Source: Ctena decussata
Taxonomy: Eukaryota; Mollusca; Bivalvia; Lucinida; Lucinidae
DNA: 64,000 nucleotides
Reading direction: 5' to 3'
Assembly: GCA_963989385.1 (NCBI GenBank)
Contig: OZ022502.1
Location: 3,316,501 to 3,380,500, forward strand
Shown: piece by piece, positions 1-64,000 of the stretch
Position numbering within the stretch: position 1 is the stretch's first letter
Layout of the letters: each line of letters opens with the position of its first letter
The notes under the pieces: generated by a model
The model's database searches: none
Told to the model about the DNA's origin: nothing
What the model saw: the letters and a program-made list of their open reading frames with translations, nothing else
Position numbers and translations under genes: made by a program

Positions 1-544
1 AAAGAAAAACATTTTAAATTGAGACCAGCCAAAATAATCAAATGTCAGTAGATTAGTAAATGTGCAATGCTACGCATGTAAAAAAAAATCGTATGCGACA
101 TCGTTCTTCAACGTATCTAAATAACGACATAAAATACGTCATTGCTAATAGTTAGGGCATGTCTCTAAACATGAGTGGTATTCCATAATTTAAAACTATT
201 ATCTGAAAATATTTTAAAGATTTGAAGCAGATATAATGGACATTATGGTCGTGATTTTTTCTTGAATTCTGGCATGGTTATATATATGGCCATTTTTGTC
301 CGCGAATGGCCCAGCTTAACTGAGAACGTCTCATTAATGCAGATAATCCTGGGGCTCCTCATGACCAATATTTGAAGTAAAACGTTCATTAAAGATGAAC
401 ATGTACACTTTTAGCTACATGTATACTATTTTCTTCTTTACCACCCTTTTCTGTTGGGCAACGCGTCTCTTCTTAAAGATTTGGCCTAGGGAGAAGAACA
501 CTATAAGCACTCAGCTTTCGTTCTAATCCCAAGATTGTTTTGTA

Positions 545-584
<40 letters not shown>

Positions 585-808
585 GTTACAATTTAAAAAC
601 GAATAAGATATGTTTAAACCAATGATTTGGCCCAACTTTGATGGACCTATGTATCTAAGGAAGCAAACAGGAAGTCACAAAATTTGTCTGCCGATAGTAA
701 AATAAGAAAACTCAATCTGCTTTTCGAGTATTATTCAATGGGTTGCGACTCGCTACACTCTGCATCTTTTATTTATCAGAATGGTCTGTGTTTTGTTTCT
801 TTTCTCAG
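1..808. other. Non-coding; (AT)n microsatellite and old repeat
   Basis: Intron or flank of the transporter gene. (AT)n at about 550-580. Pieces of 480-700 resemble 23040-23270 (AAGTCACAAAA(C/A)TTGTCT and a conserved AAGATATGTTTAAA-like stretch). No credible exon was seen upstream of 809. Confidence 0.4.
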
Positions 809-1018
809 AGATCTATGGGGTGTATTACAACCGGGGTCTCTATACTAATAGCAACCTTATTCACCACCGAGTACACCGGTAAGGCAGGGTTCTTAATATG
901 GATCTGTGTTATGTATCTGACATTTTCTGGGATCCTCGCAATTTTACCAACCACCATGGCCAAACTGTTCGGCACCAGTAATATGGCGGTCAGCTATGGA
1001 TTCCTCCAGGCTGCACTA
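809..1018 (+). CDS. MFS transporter, internal exon (oxalate/formate antiporter or monocarboxylate-like)
   Basis: Seventy codons, open throughout and phase 0 at both ends. A long pyrimidine tract ending TTTCTCAG gives the acceptor at 807-808, and CTA|GTAAGT gives a consensus donor at 1019. The peptide has two hydrophobic segments and then a loop reading LPTTMAKLFGTSN followed by YG, which resembles the FG(T)xN...YG signature in the second half of OFA-type and monocarboxylate-type major facilitators (often named apicoplast pyruvate carrier-like in molluscs). It probably moves a small organic anion across a membrane, but the substrate cannot be read from the sequence. Upstream exons lie outside the window or were not found in 1-800. 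The reading frame extends 5' of 809 only as intron sequence. Joining to the 1980 exon restores a continuous MFS-like peptide, which supports the gene model. Confidence 0.72.
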
Positions 1019-1032
1019 GTAAGTAACACTCA

Positions 1033-1212
1033 GGGGATAAATGTACTTCAAATATTGTCATTTGGGGCGGAGAATCGTCGGTTTCATGCTTGGAAATTTC
1101 GTTTTACGGCGACAGGCTAGCTGAGCCGTAAAACGCAATTTGCGACCGTAAAAGCGACGATATACCACCCCCGTCCCCCCACCCATATAACAATTTTCAA
1201 TACAGTTATCCC
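1033..1212. repeat. Foldback element (GGGGATAA ends), copy 1
   Basis: Inverted repeat: ATTGTCATTTGGGG and GTAAAACG-type sequence on the left is mirrored on the right, closing with CAGTTATCCCC. It starts only 14 bases after the splice donor of the transporter exon. A close relative sits at 27557-27722. Sequence to about 1440 is also shared with 27723-28345. Confidence 0.6.
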
Positions 1213-1979
1213 CATTCAAATGCACTTTTCACATTTCCACTTTTAAAAGTGTGCTACTTTGCACCCATAGCAAACGCTTTCAGCGACATGAAACCAGACG
1301 CCTGCCAATGAAAAGCGGCATAACGTAATAGTTTACGTCGGGTTTTCCGACAGTATAATGAAGGATTTACTGTAGCAAATTTTGACGTTATCCAATCAGA
1401 CGTCGCGTTACATACGGAAGTGCGTTAGATTATCATTTAAGGTATACAAGCACACTAGCATGATTTTCTGTCATTTGTTTCAAATGGGAATAACTCCCCT
1501 GTCTTTTGCTTACATGCGTGAGGTACGTGTAGCCCTTCTAAAATGGAATCGGCTCTTAAAGGAAAGAAGCTGCTTCTGAGGAAGCAACTCCTTTCCTTTA
1601 AGAGTTGATCCTAATTGAGAAGAGCGGCACAAATAAAAAAGAAATGCAGAGTTGCACATCCTTCCTCCCTGAAACTGTACCTATTTACCTTAAAATGTTA
1701 CAGACGCATTCATTTTATTCAAACATTAAAAAAAACAAAAAAAAAACACCACTTTGGCTCTGCAATCTGCATATAGATATATTCAAGAATATTGACGAAT
1801 AGATGTAGGCAAAAATATCTTGATATCATATCAACACGGAAAATATCACGATTATCTAAAGCATCGATGGTATTGCCTCATTTCTATTGTGGGCGTGCGC
1901 ACTTGCATACATGTTATGACAAGTTTACTCGAAACTTGGCGTTTTAACCAATAAATCTTTCCTTATGTTTTGTTTGCAG

Positions 1980-2079
1980 TCATTTGGTGGCATTATTAGT
2001 GGGGTCTTCGCTGTCACTCTGAAGTCGGCTATAGGATTTCGGGGATTATTTTTCCTGGGCGGAGGACTCAATGCAATAA
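1980..2079 (+). CDS. MFS transporter, penultimate exon
   Basis: A 100-base exon preceded by TTTGTTTGCAG and followed by donor A|GTATGA. It begins in phase 0, matching the end of the 809-1018 exon, and ends in phase 1. It encodes a glycine-rich membrane segment (SFGGIISGVF), a short basic loop and the start of another hydrophobic helix (GLFFLGGGLNAI), as expected for transmembrane helices 11-12 of a major facilitator. The exact phase fit on both sides makes this a strong call. Confidence 0.72.
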
Positions 2080-2690
2080 GTATGAAATTCAGTTTTTTAC
2101 AGTAGTTTTCACATTTTTTCTGTCTTTGAAATACATGTATCTAGCATTACGACAAATAATATAAAGCTTTGCGTCTCGCCTTGATATAGACATACATAAC
2201 CTTATTCACTCAACACTTATACTCCTCCAAAGAAGTTTTGCATCACCTTAAAATTTTTCCATAGAGCTATTTCTCCTGTGTAAAAGTCATATAAGTACAT
2301 GTAGCACTGAAACACATGATGGTTATTTTGTATGAGTAAACTATGTATCGATATTGTAAATGTGATAAGTGAAGTTGGTCTTCAGTTCCATCCGTCATTG
2401 TAGATATAGTATTTTAAAGAGACAAAGCTTAATTTAGGATGAATTTCCATATGAGATATGTGAAGAGCCAATACCACTTGTCCGTTAGAAACGTTTATCT
2501 ACCCCGACGGGGATCAGTTCTGTCCTCAATTTTGCCAGGTGTTTACAGAGACATAAGTGTGTGAGTTACAGAAACCATAAAGCAAAACAGAGGCATGTCT
2601 TTCTTGTATACCTTTTGGAAATAAGTTTATTTAGCTTTAAGTCTGTGGGAAAATAGATGGTGATGCAAAACTTCTTTTGAGTACTTTATA

Positions 2691-2928
2691 TGAACCGCGA
2701 CACGAGAAAACCAACAATGTGGTTGTGCGCCCAGCGGAGACTAAGATCAGCCTGGGCATCCGCCCATTCTGATCAGAGTCTTCGCTGTCCGCATGGAGAT
2801 AGCTTAGACCCTTAGCTACCCTATAAGGGCTTAGCGAAGACTCTGATCAGACTGGGCGGATGTCCAGGCTGATCTGTGTCTGCGCTGGGCGCACAAGCAT
2901 TTTGTTGATTTTCTCGTGTCGCGGCTCA
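2691..2928. mobile_element. Family A palindromic MITE-like element
   Basis: About 238 bases, almost fully self-complementary. Ends are TGAACCGCGACACGAG and CTCGTGTCGCGGCTCA (TGAGCCGCG... in most copies). Core CAGTCTGATCAGAG-type arms flank a short asymmetric centre containing TAGCTTAGACCCTTAGCTA. No coding capacity; flanks are AT-rich. Shared with 35232-35469 by segmental duplication. Confidence 0.85.
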
Positions 2929-3711
2929 ATTATTATGAAATATGGGGATTTACATGCAATGCAGGATATCATCTGAACATCAGTAAGTAGACCAAAGTAG
3001 GCAAATAAATCTATGTCTAACAATGTTCTACTCCTTTTTTCGATATTCTTTTCTTCTGCAATTTTTAAACTTTAAAATGTCATTTATGTATGAGTAAGAT
3101 TGCACCAGTCTTTAAATAGGCCATTTAGTTAAGAGTAAGAAAGCACCGGTCTTTAAAAAGTTCATTGATATAAACGTAAGAATGCACTGGTCTTTAAAAT
3201 GGTCATTTAGCATGTTTAGATAAGTGTAAAATTTCACAGGTCTTTCAAGAGCTCATTTAGGGAAGCATAAGAATGCACCATCTTTAAACATTCATTTAAA
3301 GACATTCAGGAAAGTGTATGACTGCACCGGTCTTAGGAAGCATTGGTGCATTCTTGCACTGGTGCATTCTTACGCTTCCTTAAATTATCGTTTTGGCTAA
3401 TCAAAATGTGAGCTGTGACATGGAAAAAGGGAGGGTGGTTGTCGTGTCTGAGAACTACAAAATTTTAGACCAGCATGTAAGTCCACGCAGTCCGAAATCT
3501 CTATCTTGACTGCACAGCTTCACAGACTAATTTGATCCTTAAGGTTGCTGTTTGGAGATACGTAAAACGAACCTTTTGCAAACACCAAACACACAAGACA
3601 AGCACATCCGCGCACATATCTAGACTCCACAGACTCACAGAATGGTTTGAGTCAACGCTATTTGCAGATACGTGAAATAACCTTTTTGCATAACATGTCC
3701 AAACCAATATT

Positions 3712-3949
3712 TGAGCCGCGACCTGAGAAAACCAACAAAGTGGTTGTGCGCCCAGCGCAGACTCAGATCAGCCTGGGCATCCGCCCAGACTGAGCAGTGT
3801 CTTCGCTGTCCGCATGGAGGTAGCTTAGTCTCTTAGCGATCCTTTAAGCACTTAGCAAAGAGTCTGATCGGACTGGGCGAATGTCCAGGCTGATCTGAGT
3901 CTGCGCTTGACGCACGACCACTTTGTTGGTTTTTCTCATGTCGCGATGA
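3712..3949. mobile_element. Family A palindromic element
   Basis: Full-length copy just before the terminal exon of the transporter; the right end is degraded (TCGCGATGA). Confidence 0.85.
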
Positions 3950-3970
3950 ATTATTTCTTTGTCTTTTCAG

Positions 3971-4026
3971 CTATAATATTCATTTTCTTCTTCAACGGAA
4001 AAGATCAAAACGGGAAATCGATCTAA
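3971..4026 (+). CDS. MFS transporter, terminal exon with stop
   Basis: A 56-base exon after TTTGTCTTTTCAG. The phase-1 join (A from the previous exon plus CT) gives Thr, then a hydrophobic run IIFIFFF, a short polar tail NGKDQNGKSI and TAA. This completes the last transmembrane helix and a short cytosolic C-terminus. The preceding intron (2080-3970) holds two copies of the palindromic family A element. The whole intron end plus exon is duplicated at 34.9-36.7 kb. Confidence 0.7.
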
Positions 4027-4099
4027 CCTGAACAGTGGAACCAGATTCATTCTAATAGCTCCCATGACTCTTGATTTGAAAACACTAAAACAAAATTTT

Positions 4100-4990
4100 A
4101 GGGAATTGTCAGGGAAAAAGCTCTGTAATCTGTAAGAGTTATTTGTATGTGATGTGTGTATGCGTGCTGCGTGCCTGTATACATGTACATGTGTGTGGAT
4201 TTGCGCGTGTATATGTGTGCGTGTCGTTGAAGGGGATCTGCATGGTTTTACACGAACAAGAGGTCTAAGTCAACATTGTCGCTGGAGTAGCCCCCACTTT
4301 GGACGATAGAAATTAATTTTATGCATTTTATGCATTACATCGGAAAAGGGGTGAACGGCTTGTAAGGACATGTCGAACTCTCAAATGAAAAGAATGGTTA
4401 AAATATCAAAGTTTCGTGCCAAGAAATGATGTTTTGACGTTTTCTGGTAACATGCATTGAATAGGCATTGAGTTCTTATGGGAAGTTCATTTGCAATTTT
4501 CTTTTAAATAAGCAAGCCTATGCGGTTCCATTTAAGCGCGTACAAAGGCAAGAATTCATACAACAATTTTCCGAAAATATTAAGTGAAAACCTCTAATAC
4601 CATGTTAGACAGAGAAACATTTAGTTTCCTATAATTTTAATTCAAAGAGAGTTAATTTTAGACATATAGCATTTCAAACTATGGTTGAAGCCGTTTGTTG
4701 GGAGTTTCAGATTAAATGTCGAGGTGATTTTATTCACAGACATTAGCACTAGAGTGAAGAATCCTGTTTGCCATGAGCAAAGCGAGTTTTGGTCGGAAGT
4801 AGTGAATTTGAATAAAAGACCGTAACTATATTATTAATGACTGCATAACAATCTGTGTTAGTGTTTTGCAAAGCTAGACGTTTGTCAGAAGGACATTATT
4901 AATATTTCCACGCATCCATTTACACAAGACCCAACATTCAAAATAAAAAAAAACTGTATACTTTTTATTGCCTCTTTATTGCTTCTTATA
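4100..4990. other. 3' flank of the transporter gene
   Basis: Probable 3' UTR followed by AT-rich sequence with a (TG)n-like stretch near 4150-4225. No coding frame supported. Confidence 0.4.
4811..4816 (+). promoter_or_regulatory. Candidate polyadenylation signal of the MFS gene
   Basis: AATAAA, about 785 bases after the transporter stop codon. It is a plausible 3' end, but no transcript evidence is available and other AT-rich hexamers exist nearby. Confidence 0.3.
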
Positions 4991-4997
4991 CATGTAT

Positions 4998-5195
4998 AAA
5001 GGCACCATTGCTCTGTCAGCGTGAGAAAAGATATCATGAGGTATTCCTGCAAGCTTCTCACCGCATGGTTTCGTCATTGTAAATTACCGTGACTAGCCAA
5101 CTTTAAACAAATGAAACATCATTGAATTCCACATAAAAAGGGTTTGAAAACTTATTTGGGTCATGACCTACTTTCGATAATGTCAGTATGCAGCT
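4998..5195 (+). repeat. Dispersed repeat, copy 1
   Basis: From AAGGCACCATTGCTCTGTCAG to GGTCATGACCTACTTTCG; matches 21575-21750 over its length with moderate divergence. Function unknown. Confidence 0.6.
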
Positions 5196-5252
5196 CGAAA
5201 GGCAAACAGAACAAACTCTAATCAGACTGCTCCACTACTGTTTGTGCATATA

Positions 5253-5524
5253 AGAGCCGCGACACGAGAAAAGCAACAAAATGGCTGTACGCCCAGCACA
5301 GACTCAGCTCAGCCTCGGCATCCGCTCAGTCTGATCAGACTTTTTGCCAAGCGCTTAATGGGTAGCTAAGGTTCTAAGTCTGATCAGAGTCGGTGCTGGG
5401 CGCAAACGAGTTTGTTGGTTTTGTCGTGTTGCGGCTCATATATTTGTCCCAGGCTGATGGCAAAGCTGATCTGAGTCTGCGCTGGGCGCAAACCACTTTG
5501 TTGGTTTTGTCGTGTTGCGGCTCA
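5253..5524. mobile_element. Family A element, internally deleted, with duplicated right end
   Basis: A shortened palindrome to about 5438, then a second copy of only the right arm (5449-5524). The tail TTGCGGCTCATATATTTGTCCC occurs twice, which points to a local tandem duplication of the 3' end. Confidence 0.75.
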
Positions 5525-5856
5525 TATATTTGTCCCAAAATTTAGAATTTATACCGTAAGTCTGCCATACGGTTTCCTATGTATCAGCCCATGTTGCCTT
5601 TGCTTTTATGTCATTAACGCAATACTATTTTGTATGCCTTTTGATGTTTGTTGTATTAATGTACGGTTGTTCCTCGTGTTGTGGGACTGAGTGTGTTTTT
5701 GATATCAAAATCTATTTAGAATATGATTTAGACCCCCGGCTCTTTTACCTAATGGTGATTTTTCTTGTGTGTCTCCTTACGTCTTATGCATTTCGATTTG
5801 AAAATCAGTAGCAATCTTATCTGAATACAGAGCGGAGCATTCGTTGATAGTATAGC

Positions 5857-6090
5857 ACTCCAAAACAATTGGGGGTTGTGGTCGGGCGACGGTGCTGATT
5901 ATTACTTCCAGTGGCGGGGCATCCTGCTTATTTGATTAAAAGTCGGGCAAGGGACTACTGTGCTCCACTGCAGTAGGAGCGGGAGGGGGTTGTTTGGATT
6001 TTTTTTCTCTCGTCTATCTTTTCTCTTTTCTTTCTCCTTCTCTCTCTGGGAGACAGCCCGATATAGACTGAAATTAAACAAAAAGCAACC
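5857..6090 (+). repeat. Dispersed repeat with CT-rich centre, copy 1
   Basis: ACTTCCAGTGGCGGGGC, GGGCAAGG.ACTACTGTGCT, GCAGTAGG.GCGG, a CTCTTTCTC tract, then GGGAGACAGCCCGATATAGAC. Matches 23540-23780 and, more weakly, 38310-38480. Confidence 0.65.
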
Positions 6091-6544
6091 AACCAACCGA
6101 ATCCAAATTAATTGAGCGATGCGCATGAAAATCTACCTTAGGCCATGTTCGGGCAGTAAATTCTCAGCTGAACCTGTGCATTTGCGATGAAACCCTTCAC
6201 CGTATTCTTTTCACAAGAGGATTACCCTAAGATCACACAGTGTTTGTTCGGACGGAGGTGATTCTAATCCGACAGTCTTGATGCGCAAGCTGATCTGAGT
6301 CTTTCAAGTTCAGACATGTCGAAAGGTACCTGTTCGGGTGACCTTGCTCCGTTTGATATCAGTTGTTCCGTAAAATTTCTGATAACTGATAAATCCTAAA
6401 ATTACTAGAGCAGGGACACGACTACGCTGGCTTCCAGGCTAAATGGTTATATGTATTCAAATAGTAGAAGTCTTAACGTGGCTCTTTTTATTCTGATGGC
6501 CAAAAACCCAAAAAATAAAAAAAAGGAACTGGGAGCCCGTCTAG

Positions 6545-6778
6545 GACACGACAAAAACAGCCAAAGTTGCATTTGCGTCACGCGAAGACTCCGATCATCC
6601 TGGGCAGCGCCCAGTCTGATCATACTCTTCGTTTTGCGATTACAAGGTGGCTAAGGGTGTAAGCTAGCTTCGTGCTAATAGCAAAGAATCTGACCAGACT
6701 GGGGCGGATGCCCTGACTGATCTGAGCGTTCGCTGACCGTACATGGCACTTTGTTTGTTATGCCATGTCGTGGCATAA
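6545..6778. mobile_element. Family A element, divergent subtype
   Basis: Ends GACACGACA and TGTCGTGGCATAA with core CCAGTCTGATCA. It shares subtype features (CACGCGAAGACTC, TGTAAGCTAGC) with 44764-44987 rather than with the other copies. Confidence 0.7.
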
Positions 6779-6939
6779 TTCAAATTTGATTTACGCCGGG
6801 CATCAGCGTTATGTAAGGTTGAACTTGCAAAGTATAGATATATTCTGAACACAGATTTTGAGGATACCAGTGGTGTTAACAAATATTATATTCTAGTTTG
6901 AAACAATTTATGACTAACCCACTGGGCACACGACTTTGA

Positions 6940-7030
6940 ATCCACATTGAATCAACGTTGATTCAACGTTATGACGTTGAATCAAAATTGATTGAATGTT
7001 GATTGAACGCTGTGTGACTGCTGGGAAATT
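6940..7030. repeat. TTGAATCAACGTTGA-type palindromic repeat
   Basis: CTGGGCACACGACTTTGAAT, then repeated AATCAACGTTGATT and GTTGAATCAAAATTGATT units, closing CTGTGTGACTGCTGGG. Ends are inverted copies of a CCCAGCAG-type terminus; compare 19554-19663. Confidence 0.55.
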
Positions 7031-7083
7031 GCCCGGCGTATTTATGCTTTGCATCAATTTTTTTCTTGTTTATCATTATAATG

Positions 7084-7323
7084 ATGAGCCTCGACACGGC
7101 AAAACCAACAATGTGGTTGTGCGCCCAGCGCAGACTCAGATCAGCCTGGGCATCCGCCCAGTCTGATCAGAGTTTTCGCTGTCCGCATGGAGGTAGCTTA
7201 GACCCGTAGCTACCATTTCAAGGCTTAGCGAAAAGTCTGAGCGGACTGGGCGGATGCCCAGGCTGATCTGAGTCTGCGCTGGGCGCTAAAACCACTTTGT
7301 TGGTTTTCTCGTGTCGCGGCTCA
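7084..7323. mobile_element. Family A palindromic element
   Basis: Full-length copy, well preserved on both arms. It is followed directly by the family B repeat, as at 44995-45550. Confidence 0.85.
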
Positions 7324-7344
7324 ATTATTTTATTATTGTCCTAA

Positions 7345-7640
7345 ATTGGAACTGTCTGGATAGTAATGCAGTACTGCGTCCAAAAGATACAGAAAGAACG
7401 GCAAATACCGTAGACCCTGTTAAGACTGCTTCTTTTAGAGCAGTCTAATCTTTGTCCGCAGTTTGTTTTATCAGACCATATGTGTCCCAATTTTAGAAGA
7501 AAAAATGCATAACGGCTCGATATCAAGGGGAACTAAAGAACAAATAACAAATGTCTGTAAATTTTGGATATACAGAAATATTTATTTACAGAGAAAAGTA
7601 TCAAAACAAGCAAAATTTACAGCGAGCTTTAAAAGCAATT
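7345..7640 (+). repeat. Family B repeat, copy 1
   Basis: TTGGAACTGTCTGGATAGTA, a palindromic core AGACTGCTTCTTTTAGAGCA / GTCT, then GTGTCCCAATTTTAG and a 3' part shared with 45385-45550. Confidence 0.6.
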
Positions 7641-7944
7641 GTAATAAAACAGTGAATGCTGACTTGTATATCTGAATGTATTAGTTCCTGACAACTGCCT
7701 TTTTACTCTGTGTACACAATACTTCACTTTCCCCAACAAACAGTTGTTAAACCTTATAAATACACGTATGAAATACACATGATTACTTCCACCATTTGGA
7801 AGGCTTAACTGCAGAGAGTGGTAGACTATATCTTGTAGAACCGACACAATTTGTACATCCTGTCCCAAACACCAAATGGAAAAAGAAAACTAACAGACAA
7901 CATATAAAGCAAAACAAGACATGCGACAAGCCAAAAGGTCAGGG

Positions 7945-8162
7945 GCCGTATTTATAAAGCGGCTTTAGTTGTTGCTATGCTGTTACTAAGGCTGAGTTTT
8001 TATGAAGGAGATTCCCTACAACTATGAAATTTGCTCTGGAGGAACAGTCTGAAAAGACTGTTCCTCCAGAGCAATTTCATAGTTGTAGCGAATCTCCTTC
8101 ATAGAAATTTAGCCTTAGCAACAGCATAGCAACGACTTAAGTCGTTTTATAAATACGGCCCC
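7945..8162. mobile_element. Family C palindrome (CAGGGGCCGTATT ends), copy 1
   Basis: About 220 bases, almost a perfect inverted repeat centred on AACAGTCTGAAAAGACTGTT. Arms carry GGAGATTCCCTACAACTATG and its complement. Ends GGGGCCGTATTTATAAAGC and ATAAATACGGCCCC. Confidence 0.85.
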
Positions 8163-8224
8163 AGCTCTTTCCCAGCAGATGGCCGCGAGGCTGTTCTAAC
8201 TAATGTACAAACAGGAAGGGTAAC

Positions 8225-8440
8225 GTCGGGTAAACTCGAACAGCGGGTAAATTCGGACAGTGACATTGTTTCCTTTATATGTCAGTAGTTCAGAATTAAA
8301 ACAAAATTAACTGGGCAAACAGCGAAAATCCTGATAAGATGGCTCATGTTAATTATGAGCCGTCTCATCTGGATTTTCACTGTTTGCAATGGTATGTCCG
8401 AATTTAGCCGCTGTCCGAAGTTACCCGACTCGACCTTAAT
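8225..8440. mobile_element. Palindrome with GTCGGGTAA ends
   Basis: GTCGGGTAAACTCGAACAGC is mirrored at the right by GCTGTCCGAAGTTACCCGAC. The inner arms GGGCAAACAGCGAAAATCC and GGATTTTCACTGTTTGC flank an ATGGCTCATGTTAATTATGA centre. A lone end (GTGTCCGAATTTACCTGC) recurs at 29432-29470. Confidence 0.75.
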
Positions 8441-8544
8441 GTACAGAAAGGCAAAGAGTAATAGAAAAGCCAACAATGACGTTTACTACTCGTATGTATA
8501 TACAAGGGTTATTACGAAAGGACAAAGAACTGTTACGAAACGAA

Positions 8545-8775
8545 AAAGAGTCAAAGTTACCAAACTACCTGGTCATCATAGCTACACAAATAAGGAACGA
8601 AAAAGAGTCAAAGTTACCAAACGACCTGGTTATCGTGGCTAAACAAATTTGTTTAGCCACGATGACTAGGTCGTTTGGTAACTATGACTCAACGTTACCA
8701 AACGACCTGGTTATCGTGGCTAAACAAACTTGTGTAGCCAGGATGGCCATGTCGTTTGGTAACTATGACTCTTTT
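8545..8775. repeat. Cluster of alternating inverted repeats (GTTACCAAACGACCTGGTTA)
   Basis: The unit GTTACCAAAC(G/T)ACCTGGTYAT occurs three times forward and twice inverted. Head-to-head units meet at AAACAAATTTGTTT, giving nested hairpins. The open frames across it are by-products. Confidence 0.7.
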
Positions 8776-9104
8776 CTCGTTTCACAACAGCTATTTTTTC
8801 GTTTCGTAGCATCCTTGAAAACATAGTCAGCCAGGTGTGAATACTAGAAGCAGTGAATCACTGTGGTCGCGAAAAGCTCTCCGTTGAACTCAAAACCTTC
8901 AATTAAATCAGGTGTTTACATTGTAATTAGAGCAGTCTAAATTTATGCAAAACATATCAGGATCCCTAAAAGTATACACATTCACCTTAATTCTTTCCGT
9001 GAAACGATGTCTCGAAAAGTGCGTCTCTGAAGAAAACAGGACGGCCTTATTGGTTCTCAATCGTTCATCTGTAGTTTTATGCTAGATAAGCGTCTGTTAT
9101 TGTT

Positions 9105-10135
9105 TTTACACCCCCCACCCCCACACGACTGAAAGGTTCGGGGGATATAGCGATGAGCCTGGCGTCTGTCCATCCGTCCGTACATGCACGTCCGTACTTC
9201 CGTAAATATTTTCTTGTCCGCTCCATATCTTGAATACCTTTTGGAATATTTTCATGGTTCTTCACAGTTATATAGAACAGGTCATGAAGATGTGTCGCAT
9301 ACAAGAATGACAACTCTTGCTGCAGTAGTTTTTTTAGTTATCTGCCTTTTAGTGTATTTTTGATAGAATCGTGTCCGCTCTGTAACTTGAATACCCTTCG
9401 AAATATTTTAATAATACTTCATAGATATGTAGAACAGATCATGACAATGTGTCGCGTGCAAGCATGACAACTCTTGCTTTCTAGCTTTTTGAGTTATTAC
9501 ACCTTGATGGTATCAGCTGTGATTTCATGTCCGCTCAATAACTTCAATAACCTTTGAAATATTTTTACGGTATTTCACAGATATGCAGAACAGGTCATGG
9601 AAATGTGTTATGTACATGAATGACAACTCTTGCATTCATACTTTCTGAGATATTTTCCCTTTTCAAGTTTGAGCTGCAGTTTTGTTTCCGCTTTATATCT
9701 TTATAACCCTGGCCTGGTAAACAATTTGAATACCAGCATTCCTTTTAGAATTGTGATGATCATGCTATGATAGCCTTTCAGTGAGCCTAACTTTCTGTGA
9801 CCCCTGCATGTGAATCCCCCTGACCCCCGCCCCCTTCCAAACAAATCACATTTAGATTCTTTGCCAAAATTCACTTACTGGAGAGCTCAGAATTAGAGTT
9901 GTAGGGTTTGCACTTTAGAAGTTGTTTACACATTTTGAAATGTTGATTCTGCCATATGCTACATTGTGTAGGTGGATGCTGTTTGGAAATTTGTCTAAGT
10001 GTTAGATAATCATGCATCTGTTAAACAGATAATGTCAATAAGAAACATCAAAGACTGTCAATATATTACTTATATGTGTACCCCGTTTACGAAGGCGCAT
10101 GCGGCTTTCGGTCGGGGGATATGCCATCTCTTCTG
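9105..10135 (+). mobile_element. Hairpin-ended element with internal tandem array, copy 1
   Basis: The left end carries GAAAGGTTCGGGGGATATAG and GATGAGCCTGGC, then CCGTCC repeats, then three or four diverged units of about 150-160 bases (each with AACAGGTCATG, GTGTCG, GACAACTCTTGC, TGTCCGCT). Right end TTTCGGTCGGGGGATATGCC. An inverted copy is at 25235-26675. No coding capacity. Confidence 0.75.
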
Positions 10136-10799
10136 ATGGCCATTTTTTGCAATTTTCTACAACCAGAGCAAATAAGCATCACACTAACTCGTTTTCCATT
10201 AAATCATATCGTTCGTATTTTCATGTTTCGGTACATAATGACTACGTCCAAATTGGATCTGTTTTATTAATAAATCTAAAAGGGCTCTATAAAAGATCGT
10301 TCTGAGTATTTGGTTGAAAGATCTTGATATTTCCATGTTTCACTTTTCTTGTGTTAGGGCCGGCATCTTAGATGGTTCCTGTTCACTATGCCATAGATCA
10401 ATCTGGAAGAGTTCATCAGCAGTTCTTGAGATATTGCCCGACTTGTTCTATAAATGTAGACTAAAAATGGCGGGCTATTTTTGACATCTTACCTCCTGAA
10501 CAGTCTTAGGGGAGGATCAATCAAAAACACATTCCAGTAAAATTACTTTTAAATAGGGTCAGAAGTTTCTAATCAGAATAAAACAATTTACCCCCATCCC
10601 CGCTCCCTCACACACACCCACCCACCTCTGGCATGATGGCTGTTTTTGATGAAATCATATGGTAGAGGGACAGCTATGAAAACGTCTAGTCAAATATTTT
10701 TGCAAGCAGTTTTGCGGCCGCCCCTGAGGATCCCTTGGTATAAGGTTGCACACGCGTGGTAGAAGCTTGCTCATGGACAATCCTTGTCAGATTATTTAG

Positions 10800-11190
10800 C
10801 ACGCTGGTCTGGCATTCAACACAGGCAACGAAGGAATGTACTATAAAACTCAATTGTTTTCGCAGACTTCTTACAATGGTTTCTCATTTTTACGGACCCG
10901 GCAGTTTGTTAGACCTCTTAGTCAGACCAGATTTTCAAAAAGAAATTCCGTCTAGTATAAATGCAATGCTTGAATATTTTATTTTCACCAATTCGTTGTC
11001 TGGTCGTTGTAGCCAAAACATTGTTTTCATATGCATATCAATTCAGTAAAACTTTGAGTCCTATTTCAAGAGTCGGGGGTCGGATGGTCCGTGAGACTAT
11101 ACATCTGAAACAAACTTATCCTGATGAGCAGAACAAGCAGGTACCTTGTGCGTTGTCTTCGTTGCCTGCGTTGAATGCCAGACCAGTGTG
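10800..11190. mobile_element. TIR element (CACGCTGGTCTGGCATTC)
   Basis: About 390 bases with terminal inverted repeats of about 38 bases (CACGCTGGTCTGGCATTCAA at the left; TTGAATGCCAGACCAGTGTG at the right, both followed inward by a GGCAACGAAG-type stretch). The centre is AT-rich and non-coding. Confidence 0.75.
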
Positions 11191-11199
11191 ATTTAGTTT

Positions 11200-12075
11200 A
11201 AACATATTTTCTTTCGTAAACATGACAAAGTACATGTCGTCAATACAAGCTTAAGGATAAGAACGAAAGCAATTATACTTATTTAGTTCTTTTCCCTAAC
11301 AATTATAGTTTGTTAATGTATAGGCGAAAGACATCTTCTAATTTGAAAACAAATATGCTAAAGAAATACTCCAGAATAGTACATGTAGTTCTAAATAGTG
11401 GTAGATACTCTAGTAAAAACACGTAGATTCAAAAGAAAGACAGACAGAATGAGAAAGAAATCCTCTATGTAAAATTCATGAAAAAAAGAGCAAGTATTAG
11501 TGGTGAGTATTCTGAATACGTCAAAATAAGCAAATGTTTCAGGTGTAATGAAAGCTTTAGAAGGATGAATGTGCATTTTGTTAACCAATTTGATTTGTAA
11601 AAGGTCATATAAACATCAAATGAGCTGTAAATGTTTGATAATGAAAGTGTAACACAGATGAAAAGATCTCTACTATTATAAAAGAAAGAAAAAGAAAAAT
11701 ATGAAAACAGGTAAACATAAATAAAGAGATTACAGTAACGGAAAGGGGAATGCAGCAGCAAACTGGCATATTTAATTTATCTTATTAACTTATGGTAACC
11801 AGTCGCATGGCAAAATATATTGTTGTTGTGTTAGAATCGTTTGGTGTCTCTTATATACGTTTGTGCTCTTTCGAATATCATAACATTTGTGTTAAAAGAT
11901 AAAGAAATATCACCATAAAGTAGCAAATTAAGAGATATCAGATTATTTCGAAATCGGACCAGAATTTTTTTAGAAGATCCTTAAAGATTTTGACTTTGAT
12001 TACAAGCCTTAGAGTTCTGCTTTGAACAACTTTATTTGAACAGTTTTCGTAGATGACCTCTCAAACATCATTACT
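11200..12075. other. AT-rich non-coding
   Basis: No repeat partner, splice-framed exon or RNA gene recognised. Confidence 0.4.
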
Positions 12076-12298
12076 GGGGCCGCATTCATAAAGCCACTTA
12101 AGTCGTTGCTATGCGGTTGCTAAGGCTAAATATCTATAAAGGAGATTCCCTACAACTTTGAAATTTGGTCTGTGGGAACAGTCTTTGTAAGACTGTTCCT
12201 CCAGAGCAAATTTCATAGTTGTAGGGAATCTCCTTCAAAGACATTTAGCCTTAGCAACAGCATAGCAACCACCTAAGTCGTTTTATGAATACGGCCCC
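12076..12298. mobile_element. Family C palindrome, copy 2
   Basis: Same element as 7945-8162 with ends GGGGCCGCATTCATAAAGC and ATGAATACGGCCCC. It lies 3' of the amidase-like gene. Confidence 0.85.
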
Positions 12299-12356
12299 AG
12301 GTTTTTCGAACGACCTTTCTTCCAAAATCGCTCAAAAAAAAAGCAAGAGGTATTTG

Positions 12357-12657
12357 AAGAAATGTCAAACATGTAGTCTGAGGACATTCCTGAGAGATTT
12401 TGGGGGAATGTAGTCTGAGGAATTTTCTAACGAGTTTTGGAGGAAATTTTGTTTAAGCCAATTTCCGGGAGGTTTCGAAGAAATGTCGTTTTAGGAGAGG
12501 ACCGGAGGAAATGTCGTTTGAGATTTTGGAGAAATTGTCGGTTGAGGAAATTTCCAAGAGGCTTAGGAGGAAATCTCGTTAAAGAAAATTTTAAAACGGT
12601 TTTGGAGAAAATAACATTTTAGAAATTTTCAAAGTGGTTTTAAAGGAAAGTTGGAGG
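12357..12657. repeat. 38-bp minisatellite 3' of the amidase-like gene
   Basis: Seven or eight diverged units of about 38 bases beginning GAGGAAAT(GT/CT)CGTT and ending GGTTT(T/C)G. Two central units are shortened to about 25 bases. It starts 32 bases past the stop codon, so it lies in the 3' UTR or just beyond. Confidence 0.65.
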
Positions 12658-12688
12658 AAACTGTGGCCGGACGACGGAAGGTGATATA

Positions 12689-12931
12689 TCAAAATAAGTC
12701 ACTTGGTGTTAAGGGGTCGTAGCATGTTTCCCAGTTTACAAAAAAATGCTGTTCTAAAGATGCACACATTGAAGCAAAACCTGGCGACCGTGCTTTGCAG
12801 CGTGTAGAATCATAGGGTTTGCAGTCGGTTACGGAGCTCCTTCTCTTGATTGTGTAATATTTCGGATGGTACTTTGTTGCCGGAGTGTAAGTGCTGATCT
12901 TTAGACTACTGTTACACCACTGGTCAAACAC
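12689..12931 (-). CDS. Secreted amidase-like protein, terminal exon
   Basis: Begins after TTTCTTCAG in phase 0 and runs 80 codons to TGA. VFDQWC supplies a candidate third catalytic residue (Asp127), and a YYTIKR strand follows at about residues 149-154. The C-terminal 50 residues hold four further cysteines (161, 169, 180, 194) and look like an animal-specific extension. In total the mature chain has 13 cysteines: one candidate catalytic plus 12 that could form six disulphides, fitting a stable extracellular enzyme. Whole protein 204 residues. Function (peptidoglycan amidase, perhaps of bacterial origin and used in defence or digestion) is inferred from motif layout only. No clear AATAAA was seen just downstream; a 38-bp minisatellite occupies that flank. 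Confidence 0.72.
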   Translation of the reverse strand: MFDQWCNSSLKISTYTPATKYHPKYYTIKRRSSVTDCKPYDSTRCKARSPGFASMCASLEQHFFVNWETCYDPLTPSDLF

Positions 12932-12958
12932 CTGAAGAAAAACAAGCTCAGCCACATT

Positions 12959-13201
12959 TGAGCCGCGACACGAGAAAACAAACAAAGTGGTTGTGCACCC
13001 CGCGCAGACTCAGATCAACCTGGGCATCCGCCCAGTCTGATCAGACTCTTCGATGTGCGCTTAAAGGGTAGCTAAGGGTCGAAGCTACCTCCGTGCAGAC
13101 AGGGAAGACTCTGATCAGACTGGGCGGATGCCCAGGCTGATCTGAGTCTGCGCTGGGTGCACGACCAATTTGCTGTTGTTGTTTTTTCGTGTCGCGACTC
13201 A
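12959..13201. mobile_element. Family A element in intron 3 of the amidase-like gene
   Basis: Full-length palindrome beginning 28 bases upstream (in gene orientation) of the last coding exon, so it lies next to the splice acceptor and branch-point region. Confidence 0.85.
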
Positions 13202-13499
13202 ATTATTTTATTATTGGCCTCATCTATCTATGGGAATATGTTCTATAAAAGGGTTATCCTTTGGAAGCAAGGATCACACCAAAGAACTGAAAACTGTCGA
13301 GTGTACAAGTTTTCTGGGCCAGACTAGCTAGTTTCGGCCAATTAGGCCTCATCAGTGACCCTCAATGAAATTGAAATTAAAGATACTTAAAGAAACCATT
13401 TTCTTGGGGGAATCCACCATTTTTTCTTTGCAGAGTTTAACCCAATACCTTCCCTGAAAGGGTATCTTACCGAACCCCGGAGTGGATATTTTTAAGTCG

Positions 13500-13885
13500 T
13501 TCCCATTACATGTACTTATTTTGTCGTTTCTTCGACTGATTAAGTTGTTCCCTTGACTTATTAAGTCGTTCCCTTGACGTATTAAGTTGTTCCCGTGACT
13601 AATAAAGTTGTTCCCTTGACTTATTAAGTTGTTCCCTTGACTGATTAAGTTGTTCCCTTGACTTATTAAGTCGTTCGTTCGACTTATGTATGTCGTTCCC
13701 TCGACCTACCGGTATAATGTCGTTTCCTCGACTTATTATGTCGTTCCTACTGCTTATATTTCGTTACCTCGACTTGTGTATGTCATTTCCTAAACTGAAA
13801 TATGTCGTTCACTCAACTTATGCAGTTCATTTGTCTTACGTATTCCCTCGGCTTATTATGTGGTTTGCACAATTTATTAAGTCGT
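13500..13885. repeat. 21-bp minisatellite in intron 3 of the amidase-like gene
   Basis: Units like GACTTATTAAGTTGTTCCCTT, regular at 13535-13680 and degenerating towards 13885. The period is a multiple of three, which produces meaningless open frames. Confidence 0.8.
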
Positions 13886-14144
13886 TGTCATGAGATTATA
13901 AAGCTCTCAGATTGGCCCTGGTGTAGACTTGATATTTTTTTACATGTTTCAGATTCACAACCAGTCTGACCCAAAGTCTGACCCAAAGCCGAATTGCAGC
14001 ATATAAGTAGATCAACTGTGTCACTGTCTTCCACACGGTCAAAGAAGAGAGGTACGTGAAGCTTTGTTTCAAAGCTGGAAAAATGGCAAGAAGCCGGCGA
14101 CACGTATAAACGGTTTTCCATACTCGGACGGCATGAAGCGGGCT

Positions 14145-14238
14145 TAGAACCTTAGCTTCCTTTAAACGCAAAGCGAAGTCTCTGATCAGACTGGACGCAC
14201 ATGCCACTTTGTTGATTTTCTCATGTCGCTGCTCTGAT
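14145..14238. mobile_element. Family A fragment (right end)
   Basis: Only the right part remains: AGCGAAG, CTCTGATCAGACTGG, then GCCACTTTGTTGATTTTCTC and a degraded terminus. Confidence 0.6.
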
Positions 14239-14300
14239 AGTAGAAAGTTTTAGTAAGGAAACGCTACTTGACAGGAAAGGTAAACGTATGGGATAAACAA

Positions 14301-14548
14301 CAGGGCCCAGTTGTTCAAAACTAACGACGTTGTTAGTTAACGTGACGTTAAAATTTCAAACGTTAATATCACAAATGTGCCAATATTTCTTGTTGCAAAA
14401 CTGTGAGAAGCTTTTGCATTGTAAAAGCTTCTCACATTTTTTCAACAAAAAATATCAGCGTATTTGGTAATAAAAACGTAAAACACTTAACGAGTGGACC
14501 TCTTAACGAGCTCGTTAGCCTAACGATGCTTTGAACAACTGGGCCCTG
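14301..14548. mobile_element. Palindrome with CAGGGCCCAGTTGTTCAAA ends
   Basis: Terminal 19-base inverted repeat CAGGGCCCAGTTGTTCAAA / TTTGAACAACTGGGCCCTG, inner arms with AACGAC-type repeats, and a hairpin GAGAAGCTTTTGCATTGTAAA centre. Located in intron 3 of the amidase-like gene. Confidence 0.8.
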
Positions 14549-14654
14549 AAGGCTAACTTTAAAAATCATACAGTACATTTCCCATCAGGCACATGACGTT
14601 GAAATGACGCCGTATTGACGTCGATGCGACGTAATGGGGGAAGAACCAACTTAC

Positions 14655-14792
14655 TTTTATATTTTCACCATCACATGAATCGAATATAGCAGCGTGACCA
14701 TGGTAACGAGCGGTCAAGCTGTTGAAAGTAGCGATGGGAGTCCCTCTCTCGATAGCTTCTACAGAAGTTTGGTTTTCACAAAAGTCAGCCAC
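14655..14792 (-). CDS. Secreted amidase-like protein, exon 3 (candidate catalytic His)
   Basis: A 138-base exon, phase 0 at both ends, with acceptor TTTTTTCTTCAG and donor AAA|GTAAGT. It encodes residues 79-124, including GTPIATF and RYHGHAAIF. GHAAIF (His111) has the look of the catalytic-His strand in CHAP/NlpC-P60 amidases, and G(T/S)xIATF just before it is typical of bacterial BPSL0067-type relatives. Two cysteines (83, 118) are present. The intron towards exon 2 carries two SINE families. Confidence 0.72.
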
Positions 14793-15164
14793 CTGAAGAA
14801 AAAATATAGTAATGTTAATAAAGGAAAGAATTTCAGGGGAGATAATTCATACTAAGAAAAAATTGTCACCCATTTCATTTTTGTTCTCTTACTGGAAAGA
14901 AATTGCTCCATAGAGGCGCATAATTAGTTTTATTATATGACCAAGATGTAACACGCAATTTCATTGGCTGCTTTCACGTGCCGGTCAATATTTTGTGATA
15001 TTCACCAGCCTGTCAGTGAATATTACTTCTACGCTGACGTCATTGTATTTTCGTGACGTAACGTCTGATTTACGTTAATGTTAATGGCGTAACGTCGCGA
15101 GATAATACCATGTAGTACCACCATAAATATCTAAAGAAACTGAATTTTGAATTATCATATAATA

Positions 15165-15310
15165 AAACAATTGTTGACCTTATTTCGATGAGTATGCAGT
15201 TTTATTGACCTGCAAATATAACATTGACCGACGCGAAGCGGAGGTCAATACGATGTTTGCAGGTCAATAAAACTGCATATTCACCTCAACAAATAATTGT
15301 ATAATATTCT
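15165..15310. repeat. Foldback repeat
   Basis: GTATGCAGTTTTATTGACCT / AGGTCAATAAAACTGCATAT arms around GACGCGAAGCGGAGGTC. An outer AATTGTTGA / CAACAAATAATT pair extends the stem. Confidence 0.7.
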
Positions 15311-16388
15311 ACTAAAGCTTGAAAGGGCTGCGTTTCGAAGGCAAAAAAAGAGGAATTTATAAAAGTTCTGTGTCTTTTCAAACATGGAAAAACAACATGG
15401 CAATATCACACCGGGTAGACGGCAATCAAAAACGCTCATGAATGCAGTCGACGAGCGTGGATCAAACAGCATCTATAATACTAAATAAACGAAGTAACGC
15501 ATAAACTGCAAAATTGGTGGCATTTTCAAGCGTAATTTCTACACTGGTTCTTTCGCATATTGCTATCATTGATAATTTCGGTTAGCGTGTGTTTTAGTTT
15601 CACGTAGATTTAAAGAATTTGGGAATTAAATTCGTCTTTCATTTTAAATTCTCCCAAGTATTTTTCTAGAAACTTCGATGTCAACAATGGGTGCGTTCGA
15701 GTGAAATTATCGTGTACTCGAATACACGTTTTAAATTAATCCGGTCGTTTCGGTTCTGCGTCGTTATATCGGCGCGCTGCTTAGCAAGTCCAAATTTAGC
15801 AGCTTCTAATCCAAAAATCCGACCCATGAACGTATGTCATTCCCCATAAATAACGATTTATTTTTGTATTTTTGCTCATATGTGTAAACGGATGAAGAAC
15901 TAAATGGTCATAGTCCCGGCGGCCCTGGCTCGAAACGACCCATTTTCTTCCAGAACGATGGTCAATACGAGTAGCCAATCGAACTCGCCCATTGAAGAAT
16001 AAAGCTCAACGCACATGGTCTTTCGAAAAGTTGGACGGACACACGGCGCCAAGTGTGTGCGGCTATGGTTACGTACCGCTGAGCCACTTGGGGAACGTCG
16101 TTAGGAGAATTTAAACTGAACTGAACTTTCGAAAAGACAAAAATTAAAAATGTCTAAGGTTAACACACATGCGCCAGGTAAGAAAGGGCATTTTTCCAGC
16201 GAAGCAGACAAATCAATTTCAATGATTCAACGGAGCTAAATAAGCCTTTAGTCTTCAGAGGGTTTGAATATTTACCCCTAAAACGTTCCAGGACCCAATT
16301 TTTCCAGAAAAAAAAATACCCAGGCCCTGGGGACAGGTCACATAACCAAGATGGCAAACATTTATTATGGTAAAAATTTTCAAAAATC
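15310..16388. other. Intron 2 sequence, no recognised content
   Basis: AT-rich with no coding or repeat signal that I could place. Confidence 0.4.
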
Positions 16389-16405
16389 TTCTCCCCCAGA
16401 ACTAC
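16389..16405. repeat. SINE target-site duplication, left
   Basis: TTCTCCCCCAGAACTAC; repeated at 16673-16689 with one substitution. Confidence 0.85.
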
Positions 16406-16672
16406 GCCGGGCCGCGTAGCGCAATCGGTAGGGCACCTGACTCATAAGTCAGAGGTCCTGGGTTCGAAACCCGGTCTGGCCACATACTTTTGTTTCTCCT
16501 TCCGCTGATTCAAGAAGGGCAGTTGTCAGTTACTGGCGAAAGTATGTGCACTTAGTACTGGTTAACCGCTTAGGAGGTCTAAGCCTGCCCAGGAATAGTG
16601 TGGTTAGGTTAACTGACCGTCCCGACATGACCTTAGCTGTTTACCGTGGACGTTAAGCATCAAATCAACCAA
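16406..16672 (+). mobile_element. tRNA-derived SINE (Met-like head), with intact target duplication
   Basis: The head looks like a tRNA with CAT anticodon. Box A TAGCGCAATCGG and box B GGTTCGAAACC are both consensus. It is followed by a body ending CGTGGACGTTAAGCATCAAA. It is flanked by 17-base direct repeats TTCTCCCCCAGAACYAC at 16389-16405 and 16673-16689, so it is a clean insertion in intron 2 of the amidase-like gene, antisense to it. The acceptor stem is imperfect and the anticodon loop has 6 bases, so it is not a working tRNA gene. Confidence 0.9.
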
Positions 16673-16689
16673 TTCTCCCCCAGAACCAC
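16673..16689. repeat. SINE target-site duplication, right
   Basis: TTCTCCCCCAGAACCAC; pairs with 16389-16405. Confidence 0.85.
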
Positions 16690-17377
16690 AAATCCTATGA
16701 TCTTGAAACTTAGCATGTCGCATCAAGGACTCAAAAGCTCAACAAAATTTATATAAATGATGACCCTGGGATGACCTTGATCTGTTTTACGGCAAGGTCA
16801 ACTTTTGAGTCACTTAGGTTTTTCTATAGGAAAAAGTTAAAAAAAGTTGATTTTTTTTAGAAACAATGCAGTCTGCTACCTGAAAGTTTGTAGATGCAGA
16901 CAACTAATTAGGTAAATGAAGCTTTAATGAGTATTCATGGTAAAGGTCATATCTTCACCTGGGCCTAAGGCCATTTACATTGAAAAATTAAAACTCGCTT
17001 TTTTTATATAAACTTGACCATCATTAAATATTTCCGCGCTTGCGCGGGCTCTTTTCTAGTTAGAAACAACGTTTTCGATTGCAAATGGTCGCAATTGTTT
17101 TTATATGTTGTTAGCGATAAAAACCTCGTATTATTTACGCACGTTGATGTCTGTAACCACGACCAACAAAGAAGCGTATCCTCGTAAAATACCCTTTACA
17201 TATCTTCTTCCTAGTTTTTTTTTTTTTTTTTTTTTTGCTTCAGAAGCGAATTTGATTAGCTTAAGAATCTAAATTTTAACATCAATTTAAATCCCGATTA
17301 ACGTACGCTTCAGGTTACTGAGACATGTGAGAAGGAACTGCAATACAAAATCTCATCGATCCCATACTCAGAAAGAT

Positions 17378-17541
17378 TCCCGTTAACTCAGTGGGTTAAG
17401 CGCTGGTCTCTCGGCCCAGGTTTGGATTCCCGCTGGAGGCGGACATCTTTTCAACCATAAACGGTCTTCCAATGCACACAGCCATTCAGTACCACCCTCC
17501 CATTGTCCTAATATGACTGAAATACGTTTGAAAGGACGTAC
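17378..17541 (+). mobile_element. Second tRNA-derived SINE family, copy 1
   Basis: Head GTTAACTCAGTGGGTTAAG with a box-B-like GGTTTGGATTCCC, then a body with ACGG, AATGCACACAGCC, CACCCTCCCATTGTCCT and GATATGA-like sequence. In intron 2 of the amidase-like gene. Confidence 0.7.
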
Positions 17542-17588
17542 TTTCACAAGTTATATATCACCCTACACTGCGATTTAAATGAGCTCAC

Positions 17589-17770
17589 CTTGCGACTTGC
17601 CTGCCAGCAACCAGTGTGAGGCATACTACACCTACACTTTAATAAGGCAACACACTGTCCCCCTTTGAAATTTGCATCACAATCATGATAACTGTTCTCG
17701 TCAAGTCTCCACCCTGTATAAAATGCCATCCAATTCGTGTACCAATGTATACAGCTGTACTCTTCTGAGG
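17589..17770 (-). CDS. Secreted amidase-like protein, exon 2 (candidate catalytic Cys)
   Basis: The acceptor CCTTTACAG precedes a phase-1 exon of 182 bases that ends CGCAAG|GTGAGC in phase 0. It encodes precursor residues 18-78. The stretch KGGQCVALLKC (Cys57) followed by P, T and W resembles the catalytic-cysteine motif of NlpC/P60- and CHAP-type cell-wall amidases, where a Cys sits at the start of a helix after a Gly/Gln. An aromatic and Cys-rich N-terminal part (residues 22-52, Cys24 and Cys48) precedes it. No internal stop. Confidence 0.72.
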
Positions 17771-17796
17771 CTGTAAAGGACAGAACATTTGCATGA

Positions 17797-18345
17797 CATA
17801 CACTCAGCAAAATTTCTAATTGGTCAGTTTTCTACTTTGCAGACATACAACTTTTATACAATATTTTTGAAAATTGTTATAATCAATATATTGGGCTATT
17901 ATCGACCTACTAAAATTGAATGTTGTAATAATATCTTTATTGTAATAACAGAGTTATAGCCCTTTCTTTGTAAAACATGATATGTTTAGAAACCGCATTA
18001 AAACCGCATCGAGCTGCCACAAGATCAAGGCATTTCAGAAGTAAATAAAGTTTCCTATCATCAAAACACAAAATTTGTACTCAGTAATCATAAAACGTTT
18101 ATCTGTATTAATTTTAATATTTAAGTATTCAAATTACTTCCCTTTGAATGTTTGTGTAAATATTAATAGGAGCCTCAAATTGTAGTGAATCCTTTTACAA
18201 ATGCATAAATGATTGTGCCGTTTGTAAAATACAGGTAAATACATGTATGTGCATTTATTCTTCCCAATTTGAAGTCAGGATTATCTTAAGTTCCATAAGG
18301 CTTAATTCTATTGAAAAAGTGACCAATTAGAAATTTCAGTGTATG
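17797..18345. mobile_element. TIR element (CATACACT...AATTTCTAATTGGTCA)
   Basis: A terminal inverted repeat of about 26 bases: CATACACT(CAGCAA)AATTTCTAATTGGTCA at 17797-17826 and TGACCAATTAGAAATTTCAG / TGTATG at 18320-18345. The interior is AT-rich and non-coding. In intron 1 of the amidase-like gene. Confidence 0.7.
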
Positions 18346-18390
18346 TGGGTACTCTGACAGGGATAGTTAAGGAATGAATTTCATTTTTCT

Positions 18391-18557
18391 GAGGTTTATC
18401 GAAGTGTAAACTATATTGGGTCACTAGCAAAGTAAATGAACCCCGAAAATCGAAGTGTAAACTACATTGGGTCACGTGCAAAGTAAATGAACCCCGAAGG
18501 GGTTCATGTAAACTTTGCTAGTGACCCAATGTAGTTTACACTTCGATAAACATCAGA
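18391..18557. repeat. Palindrome with duplicated left arm
   Basis: Arm sequence TCGAAGTGTAAACTA.ATTGG / GTCAC..GCAAAGTAAATGAA occurs twice on the left (from 18400 and from 18449) and once inverted on the right (GGGGTTCATGTAAACTTTGC ... TTCGATAAACATCAGA). Confidence 0.75.
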
Positions 18558-18929
18558 AAAATTAAGTTCATTGCTTATATTTACATCCGTTGCAATCAAA
18601 TTTTTCATGAAAAAATCTTATATAAGCGCTAAAATTGAAGCAGTAAAACATGTACACGCAGTTTTTTTTTTACTAACAGCAGAACGGCATGCATGACGTC
18701 ATGACGTTGCTGACGTCCAATCATGTTGTAGAGCGCAATTGTTTATTTTTACGTCATTGACGTCGTGTGTCGCAATGTAATTATTGGAATGTAAACTACA
18801 TTACGTTCCAATGGTTTACTATAGGGCTTTTCAGTAAATACACCAAAAATGTAAATATTATCGTAAAGATGCTAAGAATCGGGACACCTTAACCTTAAAG
18901 CGCCAAAAAAAAAAAAATTGTTGAATTGG

Positions 18930-18983
18930 CAAACAGTGTAGATCCAGATGAGAGCCACCTCATCTAAATCTACACTGTTTGTC
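18930..18983. repeat. Short hairpin (GGCAAACAGTGTAGAT)
   Basis: GGCAAACAGTGTAGATCCAG and its complement, separated by ATGAGAGCCACCTCAT. The same GCAAACAGTG arm is seen at 8300-8390 and 24575. Confidence 0.65.
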
Positions 18984-19089
18984 CTCTAGTGTTCGAATTC
19001 TCAATATGATATCGCTTGGACGAGACTTTTGTGAAATTGAGCAGACGTAAATTTTGTCGTCTGCATTTTTAGGGTTAACTACTCCTAAA

Positions 19090-19235
19090 ATTGCACAGTT
19101 TGGCTTTCCAGTGCAGTTATGCTTAAAAATGCAGATGGAATGCCGAACAGTGACTGCTCCTTCTGCAGGAGCAGTCTGATCAGGGTCTGCACTGTTTGCT
19201 CATACATGTCTGTGCCAATATTTTCAATTATTTCT
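19090..19235 (+). repeat. Family B repeat, short copy
   Basis: ATTGCACAGTTTGGCTTTCC, core GACTGCTCCTTCTGCAGGAG / CAGTCTGATCAG, then CTGCACTGTTTGCTCATAC. Matches 24505-24650. Confidence 0.6.
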
Positions 19236-19553
19236 AACACAACCACAACTACTTCACAGCGAATTATTTTATCCTATCGCTCTTTTGCAAAGAATATAAA
19301 ATGCCATATCGATTGATGCAATTTTAGAAATGGCTGAAAAATAACCTCTAAGTTGCAGCCCCCGCCCCCCACCGCCAAACAGCTTATACTTGTATACTTG
19401 TTTGCATACTCATTTGTTCAAGGAAAGTTAAAACTTATCAGAACTTGAAAATCTTAATTATTATACCTATTAAGTAAGTCCTACTCGGCAGGCATGTCCG
19501 TTCGCTATATGCTGAAAAAAAATTGCTGTAAAGTTGTGCTAACTTGATATTTA

Positions 19554-19663
19554 CCCAGGAGGCACATGACGTCGAAATGACGTCATACTGACGTCAATGC
19601 GACATCCTCCACGTCGCATCGACGTCGGTGCGACGTCATTTCAACGTCATGTACCTGCTGGGG
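19554..19663. mobile_element. CCCAGCAGG-ended GACGTC palindrome
   Basis: About 110 bases, ends CCCAGGAGGCACATGACGTC and GACGTCATTTCAACGTCATG / TACCTGCTGGGG. Nearly perfect inverted repeat built of GACGTC and ATGACGT steps. A half-copy lies at about 14579-14636. Confidence 0.75.
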
Positions 19664-20276
19664 ATGACCTCGGAGTTACGCCATGAGGGCGTGTCGATCT
19701 TTATGCGTATGCTGCACAATGTTGCCTTAATGATATTTCGCAGTAGTCTGTGAGCTAAATTACTGCCATATACAGCGAAATATGGACCAAAGTTATTCTC
19801 AGTTCTCGTTGAAAATAAGACGTCAGCAACGTATACTGTGAGACGACACTGTAAATTGAAAATGAAGTACAAGAGCTAATCCATTCCCACATGGAAATTA
19901 AATTTTTGACTTTTTGCTAACCAGTAGCTCTTGTACTTTATTATATATAATGTCTTCTTGAAAATCTGTAAAACAGTGAAACCGCGGTAGAAGTTAATTA
20001 ATAATTGTGTTATTTGGCTATATCGGACTTATTGTTTTTACTATATATATATAAATATATATGGACCATGTACATGTAGGCACCTTATCACCGTATAATC
20101 TTGTGTTACAATCCTGTCTCTTATATGTTTTAAAGGAAAATCTTTTCTTCTTTTTTTTTTTCAAAATGGCCTTCGAATGATTAGTTTCGACACGCGTAGG
20201 TTATTACCCCTGTATTTAAAATAACAAAAAGAAATTATTAATGACGTTAACTGTATAAAGCAATATATAATGTTAC

Positions 20277-20328
20277 CTTTCAACGCAGCAAATAAACCGA
20301 ACAGGCAAAACAGAAGCACTGCCTTCAT
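20277..20328 (-). CDS. Secreted amidase-like protein, exon 1 (signal peptide)
   Basis: The ATG at 20328 starts MKAVLLFCLFGLFAALK, a one-Lys N-terminus and hydrophobic core typical of a secretion signal. The exon is 17 codons plus one base and ends AAAG|GTAACA. A TATAAATA box lies 53 bases upstream of the ATG, supporting this start. Joining to the exon at 17770 gives Ala18 and continues the frame. The mature product is therefore predicted to act outside the cell or in a vacuole. Confidence 0.72.
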
Positions 20329-20354
20329 GACGCTAGGTCAGAGATTCGTAGAAT

Positions 20355-20362
20355 TTGCGCAA
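20355..20362 (-). promoter_or_regulatory. TTGCGCAA palindrome, C/EBP-type site near the predicted start
   Basis: An exact match to the palindromic C/EBP consensus at about the predicted transcription start, followed by a second GGTTGCGC half-like stretch. A related ATTGCGATGTCA lies upstream of the TATA box (about 20404-20415). It could be chance. Confidence 0.3.
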
Positions 20363-20380
20363 GCGGTTGCGCACACGGGG

Positions 20381-20388
20381 TATTTATA
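20381..20388 (-). promoter_or_regulatory. TATA box of the amidase-like gene
   Basis: Reads TATAAATA on the minus strand, within GTATAAATACCCC, 53 bases before the ATG. Normal TATA-to-start spacing places transcription start near 20355 and gives a 5' leader of about 25-30 bases. Confidence 0.55.
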
Positions 20389-20966
20389 CTATGCTCTTTT
20401 AGAATGACATCGCAATTGCACACCCGTGAACTGTATGCCCCGCCTTTGCTATTAATACGCACATGAACTGTAAGCGACGTGCGGATAGAAAAGGGCTTCC
20501 AACCTTGTGTATACAGTACAGACAGATTAACATGCAACGCACCAGCGTCTTATCAGATCCTTCCCTATTTACAACATTATTGTCGTATGATCTACTGAAA
20601 TCTTTGCAGTAAATATTGAAGCGTTTAAACAAGACTGTATGCATGAACTAGCTCATCGGAGTATTCTTTTTGAGTATGGTACAAGTCATTCTCTTAAGAC
20701 AGGGATCAAATGGTTCAAAGTACTAAAACAGGATGCAACGTAAAAACGAGGTACTGAATTCATCTCAGTGACATCCGTGTTGGTGGGACATGAAACCTTT
20801 CTTGGAATAGAAAGTTCTATGCTCTTCTATAATTCTAGTATAGTCTATCCAAGAACCTTGCAAGGTCGTTGGAGTGCCACAGATTACTACAACAATTCCT
20901 CCTCACTAAGTCCTGGACCATTCTTGTCTACCTTTTCACAGCTCCATATAAGAAGGGGTAACCACA

Positions 20967-20985
20967 GGGGGGGGGGGGGGGGGGG
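20967..20985. repeat. Poly-G tract
   Basis: About 19 consecutive G. Prone to slippage and assembly error. Confidence 0.9.
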
Positions 20986-21004
20986 TGTCGCTTCCATTAT
21001 AAAG

Positions 21005-21310
21005 CAGGGTGTTTATGTGCCGCTGGAATAGCCCTACTTTTTTGATCTGCCAGATACATCCAGATACATCAATAGGTATGATTTTACAGATTAATATACA
21101 AGAATAGGTGTGATTCAAGCTCTGTATATAAAAGCCAGCTTATCTGATTTTTGTTATCAAAAAGAAACAAATATCATTTACAAAGACAACACTTTTTCTG
21201 CAGTATACATGAATAGGGTCCAAATCTGATACAAAATACATGAATAGGTGTATATTTTGGCATTTGTGTTATACATGAATAGGGTGGGTTATCAGAGTTC
21301 CAGCGGCACA
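21005..21310. repeat. Element with GTGCCGCTGGAA / TTCCAGCGGCAC ends and ATACATGAATAGG units
   Basis: TATGTGCCGCTGGAAT at the left and GTTCCAGCGGCACATC at the right form an inverted pair about 290 bases apart. Between them, ATACATGAATAGGTGT-like units recur five or six times. Confidence 0.55.
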
Positions 21311-21349
21311 TCTGTACCCCTTTAAAGACCAAGTGACCCCACGTGGATT

Positions 21350-21500
21350 AACAGGGATAATTCATGAAATATTTTTTCTTATTTCTCAATGAAAACATAC
21401 AAAGTGACCCTTCATTGGAACCGTCTCGCTGAGACGGTTCTAATGTGGGGCCACAATGTATGTTTCAATGGAAAAATAAGGAAAATTATCCCTGTTACCC
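21350..21500. repeat. Foldback repeat around GGAACCGTCTCGCTGAGACGG
   Basis: Arms of about 70 bases: TTAACAGGGATAATT, CATACAAAGTG and TTGGAACCGTCTC are mirrored as GAGACGGTTCTAATG, CACAATGTATG and AATTATCCCTGTTA. Confidence 0.75.
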
Positions 21501-21574
21501 TTTCTTGTCTGGAGCTCTACCTTTTTAATATTGACCTCTCACCTCTTCTTTCTACTCTTACTCTTTTTCCTTTA

Positions 21575-21750
21575 AAGGCCCTATTGCTCTATTAGCATGA
21601 AACATTCCATCGCGAAGTATCGCTGCAAGTTTGTCACTACAGTTTCTTCATTGTATATGATCGAGATTGGCCGGCTCTGAAAAATTAAAACGTCCTTGAG
21701 TAAAAACGATTTGAAAAAAATCTAGGTCATATGACCTACTTTCGATTTCT
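21575..21750 (+). repeat. Dispersed repeat, copy 2
   Basis: AAGGCCCTATTGCTCTATTAG through GGTCATATGACCTACTTTCG; partner of 4998-5195. Confidence 0.6.
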
Positions 21751-22084
21751 CAAGTTTCATTACATGGTAAAAATACAAGGTACGAGAGGTAACAAAAGAA
21801 GGTACAGGAGGTAATAATACAATGCACAATCGTTGAATAGTTGATAAAAATACAATTTAAGGAAAGGACCCCTTTCTTATCTCGCTGTTGTGTTCCCAAC
21901 GGGGAACCAGACAGGAAAACCGTATTTTTACGGAGAGACTTGTTATGTTTTTCTAAAAAGACCTTATTCCTTCTTTTTTGCCAGTTATATGCCACAAAAA
22001 GCACACCAACCGACATATTATCATCAATTCTGAAGGCTGTGCCAATTTTATAAGGATTTTTGATTCGAAGAATTTTACTACTGG

Positions 22085-22500
22085 TAGGACTCTGGAGACT
22101 TTAACCGTGCCCTGTAGAATCACTTGTGTTTGCTACATGTAAACCAGAAGTCCTCGAGCTGTAGCCAAACCATCTTAGATTATGTTTCTTGACCAGGGTC
22201 CGCAGTACAACATATTCCTCAATAGCTGCCTGTATCTTTCTGTGAACATCCCTGTTAGTTATGTTGTACTTGTACAAGATGGTCAATAACCTTCTGACGC
22301 CTCCGTTTTAAAACTGCTTTCAAGGTCCACTACACAAAAGAAACATGGAAATGAAAAAGTAACCCATCAGTTTCTCCCTGATCAAAGGCCACCTCTTGAT
22401 ATTTTTTGCAGTTTTTGTCAAGAGTTTCAACTAGGGCTTCTAGTTCCTGCTCTTCCTCAACAATAGCGTCAATGACATCGGAAAATCCCAGATTGGTAAT
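22085..22500 (-). pseudogene. Non-LTR retrotransposon relic (reverse transcriptase end)
   Basis: Two minus-strand open pieces. One (about 22500-22380) reads DVIDAIVEEEQELEALVETL, matching the region just after the catalytic F/YxDD in LINE reverse transcriptases, with the second Asp of that motif replaced (FSDVID). The other (about 22286-22101) reads YNITNRDVHRKIQAAI and LVKKHNLRWFGY, the conserved C-terminal end of RTE/CR1-type LINE proteins. The sequence between is deleted or replaced, so this is a dead 3' fragment. Confidence 0.8.
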
Positions 22501-22577
22501 AACAAAAAAGTGCTTTAAATGTATACTAAAGATATCTGAACCCCTTCTTGATATTATTGGGATACATGTATAACGTA

Positions 22578-22897
22578 CAGGCCCGGATCCAGACCACCAC
22601 ATACTGGCGGGGCTCTGGATCACTGGTGGGGCTGGAAGGTGCCGAGATGTATGTGGGAAAGGGGAGGGGGGGGCGGGAGGGGGGGGGACTTGAACTTGAA
22701 GGACATGACATAATAAGTGATCAATTTGATGAGAATTTTTGATAATGGCCTTTTTGCCTTAAAATATATGCTGTGATATCGTATTAGAATCGCCTCATCG
22801 AGGCGATTCTAATGAGATGTCACGACATGTATTTTAATCTAACCAGGCCCAGGTGGCGGGGCTGAAGCCCCAAAGCCCACCCCCTGGATCCGGGGCT
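22578..22897. mobile_element. Element with GGATCCAG / CTGGATCC ends
   Basis: Left CAGGCCCGGATCCAGACCAC and right CCCCCTGGATCCGGGGCTGA form imperfect terminal inverted repeats. The centre has a perfect hairpin TTAGAATCGCCTCATCGAGG / CGATTCTAA. A truncated relative is at 61745-61915. Confidence 0.65.
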
Positions 22898-23539
22898 GAC
22901 ATTCATTTCCAAAATATAACGCATTCTAGGAGGAACAGGAAAACTTTTCATCAACCCTTTTCGTTTGGGCTTCTCGTAAAAAGAAAGAATTTGCTTCCTC
23001 AATATGCAAAAATGTTTTAAGTCTAGTCCCCGTTTCCGAAGGACCTCGTCGTGCAGACAAGCAAAGAGCAAGTCACAAAACTTGTCTTCAGGTATACAAA
23101 AACTGTTTTTAATGATGTGGGCCATTTTAGTTTGCAACTAAATTGTCGTGCTTTTAGGATAAGAACTCGATAAGCTTTAGCTTCCGTTCTGATCCTTTAA
23201 ATGTTCTCATGTTATGTAAATAAATGTGGTATTGTGATGTTATAAAATAAAATATGTTTAAACTAAAATGTCGTGCTTTCAATATCACAATGTACAGACA
23301 TTGGTTCCTTTTCGTTGCCAGATTTTGTTAATATTGCATCGTTCAAAGAAAGTCGTATTTAATGAAGCAACTTGTCATTTTTCAAACAGACGCTCCCTCT
23401 AGGTTTTGCCGGTTATATGACTATATGTGCACATCAAGCCACATTGTATAGCCAAACGTGACGGTCGAACCACTTTTGATAATGATTTGTGTTTCGACTT
23501 ATTTGCCACTGGTAGGACAATGGAGACTTTAAGTTGAAC

Positions 23540-23780
23540 ACTATGGAAGACTGGGAGGGGGCGAAGGTGGTTGGGCGGTGCGATGGTGCTCGCCGCTGGG
23601 TATAACTTCCAGTGCCCCGTCCTACTGATTTGGATAATAGTAGGGCAAGGACCTACTGTGCTTGCAGTAGGTGCGGATGGGGTTGTTTGGACATTGTATT
23701 CACGTCTATCATTTCTCTGTTCTTTCTCCCTCTCTTTGGGAGACGGCCCAATATAGACCGTCAAAACCAAAACAACTAAC
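23540..23780 (+). repeat. Dispersed repeat with CT-rich centre, copy 2
   Basis: Same order of blocks as 5857-6090, including GGGAGACGGCCCAATATAGAC. Confidence 0.65.
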
Positions 23781-24500
23781 AACTGTGAAAGACTGTAAAA
23801 TAAACAACTTTCTGAGCTGCGTTTTATGATGAACAGTTGTCGTTAGATTTAGCGGACTTGTCACCTGTATTGCTGCCCAATCTGCCTTCTGTTTTGTTTT
23901 GTAATTAATATAGAAAGTAAGTAAAAATAGATGTTGATGCTGTTATTGGGGTAGCTGAATGACCATCTGTTCGGGAAAGAGCTGCTCATTCGCTTTACTG
24001 AGCGTTTCTTTCGTAAACTTGTGTCATTTTCTGTGTGTATGTGCTTCTTTCCCTATTGGTTTTGAGAGCGGAATGTGGGCTTTGATTGTATTAATTCCTG
24101 ATAATTGCCCTTTTTTTTACTGCTACTAGTAGTGTACGAGTACACGTTACGGGGAAGCGAATCTGCCATTTTCAATGTTGCCTCATTTCTCAGAATGGTC
24201 AAGCCTTGAGGAAGCTTTATCCTCCGCTTTGCATCGGCCAGTATGAAGTGTACTGTTCCATACCATTTCAGGTCCATTCAACACAAGTCAATTACTGTTG
24301 CATACCGCGAGTTTAATATCACTTCCTATGTCCTATAATATATCGGGCAGAACACCCACCGTGTTCCCAGTACACGCAAACGAAAACATTTTCATAGTTC
24401 CCTGCACCCGTCTTGTCCTAAATTATGGAGACTTTTTTTTATAATTTCTAAAACACCGTAAAATTATAAAAATTAGACCATCTAATATAATTCCAGTAAT
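23780..24500. other. Non-coding, no recognised feature
   Basis: AT-rich sequence without a supported exon; the short open frames lack splice or homology support. Confidence 0.35.
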
Positions 24501-24504
24501 TATC

Positions 24505-24655
24505 CTCAAAAATGGAACAGTTTGGTTTTACAATGCAATAATACGTCCAAGAGCAAGATGGGATGGCAAACAGTGTAAACACAGCTCAGACTGCTCCTTT
24601 GGGAGCAGTCTGATCTTTGTCTGCACTATTTGCTTAAGGCCTATCTGTCCCCGAT
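24505..24655 (+). repeat. Family B repeat, short copy
   Basis: AACAGTTTGGTTTTACAATG, GGCAAACAGTGT, core CAGACTGCTCCTTTGGGAGC / AGTCTGATC, then CTATCTGTCCCC. Confidence 0.6.
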
Positions 24656-25234
24656 ATAAGGTGATTGGTACCGTTTGTGCTAAATTATAACCAGGAAGAC
24701 ATGGTATGAAAGGAAATTGATTAATGTCTGATATGCGATGCTAAATATTATTTAGCGAATCATACTTTAAAAACAGCATCCGTTTATGTATGTTAGTTTT
24801 TTAGTTATAGGCCTACGTTTTAAATTTACTTCTATATTGTTACAGCTAAAGAAAAAACATGTTTTGTCTTCGTGCGTCCGTGACGATAGTCAGGCGACAT
24901 TGTTTGACCCCTGTCTTTCCATTTGTCTGCCAGTAACACATTTTATTTGTAAGTCTAGGTAATCCACTCGTCCCGCACCTTATGATAGGTCGATCTGAAA
25001 ATCTTTACAAATTTTGCAGATATACTAAAATGCATGAAGGTGTTGTAAAACGTAGAAAAATTATTTTTGACAAACTTACGGGCTTTCAAAAGCGAAAAAT
25101 TAGATTTCAGAGAACAGAATACTTGCTTCGATACTAGTCAAAGCCAGAACACACGAACACATTCATTGATACCCTTTATGTTGCCATATCATCCAGTGCT
25201 AGAAAGTGTCAAGGACTGCGGGTATCTGATGGGG

Positions 25235-26675
25235 ACAAATTGTGGCACAACAAAAAATAGCCATCAGAGGAGATGGCAAATCCCCCGACCGAAGACCCCC
25301 ATGGGCCTTGGTAAAAAGGGTGCACTTCAAAACACGTATTAGTAATATATTGTCGTTCTTTTGTGCTTCTGATTGACATTAACTGTTAACAGATGCATGA
25401 TTATCTAACACTCAGACTAAAACAGTATGCTTGACTGCTAAAAAGAGGTAATATCTCAAACAGCCACCATATACACAAATGCATAGCATACGATACATTC
25501 AACTTTCAAAATGTGTGAATAACTTCTAAAGTACAAGCCCTACAAACCTAATTTTGAGCTCTCTAGTAAGTGAATTTGGACAAAGAATCCAAATCTGGAA
25601 ATTTTTTTTTTTTTTTTTTGGAAGGGGGGGGGGGGGGGGGGGGTGCGGGAGGGGGCACGGGAATGTGGAGGGGTAAGAGAGAGTTAGGAACACTGATATC
25701 ACAGCATGATCATCAATATTCTAAAAGGTTCAAGGTTATTCAAATTCTGGAACTGGCCAGGGTTATACAGTTATGGAGCAGAGACTCAAACAGCAGCTCA
25801 AACTACCAAAGGGAAATAATTCACTAGGTCTGAAAGCAAGAGTTATCATTCATGTATGAGACAAATTGTCATGACCTGTTCTGCATATCTGTGAAGTATC
25901 ATGAAAATATTTCAAAAGGTATTCAAGCTATGGAGCGGACACTTAAAATCATCAAAGGGAAATAACTCCAAAAGTAAGAAAGCAAGAGTTGTCATTCTTG
26001 TTCCCAACATATCGTCATGACATGTTCTACATATCTGTGAAGTATCGTGAAAATATTCCAAAAGATATTCAAGTTATAGAGCGGACACGAAATCACACCA
26101 AAAACCATCAAGGGGTAATAACTCAAAAAGTAAGAAAGCAGGAGTTGTCTTTCTTGTTCGTGACACATCGTCATGACCTGTTCTACATATCTGTGAAGTA
26201 TCATGAAAATATTCCAAAAGGTATTCAAGTTATAGAGCGGACACGAATCTGCCAAAAAAATCACACTTAAAACTATCAAGGGGAAATAACTCAAAAAGTA
26301 AGAAAGCAAGAGTTGTCATTCTTGTTCGCGACACATCGTCATGACCTGTTCTACATTTCTGTGAAGTATCATGAAAATATTCCAAAGGGTATTCAAGTTA
26401 CAGAGCGGACACGAATCTGCCAAAAAACACCAAAGGGGAGATAATTCAAAAAGTACAATAGCAAGAGTTACCATTCTTGTACGCGACACATGGTCATGAC
26501 CTGTTCTACATAACTGTGAAGTATCATGAAAATATTTCAAAGGGTATTCAAGATATAGAGCGGACAAGAAAGTGTTTACGGACGGACGGACGGACGGACG
26601 GACAGACGGACGGACGGACGGACGGACGGAAGCCAGGCTCATTGCTATATCCCCCGAACCTTTCGGTCGGGGGAT
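25235..26675 (-). mobile_element. Hairpin-ended element with internal tandem array, copy 2
   Basis: Reverse-orientation copy of 9105-10135 with five internal units (the AATATT steps recur at about 25901, 26047, 26203, 26371 and 26526, spacing 146-168). A (GGAC)n microsatellite lies at about 26579-26631, and the terminal hairpin CCCCGAACC / TTTCGGTCGGGG ends at 26673. Poly-T then poly-G at 25602-25643 are specific to this copy. Confidence 0.8.
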
Positions 26676-26715
26676 AAAAATGAAATAAATATTATTATTA
26701 TTGAGTAAAAAGAAC

Positions 26716-26870
26716 GGAGTGGCTATTTACAGTTAACTGTAAATAGCCAAAAAACGTTAAAATGGCTATTTGCAGTTAACTTTCAATAGCCAAATAACGT
26801 AAAAAAATGGCTATCATTATAGATAACTGTCAATAGCCATATTAACAGTTTTTGGCTATTTACAGTTAGG
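26716..26870. repeat. Array of TGGCTATT(T)AC hairpins
   Basis: The unit TGGCTATTTACAGTTAACTG / TAAATAGCCA is a perfect palindrome. It recurs, with decay, at about 26765, 26808 and 26858 spaced by AACGT(A)AAAA linkers. Confidence 0.75.
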
Positions 26871-26934
26871 TTTTCTCAAATTTGTTTAACAGATGGCTTG
26901 CACAATACGAAATCCAGAGGGAAATTTCTAGTGT

Positions 26935-27098
26935 TAAGTAAGGCATTTACCTGACAGCGCTAGCCTGCTGATCTTGCGGTCCCGGGTTCGTTCCCCGCTT
27001 GAGGCGAGAATCTTTTCAAACGGAGTGCCATTGCACACAGCCTTTAATTATCATCAATCCATCGTCCTGATATGACGGAAATACTCTTGAAAAGGAAA
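26935..27098 (+). mobile_element. Second tRNA-derived SINE family, copy 2
   Basis: tRNA-like head with CCCGGGTTCGTTCCC (box B), then GCACACAGCC, CATCGTCCTGATATGACGG and CTTGAAAAGG, matching 17378-17541 and 38866-39024. Confidence 0.7.
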
Positions 27099-27556
27099 TT
27101 AAATCGCCAGTCATTCATCCATGCATACCTTGGAAAGAATTTGCCCTGAGACACGGTTTTGGAAGGGCTGCGTCATCCAGAAAGTCACAAACTTATTTCT
27201 CTTTGTAAAAAATGGCAGAAAACATTGAGAAATATGCATACACACCCATATTGAAACCATTGATATGCAAAGACAGATAGTTAGGGGTGGTTGGTTCCGC
27301 AAATGGTGCTGTGTAACTTTCAGTGTCTGATCGTTCTACTAATTTGTATAGAAACGAAAAAGGAAGATGCACAGAAAAAGTGAATATGTCGAAGTACAAC
27401 CCACGGAAGACACTGAAAGAAGTAGCAAATACAAAGGATGTAGATGTAGAAGCTCCACTCTCGGCTTTTACAAATTTTATATGGTTTTAGAAGTTCTCAA
27501 GGCACATTTTAGGCGCTGCGTCTTTTTCTGTTTGTCCAGTTATTGTAGTTTTAATT

Positions 27557-27722
27557 ATGGGACAACTGTCTTGAAAATTGTCATTTGGGTGGTAAATCGT
27601 CGGTTTTATGGTCGGAAATTTCGTTCTTCGGCGACGCGCCAGCGGAGCCGTAAAACGCAATTTGCGACCATAAAACCGATGACTGACCACCCCAAATGAC
27701 AATTTTCAAGACAGTTATCCCC
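27557..27722. repeat. Foldback element (GGGGATAA ends), copy 2
   Basis: Left arm ATTGTCATTTGGG is mirrored by CCCAAATGACAATTTT and CAGTTATCCCC. The following bases, through a GACG(T/A)TATCCAATCAGACG stretch near 28285, also match 1212-1440, so the full mobile unit is longer and this copy carries an extra internal block of several hundred bases. Confidence 0.6.
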
Positions 27723-28430
27723 ATTCTAATGCACTTTTCCACATTTCACCTTTCACAATGGACTATTTTGCACCCATTTCAAGCGCCGTCAGCAACATAA
27801 AACAAAACGTCAGCCAATGAGAAGCGACGTTACTTAATGACGCCGGGTTTGCGACACAATCGGAACACCGCTCGGCCAATTCCGTGAATCAACCTCGGAT
27901 GTATGACGTGGGACTACTGACGTCACACGACTGTTGTTAGGAACACCGATATAAACAAAGATGGCCGCACTGTCGCACCGAGTAAATAATAAAATGATAA
28001 AACGCAAATGTATTTTCTGTCTCGTCACTAATAATTGACTATTTTGTTTAAACAACAGCAAAGCATTAAATGAATGTCCGTGCAACAGCTGAAAAAGGTC
28101 GCAGGTCGAGAATTAATTATTCGTAGACCTAGAGATCTACGGATTCGGCGTATACTTTCGGCCGAACAACAAAATGTTGGATTTTGCTGCATATTGCTCC
28201 GCCGTACATACGCCCGAGGTCTGATTCACACGGAATTGGCCGAGGAGTTCCGAATGGTTTGCGACAGTCGCAAATTTTTGACGATATCCAATCAGACGTC
28301 GCGTTATATTTGTAAGTGCATTAGAATTCTTAACAAATAACATACACGAGGGGGCTTCGAAGCTTTCATTTAATGTTGTCATTGGGGTTCTACAGGGTGC
28401 GTCTTTAATCCCATTCACATTTCGTTTACT

Positions 28431-29324
28431 TCAACCCTTCGAAGTGTTCTCCTTTGACGGAAACACACTTTTCAAGTCTCGAAATCCATTCTGTAAAGGC
28501 AGAGATGTAGGCCTTGTTAGGTATACCCTGAAGACACTGTGAATTGCACTACCAAGTACACTTCGAGGTTCATAACGACGACCAGAAAGGATTTTCTTTA
28601 TTAAAGGAAACAGGAAAACGTCGAAGGGACTAAGGTCTGGCGAATAAGGTGGATGAGAGAGCTGAACTACCTTTTCCTCTTTCAAGAAGTCTTGGACAAG
28701 AACAAACTTGTGGGCAGGTGCGTTGTCATGGATAAGACACAGACCTCTTAAACCGATTGCAGGTCTACGTTTTTCATAATGTGCCTTTACTTTTGACAAC
28801 ACACCATTCTTATAAAATTTACCTGTGATTGTATTGCCATTTGGTAAGGTAATTTGAACAATGGGTCCATCGCAATTGAAAAATACTGCATACAAAACTT
28901 TGGCCGCGCTTTTAATTCTTTTGGCAATGACTAGCAGCTTTTCTTTGCTGGCCGGGGCAGGGCTCATCTTTCAGGTCAGTTTCACCATCTTTAAATTTTT
29001 TATGTCACCTGAAAACTGACTTTTAGAGACAACAGATGCCCCATGTATCTGACACAGCTCACTATATATCTGTGAAACTGGAATATTCAGACCAACGCGA
29101 CCTTTAACATACGGAGACATTTTTAGCTGTTTGATCAAAGGAATTAAGCGTGTCATTTCCGTAAAATAACTGATGATGTAGGCCCTAATTTCAAAGCTTG
29201 TTTCGTTTTTCAGTTTGCATACAGTAAGGGTTGAGTGTATATGACAGAACCAACTTGAACTTTCAATAACGTTTGAAAGACTGAACGGATTAGACCGAAA
29301 TTTCATCCTATTATAGAAAATCAC
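28431..29324 (-). pseudogene. Mariner-family transposase relic (SETMAR-like), internally deleted
   Basis: The minus-strand 5' part (29324-28974) holds an N-terminal helix-turn-helix-like region (KMSPYVKGRVGLNIPVSQIY and CQIHGASVVSKSQF). An in-frame TGA and one codon separate it from a 178-codon 3' part (28967-28434) with IHDNAPAH and PPYSPDLSPFDVF. The two aspartates (81 and 116 of this part) are 34 residues apart, the mariner D34D spacing. The region with the first catalytic Asp is missing, so the transposase cannot be active. Terminal inverted repeats could not be placed with confidence. Confidence 0.88.
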
Positions 29325-29329
29325 TTCCC

Positions 29330-30210
29330 CGTGAAATCACCGCAGTTTCCACGTGCTCCTTACAGCCAAAAAGTGTGGTGGGCCATTAGTGACACAATTA
29401 AATGAACGACCCATGTAAAGGTAACAATGTCAGTGTCCGAATTTACCTGCTGTCCGAATTTACCTGACGACCCTAAAGGAGAGTACCGACATGGTCAACA
29501 AGAACGAGAAATTGTAAAGAAACACAACAGAAGTACCGCCTTTGAACGGTCATTATTGCATAAAAAGCAGTGCCGAGAGGTATTAACAGCCGTGCATCAA
29601 CAGGCGAAAAGCCGTGTTTCAACAATGGTTTTCTCGCGCTGTTGAAACACGATGACAGAACTTTCGCTATGCTTGTGCCGGGCCACTAAAAACCGCCATG
29701 CACTCTTGCCTCTCCCTTTTCGATTAATTTACAATAATTGGTCGCGTGCTACCTAAGTTTTCTTATGACGTCATCATGTACTCTTATTACGTCATAAAGT
29801 ACCGACACGGATTTCAAAGCCATGTTGTTTTCATTCTTACGATGCCAAATGGAGAGTAAATAAGTGTTAAAGAAAACATGCATCCTAAGCTTTCAGTAAT
29901 CAAGAACTGCAGGATGGTATACGAATGGATCAGGCTTGTTCTGCATGGAAATTATTGCTCAAGGTATCTGCTTTTTGTTGATTAATTTACCATCTATTTT
30001 GCATCAACTACATCGACCATCTTGGATACTTTTCCGAAATGAGATAAAATAGGATGATGGCAGCCATTTTGAAAAGTATGAATGCTCTCGGGCCCGGAAG
30101 ACGAATATTAGTAAACAGATGCACCAGCGCGTTGGTTGTTAAACGGTGACAAAATAGAGTGCCAAGTTTTTTTCTCAAATTTTAACTAATAATTCGTTGA
30201 TTTATGCAAT
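29330..30210. other. Non-coding with repeat ends
   Basis: Contains a lone GTGTCCGAATTTACC end (29432-29470) and GTACCGCCTTTGAACGGTCA (29533-29552), which also occurs near 34475 inside an insertion. No gene supported. Confidence 0.4.
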
Positions 30211-30214
30211 AACA

Positions 30215-30355
30215 GCGATCAAACATTTGTTTTCAATGCATTAACATTTGCCAGGTCCCTCGGGAGATGTTGAAAACCTCGGCCTTCGGCCTCGGTTTCC
30301 AACATCTCCCTCGGGACCTGGCAAACGTTAATGCATGAAAAACCATGTTTGATCC
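30215..30355. repeat. Long near-perfect hairpin
   Basis: Arms of about 65 bases: GATCAAACAT...AATGCATTAACATTTGCCAGG and TCCCTCGGGAGATGTTG on the left, complemented on the right, with a CTCGGCCTTCGGCCTCGG centre. Few mismatches. Confidence 0.85.
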
Positions 30356-30568
30356 CTATAGTAATATACTACTGGTGGCACAGATTCACCAGAAATATAC
30401 TAGGCCGAATGTATTTTTATTATCCCTGGTATAGCTTCTTATACAATTATTATGCGCCCATCTAATTTGTATCTTAAAGTCGAAGTTTATATGAAGTTAC
30501 TGATATCTCAAAGAGAATTTTCTGGTCCCAGAAAATTAACTTTCAGATACTAGTAGTTTGAGATAACA

Positions 30569-30791
30569 GGGGCCGTATTCATAAAGCCACTTAAGTCGTT
30601 GCTATGCTGTTGCTAAGGCTAAATATCTATAAAAGAGATTCCCTAAACTATGAAATTTGGTCTGGAGGAACAGTCTTTATAAGACTGTTCCTCCAGAGCA
30701 AATTTCATAGTTGTAGGAAATCTCCTTCAAAGGAATTTAGCCTTAGCAACAGCATAGCAACCACTTAAGTCGTTTTATGAAATACGGCCCC
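30569..30791. mobile_element. Family C palindrome, copy 3
   Basis: Third copy, flanked by CAG on the left and CAG on the right. Arms differ by a few substitutions and single-base deletions. Confidence 0.85.
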
Positions 30792-31139
30792 AGGTATTGA
30801 TATGTACAGAAAAAAAAGATGTTATCTACATGTATGTTCTTTTGATATGACGAGAAGCAGCTGTTCTTCGGAGAACAATACCTAAGCTTTGTATGGAATG
30901 CTATGACCATCTAATGGATTTTATTCTGACGAATCTGGCGATTCGGAGGACGAAGTCGAAAAGACAACACATCCTTGATCACTTTTTTGTGTGGCTAAAA
31001 TAGAGAATTGATGGAGAGATATAAAGACAAATCCCAACGAAAATATTTGCTTGCAAAGAGCAGGACTTATTTGATATATGCCATGTTGAAGAACTTTAGA
31101 ATATCTCAACACGAGTGTTAAAGCTGTAATTTTAATCAA

Positions 31140-31353
31140 TCCAGTCTGAAGTATCAAGATTTCTGTCTAAGGGGCGGGCACAATGACTGTATTAGAGACG
31201 TAGAACGCCAAGAACCGGTATTCGAATGTCTCAACATCTATGACTTCATCAAAGACTGTGACCACCAGCTGTGTCAAAGATTTCACTCAAAAGGAACTGG
31301 GGATGAAAGAGAAATGACAGATCTCACACTGGAAGAAGCCGTTGAAGTATGAA
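31140..31353 (+). other. Unassigned open frame without start codon
   Basis: A continuous frame reads RDVERQEPVFECLNIYDFI then DLTLEEAVEV before TGA. Composition looks protein-like rather than random, but no splice-framed boundaries are clear. It could be an exon or a retroelement remnant; I do not recognise the family. Confidence 0.3.
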
Positions 31354-31424
31354 GATAATTAGGAAGTGCTACCATCACAAAACATAGACAATCAGTGGTA
31401 CCTAGAGCAAGGGTAAAACAATTT

Positions 31425-31692
31425 GATTGATTGATTTGTTGCTTTACGTCCACGGTAAACAGCTATGATCATGTCGGGACGGTCAGTTAACCTAGCCACA
31501 CTATTCCTGGGCAGGCTTAGACCTCATAAGCGGTTAACCAGTACTAAGTGCACATACTTTCGCCAGTAACTAACAACTGCACTTCTTGAGTCAGCGGAAG
31601 GAGAAACGAAAGTATATGGCCAGACCGGGTATGGAACCCAGGACTTCTGACTTATGAGTCAGGTGCCCTACCGACTGCACTACGCGGCCCGG
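31425..31692 (-). mobile_element. tRNA-derived SINE (Met-like head), second copy
   Basis: Reverse-strand copy of the 16406-16672 element, with the same body and an ATCAATCAATC-type tail at its 3' end. Flanks GCAAGGGTAAAACAA and GCAAGAGTTAACAAA look like a mutated target duplication. Box B carries one change, so this copy is older. Confidence 0.85.
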
Positions 31693-32188
31693 CAAGAGTT
31701 AACAAACTATATTTTACCATGACAGATAATATATAGCAATAGACTTAGACCACTATAAGAAATTATAAGTAACCACACGAAACACATATTGAAAATAAAG
31801 CACTGGCAATGGATACCACATCAGGTCGGAGCCAAAATGTATGAAATTCTGCATGTAGGCAGATAACATACCTGCAAATAAGGTGTTTACATTTTCGTCT
31901 GTCATTTATGATAAAATTCAATCTGGCTACTTCAGTATCTCGGCTTTCCGTCAAAAATAATTTATTTGTTGACAAATCGGACCAAAAGAAGTGGGTAAAA
32001 AAGATATTTGAGACTCCAGGTACGCGAAGGTTCAGAATAGATTAAGTTCGTATTCTCTTGTAACAGGATGTAAAATATCTATAATATGTACGGAGGTTTT
32101 GCAAATTTCGTCTTTGTTTATTTATTATAATTTATTAAGAACAAACGGAAATACAATGTCCAATCAAATTACATATGGGTGCGATAGT

Positions 32189-32219
<31 letters not shown>

Positions 32220-32279
32220 ATTATTTATTTATTTCTTTCTTTATTATTTCTTTCTTTATTTATTTATTTATTTTTCATC
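32189..32279. repeat. (CTTT)n / (TTTA)n low-complexity tract
   Basis: Pyrimidine-rich microsatellite. Confidence 0.9.
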
Positions 32280-32403
32280 TATGACAGTTAAATCTGCTAA
32301 AGCAGACAGTGGCTGAATGTCATGGGCGAGCGCTAGTAATTTAGTGAACTTAGCACAACCCAGTTTGAAAACAACAGTGTTGCATATCCTCATTTATCAT
32401 AAT

Positions 32404-32528
32404 TGAGCCGCGACACGAGAAAACCAACAAAGTGGTCGTGCGCCTAGCGCGGATTCAAATCAGACTGGGAATTCGCCCAGTCTGATCAGAGTCTTCGCTA
32501 AGCACTTAAATGGTAGCTAAGGGTCTAT
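32404..32528. mobile_element. Family A, left half (split copy)
   Basis: Left arm and part of the centre (ending AAGGGTCTA). The matching right half is at 33668-33776, with 1.1 kb of other repeats between. Confidence 0.75.
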
Positions 32529-32586
32529 AAATGTTTAACTCCCTAGCGCTATTTTATTGCCAGACGCCAATAGGTTTCATATATTT

Positions 32587-33432
32587 TAAGGTGGACGAAT
32601 ACGCAACAACTCTGTTCTTACTTGTTTAAAAAACAAAACAGAGTTATTGTTCATCATCAAATCGATTAACTGTGGAGTATATACAGTTATAATACACACT
32701 AACAATGTCTACCGTAAAGATCCTAAGTTTTCGGGCACATAGGTTTGTACAAACAGTGGAAACCGAGATCAGACTGTTCCTTAGGAACCAGAATGATCAA
32801 GATCTTCACAATTTCCATTCCATCTGCGCATTTTTGTCAACATTACTCTATGGTAGAACCAAATAGCAGGAAAATAAATAATAGTACAAGGACCGGCTGT
32901 GCGTGCAGCAGGTGCAGAATTTGGGCAGTCTGTTTTGGGGATATTTTGAACTTAAACATTGTTTTTCTAGGAAACGAAACGGTGAATTTTTTTTGTTTTT
33001 TTGTTTTATCCTTTAACATACGATGTAAGTTTTACTAAAATAATATGCATAAGCATGCCCCATCGATTGAACATATTTTTCATGACGTTTTTCATGAAAT
33101 TCAATTTTCTTGCATCTTTTTTTAAAGAATGTAAAAATATACTTACTAACAAGAAAACTGCAATTTTTTTGTTATCAATTTGTTTCAAATATCCTATATT
33201 ACGAATTATATGATTTGCTGAAATGAAAGTGCGTTCATGTGCTTGAGATATGAATTTTAATGGAAAATGTTTAAAAAAAGTATGTAGAAATACAAAATAT
33301 TGATTTTTAGGAAAACAAAACGGTGAAAATTGTTTTTTCTTACCCAAATGTTTTATAGCTCTTTGGGTTATTTAGACGATATAATGGTTTGAATGCCCCG
33401 CCAATATTTCTTTTCAGTATTCGTCTACCTTA
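32587..33432. mobile_element. TIR element (TAAGGTRGACGAATAC), non-autonomous
   Basis: A 16-base terminal inverted repeat, TAAGGTGGACGAATAC at the left and GTATTCGTCTACCTTA at the right, one mismatch. The interior of about 810 bases has no transposase. It is inserted in a family A element (32404-33776). A long inverted relative is at 39704-40455. Confidence 0.8.
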
Positions 33433-33667
33433 ATGTGTATCTTTATACTATACTGTTGACACTGGCTTGTTTATCTTAACCTGTGCTGTAGTTTGTTTTA
33501 TATGCATACACAAACTCATTTTTATATTGATATCTTTCTGTGTACATATGTAAAAAGTTGTATTTTTTTTTTTATTTTTTTTTTAATATTGTATTGTTAT
33601 AGAGGGCCAACTGGTAGACTGACTACTGCAGCCAAAGGTGAACCCTCTTAAATAAATAAATATGCTG

Positions 33668-33776
33668 CCTTCATGCGGACAGCGAAGACTCTGATCAGAC
33701 TGGGCGGATGCCCAGGCTGATCTGAGTCTGCGCTGGGCGCACAACCACATTGTTGGTTTGCTCGTGTCGCGGCTCA
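33668..33776. mobile_element. Family A, right half (split copy)
   Basis: Starts at CATGCGGACAGCGAAG within the element centre and runs to the normal terminus TCGTGTCGCGGCTCA. It complements the left half at 32404-32528. Confidence 0.75.
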
Positions 33777-33849
33777 TATTATCAACTACAGCGGACTTTC
33801 CCTTCTACCGTGCTGCCACTACAGCATCAACTCCCTCATGAAAGATCAG

Positions 33850-34806
33850 TTGTAGATATTTTTCCGCGTGCTTAATGCAGTCCAGAAGTGCATCGTCACC
33901 ATAACTCTCATGGTTGTATGGCTCTGAGCAATATCATTCTGTCCATCTGCTTAGAATATCTTGTTCCTCCGTCAGATATTTCCCAAACGTGTTCTGCATA
34001 CTGGTGGATCTACCATGTTTCTCTGAAGTTAGGTCCTTCATCAGCTGATATGCTCTCTTGCTGTTTTTAGGTAAGTTTCGATATCCGGTCACTGAGTACT
34101 TATCTAGTTCTTCTTTGCTTTCTTCGGGGTCTTCTAATTTAAAGAGTAACTACACTTCAGGAACTGACTGAAGCAGATCCCAAACCCTATCCCCAACATC
34201 AAAGGGAAAGATTGACAAAGACAGCCCAACAAACAATAAATTACAAGTGATAAGCCAAGTCAGCAGCTCTTTCCCAAATAGGTGCCAACTCAACTATTTT
34301 TACTGAACTAAATAATTTAGACCAACAGAAGGGTTACAACAGACTAAGCAAGTTATACGAAAAACATTTAACAACTATTTTTACCTATTTTATATTTTTA
34401 TTATAGAAGGGTTAAAATGAAAACACAATAAACTTAACAGCACCGAACATAAAACAAATGCAACCACAACGAAAGTACCGCCTTGGGACGGTCAGTAATA
34501 ACTACTGGGGGGTTTAAACCGGTTTTACTGGGCCCTAACCTTCACCCTCTCTCTAGCTTCACTATATTATTTCGCTTCTGCTTCATATTGATTCTTCAAA
34601 TACCCCTCTAATCAGAGGTCAGAAACATCTCTGGTGACCCAGGGATTTTTTTTCCTGCGACGTTCCTTCCCAAGAACCCCACTGGCTGTGTCAGTCACTG
34701 CTGTTTTGTAGGTATTTATCATGGTATCTATGTCAAAAACATCATCCCTCTGACCGATGAATGGTGAAAATTTCCAACATACTGTTGCTTGAAATGTGCC
34801 TGCCAT
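33850..34806 (-). pseudogene. RTE-type non-LTR retrotransposon relic, interrupted
   Basis: Minus-strand peptide pieces run in order: DTMINTYKTAVTDTASGVLG and KKNPWVT (34806-34612), a frameshifted QYEAEAK region (to about 34545), then LMKDLTSEKHGRS, LTEEQDILSRWTE and YCSE (34130-33890). This is the segment between endonuclease and reverse transcriptase in RTE/CFDP2-like elements. An in-frame TGA and frameshifts show decay. About 400 bases of unrelated repeat are inserted at about 34140-34545. Confidence 0.82.
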
Positions 34807-35231
34807 ACATGTATCTGGTTTTCTTGAGTTCTCTAGTCTCCAAACAAGTTCTTAAGGTCTTGCCTGGTTTGGCTTTCTGACCTAAGTAGCACTGTTTCGG
34901 TATGTAAACGTGAGAAATTGGGCTTCAGTTCCATCCTTCATTGTAGATATAGTATTTTAAAGAGTCAAAGCCCAATTTAGGATGAATTTCCATATGGTAT
35001 GTGAAGAGCCAATACCACTTGTCCGTTAGAAACGTTTATCTACCCCGACGGGGGTCAGTTCTGTCCTCAATTTTGTCAGGTGTTTACAGAGACATAAGTG
35101 TGTGAGTTACAGAAATCGTAAAGCAAAACAGAGGCATGTCTTTCTTGTATACCTTTTGGAAATAAGTTTATTTAGCTTTAAGTCTGTGGGAAAATATATG
35201 GTGATGCAAAACTTCTTTTGAGTAGTATATA

Positions 35232-35469
35232 TGAGCCGCGACACGAGAAAACCAACAAAGTGGTTGTGCGCCCAGCGGAGACTAAGATCAGCCTGGGCAT
35301 CCGCCCATTCTGATCAGAGTCTTCGCTGTCCGCATGGCGATAGCTTAGACCCTTAGCTACCCTATAAGGGCTTAGCGAAGACTCTGATCAGACTGGGCGG
35401 ATGTCGAGGCTGATTTGTGTCTGCGCTGGGCGCACAAGCATTTTGTTGATTTTCTCGTGTCGCGGCTCA
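35232..35469. mobile_element. Family A element (in segmental duplication 1b)
   Basis: Counterpart of 2691-2928, with the same distinctive substitutions. Confidence 0.85.
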
Positions 35470-36338
35470 CTTATTATGAAATATGAGGATTTACATGCAA
35501 TGCAGGATATCATCTGAACATCAGTAAGTAGACCAAAGTAGGCAAATAAATCTATGTCTAACAATGTTCTACTTCCTTTTGTCGGTATTCGTTTCTTCTA
35601 TAATTTAAACTTTTCATTTAGGTATGCTATTATAGAAATGTTTTTTGTTTTGTAAAAGTAAGAAAGAACCGGTCTTTAAAAAGGGCACTTATGTAAGCAT
35701 TAGACTGCCTTGGTCGTTTGATTGATCATTAAGTAAGCGTAAGACTGCACCAGTCTTTAAAAAGGTCATTTAGAGAAGAGTCAGAAAGCACCGGTCTTTA
35801 AAAAAAATTATCGTTATTAGGGTAAGAATGCGATGGTCATTTAGACAGATATAAAATTTCACCGGTCTTCAAGAGGTCATTTAGAGAAGCATAAGAATTT
35901 AAAAAGACATTCAGGTGAGTGTATGATTGCACCGGACTTAGGTAAGCGGTGATGCATTCTTGCACTGGTGCTTTCTCGCGCTTCCTTAAATGATCGTAAC
36001 GCTTAAACGTTTATGTCTTGACTAATCAAAATGTGAGCTGTAACATGAAAAAAGGGTGGGTGATTTTCGCCTCTGAGAACTACACACATTAAGACCAGCA
36101 TGTGTTTCTATGCAGTCTGAAATCTCAGCCTGAAATCTACATCTTGACTGCACAGCTTCACAGACTAGTTTGGGCTTTAAAATTTGCTGTTTGCAGATAA
36201 GTAAAACACCTTTTGCAAACACCAAACACTCAGACAATTACATCCACACAGATATCTAGACTCCACAGATTAACAGACTAGTTTGAGTCTGCAGATAAGT
36301 AAAGCAACCTTTTTGCATAACATGTCCAAATTAATAAT

Positions 36339-36573
36339 TGAGCCGCGACACGAGAAAACCAACAAAGTGGTTGTGCGCCCAGCGAAGACTCAGATGAGCC
36401 ATGGCATTCGCCCAGTCTGAAGTGTCTTCGCTGTCCGCATGGAGGTAGCTTAGACTCTTAGCAATCCTTTAGGCACTGAGCAAAGAGTCTGATCGGACTG
36501 GGTGGATGTCCTGGCTGATCTGAGTCTGCGTTGGGCGCACAACCACACTGTTGGTTTTCTCATGTCGCGGATC
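36339..36573. mobile_element. Family A element (in segmental duplication 1b)
   Basis: Counterpart of 3712-3949; it lies 22 bases before the orphan exon. Confidence 0.85.
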
Positions 36574-36595
36574 AATTATTTCTTTCTCTTTTCAG

Positions 36596-36651
36596 CTATA
36601 GTATTTATTTTCTTCTTCAACGGTAAAGACCAACACGGGAAACCGATCTAA
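36596..36651 (+). pseudogene. Orphan duplicated terminal exon of the MFS transporter
   Basis: A 56-base open segment after TTCTCTTTTCAG, the same length and phase as 3971-4026. Six substitutions separate them: three silent, and three replacing Ile with Val, Asn with His and Ser with Pro. The stop codon is kept. No partner exon like 1980-2079 occurs upstream within the duplicated block, so it is probably non-functional unless spliced to exons of another gene. Intact frame with substitutions in both site classes fits either recent duplication or weak constraint; 56 bases are too few to decide. Confidence 0.65.
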
Positions 36652-37184
36652 ACCTGTATTGTGACACCAGATTCATTCCACTATAGCTCTTGTTTGAACA
36701 CACGTTACTTGGGATTTTAAAGCAAAATCATTATTGGGCTGCTTGACTATGAACCAATTAGAAAAAGAAGATATTATTTGGATAAAAATTTTTTTATTTC
36801 AGTAACACTGCATGTGATTTGTGCATGTTTTATGTGTGTGTGTGTGTTTGTGTGTGTGCGTGAGTGTTCGTGTATGTAGTTGCGTATGAATACGTGTACG
36901 TGTTTTTTTTTTTGCACTATGTTGAAATGAGGTAAAATAAGGTCTTTTTTATTAGTTTTTTCTACAGATGTCTTGCAAAAAGTGTCTTCACCATTACGCG
37001 TTTTTTTTTTCTGGATGCCAGCTACATACTGGCTATTCTATGAAGTTATCTGCTCATTACTATGATGTTGTCAGAATCTGCTTTGTTTCAGTACTCAAAC
37101 TCAATTTTGAACTGAGGTTTGACTGATTTTCGAATGGGCACAAATTCAGGGGTAGCAACTCTGTCATTTACACTTTGTCCTCCG

Positions 37185-37262
37185 TGTCTAAGGGGGTCAA
37201 CTCTTATAGGAAAGAATTTACTCCCCTAGGAGCAAATTCTTTCCGTTAAGAATAGACCCATT
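37185..37262. repeat. Hairpin (GGAAAGAATTTACTCC)
   Basis: AACTCTTATAGGAAAGAATT / AATTCTTTCCGTTAAGAATA arms around ACTCCCCTAGGAGC. Similar designs with (A/G)GGAAAG stems lie at about 1545-1610 and 39215-39275. Confidence 0.55.
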
Positions 37263-37361
37263 TCGGAGTCGCCTCATCGCTGATGGAAGGAAACAGGATG
37301 TCATAGAAACTGTTCTTCTTTGGATAACGGTTTAAAAATATGTAGGTGTAGCTGTACACCT

Positions 37362-37503
37362 TAAGTGACATGACAAAGCAATCAAAATGACACGTGCGCC
37401 AGCCAAGACTCAAACTTAGATCATCCAGCGGATGCCCAAACTGATGTGAGTCTTCGCTGGGTGCACCTGCCATTTTGTTTGTTTTGTCATCACGCGGCTC
37501 ATA
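37362..37503. mobile_element. Family A element, short divergent copy
   Basis: Ends GACATGACAAA and TTTTGTCATCACGCGGCTCA, with inner arms CAAGACTCA and TGAGTCTTCGCTGG. The centre is deleted. Confidence 0.6.
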
Positions 37504-37925
37504 TATATGTGAGTGGCAGGCGTATAGTAATCTTTCCATTCTTCACCCTTACGGTCACTTAACGTTTGACGTTATTCTGAAAATAAAGTTTTGCCAAAAA
37601 CCGAAGCTTGTGGGCGTGTTCATTAAAGATCTGCTAAAAACCGATGCCAGAGAGCGTGGCCAGTAATGTTGTGCCTAATGTTGGTGCTAGAGGCCGTGGC
37701 AGTGTAGCACATTATGGTGAATGAGATTACTTTCAGTGGAGGAAACAAATTCTTCTCAGTGGGTGATCAACTTTTAATCTTGAAGAGTGGACTGCATTTA
37801 GAAAGAGCTCTTCTGTCCGGCGTAGCAAACAGGATATCAGAGTAGTTGTCTCTCTTTGTACAAATGGCGTTAATAACTGGGAGATGTACATATATAGAGG
37901 ATCTTACATGAGTGCTCATGTATAA

Positions 37926-38015
37926 TTGAATTTATTAAACGAGTTGGGGAAAAAGGTAAGATGCGAGGCTTTGCCGAGCATCTTATCGGTTTTTCCCAAC
38001 GAGTTTATTCCAACG
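37926..38015. repeat. Hairpin (AACGAGTTGGGGAAAAA)
   Basis: TTTATTAAACGAGTTGGGGA and AAGATGCGAGGC are mirrored as GCCGAGCATCTTATCGG and TTTTCCCAACGAGTTTATTC. Confidence 0.65.
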
Positions 38016-38309
38016 AGTGCAAGATTCTATTTATCATATGACATTAAAATCGTATTTTTAGCAAAATTTGCACTAAAACGACACGATTTTGCCATTAGAA
38101 AACACGACGTTTTAATGGACGTCAACGTATAACGTTACGGCCTAATTTGCATTATCTAATCCACTAGTGGATTATCGTTTTTAATGCATGGCTTTATTAC
38201 ACTCTCAGATGCGACGTCATATGATAAAGACATATAATTTCGCTTGCTGAACAAACTAAATAAACCTAGATACATGTACTTTATTTTGTTTCTTGTGGCT
38301 TTTAGGAGG

Positions 38310-38480
38310 CTGATTTACACGGACATAAATTGAAGAACAAGAGTCTGTTTTGCTTGCAGTAGGTGCGGAATAATGTTGCTGTTTCTCTCTCTCGCCTATA
38401 CCATCATGGGCCTGCCTCCATCTTTCTATGAGAAACGCTCCACGCAGACTGAAATATTGTCTCAAAGAGTCGTAAAACGC
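38310..38480 (+). repeat. Dispersed repeat with CT-rich centre, diverged copy 3
   Basis: GCTTGCAGTAGGTGCGG and a CTCTCTCTCGCC tract align with the other two copies; the ends are poorly kept. Confidence 0.4.
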
Positions 38481-38542
38481 CTAATAGCCAACCAGCAATA
38501 CAAAAACTTCTTCTGAAATGCAGAATCTACTGCTCTAGTATA

Positions 38543-38779
38543 TGAGCCGCGACGCGAGAAAACCAACAATGTGGTTGTGCGCCCAGCGCAGACTCAGATC
38601 AGCCTGGGCATCCGCCCAGTCTGATCAGAATCTTCGCTGTCCGCATGGAGGTAGCTTAGACCCTTAGCTACCCTTTAAGCGCAAAGCGAGAGTCTGGTCA
38701 GACTGGGCGGATGCCCAGGCTGATCAGAGTCAGCGCTGGGCACACAACCACTTTGTTGGTTTTCTCATGTCGCGGCTCA
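38543..38779. mobile_element. Family A palindromic element
   Basis: Full-length, well-preserved copy with both TGAGCCGCGACGCGAG and CATGTCGCGGCTCA ends. Confidence 0.85.
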
Positions 38780-38865
38780 TATGTTTTTATAACTATGGCA
38801 GCCAAATCATTTTGGCACCGTGCATTTGCAGTCTGTTGCTGTCATTAGCATCTTTTTTGTAACTT

Positions 38866-39024
38866 GAGCCCCGGTAACTCAGTGACGAGCTGACTTGCAA
38901 AGCTAATTGTCCGGATTCAAAGCGAGCCCTTTCCAAAATCATAAACGGCGTTCCGTTGCGCAAAGGCTATCATTATCACCCTCCCGCCGTCCTGATATGA
39001 ATGAAAAGTTGAAAAGGACCTATT
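38866..39024 (+). mobile_element. Second tRNA-derived SINE family, copy 3
   Basis: Head CCCCGGTAACTCAGTG, degraded box B, and body CACCCTCCCGCCGTCCTGAT and GTTGAAAAGGAC. Confidence 0.7.
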
Positions 39025-39703
39025 ATTTCAAGTTCACATGTATACTAGTACTCATACAGACCTTTTTGTTTGCTTTCACGTGATTGTCGAGTTGTCAACT
39101 TTTAAAAGTTGTGTGGGCACTCCTTCATGTTTTTCTGGCCTCTTTGCAAAGGAGAACACTTTTTGTGACTTCCTGTTTGCTTCAAGGGCAACAAAGTTCT
39201 GCCCCGTCCAATAGGATCACCAGTTAAAAGAAAGGGTTTGCTTCTCGGGCAAACTCTATCCTTTAAGAGGTGATCATCTCTGAGAAAAGGGACCAAAATG
39301 AAGAAAAAAATGTGCATAATTTTTCCCGACCTCCATCCCATCCCATCCCCTTGAAAGTGTACTAGTTCATCATAAGGAAATGAATGATCTCAGTTAGGAC
39401 GTCCTTCATTGCAAACATGCAAGTTTTTTTTATATTGCTACATGATAAATATCCATATTTCCTTTCTCGTCTTCGGTAGTTTTTTTATGAATTTGAAGTA
39501 GCAGGAGAATGTTACCTATAGCATGTGAGAAAAGAGAAGACTCAGATCACCAAGCCCATCCACACGTACATGTATTAATCCAAAGCTTCCCTGTTTGCAT
39601 GAACAATATTAAGATTACAAAACATCTACAGAAAGAAGGGCGAAGATTCTGTTAAGTCTGAGCGAATATGCAGGATGACGAGCATTTACAGTATGTTTAC
39701 TGA

Positions 39704-40455
39704 CTAAAGGTAGTTTATTGGATACTAAATAAGAATATTGGCGGGGCATTCAAACCACTTTACCAGTCTAATAACCCACAGGCTATAAAACATTTTGATA
39801 GGACATTTTGATAGGAAAAAAAATAGTTTTACCGTTTCGTTTTCCGAAACAAAAAATCAAAATTTTGTATTACTGCATACTTTTTTTTACACAGTTTCTA
39901 TTTAAATTCATAGCATATGGATGCACTTTCATTTCTGCAATTCATACAATCTATGATATAGGATATTTAAAACAAACCGGTAAAAAACCAATGCACTTAT
40001 CTTGATTTTAAGTATTTTTTTTTTATTTTTTTTAGAAATGCAAGAAAATCTTATTTCGTGTGAAAAAAAATCACGAAAAATATATTTGATCGATGGGGCA
40101 TGCTCGTGCATATTATTTCAGAAAAGCTAACATTTTATGTTACAGAATAAGACAAAATACAAAATTTTCACCATTTCGTCTCCTTGCAAACAATGTTAAA
40201 GTTAAAAAAATACCCCAAAATCTGAGAAACCCAAATAAACAGACAACCCCCATTCCGCACCTGCTGCAACCAAAGCAGGCCTTTGCCTTACTATTTATTC
40301 CCCTATTATTTCGATTCTACCATGAAGTAAGGCCACCAAAAATGTGCAGACGGAATGGCAAATCAGAAAGGTTCCTAAGGAGCAGTCTGATCTCAGTTCC
40401 CACTATTGTTCAAACCTATCTGCCCAAAAGCTTGGGAGCCTTACGGTAGTTAGTG
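39704..40455. mobile_element. TIR element relative, inverted and 5'-truncated
   Basis: Reverse complement of most of 32587-33432 (shared landmarks AATATTGGCGGGGCATTCAA, TTATAAAACATTTTG-type, GAAGTAAGGCC). The right terminus is missing and the left one is disrupted (TAAAGGTAGTTTATTGGATA). Confidence 0.7.
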
Positions 40456-40584
40456 TCATCTGTTTAGGTAGCTTACCACAATTATTTAACATAGGCAACA
40501 GAAATAACGTTTAAGCTAGTCACTAGAAAACTAGAAACTAATACCGCATTTTGAAGAACGACTCAAGCCGATGGTTTAAAGAAA

Positions 40585-43500
40585 CAAGAGGGCCATGGTG
40601 GCCCTGAATTGCTCACCTGAGCATTAATCAGTTCACTGGCTCTGGTGAAGATTTATAAGAGTTTTTACCATACTAACATTTGACCTAGTTTTTGACCCGA
40701 CATGACCCAGTTTCAAACTTGGCCTGGATATTGTAAGAATAAACATTCTGACACAGTTTCATTGAGATTGGATCAAAACTGTGCCCTCTGGAGCGTATAC
40801 AAGGTCGTTCTTATTTTTGACCTAGTGACCAAGTTTTTGACCTGACAAGACCCAGTTTCAAACTTTACCTAGATTTCATTAAGATAAACATTCTGATAGA
40901 GTTTCATGAAGATTGGATCAAAACTGTGCCCTCTAGGGTGTACACAAAGTTTTTCTAAGATTTGACCTTGAGCCGACGTGACTCAGTTTCATAGGGGGCT
41001 TAGATATATGGACAATAAACATTTTGACATAGTTTCATGAAGATTGGATCAAACCTTTGCCTTCTAGTGCTTACACAACGTTTTTCTAAGATTTGACCTA
41101 GTAACCTAGTTTTTACACGACATGACCTACTTTCAAACTTGGCAGAGAGTTTATGAAGATAAACATTCTGACAAAGTTTCAAAAGATTGGATCAAAACTG
41201 TGTCCTCTAGAGCGTAAACAAGGTTTTTCTAAGATTTGACCTAGTGACCTAGTTTTCAACCCGACATGACCCAGTTTCAAACCTGTCCTACATTTTATGA
41301 GGATAAACTTTCGCACAAAGTTTCATGAACTTTGAATCAAAACTGTGCCTTCTAGAGCGTACACAAGGTTTTTCTAAGATTTGACCTAGTGACCTAGTTT
41401 ATGACTCGACATGACCCAGTTTCGAACTTGGCCTAGAGTTAATAGAGATAAACATTCTGACAATGTTTCATAAAAATTGGATCAAAACTGTGTCCTCTAG
41501 AGGGTACACAAGGTTTTTCTATGATTTGACCTAGTGACCTAGTTTTTTACCCGACGTGACCCAGTTTCGAACTTGTTCTAGATATTATGAGGATAAACAT
41601 TCTGACAAAGTTTCATGAACTTTGGATGAAAACTGTGCCTTCTAGAGCGTAAACAAAGTTTTCTAAGATTTGACCTAGTGACCAAGTTTTTGACCCGACA
41701 TGACCCAGTTTCAAACTTATCCTACATATTATGAGGATAAACATTCTGACAAAGTTGCATGAACTTTGGATCAAAACTGTGTCCTCTAGAGCGTACGCAA
41801 GGTTTTCCTATGATCTGACCTAGTGACCTTGTTTTTGACCCGACATGACCTACTTTCAAACTTGGCCAAGAGTTTATGGAAGTAAACATTCTAACAAAGT
41901 TTCATAAAGATTAGATCAAAACTGTGTCCTCTAGAGCGTACACAAGGTTTTTCTATGATTTCACCTTGTGACCTAGTTTTTGACCCGACATGACCCAGTT
42001 TCAAACCTGTCCTACATATTATGAGGATAAACATTCTGACAAAGTTTCATGAACTTTGGATCAAAACTGTGCCTTCTAGAGCGTACACAAGGCTTTTCTA
42101 TGATTTGACCTAGTGACCTAGTTTTTGACCCAACAAGACCCAGTTTCAAACTTGGCCTAGAGTTTATAGAGATAAACATTCTGACAATGTTTCATAAAGA
42201 TTGGATCAAAACTGTGTCCTCTAGAGCATACACAAGGTTTTTTATATGATTTGACCTAGTGACCTAGTTTTTGACCCGACATGACCCAGTTTCAAACTTA
42301 TTCTAGATATAATAAGCCAAAACTTTCTGATTAAGTTTCATGAATTTTCGATCAAAACTGTGCCTTCTAGAGCGTACACAAGGTTTTTCTAAGATTTGAC
42401 CTAGTGACCTTGTTTTTGACCCGACATGACCCAGTTTCGAACTTGGCCTAGAGTTTATGAAGATAAACATTCTGACAAAGTTTCATAATGATTGGATCAA
42501 AACTGTGTCCTCTAGAGCGTACACAAGGTTTTTCTATGATTTGACCTAGTGACCTACTTTTAGACCCGACGTGACCCAGTTTCGAACTTGTCCTAGATAC
42601 TATGAGGATAAACATTCTGACAAAGTTCCATGAACTTTGGATGAAAACTGTGCCCTCTAGAGCGTACACAAGGTTTTTCTAAGATTTGACCTAGTGACCT
42701 AGTTTTTGACCCGACATGACCCAGTTTCGAACTTGGCCTAGATTTTATGGAGATAAACAATCTGACAAAGTTTCATAAAGATTGGATCAAAACTGTGTCC
42801 TCTAGATCGTACACAAGGTTTTCCTATGATTTGACCTAGTGACCTAGTTTTTGACCCGACGTAACCCAGTTTCAAACTTGTCCTAGATACTATGAGGATA
42901 AACATTCTGACAAAGTTTCATGAACTTTGGATGAAAACTGTGCCTTCTAGAGCGTACACAAGGTTTTTCTAAGATTTGACCTAGTGACCTAGTTTTTGAC
43001 CCGACATGACCCAGTTTCAAACTTGGCCTAGATTTTATGGAGATAAACATTCTGACAAAGTTTCATAAAGATTGGATCAAAACTGTGTCCTCTAGAGCGT
43101 ACACAAGTTTTTTCTAAGATTTGACCTAGTGACCTAGTTTTTGACCCGACATGACCCAGTTTCGAACTTGGCCTAGAGTTTATTGAGATAAACATTCTGA
43201 CAAAGTTTCATAAAGATTGGATCAAAACTGTGTCCTCTAGAGCGTACACAAGGTTTTTCTATGATTTGACCTAGTGACCTAGTTTTTGACCCGACGTGAC
43301 CCAGTTTCGAACTTGTCCTAGATACTATGAGGATAAACATTCTGACAAAGTTTCATGAACTTTGGATGAAAACTGTGCCCTCTAGAGCGTACACAAGGTT
43401 TTTCTAAGATTTGACCTAGTGACCTAGTTTTTGACCCGACATGACCCAGTTTCGAACTCGGCCTAGAGTTTATTGAGATAAACATTCTGACAAAGTTTCA

Positions 43501-43636
43501 TAAAGATTGGATCGAAACTGTGCCTGCTAGAGTGTACACAAGCAAAAGTTGACGGACGTCCGGACGGACGTACGACGGACATCAGGGTATCCCAAAAGCT
43601 CACCCTGAGCACTTCGTGCTCAGGTGAGCTAAAAAA
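40585..43636 (+). mobile_element. 145-bp satellite array within a hairpin-ended element (Helentron/HINE-like)
   Basis: Starts AACAAGAGGGCCATGGTGGC with subterminal GCTCACCTGAGC, carries about 20 tandem monomers of 145 bases (GACCTAGTGACCTAG at 42253, 42398, 42543, 42688 and 42833), then CGGACG repeats, and ends with hairpin GCTCACCCTGAGCACTTCGT / GCTCAGGTGAGC followed by TAAAA. Monomers alternate between an A type (TGAACTTTGGAT, AACTGTGCC) and a B type (TAAAGATTGGAT, AACTGTGTCC), giving a 290-base repeat. The short inverted subterminal repeats plus 3' hairpin suggest a non-autonomous Helentron, by analogy with known bivalve HINE satellites. Confidence 0.8.
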
Positions 43637-43639
43637 GGC

Positions 43640-44480
43640 ACATGTTTCCCTGCTTTGGAGGCCGCTATTCTAACTAGAACACGTAACCCCAGCGCATGCA
43701 GTAAATTTGGCCCGTCATTTTAGAACTGGGTAAAGAAATAAAACTATCCGATACTTTAGTGGTTTACAGCAAAAAAAAGATCAATGTTGCCATCTAATAG
43801 TTTTCATCTAGGTCTGTTATTTTATTTAACTGTTGTTGACATTAGTTACCTCACGAATGGTGTCCATTCTAACCATTCTCTTATTGACTGAAGCTTCTCC
43901 CCCATAGAGGCGGTTCATGAATATTTAGTGGTAAGCTACCCCAAGGTTGAGCGAACAATCACTGTTTTGTTTGGACAAATGCAATACAGAGTGATTCAGT
44001 ATTAGACTACCTTAAAGCAGAACACAATTTTAGAAGAGATTCACTTAACTTAACATCAAGCAGAAAACCAAACAATTATTGATCCGCCGCTAAAATCACC
44101 CTCCGCCCTTTTAAAGTGGTGCCAAGCCATATTTTGCATCATGTTGGTAACTTTTGGAATCAGGTCAATCTCAAGATTGACCGCGGTCCATTTTGGAATT
44201 CCTCAATCTTGAGATTGGCCATTGTCGCTACCCAGTGTCAAAATTACGGTGCCGTTGCCTACCGACATTGCTCACTTGCAAAATTGAGCCATATTCATGA
44301 AAGTTATTGTCCACTGTTCACCTAGAGACATATTACAAAACACACTTCCATTTAATCTGCGCCGATTATCTTTTTTCTTAATTATGTATTTCGACTTTTA
44401 ACCCCTTTATAATATGTAGCAGTCTTAGTAGAACTAAGTCTATTCAGTAATATTATGTAAGTTCCAAAACACTTGAGCCA
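43640..44480. other. Non-coding; short AATCTCAAGATTG inverted repeats
   Basis: GTCAATCTCAAGATTGACC and TCAATCTTGAGATTGGCC (44165-44220) form a small palindromic cluster. Otherwise nothing recognised. Confidence 0.4.
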
Positions 44481-44763
44481 TGCTTAAGCCATGTTCAGGC
44501 AGTAAATACTCAGCTGAACCTGTGCATTTGCGATAAACCCCCTCCCCCCACCCCCTTCACTGTATGTTTTTCACATGAGGATCCCCAAGGATCATAAAGT
44601 GTTTGCGCGAACAGAGGGGATTCTGATCCGACTGTGTAGAGTGCGAGCTGATCTGAATCTTCCATGTTCATACATGTCGAATGGTACGTTTTTAAGTGAA
44701 GTTGCTCCGTTTGATATCAGCGGTACCATAAAATTCTGATAATTGGGAAGCCCAAAATAATAA

Positions 44764-44987
44764 GAGCCACGACATGAGAAAACCAAACCACGCGAAGACT
44801 CAGATCAGCTTGGGCAGTCGCTCAGTCTGATCAAACTCTTCGCTGTGATTTCAAATGGTAGCTAAGGTTGTAAGCTAGCCCCATGCGGACAGCGAGGACT
44901 GTGATCAGACTGGGAGGATGCCAGGCTGATCTGAGTGCTCGCTGGGTGCCCATGCGACTGTGTTGGTTGTGTCTTGTCAAGTCTCAG
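44764..44987. mobile_element. Family A element, divergent subtype
   Basis: Paired with 6545-6778 by shared subtype features; it lies 8 bases from the next full copy. Confidence 0.75.
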
Positions 44988-44994
44988 TATTATA

Positions 44995-45232
44995 TGAGCC
45001 ACGACACGAGAAAACCAACAATGTGGTTGTTTACCCAGCGCAGACTTAGATCAGCCTGGGCATCCACCAAGGCTGATCAGACTCTTTGCTAAGGGCTTAA
45101 AGGATAGCTAAGGGTCTAAGCTACCTCCATGCGGACAGCGAAGACTCTGATCAGACTGGGCGGATGCCCAGGCTGATCTGAGTCTGCGCTGGGCGCACAA
45201 CCACATTGTTGGTTTTCTCGTGTCGCGGCTCA
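44995..45232. mobile_element. Family A palindromic element
   Basis: Full-length copy followed by family B, as at 7084-7640. Confidence 0.85.
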
Positions 45233-45249
45233 TATTATTATTAGTTTTT

Positions 45250-45550
45250 TATACTTAAATGGAACATTCTGGTTTAATAAGCCAGTATTACGTTCAAAAG
45301 AGACAGACGGAGTGGCAAAGGATATAGACTTTTAAACACCAACTTGAATCTGGGTCTGCACTCTTTGCTTACACCTCCTGTCTGTCCCAATTTTAGAAAA
45401 CAACACACACACACACACACAAAAAACAACAACGGCAAAACTCGATGTCAAAGGAAATATACAAAAAAACAATGTTTGTGAATTGGGGATATACAGAATT
45501 ATTTATTGTACAGAGATTACTATGAAAACAAACTAGTTTTATACAACATT
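45250..45550 (+). repeat. Family B repeat, copy in duplication 2b
   Basis: AAATGGAACATTCTGGTTTA through CTGTCTGTCCCAATTTTAG, interrupted by an (AC)n tract at about 45402-45421, then a 3' part matching 7495-7640. Confidence 0.6.
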
Positions 45551-46200
45551 TAAATCTTTTAGACAAAGCTTGTGTACATCATATCTGGAACCGACACAAC
45601 TGATTTCCACGTTCTATGTTCACGCCTATATGTTGTGATTTCAATGCTTTGTCGTAGTGTTTATTTATCATTTAAGTTCTTTTGACGCTCGATGTTATGT
45701 CGTATTCGACATGTTTACGTTTCTTCATGTTATCGTATTCGATATTGTAACTTTTCGATGAAGTGAGGTTTCGGTAGTTTGGCTTTCAATGTAATGTCGG
45801 GCACCCGATTTCCTCTTCCTGCGTTAAACACCGAATGGTTATGCAAAACACAAAGCATTAAGACCTGTCCGCGTACAGGATAGCTCGCCTGACAACCCTT
45901 GTCCACCACAGAAAAAAATAGTAATAAAAAACTTTGTCGTAAAACTTGAAGCAATGAGTTATTACCCTTGAATTGGATTTAAATAAAAAAATGAGTCATA
46001 ACTTTTGTAACTAATGAATGGAATCTCATGAATCTTAAAACAACTGATCATTATCATGACACGGCTGTGCACAATAAGTTTTATCATAATGACATCAGCA
46101 TTGCATGCTTCATTGACTTTGAACACATGTAATTTAAAATCCACAAATTAACCATGACTAAGGTACCGGTGAACAAAATTTCTTGAAACTGAATTAAAAT
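45550..46200. other. Non-coding, no recognised feature
   Basis: AT-rich; no exon, RNA or repeat partner recognised. Confidence 0.35.
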
Positions 46201-46214
46201 GTATCGTCATAGTG

Positions 46215-46615
46215 CAGTGATGCTGAGGCAAGTCTTTTAGCTAGGGACTTGAAACGTTGACAGCTAATTGGAGATGATAAGTAAATGAAATTTGTAAAGT
46301 TTGAACAAATTCCATCAATTTTTGTAGGAGTTATGGCCCTTTGAAAATTTTGGCATTTTGACTTTGTCAGCAGAATATCTTATTCCATGTGAGAGCTAGG
46401 GACTTAAAACTTTGATAGCCGATTGAAGATGATAAGTATATTAATTGATTAACTATTGAATCAATTCCGTCAACTTTTGTAGGATAAATGGTCCTTTGAA
46501 ATTTCGGCATTTTGACTTTGCCAGCAAGACAAATTTGAGCGAGGGGCTTGAAACTTCGACAGCTGATTAGAGATAATGAGTGAATGAATTGATTAACTTT
46601 TGAACAAATTTGGTG
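46215..46615. repeat. Tandem repeat of about 150 bp, three units
   Basis: GGGACTTGAAAC-type phrase recurs near 46244, 46400 and 46542, each followed by GATTGRAGATGATAAGT-like and TTTGGCATTTTGACTTTG-like sequence. Confidence 0.65.
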
Positions 46616-46732
46616 TGTCGAGTTTCAATTTTTCCGAAATTTTAGGCCGCTAGCAATACACTAGCGCACATTGTCCTTTGTTGATTTATTTAAACTATAC
46701 TTGTATTTTTATGTATAAATCATTATTTTTAT

Positions 46733-47475
46733 GCCCCCGCCATTGAAAATGGGGGGCATATAGTATCACCCCTGTCCGTACGTACGTAACATACGTTCGT
46801 AGCGTACAAAATGGTTTCCGTTCGATATCTTTTAAAAGCATTGGTGTATTCAATTCATATTTTATACACAGGTACATAATTATAAAATACAGGTCAAGTT
46901 CGATTTTTGGCAAAATCCGTCGATTATTGTGGGAGTTATGGTCCTTTTTCGACTTCATTTAGTATGAAAAAATGATTTCCGTTCGATATCTTTTGAAATC
47001 ATTGGTGTATTGAATCCATATTTTATACACAGGTATATAATAAAAAATACAGGTCAAGTTCGATGTTGGGCAAAATTCGTCGATTATTGTGGGAGTTATG
47101 GCTCTTTTTCGACTTCATTTTGTATGAAAAAATGGTTTCCGTTCATTATCTTTTGAAAACATTGATGTATTGAATTCATATTTTAAACAAAGGTATATAA
47201 TCATAAAATACAGGTCAAGTTCGATGTTTGGTAAAATCCGTCAATTATTGTGGGAGTTATGGCCCTTTTTCGACTTCATTTCGTATGAAAAAATGGTTTC
47301 CGTTCATTATCTTTTGAAAACATTGGTGTATTGAATTCATATTTTATACACAGGTATATAATAAAAAAATACAGGTCAAGTTCGATGTTGGGTAAAATCC
47401 GTCAATTATTGTGGGAGTTATGGCCCTTTTTCGACTTCATTTCATACAATAATGGTTTCCGTTTGTTAGTTTTTG
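46733..47475. repeat. 161-bp tandem array with hairpin leader
   Basis: Leader hairpin ATGCCCCCGCCATTGAAAAT / GGGGGGCATAT, GTACGTACG, then four to five units of 160-161 bases (CGTC(G/A)ATTATTGTGGGAGT at 46918, 47078, 47239 and 47400). A related AGCCCCCACTTTTTCAAAGC / GGGGCTATA terminus lies at 49466-49495. Confidence 0.75.
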
Positions 47476-47585
47476 AAAACTTACTTGTTTTCGGTTTTTT
47501 TTCAAAGTTGCATGGCATCCATTTCTGTGACAAGATACAGACTGTTATCACATATCACGGTCATGACACCCCCTCCAACACCCCC

Positions 47586-47586
<1 letters not shown>

Positions 47587-47627
<41 letters not shown>
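47587..47627. repeat. (AC)n microsatellite
   Basis: About 20 AC units. Confidence 0.95.
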
Positions 47628-47629
<2 letters not shown>

Positions 47630-47699
47630 ACATCTAACCATTGTCCATGTGTGTACCAAGTTTCAACTTTCTAGGCCTAATAGTTCTTAAGAAAAGTGT

Positions 47700-48475
47700 G
47701 ACATAACGTTCAAAATCAGAACTGAGAAGTTACTCAACAATTGAGCTGTCTCATTAGAGGATGTTTCTATTTATACTCAGTAAGCTATTCATCAAACTGA
47801 AGCTGCTGCCAACCAATTCAGCTAGATATTTAACCAAAGCTGACAAAAGCAGAATGTAACTGATGTAACATGGTGTCAATGTCAAGTCATATGAAGAATG
47901 TGTTATGACAAACAATGAACTTAGTTGGTGATAAAATTGATACAGTGACTTTGCAAGCCCTCTTCCATTATGGTAGTTAAGAAAGAAGGCTCTGATACTT
48001 GACTTTTCATACTAAATGTTTTGGACACCATGTAACGTCTGATACATGAGGTTCTATGTTACAAGACTTACTTATTCAGCATAATGTTCAAAATCAGAAT
48101 TGCTAAAGTTACTGATAATTGAGCTTTTTCATGAGAGACTGTTTCTTTTTATCCTCAATAAGTTATTCATTAAACCTGAAGGTGCTACAAACCAATTCCA
48201 GCTAGTTATTGAACTAAATCTGACCCAAACAGAATGTAACTCATGTTACATGATGTCCGTGTTATGACATAAAATATACTTTGTAAGGTTGTAAAATTAG
48301 TAAAATGGCTTTACAAGCCCTCTCTATTATGACAGTACAGGAAGAAGGCTATGATACTTGGTTTTTCATACCAAATGTTTTGGACCCAATGTAACACATG
48401 CTGTATGGTGTTCAATGTTACAAGAGTTACTGATTCAGCATATTGAGCATAACACTCAAGGTAAAGTTTAACTAT
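47700..48475. repeat. Tandem duplication, period about 390 bp
   Basis: Two units starting AACGTTCAAAATCAGAA(C) and AATGTTCAAAATCAGAATT. Both contain TGTTTCT(A/T)TTTAT, ACCAATTC, CAGAATGTAACT and ATACTTG / TTTTTCATAC.AAATGTTT in order. Confidence 0.75.
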
Positions 48476-48559
48476 GTACAGAATTTCATTTACTGAAAAT
48501 GATCTAAATATATACTCGGTCAAAAAAGTAACGATACCAACTATCGGCCATATTTTCAA

Positions 48560-49725
48560 GGAACCAAGTCCATATTAGAATTAATTGAGGCTCATGTATG
48601 TTTGGGGAGACGCCAAAGAACAAAATGCTTAGAAAATTGTCAACACATACTTTTCCACATTAGAGTTATCTGGCAATATTCGATAGGAGTCAATTGGAAT
48701 GCATCTCATTTCTGCGCATGCGCAGGAATAAATTTAATATTGCGCAGAAAAGCCCATAATGCAGGAATTTCGAAAAACACTTAGAATGCCTAATGGCTTG
48801 TACTCAAGCTTTACAGGCGAGGTTTAAATTCTTCAAATTCTCAGATTATCTCCCTTTTAATTAAAAATATAGAATTTTCAAGGCGTCGTTATTACTGTAC
48901 CTGTCGGTCTTTTTTCAAAGTTTCTTCATAAATGATTGTTTTCATGGCATAATGACCAAATTGAAAGAATTGTTACACGCCCGCTAGCCATTACGATTTC
49001 GATTTCCTATGGAAATCCCACTGAGTGGCACTTAAACAGTCTTTGAAGGAATCACAGTACCCTGACTTGTGGTTCAAATTCTCGCATCAGAAGCGGTCAA
49101 ATTTCGATTTCTTTGGCATATAGCCTTACCTAAGGCCTTGCTCTAGTGTATGAAGTGCAGAATCTGAGAAATCATTATTCACAAACCAATTTTAAAAACT
49201 TTGAACTTGAGCAATTTTAATGATGTTACTCTGTGAAAATGAAAAATTACCCCTGGCATATTCCAATGGCCCTTGAAGCATGTGTAGTCTTAGGAAACCA
49301 AAACAAATAAGTTTGTTCAATGGGCAAATTGACATTCTTTTGAAATTAGTAAACTATATTTGTTCTTAATTTCTGCAATTGCCATAGCAACGGAAGGAAT
49401 TTCATGTATATGGTTACGACGTGATGGGATCATGGAATTACTGATGGACAGACCAAATCCAGTATAGCCCCCACTTTTTCAAAGCGGGGCTATAAATATA
49501 TTCAGTTACATTACCCTGTACATCGATAAAATGACAGAAACAATTCTGCAAAAACTTCAACAATGAACAAACAAATAAAAAAAAAGACACAAAATATAAA
49601 ACAATTTATGTATCACATGTCAATGAGGCTGATGAAAGGAATGCATGTGAATTCCACCAACAGTTCCAGAGGAAATGCTCAAGGCCATATAATTTCATTT
49701 CATTTCATTTTTTTTTTTTTTACAT
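48560..49725. other. Non-coding flank of the VWHGRLDIL gene
   Basis: AT-rich. It includes the CCCCCACTTTTTCAAAGCGG terminus at about 49470 and a poly-T at 49709-49722. No second exon seen. Confidence 0.35.
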
Positions 49726-49733
49726 CTGGGAGT

Positions 49734-50428
49734 TCATATTGATTGTTTATGACGGGATCTACCGTAAGGTTCGGACTTCTGTGCAAACAAGGGACCACCA
49801 ATTAGATTACAAAGAGACTTATCAGGGTAAGTACTTCCTTTTGCAGAAACCCCACCAAGTTTCAGACCTTCAAGATATATACCCTTTTTAGCTTCAGGTA
49901 GATTCTTAAAGAAATCGGCTGTGAAGCCCCTTTTTTTCATTGACGTTGTGATTCCTGTACAAAAATATCTGTAATTGATGGCCAGCCACAAAGCAAAAAT
50001 AGTTGTATAAGGGATACAAAGCATAGGGATATCATGCTGCGTTCCGTAACAATGCAGCAAACTGAATTCTGAACTTTCAAGAAGTATGTCATGCACAGCA
50101 TCATAGAAAAAGATACTCAAGTATTTCTTATCGATTCCAATAGTAGGTATCAGGAAATTCTCTAAATGGGGATTATACTTTTTCTGAACAAATGCAAACA
50201 CGATTGCCTCTGCTAAAATCTGAGAATAGTGATTTTTTAAGCTATCTTCACATTTTATTTCGACTGAAGATTCGGCACTTTCTGCCCTTTCTTCCCTTTC
50301 TTCACTTTCAGTGACCTCGGCACTTTCTGCCCTTTCTTCCCTTTCTTCACTTTCAGTGACCACTGCCAGTGCAACATCTTGGGAACCCAGTAAAATGTCC
50401 AATCTCCCATGCCAAACTTCAGGACTGC
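49734..50428 (-). CDS. Uncharacterised protein, terminal exon with VWHGRLDIL motif
   Basis: Begins after ATATATTTGCAG (phase 1, Gly split) and runs 231 codons to a stop, intact. Order: SPEVWHGRLDILLG; an acidic segment with VTESEEREERAESAE twice in tandem; then a folded part with NHYSQILAEAIVFAFVQKK, FLIPTIGIDKKYLSIFFYD, HDILLESSEF and LWLAINYRYFCTGI; and a basic C-terminus. It resembles a family of unnamed, often expanded bivalve proteins. The D-I-L-L after H-G-R and a downstream helix with conserved Gln/Glu could be a degenerate PD-(D/E)XK nuclease fold, but a clear ExK is not visible. Upstream exons were not found in the window. Function unknown. Confidence 0.6.
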
Positions 50429-50967
50429 CTGCAAATATATACAAATGATCATGTTAAACTAAAACTGTCAGAGGATCTGACTATAGCCATGCTGTGCCGC
50501 TTTAGTAATGCACTGCCATGTAAAAGGAGCAATAAATAAGATACAAAGAAAACATTAACACAAATTTTCAACATTCTAACAAGGAACTAGCATTCATAAG
50601 AAAGCCAGATGATTTCTTTACAAGGAGATCTAAATTTTTATCATTTCGGTCTAGTAGCTCAGAGTTATACTAGCTCAAGAGTTATGACCCAAAACATGTG
50701 AAAAAACACACACTTTATCAGTCAAAGCACTTACTTGAACAGCTGATTGCTATGGACGCAATACGTTTGCGTGACTTTTCTGATATTTTCATTTGCGCAT
50801 TCCTTAATTTAGCATATAAAAGCGCAACTTTTTCCCCCTATGAATGCGCGACTTTGTTTTCTACGAATGCGCGACCAGTTTATTTCATTAAACTTCAGAT
50901 ATTTCGATGTTCCATAGTGTACCCCTTCCATTAGCCAGATTAAATATACTAAAAAAAATATTATACC

Positions 50968-51486
50968 CTGCGATTTCTGGAACATTTCAAACATTGGGTA
51001 AAATAAATCATTTCTACCTTCCATTTTATTCATTTTACAAGTTTTATACACATGAAGCTTGAACCTATAGCCTTTGTCTTGACCAAGGTCAAGCTTTAAG
51101 TCAAACTACCCCTAAAATGAAAGTTGTTTGAATTCCCATAGAGAATTGATAGAGTGTCAGTTTGGTCGGGAATAACTTTTAAAATTGCTATGAGTTTTAA
51201 ACTTCTTATAGCTTGCTGACCTTAAAAATGATTAAACTTGATGACTATTGAGCAATTTTTCAAAAAATTCATGAATTGGCGAAATCGAAAATTTTGGTGA
51301 TTTTGTTCCCTATGGACTTCAAAGAACTCTGATTTTGAGGGTAGTGTGATTTGAAGTCTGGACTTGGTCAAGATATAGGCTATATTTTCAAACTTCATGT
51401 GTACAAAACTTGTAAAATGAATGAAATGGAAGGTGGAAATGATTTATTCTACCAAATGTTTGAAATGTTCCAGAAATCGCGGGGTA
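50968..51486. repeat. Foldback element, arms of about 150 bp
   Basis: Left arm (ACCCTGCGATTTCTGGAACA, TTTCTACCTTCCATT, CACATGAAGCTTGAA, GACCAAGGTC) is complemented by 51335-51486 (GACTTGGTCAAG, TTCAAACTTCATGTG, AATGGAAGGTGGAAA, GTTCCAGAAATCGCGGGGT). Outer AGTCGCGCAAATGTATGC-type repeats (50810-50880 and 51845-51920) may mark a larger unit. Confidence 0.75.
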
Positions 51487-51959
51487 AAAGTTTGACCCTT
51501 TTATATTTTTTCGAGTATATATTTTAGCTGTTGAGAAAATGTATCTTGTTTGTTGGTTTTTCACAGGGATCTTCTGCAGCTTTTTGCTTGCAACTTGCCC
51601 TCAGTTTCTGTTTGCCTATTGTCCTTTCATCCTCCTCTGCATGATTATGGTCAAAATTCCTTCTTAATAATCTTACTTTCTAAGTCTGTTTTCCATCTTG
51701 AATTACAGTCCTTTTTTCACGCATCTCCAGAAACATGTGGTCCTTTCTCTGAATTTAAAATTATCAATTAAAAGTCTAGGTTTGCCCATGTTAGTTAAAA
51801 ATTAAACTTACCCAGCCTATCTGTGGACATAGGTAAAAGTCCCGCAAACGGAGGCATATTTTCGGGGGGAAAGTCGAGCAAATGTATGCTACAAAAAGTC
51901 GCGCAAATGTATGCATTTTTCAGTTATAGTCACGCTAATGTGCTGTTCCCATTGCTATG

Positions 51960-53190
51960 ATCACTTATATAAATGATATTTTAGCAAGAAGATTTGCCTT
52001 TCTTGAAAATGATGAAAACAGAAATAGAATCATTTGTCCAACTGATCTGGATAGAAAGTTTGCTGATCACTGATTTAATGAATGAAGCACTGTAACAGGT
52101 GAATGCGAGTCAGTTTAGTGATTGTGTATAGATATGGTTAATACTTTGAGACACTGTGCACACCTATATTTTGAATGTGCCCACCATACTACAGTATGTT
52201 ATGAAGTTGAACTCTTGAAATTTCAGGAAGAACTTCCAATCTTATCAGGAAAACTCCCTAAAGATAATAAGTTGATCAATTTATGGCCATTCTTTAGTGC
52301 TTTAGGGCTTCTGAGGTCGAAGTCTGGCAATAAACGCCAATAAAACTGCATAACTGGTGAGAAGGATTACTTGCACACTTTTTAAAGAAGAGGTCATGAA
52401 GACTAGCTGCTGTTTTTTAACACAACAAAGTAAAATTTGGCAATGTGACATGAAGGGATTTTAAATCAGAACAAGACCTGTAGCTATTCAAGTGATTCTT
52501 TGACTGTTTATTGTCCCGAGTGTAACAAAACTTCTGATCCAACTTGCTAAAGTCATTTTAGCTAGCCTGTACGAAAGTACAGAAAGCTATTGTTGTCACT
52601 TGGGCGTGGGCGTCACACTTTAAAGTTTTACGTCAAAGTTTTTTATGTGATTGGCAAGGCACTGCAGGCGAGCTATCCTGTCTTTGAAAGGAAATAGCTG
52701 ATTGTGGTATTTAAACAATTACCATACTTTTGTGTGGATAACACGCTAGCATGTACAACGCGCACCCCTTTTCCAGCCATTCTGGGGCCGGAAAAGTCCT
52801 AGTTCTGCTGTACAACGTATCAGATTTAGATTTCAAACTCCATTGGATGCCATGTTTTCTAAATGTGAAAGTAGAATATCACTGATTGGGCAGACTGATT
52901 CACTTTTTTTACCGGGCGTATTCGGGTGGAACTATCCCGATTACTGTGATCAACAACACTTACAGTGTTGATAAATTTGACACATCTCCTTTAGAACTGA
53001 GTCATTCATCTCACTGCCACTAGTGTTAATTGGTCTTTTGTTGTGCAATCACCTGAATGATTGACAATAATCACCTTCAATTCAGATGACTGATTTTACA
53101 TTAGAGTTGTCACACCAAGATTGCCATGGTCTGTAACAGCAGACAAGAGTATCAGAGAAGAGTGTCTTTTTTTTTTAAATAAAAATTCAA
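51960..53190. other. Non-coding; one weak retroelement-like frame
   Basis: A 73-codon frame at 52122-52343 ends KLINLWPFFSALGLLRSK, faintly like retroelement polyprotein linkers, but nothing around it supports a gene. No other feature placed. Confidence 0.25.
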
Positions 53191-53194
53191 ACTT

Positions 53195-53615
53195 AATCAT
53201 TTTTTTACCCTTGGTCTAGATTTGTTGGAGATAAACATTTTGACAAACTTTCATGAAGACTGGAACAAAACTGTGCCCTCTAGAGAATTCACAGAGTTTT
53301 TTCTAAGATCAGACCTAGTGACCTAGTTTTTGACCTGACATGCCCCAGTTTCAAATTTAGTCTAGATTTCATTAAGATAACATTCTGACATAGTTTCATG
53401 AAGATTTGATCATAACTGTGCCCTCTAGAGTGTACTCAAGGTTTTTCAAAGATATGACCTAGTGACCTAGATTTTGATCCCACATGACTCCGTTTCCAAT
53501 ATGGCTTAGATTTCTTGAGGATAAACATTCTGACAAAGTTTCATAAGGATTGGATCATAACTGTGCCCTCTAGAGTGTACACAAGATTTACAAGATTTTT
53601 CTAAGATTTGACCTA
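53195..53615 (+). repeat. 145-bp satellite fragment
   Basis: About three diverged monomers without element ends. Confidence 0.75.
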
Positions 53616-53619
53616 TCAG

Positions 53620-54410
53620 GGCTCTCACACCCCTTTTTGGGAATGGGGCCGGGGCCTTTAGAATTGGGAAAAATAGCGTTGTTTCGTCTAAAATTGGGAA
53701 AATTTTCATTGTTTTATGTGTGTAGTTTTCATTGTCAGACCAACACAACTTATATATGGTATTGTTATATTTTCAGAGGAATCCAGTCAATAAGCAGACA
53801 GAGATCTAGCAGATAGTGAATCATAATAAACTTTATCAAATAGTTAGGATATTAGATAATAACAAACTATTTGTGTGTGTTGAGTTTTTCTTTCTTTCCT
53901 TTGAACTGGCAACTTTCCTATCTTGCCACTCTCAAATAGGAGACAAGACTGGGACCTAGAAAAAGTTTCAATATAACAACAGTATAACACTCTAGGTTTG
54001 AAGCATCTGTGAACTAAGCATAATGTGAAGTTGAGAGAAAGTAGACTGTCACAATGCAGAACATGACAAAACTTTCAGTCCTGCAAAAACAAAACATCCA
54101 TGGTATGTCACTATCACTATACTAACTCTTGGATGTCCCGGTAATCCTGTTGATGATTTTGGATATGGCCGAAAATGTCTGTGAAAATCAATTCAGGTAC
54201 GAAACGCAAAAACAGCAGAATCATCCAACATAGGTGAAAACTCCGATCAAATTTTAGCGTTGGAAGGCTTTAAATTAAATAATAAGTCAAATATTGTTCA
54301 CCACAACAATATTGGCCCTTGAAGCAAAGAAAATATTAACATATTGCAGCGAAAATCGCTAAGCTATTCGCCCTCTAATGAAAGGGAAGTCACTCTAACA
54401 GTACATGATA
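53620..54410. other. Non-coding, no recognised feature
   Basis: Includes CAGGGCTCTCACACCCCTTT at 53620, possibly an element end. No gene supported. Confidence 0.35.
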
Positions 54411-54417
54411 AAGGGAG

Positions 54418-54803
54418 CATTGAAATACCGCAAACCACCGCAAACTACCGCAAACCACCACAAACCACCCTCAACTCTCCACAAACCACCACAAACCAGT
54501 TAGAAAAAATTTCTAAGCACCTTTCCAATATTTTTTAACACTTTTGAGATAATTTTTATCAGCTGACTTGTCTTATAAAAATGTTATAGGCACGTTAGAA
54601 AATATATGGATGAAATTAAAGATTCCAAGGTTCTTAATACAGTAAAGTTGTCGTTAATATGCCAACAAATATTAAATATACTGATTAAATATACATTGAA
54701 ATAGTTTTAGAGGTGGTTTGTGGTAATTTGGCCTTGGGGCTGGTTTGTGATGGTTTGCGGTGGTTTGTGGTAGTTTGCGGTAGTTTGCGGTATTTCAATG
54801 GAC
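54418..54803. mobile_element. Element with inverted 10-bp minisatellite ends
   Basis: The left end CATTGAAATACCGCAAACCA continues as (CCRCAAACYA)n to about 54500. The right end at 54712-54801 is the exact opposite, (TGGTTTGYGG)n ending GCGGTATTTCAATG. About 210 AT-rich bases lie between. Terminal inverted repeats made of short tandem units. Confidence 0.75.
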
Positions 54804-54809
54804 CGCATG

Positions 54810-55310
54810 ATAAAACCCGGTACCACTTTCCAGTAACAAAACATGACGATCGTGATTGAAAATGTTATTGCTTCCCGATTTTTAAAGTTATAAATTATGT
54901 TAACATTTTTAGTTTTAGATGGTTTTTAATACATTTTGCATTGCTGCAACTGCAGTATTCTTTGACCAAACAGGCTTAGTCGGATTGGGAATTTTTCATC
55001 TGAAATTGACCTTTCGGCCTAGGATATTTCAGCCTAGGACAGTTCGTCCACGGACGTTTCGGCCACGGACATTTTGGCCATGGACGTAACGGCCAAAGTT
55101 AAAGAAAAGTGGAAATGACAATATGCTACCTTTTACCATTAAAATGATTTAGATTTTTCGTTTTGGCACTCATGGCACAAAAATGAGTGGCTGGGCTCAA
55201 AATAACTCCAACCATATCTCTTAAGGCCAAAAAATGGGTGCACCGCAGATGATATTGCATCAGCCATATGTTTACACATCAAGATACTACAGGCATCAAT
55301 TAATTGAAAA
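54810..55310. other. Non-coding; CGGCC(A/T)(A/C)GGAC short repeats
   Basis: Phrases TTTCGGCC, GTTTCGGCCACGGAC and ATTTTGGCCATGGACG near 55010-55090 form a short degenerate tandem. Nothing else recognised. Confidence 0.4.
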
Positions 55311-56700
55311 ATGCCATGTCCTTTCGACAACCAGAGGTTTCAAGAAAATCGTTATAAAAGGGGGTGGGGTAGAATATTTGAGTATAATCGAAAGTACAAT
55401 CGATAGCAGACATATTTAGCTTCACAATAAATGACACTTGCTTTTCTCATGACATCAGAGGTCACGGCGCAGGGGTCATCCTACCAAGAAACATGCGCAC
55501 GGACTTGTTTTTTTTTTTTTTTTTTTTTTCAATTTTGCTACAGATATTTCCCTCTTTTCTTCTCTTTTTCTTTGTCTTCATATTTTCCCTTTTATTGAGC
55601 GTTTATCCCATATATTTGTTTTTGCCCTGCTTGTTTGGTAAGATTAGCAGGGCGGGTACAAAAAGTCAAGGTAAAAGCTGAATTTCAGTAGTGAGTTTTT
55701 CAAGTTGTTTTTTTTTGGCATTTGAAAGCGTCTAGTGTCCTCCCAGTATGCATTCTAGAACATCCAAGGCCATGTTTCTGGCATACACAGAGAAATCAAA
55801 ATTGATAAGATGCCTGCATATATGAGGTTGTGAGGGTCGTTCAAAAAGTCATTGTCAGCAATTACGCATGAATACGCTACGGCCGTCGAAAGGATATGTA
55901 AACGCTCTAAAAATGGTATAAATGGGAGCTTAAACGCCATAAATCACAGTTTCTTGTCACGTTAAGTTGAGATATGAGCAAATCCAGGCTAAAAAGCAAC
56001 TTTTCACTTTCATACCATATTGTTTCGATGACCAGATGTTTCAATAAAATCGTTATAAAAGGGTGTGGGTTAGAATATTTGACCCTAAATTTTTACTTGC
56101 TTACTTGATTATTAAAATCTAAACTACTATTATTGATATCAGACATATTTAGCTTCACAATAAATGACAGTTGTTTTTCTCATGATGTCAGAGGTCACGG
56201 CGCAGGGGTCACCCTACCAAGAAACATGTCCACGGACTTGTGTTTTTTTTTATGTTTTTTTTTTTTCGATTTTGCTACATATCTTTCCCTCTTTTCTTCT
56301 CTTTTTCTTTGTCTTCTTATTTTCCCTTTTATTGCGCATTTATCCCATATATTTGTTTTGGCCCTGCTTGTTTGGTAAGATAAGCAGGGCGGGTACAAAA
56401 AGTCAAGGTAACAGCCGAATTTCAGAAGTGAATTTTTCAAGTTTTTTTTTCCGGCATTTGAAAGCGTCTAATGTCCTCCCAGTATGCATTGTGACCTCCC
56501 AGTATGCATTCTAGAACTGATACTAACAGCGTGCAAGGCCATGTTTCTGGCATATACAGAGAAATCAAAATTGATAAGATGCCTGCATATATGAGGTTGT
56601 GAGGGTCGTTCGAAAAGTCATTGTCAGCAATTATGCATGAATACGCTACAGCTGTCGAAAGGATATACATGTATGGCAAATGTGCCAGACTATGCTCAAA
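55310..56700. repeat. Tandem duplication, period about 733 bp
   Basis: CATATTTAGCTTCACAATAA at 55411 recurs at 56144. The unit includes GAGGTCACGGCGCAGGGGTC, a poly-T, CTTCTCTTTTTCTTTGTCTT, CAGGGCGGGTACAAAAAGTC and GGTTGTGAGGGTCGTTC, all in the same order. Confidence 0.85.
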
Positions 56701-57795
56701 ATAAATTTATAAGTGTTTATGGGCCATAAACCTAAAAACAACACTAAACCAAACATAATATCTGGCCCTAGCTGAAGTATTTGAAACAATTGTCCTCACC
56801 AACACCAAACAGGCGACTATGCCTCGCTGACCGCAAGCGGGCTTGACAATAAAATTAATCCAAGGAAATATCAAACAAGGTCTGAAAATAAATGCTGTCA
56901 TCGGAAACTGGTAAATACGTTTTTATAATAATGTCAGTTACTTTTAACTTTGAGTTGACCCCCAAAAATGTCAGTGCGTGATTGGACTGGAGGGCATCTC
57001 ATACATGTCTGTTACTAAGAATAAAATTGCAACATGGTAATGGTCCTTTAAACAGAATCATTTCATTTTCTGGCACTCATGTAAACATTTACAATATTTT
57101 GTAAACGAAGAAGCCCTACTGCTAAGCTTCTCCAACGGGATTATCTGTATCACAACCTTCAAAACGCTTTTTCAAAATTCTAATGCCGATATGCATTGGT
57201 TTCTAAATTCAATCTTTTGCAACAGGCCCAAAGTCATATTATATTTTAACCTGCCTAAAAAGTCACCCACGGCTCATTATAAAATATTATTATAATATTT
57301 TGACCCCCCCCCACCCCCACCCCACCCACCTGACATTTGAAAGGAGTCACAACTGCAACCCTTTATTAAGTATATTTCTATGGCCAAAATCAGAAAATAT
57401 GTGTATTACAGAACCTGGTAAGTAAATATGCAAAGACATATACCCAATTACTGGGCCACTAGAAAGGGGAATGTATGAGTAAAAGGAGGTGATTGAAACT
57501 TTAGGCCCTTACAGAATGCCCAAAACATCCAGACTGTATACCGAATGGTAAAATAACAAGGGCCATGAATCTGATGAAAAATGAACAATGCATTTATGAA
57601 AATTCAGCCCATTAATATGAATAGTTTTGGAGTTATCCTTTTACCTTTAAGTGAAAGTCTATTATGTATGAAAGGGGAATAACTCTGTCATTTATCAATT
57701 TAGCACATAGTAACAATAATCAGAATGCTCAATTCACCATATACTAATAGCATACCAAATTTCAGCTATCTCGGTCAAACGGTTCAAAAGTTGGA
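56700..57795. other. Non-coding, no recognised feature
   Basis: AT-rich with a C-rich tract at 57304-57330. No exon supported. Confidence 0.35.
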
Positions 57796-57796
57796 A

Positions 57797-58036
57797 CAAG
57801 AGGGCCATGGCATTAATCAGTTCACTGGCTCTGGTGAAGATTTATAAGAGTTTTTGCCATACATGGGAATGGCGGCCACCTTGGTCATGTGACCAAGATC
57901 ATTTGAAGAACTTTCAATCCTTTGACCCATGCAGGCTCCATATGAAATTTGAGTTCAGTCTGCCTAGTGGTTTCAGAGCTGTTTGAAAATGTTTATGGAT
58001 GGATGACACCAATACTGTAAGGCTCAGGTGAGCTAA
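57797..58036 (+). mobile_element. Hairpin-ended element without array, short copy
   Basis: Same 5' end (ACAAGAGGGCCATGGCATTA, TTCACTGGCTCTGGTGAAGA) and 3' end (GGCTCAGGTGAGCTAAAAAT) as 40585-43636 but no 145-base monomers. Confidence 0.7.
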
Positions 58037-58930
58037 AAATGCAAGGGTCGCTTCCCGGAAAAGTACCTGTTCATGTTGAGTTCCTTTGATGGATTTGAAC
58101 TAGACTCAAATAGGCGAACACAGATGATAGAATGGTAGCATCATTATCTCACTGTGGAAAAAATCAATGTTTTCCAAGGATTTTTTGCTGGCATCATTGC
58201 AATGTTAGTTCTGATTCTTGCAGCATAACTTTATTTAGATTTAACCTAGTGACCTAGTTTTTGACCGACATGACCCAGTTTCAAACTTTACCTAGATTTT
58301 ATGGAGATAAACATTCTGACAAAGTTTCATGAAGATCCAAAGTTTTTCTAAGATTTGACCTAGGACCTAGTTTTTTACCCAACATGACCCAGTTTCAAAC
58401 TTGGCCTGGATATTGTGAGGATAAACATTCTGACAAAGTTTCATTTAGATGGATCAAAACTGTGCCCTCTAGAGCGTACACAAGGTCGTTCTTATATTTG
58501 ACCTAGTATTTGACCCGACATGACCTACTTTCAAATTTGGCCTACATATTGTGACGATAAACATTCTGACAAAGTTTCATGAAGATTGGATCAAAACTGT
58601 GCCCTCTAGGGCGTACACAAGGTTTTTCTAAGATTTGACCTAGTGACCTGTCTTTTGACCCGACATGACCCAGTTTCAAACTTGGCCTAGATATTGTGAC
58701 GATAAATATTCTGACATAGTTTCATTAGGTTTGGATCAAAACTGTGACCTCTGGAGCGTACACAAGGTTTTTCTAATATTTGACCTTGTGGCCTTATTTT
58801 TTACCCGACATGACCCAGTTTCAACCTTAATCTAGATTTCATAAAGATAAACATTCTTACAGAGTTTTATAAAGATTGGATCAAAACTGTGCCCTCTAGG
58901 GTGTACACAAAGTTTTTCTAAGATTTGACC

Positions 58931-59709
58931 TACGGTAAATTCTCTATTAGTTCGAACACCCTAGCATTTCAAACACCGAAATTCATCTTCAAACGGCAGC
59001 TCAAAATTTTCTCATTTAGTTCGAACAGTGGATTTTTTTAGTTTTTGACCCGACATGACCCATGTTCAAACTTGGCCTAGATATTGTGAGAATAAACATT
59101 CTGACAAAGTTTCATTTAGATGGATCAAAATTGTGCCCTCTAGAGCGTACACAAGGTCGTTCTTATATTTGACCTAGTGACCTAGTTTTTGACCGGACAT
59201 GACCTTCTTTCAAATTTGGCCTACACATTGCGACGATAAACATTCTGACAAAGTTTCATGAAGATTGGATCAAAACTGTGCCCTCTACAGCGTACACAAG
59301 GTTTTTCTAAGATCTGACCTAGTGACCTGTCTTTTGACCCGACATGACCCAGTTTCAAACTTGGTCTAGATATTGTGACGATAAATATTCTGACAAAGTT
59401 TCATTAGTTTTTGATCAAAACTGTGCCCTCTAGAGCGTACACAAGGACGTTCTTATATTTGACCTTGTGGCCTTATTTTTGACCCGACATGACCCAGTTT
59501 CAACCTTAATCTAGATTTCATAAAGATAAACGTTCTGACAGTTTTATGAAGATTGGATCAAAACTGTGCCCTCTAGGGTGTACACAAAGTTTTTCTAAGA
59601 TTTGACCTACGGTAAATTCTCTATTAGTTCGAACACCCTAGCATTTCGAACACCGAAATTCATCTTCAAACGGCAGCTCAAAATTTTCTCATTTAGTTCG
59701 AACAGTGGA
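58931..59709. repeat. 677-bp higher-order duplication carrying a TTAGTTCGAACACC insert
   Basis: CTACGGTAAATTCTCTATTA / GTTCGAACACC at 58931 recurs at 59608, and the satellite monomers between are likewise repeated, so insert and satellite were duplicated together. The second insert continues with CTTCGAACACC and related sequence, like the end of a pogo/Tigger-type element. Confidence 0.6.
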
Positions 59710-59904
59710 TGTTTCTATGCATTTGAATTTTTAATACTTCGAACACCAAAACAATATCTTGAATCTCACAAAATACACGCCAAACTTTTCAGGTGTTTTC
59801 AGTTTTGTTTTCCCGATGCAATGTGCGAAGAGAGCAACTCTATCGGTCTATATGTCAATCGGGCATCCTTGCCGATATTCACGGAGTTGGCTGAAGCGTT
59901 ATGA

Positions 59905-59965
59905 TGTGTATGATGGCCAACAGCGAAGACTCGGATCAGCCTAAACATCTGCGCAGTCTGATTTT
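59905..59965. mobile_element. Family A fragment
   Basis: Short stretch AACAGCGAAGACTCGGATCAG then GCGCAGTCTGATTTTGC; only inner-arm sequence survives. Confidence 0.35.
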
Positions 59966-60719
59966 GCATCAACAATGGGAATGTAAATGTTGACCCAAGA
60001 AGGATCGAGCTTAGGAAGTTATGAGGTTGTGGGGGTGCACAGGCTGAACTGAGTCTTTGTTTTTCGTACATGCGAAAAGGCACCATTTTGTCATATACAG
60101 CGATAATGTGCACATGCGCTAAAGTGCATTTGGGAAAGATACATGAACGACAGGGAAACCCGGGTTGCAAAAGAAATAAATTGTCATAACAACAAACTCT
60201 TCTTTCCTGACAAAATCAGTCTGAATACATGCCCAAACTGAAAGCAGTGACAAGCCTGCGGATATGCATGGTCTGTGCATTTAAACAAAGTTCGCAGTAG
60301 CCGTAAGATAGGTTTGTCACTGGCATAGCTGGCCCGTGGGTCTCTAAAGGGCCTCAGGACACATCCATTCAGCAAACACCCGCATCAGTACCATGCATTT
60401 GCGAATATTGACTAATCTTACAAATCTCCAGGAATCACAGATAGTTTGCCTGGTTTTTGACCCGTACACAAGGTTTTTCTAATATTTGACCTAGTGACCT
60501 AGTTTTAGACCCGACATGACCCAGTTTCGCACTTGGCCTAGATTTTATAAAGATTAACATTCTGACAAACTTTCATAAAGATTGGATCAAAACTGTGCCC
60601 GCTAGAGTGTACACAAGCAAAATTTGACGGACAGACGGACTGACGGATGGACGACGGACATCAGGGTATCCCAAAAGCTCACCCTGAGCACGAACAGGTG
60701 AGCTAAAAAAAGGCCAAAA

Positions 60720-61275
60720 AAATGACAACGGGCCATAACTTTGTAAAAAGTAGGACAACTGAAATTCCAAAATCACAAGCACATCTTCGGGTCATGATGA
60801 AACATACTGCACGATTTCAAGTCAATTTGATACCAAGATGTGATAGGAGTTGCAGGGACAAGGTCAATCCGATGCAAGACGTAAGAGGAGTTGCGGGGAC
60901 AAGATTTCGGATGGACGGCAGGACTAGACAATCACTAAAGGTATTGAATGCCCCTACCACATGCCTCACTAGATGAGTAACGTGTTAAAGACATATTTGT
61001 GTGAAGTTATATCAAAATCTGTCAATAAGTAAAGGTGGTAAAAGGCTGACAAAGTTTTCTAAAAATAGCAACTGTGACATTGACCATGGATCTACAACCC
61101 TGAAAGGTGAACTTGTCCAAGATATTGTCATACTTAATATTTGTGTGAAGTTATATCGAACAAGGCGCTAGAACCATGCAAAAGTTTTACATGTATCTAT
61201 AATAGCATCTGTGACCTTGACCTTGGACCTACAATGCTGAAACATGAATTTGTCCCAGATACTGTCATGCTAAAT
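60720..61275. other. Non-coding; short direct repeats
   Basis: ATATTTGTGTGAAGTTATATC occurs twice (60993 and 61136) with CTGTGAC.TTGACC.TGGA phrases, indicating a tandem array of roughly 140 bp units, decayed. Confidence 0.45.
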
Positions 61276-61278
61276 ATT

Positions 61279-61450
61279 TGAGCAGCGACACGAGAAAACC
61301 AACAAAGTGGTTGTGCGCCCACTCAGATCAGCCTTGACATCATCCCAGTCTGATCAGACTCTTTGATAAGCACTTAAAGGAAAGCAAAGGACCAAAGCTA
61401 CCTCCAGGCAGACAGTGAAGAGTCTGATTAGACTGGGCAGATGCCTGACA
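61279..61450. mobile_element. Family A element, right end lost
   Basis: Left end TGAGCAGCGACACGAG, core and second inner arm present to GGGCAGATGCCTGAC; the last 70 or so bases are missing. Confidence 0.75.
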
Positions 61451-61744
61451 TTTCCCTGACCAAATTCCATTTTTCCCTGACCAAAATGTCATTATTTAAC
61501 GGTCACCACCTTCCACTTCAACCCCAAGGTTTGCCAGTGCAGTAATGTTTTGGGACGCAGAAAAATCAGCAAAGCAGCAGATATATTTCAAAGCTTTGAA
61601 AAATACAATACATACTGGATTAAACTACTTGTTCCAGAAAAGCAGTTATGGAAAAGCACAACATAGAACTTTAGTAATCAAAATTTCATATTTTTGTCCA
61701 AAAATTATAAAATTCCCTGACTTTTTAGCATTTTAGGATTTCCC

Positions 61745-61915
61745 CAGGCCTGGATCCAGACCACTTCGTACTGGTGGGGCTCTGTATAATTGGTCCGGTT
61801 GGAAGGTGCCGAGATGTATGTGTCTGGGGGTGCATTTGTGTGTGTGTGGGGGGGACGAGTGGGAGTTGAGCTTGAAAATATATGGCATAATTAGGGATCA
61901 ATTTGATGGAATCAG
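61745..61915. mobile_element. GGATCCAG element, truncated copy
   Basis: CAGGCCTGGATCCAGACCAC through GGAAGGTGCCGAGATGTATG to GATCAATTTGATG; aligns with 22578-22735. Confidence 0.65.
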
Positions 61916-61919
61916 TACA

Positions 61920-63230
61920 CAACTAGAGGTGGCAGTAAGCATGGCTTACTAGATACCCCCCGCATTTAACAGTTAGGCATGCAGCTTTGTCATTTAAGTT
62001 TTACATTTATACAGCCTACATGTTATGACAACTACAAGTGCACACCTATATACCAATATCTGTTCACATATTTAATATCAGTCAAACGGTTTAGGAGACA
62101 TAGCGACAACAAACTCTGTTTTCCAAGACTACAAAGGGGCACAACAAAGCTGGAAAACCCTTTTGAGAAAAACAGAGCAATATGTGCCAACTCTTTCTTC
62201 TACTGTATCTGTGCACCAAATCTGAATAAAATGGAAGTGAAAATGGCATAAAAAAACTTCAAACAAGGGCAAAACATATAAAATAGGGGCATAACTCATG
62301 CAAAAAGTGTTAATGTACATCTTCATACCAATATGTGTTAGCATACATAATTTCAAGACAATCCGTCAAATGGTCTTGCAGTAGTAGCGATAACAAACTT
62401 TTCTTACAAAAACTACGAAGGGACATAACTCAGCAGGAAAACCTTTCCGGAAAAAATGAACAATATGTATCAGCTCTTTCCATATGCTGCATCTAGTAAC
62501 CCAATTTAAATAAAAAAGGCAAAAACCCTATAAAATAGGGCAACAAGGGCTTCGCAAGCGGCGCATAATACGCCCGTTTTAATGTCATAAAGGAATTATA
62601 GGATGAACAAGATTGTTTACAAAAGGACAAACAGGGGAAACCACATTTTAATTAATGACAGCAACATTATTTAAATATTTAACACATCAAATATTATTAG
62701 TATACCAAAAATCAGCTTCCAAGGTGAAGTGGCTCCTAAGTTGAGTAATGCCAAAGTCAAACAAGGGAGATAATTCATAAACTAAATATACTAGATATAC
62801 CATTCTTGGTTCTGATACATTCCCTTCACAATATACACATCTCCTTAAAGTGTGTTAAAATATTCTAAACGGTTAAGGAGTTATAGAGTAAACAGGAAAT
62901 TTATGCATGGGCAGATAATCCAGTAAGCAAGCCAGAGTCGTGGTTCTTGCTCAGGATACATTGCCCCATTATTACACACATTCCTAAAAAGCTTCATTCT
63001 AATACTTCAAAGGGTTAAAGAGATATGGAGTGAATGGAAATTCCTAAAAATAATGATCAAAGGGAGGTTACTCCAAAAATAAGAAAGGTGGAGCAAACAT
63101 TCTTATATGTGATACATCATCTTGTGATCATGCGCTTTGCTATAAAGTATCATTATGATATTCCAAAACAGTTACCGAGTTAATGTATGCACAACATAAG
63201 TATACACAAAAATAGTCAACAAGAACTAAT
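61920..63230. repeat. Tandem repeat, two units of about 290 bp, plus unique flank
   Basis: GAGACATAGCGACAACAAAC at about 62094 and GTAGTAGCGATAACAAACTT at about 62380 head matching units (TACRAAGGG.CATAACTCA-like, AGCTCTTTC..TATGCTG, AAAATAGGG). 62570-63230 is AT-rich without a recognised feature. Confidence 0.5.
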
Positions 63231-63231
63231 A

Positions 63232-64000
63232 AACAAGAGGGCCATGAGGCCCTGATCCGCTAACCTGAGCAATTGGCAAAGTGGCTTTTTCTTATGTCTG
63301 AAATTGTCAAAATATGAGTCTAGGGTCAAAAGTCAAAGACTGACCATGACCTCTTTTACTCATAAATCTTATTGTGCTAATAGGCATTAAGATAACCATA
63401 TATACCATTTTTAGGCCAAAATCTTCAAAACTTTCCATGAAATCTTATGTTCTAGCATTTTCCCATATTTGACCATGCTGCAAAAAAGGTCAAGGTGAAC
63501 CCAAGGTCATCATTTGAACAGTCTTGGAAGTACTCTAGTACTCCATGCTACTTACCAAGTTTCAAGGCCATAGGCATATTGGTTCTGGAGAAGAAAAATA
63601 TTAAAGGTTTATATCATAAATGGGTATGGCGGCCATGTTGTCATGTGACCTGGACCATTTCAACACATTTTTGTTCCCTCAACCCCTGGAAGCTCTATAT
63701 GAAATGTGACTACAATTGGCCCTTTGGCTTTTGAGATAACTTTTGAAAATGTCAAAATATGAGATCTGGGTCAAAGGTCAAAGAATGACCTTGACCTCTT
63801 GTACTCATAATTCTTCATGACCTCATTAAGATGACTGTATACCTATTTTTAGGCCAAAATCTTCAAAAATTCCCATGAAATCTTATGTAGTAGCATTTTC
63901 CCATATTTGACCTTGCCATAAAATGGTCAAGGTCAAGCAAAGGTCATAATTCGAACAATCATGATAATACTGGAGTACCCAATGCTATATACCAAGTTTC
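63232..64000 (+). mobile_element. Hairpin-ended element, different internal array, cut by the window end
   Basis: 5' end ACAAGAGGGCCATGAGGCCC and a CTAACCTGAGC start. Then two units of about 430 bases (CAAAATATGAG.TCTRGGTCAA, ATTTTTAGGCCAAAATCTTC) recur at about 63311 and 63753. The 3' end lies outside. Confidence 0.65.

Follow-up and report, generated by a model that had tools for sequence, protein, structure and literature searches.

A Tae2-type gene with three introns, and its paralogues, in the genome of the bivalve Ctena decussata

The locus described here raises the question of whether four separate coding segments in a molluscan genome, which together spell out a protein resembling bacterial cell-wall amidases, form a gene of the animal itself, and, if so, to which family the product belongs and what it may do. 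The analysis covered a stretch of 64,000 nucleotides of Ctena decussata contig OZ022502.1 (assembly GCA_963989385.1, positions 3,316,501 to 3,380,500), referred to as the window. The gene within it is referred to as gene A, and its paralogues as copies B to E.

The joined exons of gene A (Table 1) gave an open frame of 204 residues, ending in a TGA stop codon (12689-12691) and preceded by an in-frame stop 12 nt upstream of the ATG. The donor sites were AAG|GTAACA, AAG|GTGAGC and AAA|GTAAGT, and the acceptor sites were TTTACAG|, CTTCAG| and CTTCAG|. The four exons, splice sites, phases and product length proposed in an earlier note on this DNA were thus all reproduced by the joined translation. 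The assignment of exon 1 is putative and is based on its donor site, its hydrophobic stretch and its position. The most hydrophobic 12-residue stretch of the protein begins at residue 3 (mean hydropathy of 2.79), and the maximum from residue 21 onward is 1.02. Judged by this profile and by the pattern of its cysteines, the protein is probably secreted. A tRNA-like element is present inside intron 2 (+ strand, 16410-16482), and a 21-bp tandem array is present inside intron 3 (13514-13775).

Table 1. Coordinates of gene A and its candidate promoter element in the window.
Feature	Position	Strand	Description
Exon 1 (coding part)	20277..20328	-	17 codons + 1 base (phase 1); start codon, putative signal peptide
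Exon 2	17589..17770	-	Mature protein start; GGQC with Cys57 (codon 17652-17654), Trp73
Exon 3	14655..14792	-	GTPIATF and GHAAIF with His111 (codon 14694-14696)
Exon 4	12689..12931	-	VFDQW with Asp127 (codon 12923-12925), Gln128; catalytic domain end, cysteine-rich tail, stop
Intron 1	17771..20276	-	Phase 1, GT-AG
Intron 2	14793..17588	-	Phase 0, GT-AG
Intron 3	12932..14654	-	Phase 0, GT-AG
Candidate TATA box TATAAAT	20382..20388	-	60 nt upstream of ATG; consensus match only

The gene A protein matched NCBIfam family NF033857 (BPSL0067 family) with 45.9 bits, against a cut-off of 27 bits. A profile built from bacterial members retrieved the Salmonella Tae2 structure (PDB 6WIN) at 3.4e-35; as a single query, the gene A protein reached 6WIN only at E 0.13. 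By these profile matches, the BPSL0067 family and the type VI secretion amidase effectors called Tae2 are one family, to which the gene A protein belongs. Two peptide patterns alone recovered 77 bacterial loci. The bacterial set used for the comparisons has 72 rows, comprising these loci minus seven (L054, which contains stops, and L055 and L080-L084, which are incomplete), plus L002 and L004; L003, L005, L006 and L007 are not part of this set and entered two other alignments. Against the profile of the 72 relatives, the joined protein scored 54.0-54.4 bits. The exon-2 and exon-3 frames alone ranked first and second among the 2246 six-frame fragments of the window (18.8 and 15.5 bits). The signal in the exons is above chance, since the best of 2000 shuffles reached 8.2 bits and the best fragment from 21 controls, one a reversed and the others resampled sequences, reached 9.8 bits. 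The kinship with BPSL0067-like proteins and type VI secretion amidase effectors suggested in the earlier note was therefore upheld by the NCBIfam, PDB and profile searches. By sequence, the gene A protein does not belong to the NlpC/P60 or CHAP hydrolases, which were named alongside: a Pfam search of it up to E = 10 returned no families. The model of a bacterial relative does bear a weak resemblance to both folds. The same model has a papain-like Tae2 fold, and this relative is 41% identical to the gene A protein over 78 residues.

A first contig search with the gene A protein returned 11 stretches, none of which was a true relative. A match on a viral contig (L001) was a frame beside phage-like genes that shared little beyond a TKYHPKYY stretch, and it was rejected as chance. 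Phage records gave no matches. PHROGs gave a single match (E 0.039, residues 135-181), which lies C-terminal of the catalytic residues.

The counterparts of Cys57, Trp73 and Gln128 are each kept in 72/72 bacterial relatives, that of His111 in 71/72 and that of Asp127 in 70/72. The catalytic positions Cys57, His111 and Asp127, originally picked out by motif, are in agreement with these alignments, in which gene A keeps the Tae2 catalytic Cys, His and Asp-Gln positions. In addition to the profile family, these positions and Trp73, gene A shares the GTxIATF motif with Tae2 (6WIN) and NF033857. Unlike Tae2, it has introns, a putative exon for a signal peptide, a C-terminal tail and ten to twelve more cysteines; the copies have in common cysteines that are absent from the bacterial members. 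Past approximately residue 154 the tail extends beyond six aligned bacterial relatives, with one residue of one relative placed there. The short loop before His111 is also found in some bacterial members of the family and hence is not a difference.

A protein search of the animal's own genome showed that exons 2 to 4 recur elsewhere with identical splice boundaries, in copies spread over three contigs. These paralogues were absent from the earlier note. A family search of the genome with NF033857 returned nothing, as it did in the control genomes, and was therefore uninformative. Copy C consists of three exons over ~53 kb, grouped as a putative single gene; for copy E (C10), neither exon 3 nor exon 4 was recognised within ~8.5 kb downstream. 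A crude scan that reached no more than 1.5 kb upstream of the paralogues found no exon 1 for them, and it likewise missed exon 1 of gene A, which lies further away. The dN/dS between copies was 0.53, which is moderate. Exon 4 was loosely constrained (A-B, 0.84; A-C, 0.99; B-C, 2.35), the B-C pN/pS interval extends to 1.15, and synonymous sites between D and A are saturated.

Gene A sits on a 100-Mb contig, and the genome as a whole measures 1.66 Gb. Together with the introns and the paralogues, this indicates that a Tae2-type gene is integrated in a eukaryotic genome; the intron-bearing nature claimed in the earlier note is confirmed, and its chromosomal setting is likewise established. No further copies were recognised in the 100 kb scanned on each side, as might be expected of bacterial contamination or a dead insertion; the best flanking fragment, at 123953-124114 when counted from the start of the window (12.4 bits, E 0.043), was taken as chance. 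That explanation is nevertheless extremely improbable. It is already contradicted by three introns with internal repeats on a 100-Mb contig and by copies on three contigs with shared splice boundaries, open frames and moderate constraint, and it would need assembly errors at several places.

The saturation between D and A suggests that the family is old in this lineage, which would fit an ancient eukaryotic family that descended vertically and was lost elsewhere, with no horizontal transfer into this lineage. Vertical descent is unlikely, given the number of bacterial loci recovered by two patterns alone, the immunity-type gene (STY0301 family) that adjoins five of the bacterial relatives and the small number of eukaryotic members known. 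Neither an STY0301 gene nor a type VI secretion gene was annotated in the stretches examined of four other plasmid loci (L003, L005, L006, L007), and 3/8 bacterial loci examined had no open reading frame directly downstream; not all bacterial kin resemble type VI secretion effectors. The tree with bacterial relatives yields no donor lineage because the animal branch is very long. For the direction of transfer and the order of events, we infer that a bacterial Tae2 (BPSL0067) gene was acquired through horizontal transfer and became a host gene, that introns were gained after the transfer and duplication came later, and that the catalytic cysteine was then lost in two copies.

The copies differ in how far the active site is preserved. 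A and B both keep the active-site Cys, His, Asp, Gln and Trp, so that the triad of B is intact; D has Glu in place of Asp, C has Ser replacing the catalytic Cys and Glu replacing Asp, and E has Ser replacing the catalytic Cys. Against the bacterial profile, B scored 53.8, D 51.9 and C 29.0 bits; against NF033857, for which B, C and D were scanned, B (44.9) and D (35.8) were above the cut-off and C (15.6) was below. Gene A might instead encode a secreted peptidoglycan-binding or regulatory protein that has kept the fold and disulfides but no longer serves as a catalyst, which may be the case for C and E. Consistent with this, 2/5 exon-2 copies (C and E) have Ser for Cys with an open frame, while cysteines 24, 48, 63 and 65 of exon 2 are common to all five copies, and Glu replaces Asp in C and D. 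Such a role is improbable for gene A, however, as A and B retain the full active site and have the two best scores with the bacterial profile.

The likely reading is that gene A encodes a horizontally acquired, secreted peptidoglycan endopeptidase that acts like tick Dae2 and has expanded to a gene family. Several results count against this reading: the altered active sites of C, D and E, the moderate constraint with its loose exon 4, the bacterial kin that do not resemble type VI secretion effectors, the weak match of the single protein to 6WIN and a tree that yields no donor lineage. As a complete, intron-bearing gene of a family that bacteria use against rivals, present in several copies, gene A probably encodes an antibacterial enzyme like the tick one. 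We infer its enzyme activity, the bond cleaved, its disulfide pairing and its immune role as follows. Exon 1 would supply a signal peptide and the protein would be exported. Five or six disulfide bonds, absent in the bacterial proteins, would form, leaving Cys57 as the sole unpaired thiol. Cys57, activated by His111, held by Asp127/Gln128, would attack a peptide bond of peptidoglycan; the target of Tae2 is the mDAP-D-Ala cross-link. The extracellular enzyme would then weaken or lyse bacteria with a reachable wall, as tick Dae2 does.

Secreted animal wall hydrolases such as lysozymes serve digestion and immunity alike, and the present data do not separate the two. A digestive enzyme, secreted in the gut to open bacterial food, is accordingly a possible reading of gene A, though a less probable one than an immune enzyme; nothing in the present data counts against it, other than that the nearest known case, tick Dae2, is described as a midgut and salivary antibacterial factor (PMC11347951, PMC7962413). 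The name Dae2 stands for domesticated amidase effector 2; Ixodes ticks have two types of it. Gene A is likened to Dae2 by this published description, not by sequence; both are Tae2-like genes domesticated by an animal, and genes of this kind are hence already known. None of the literature matches listed describes such a gene other than in ticks, and none describes one in a mollusc. Phage-type lysozymes cut sugar chains, not peptides, and are unrelated in sequence to the Tae2-type protein. Bivalves have co-opted genes for these lysozymes, with intron acquisition, according to a published report (PMC5303276); these too are wall-cutting genes kept by an animal, the lysozyme being of phage origin.

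More tentatively, the copies may represent a Tae2-derived immune family outside ticks with its own disulfide framework, comprising active enzymes together with Cys-to-Ser pseudoenzymes that serve as peptidoglycan sensors, decoys or enzyme regulators. The copies are all small, and each could be assayed on purified cell walls. With an intact site in some, Glu in place of Asp in others and Ser in place of Cys in others again, they offer a natural series in which to study the rebuilding of a bacterial effector for oxidising secretion and the division of such families into enzymes and pseudoenzymes. If the protein is active, a weapon used between bacteria and known in ticks as a defence gene would serve another animal lineage too, as a gene family.

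The earlier note had placed a four-exon gene on the minus strand of the window, and its exons (20328-20277, 17770-17589, 14792-14655 and 12931-12689) were borne out to the base. When joined, they comprise 615 nt, giving the proposed 204 codons plus a stop, and every intron is GT-AG, with phases 1, 0 and 0 as previously described. An in-frame stop is present 12 nt upstream of the ATG, and a TATAAAT motif 60 nt upstream. The G+C content of the coding exons is 0.44, compared with 0.38 for the window.

A Pfam search of the window protein returned no match. Residues 54-138 match the NCBIfam family BPSL0067 at 45.9 bits (cut-off 27), and the sole PDB match to the protein alone was weak, to Tae2, the type VI secretion (T6SS) amidase effector 2 (6WIN, E 0.13). 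A profile built from 45 of the bacterial proteins matched 6WIN at 3.4e-35, and all 45 score as BPSL0067; by these sequence comparisons, BPSL0067 and Tae2 are thus a single family. Plasmid records contained eight matches with 28.6 to 36.9% identity (top row 32.2%), none reaching 80% query coverage; five were annotated as BPSL0067, one as CHAP, and two carried no annotation.

The joined protein scored 54.0 bits against a profile of 72 bacterial relatives, compared with 8.2 bits for the best of 2000 shuffles. The profile comprised 77 loci, less seven that contained stops (L054) or were incomplete (L055, L080-L084), plus L002 and L004. Among 2246 six-frame window fragments, the exon-2 and exon-3 frames ranked first and second (18.8 and 15.5 bits), and the exon-4 frame ranked third at a non-significant 4.7 bits; the top fragment in 21 control sequences (the reversed window and 20 first-order resamplings) scored 9.8 bits.

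Open reading frames directly 3' of the bacterial gene were sought in eight loci. Candidates were present in four (L008, L009, L018 and L057), L060 had two other downstream frames, and no directly downstream frame was found in L040, L061 or L067. All four candidates are members of the immunity-type family STY0301, as is the annotated neighbour in L002 (5/5), a locus that also has a VgrG gene close by. No STY0301 or T6SS gene is annotated in the examined stretches of L003, L005, L006 and L007, which counts against a general T6SS link; the L004 record carries no annotation.

The window lies at positions 3316501-3380500 of OZ022502.1 (C5; 99,977,196 bases), in an assembly of 1.66 Gb and 245 contigs. 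A scan of the 100-kb flanks revealed no further recognisable copy, the next best fragment scoring 12.4 bits. A protein search of the whole genome identified at least 12 exon matches, three from the window gene (copy A) and nine others (Table).

Table. Paralogous copies and other features in the window and elsewhere in the genome.
Feature	Position	Strand	Observation
Copy B	C5, about 250 kb from A		64, 78, 69% identity; Cys, His, Asp retained
Copy C	C5		GGQS, GHAAIF, VFEQR; exons may form one copy
Copy D	C2		GGQC, DHAAVF, VLEQ; exon 3 in flank of exon 2
Copy E	C10		Exon 2 only; GGQS
Exon 2 of copy C, Ser for catalytic Cys (L111)	C5:3582797-3582967		Four other exon-2 cysteines retained
Exon 2 of copy E, Ser for catalytic Cys (L115)	C10:68566498-68566629		Four other exon-2 cysteines retained
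tRNA-like sequence, intron 2	16410-16482	+	Rfam 35.5 bits; probably a tRNA-derived SINE
21-bp tandem array, intron 3	13514-13775
51-bp unit, intron 1	18398-18498		Two copies, 94% alike
tRNA-like sequence	31617-31689	-	Rfam 29.3 bits; no clear anticodon (ARAGORN)
DDE_3 frame	28431-28970	-	5.8e-8
Adjoining frame	28971-29336	-	Weak, sub-cut-off: Cdc6_C 0.011, HTH_48 of Mos1 0.095
MFS-like frame	701-1120	+	Oxalate:formate antiporter, E 2e-4

The two adjoining frames are possibly a mariner-like transposase, and the MFS-like frame is likely an exon. Frames similar to the latter by eye occur upstream of the window. LINE-like frames were also seen by eye, as was an open stretch like NEPRHQKTN, which resembles repeats of bivalve and coral genomes. 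An animal host is consistent with the size of the genome, its long introns, the mariner-like and LINE-like frames and the transporter-like exon; the NEPRHQKTN-like stretch would tentatively hint at a bivalve mollusc.

The exon-2 donor position is identical in A to E, and the two boundaries of exon 3, like the exon-4 acceptor, coincide in A to D; the exon-2 5' end of A matches that of B, with a less clear position in C, D and E. That copies on separate contigs share these boundaries suggests that intron gain preceded the duplications. Copies B (44.9) and D (35.8) score above the BPSL0067 cut-off of 27 and C (15.6) below it, and the loop preceding the His is longer in D, as in many bacterial members.

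The mature window protein contains 13 cysteines, Cys57 and twelve others, nine of which are common to all four copies A to D. The tenth, Cys72, occurs in A, B and C, that of D aligning with A residue 154; Cys180 and Cys194 are present in A and C. Excluding position 57, the counts are even throughout (12, 10, 12 and 10 in A to D), and cysteine is outside the four commonest letters in the bacterial alignment columns. The extra cysteines are read as a putative disulfide framework acquired for secretion.

The dN/dS of A versus B was 0.53 over 159 codons (0.49, 0.30 and 0.84 by exon; pN/pS 95% bootstrap 0.41-0.88), and that of A versus C was 0.62 (exon 4, 0.99). For B versus C it was 0.74 (exon 4, 2.35), and as the pN/pS interval extends to 1.15, copy C may be relaxed. 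The A-D divergence is probably old, since synonymous sites are saturated (pN 0.43, pS 0.83). A quick tree that included 70 bacteria placed copies A to D in one clade (SH-aLRT 99); the nearest bacterium by path was an Actinomycetota MAG (L040), on long branches that do not place a donor.

A domesticated amidase effector is an already known kind. Among the mostly open-access papers listed, no Tae2-type family with Ser-for-Cys members was found, and no such gene was named outside ticks. Tae2 cleaves the mDAP-D-Ala cross-link. On the best reading, the window protein would be a secreted Tae2-type peptidoglycan endopeptidase, directed against bacteria. Dae2, the domesticated amidase effector 2 of Ixodes ticks, removes Gram-positive bacteria and its silencing increases the Staphylococcus load (PMC11347951), and Dae2 alone does not overcome the Gram-negative outer membrane (PMC7962413). 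By analogy, the same outer-membrane limit would be expected for the window protein.
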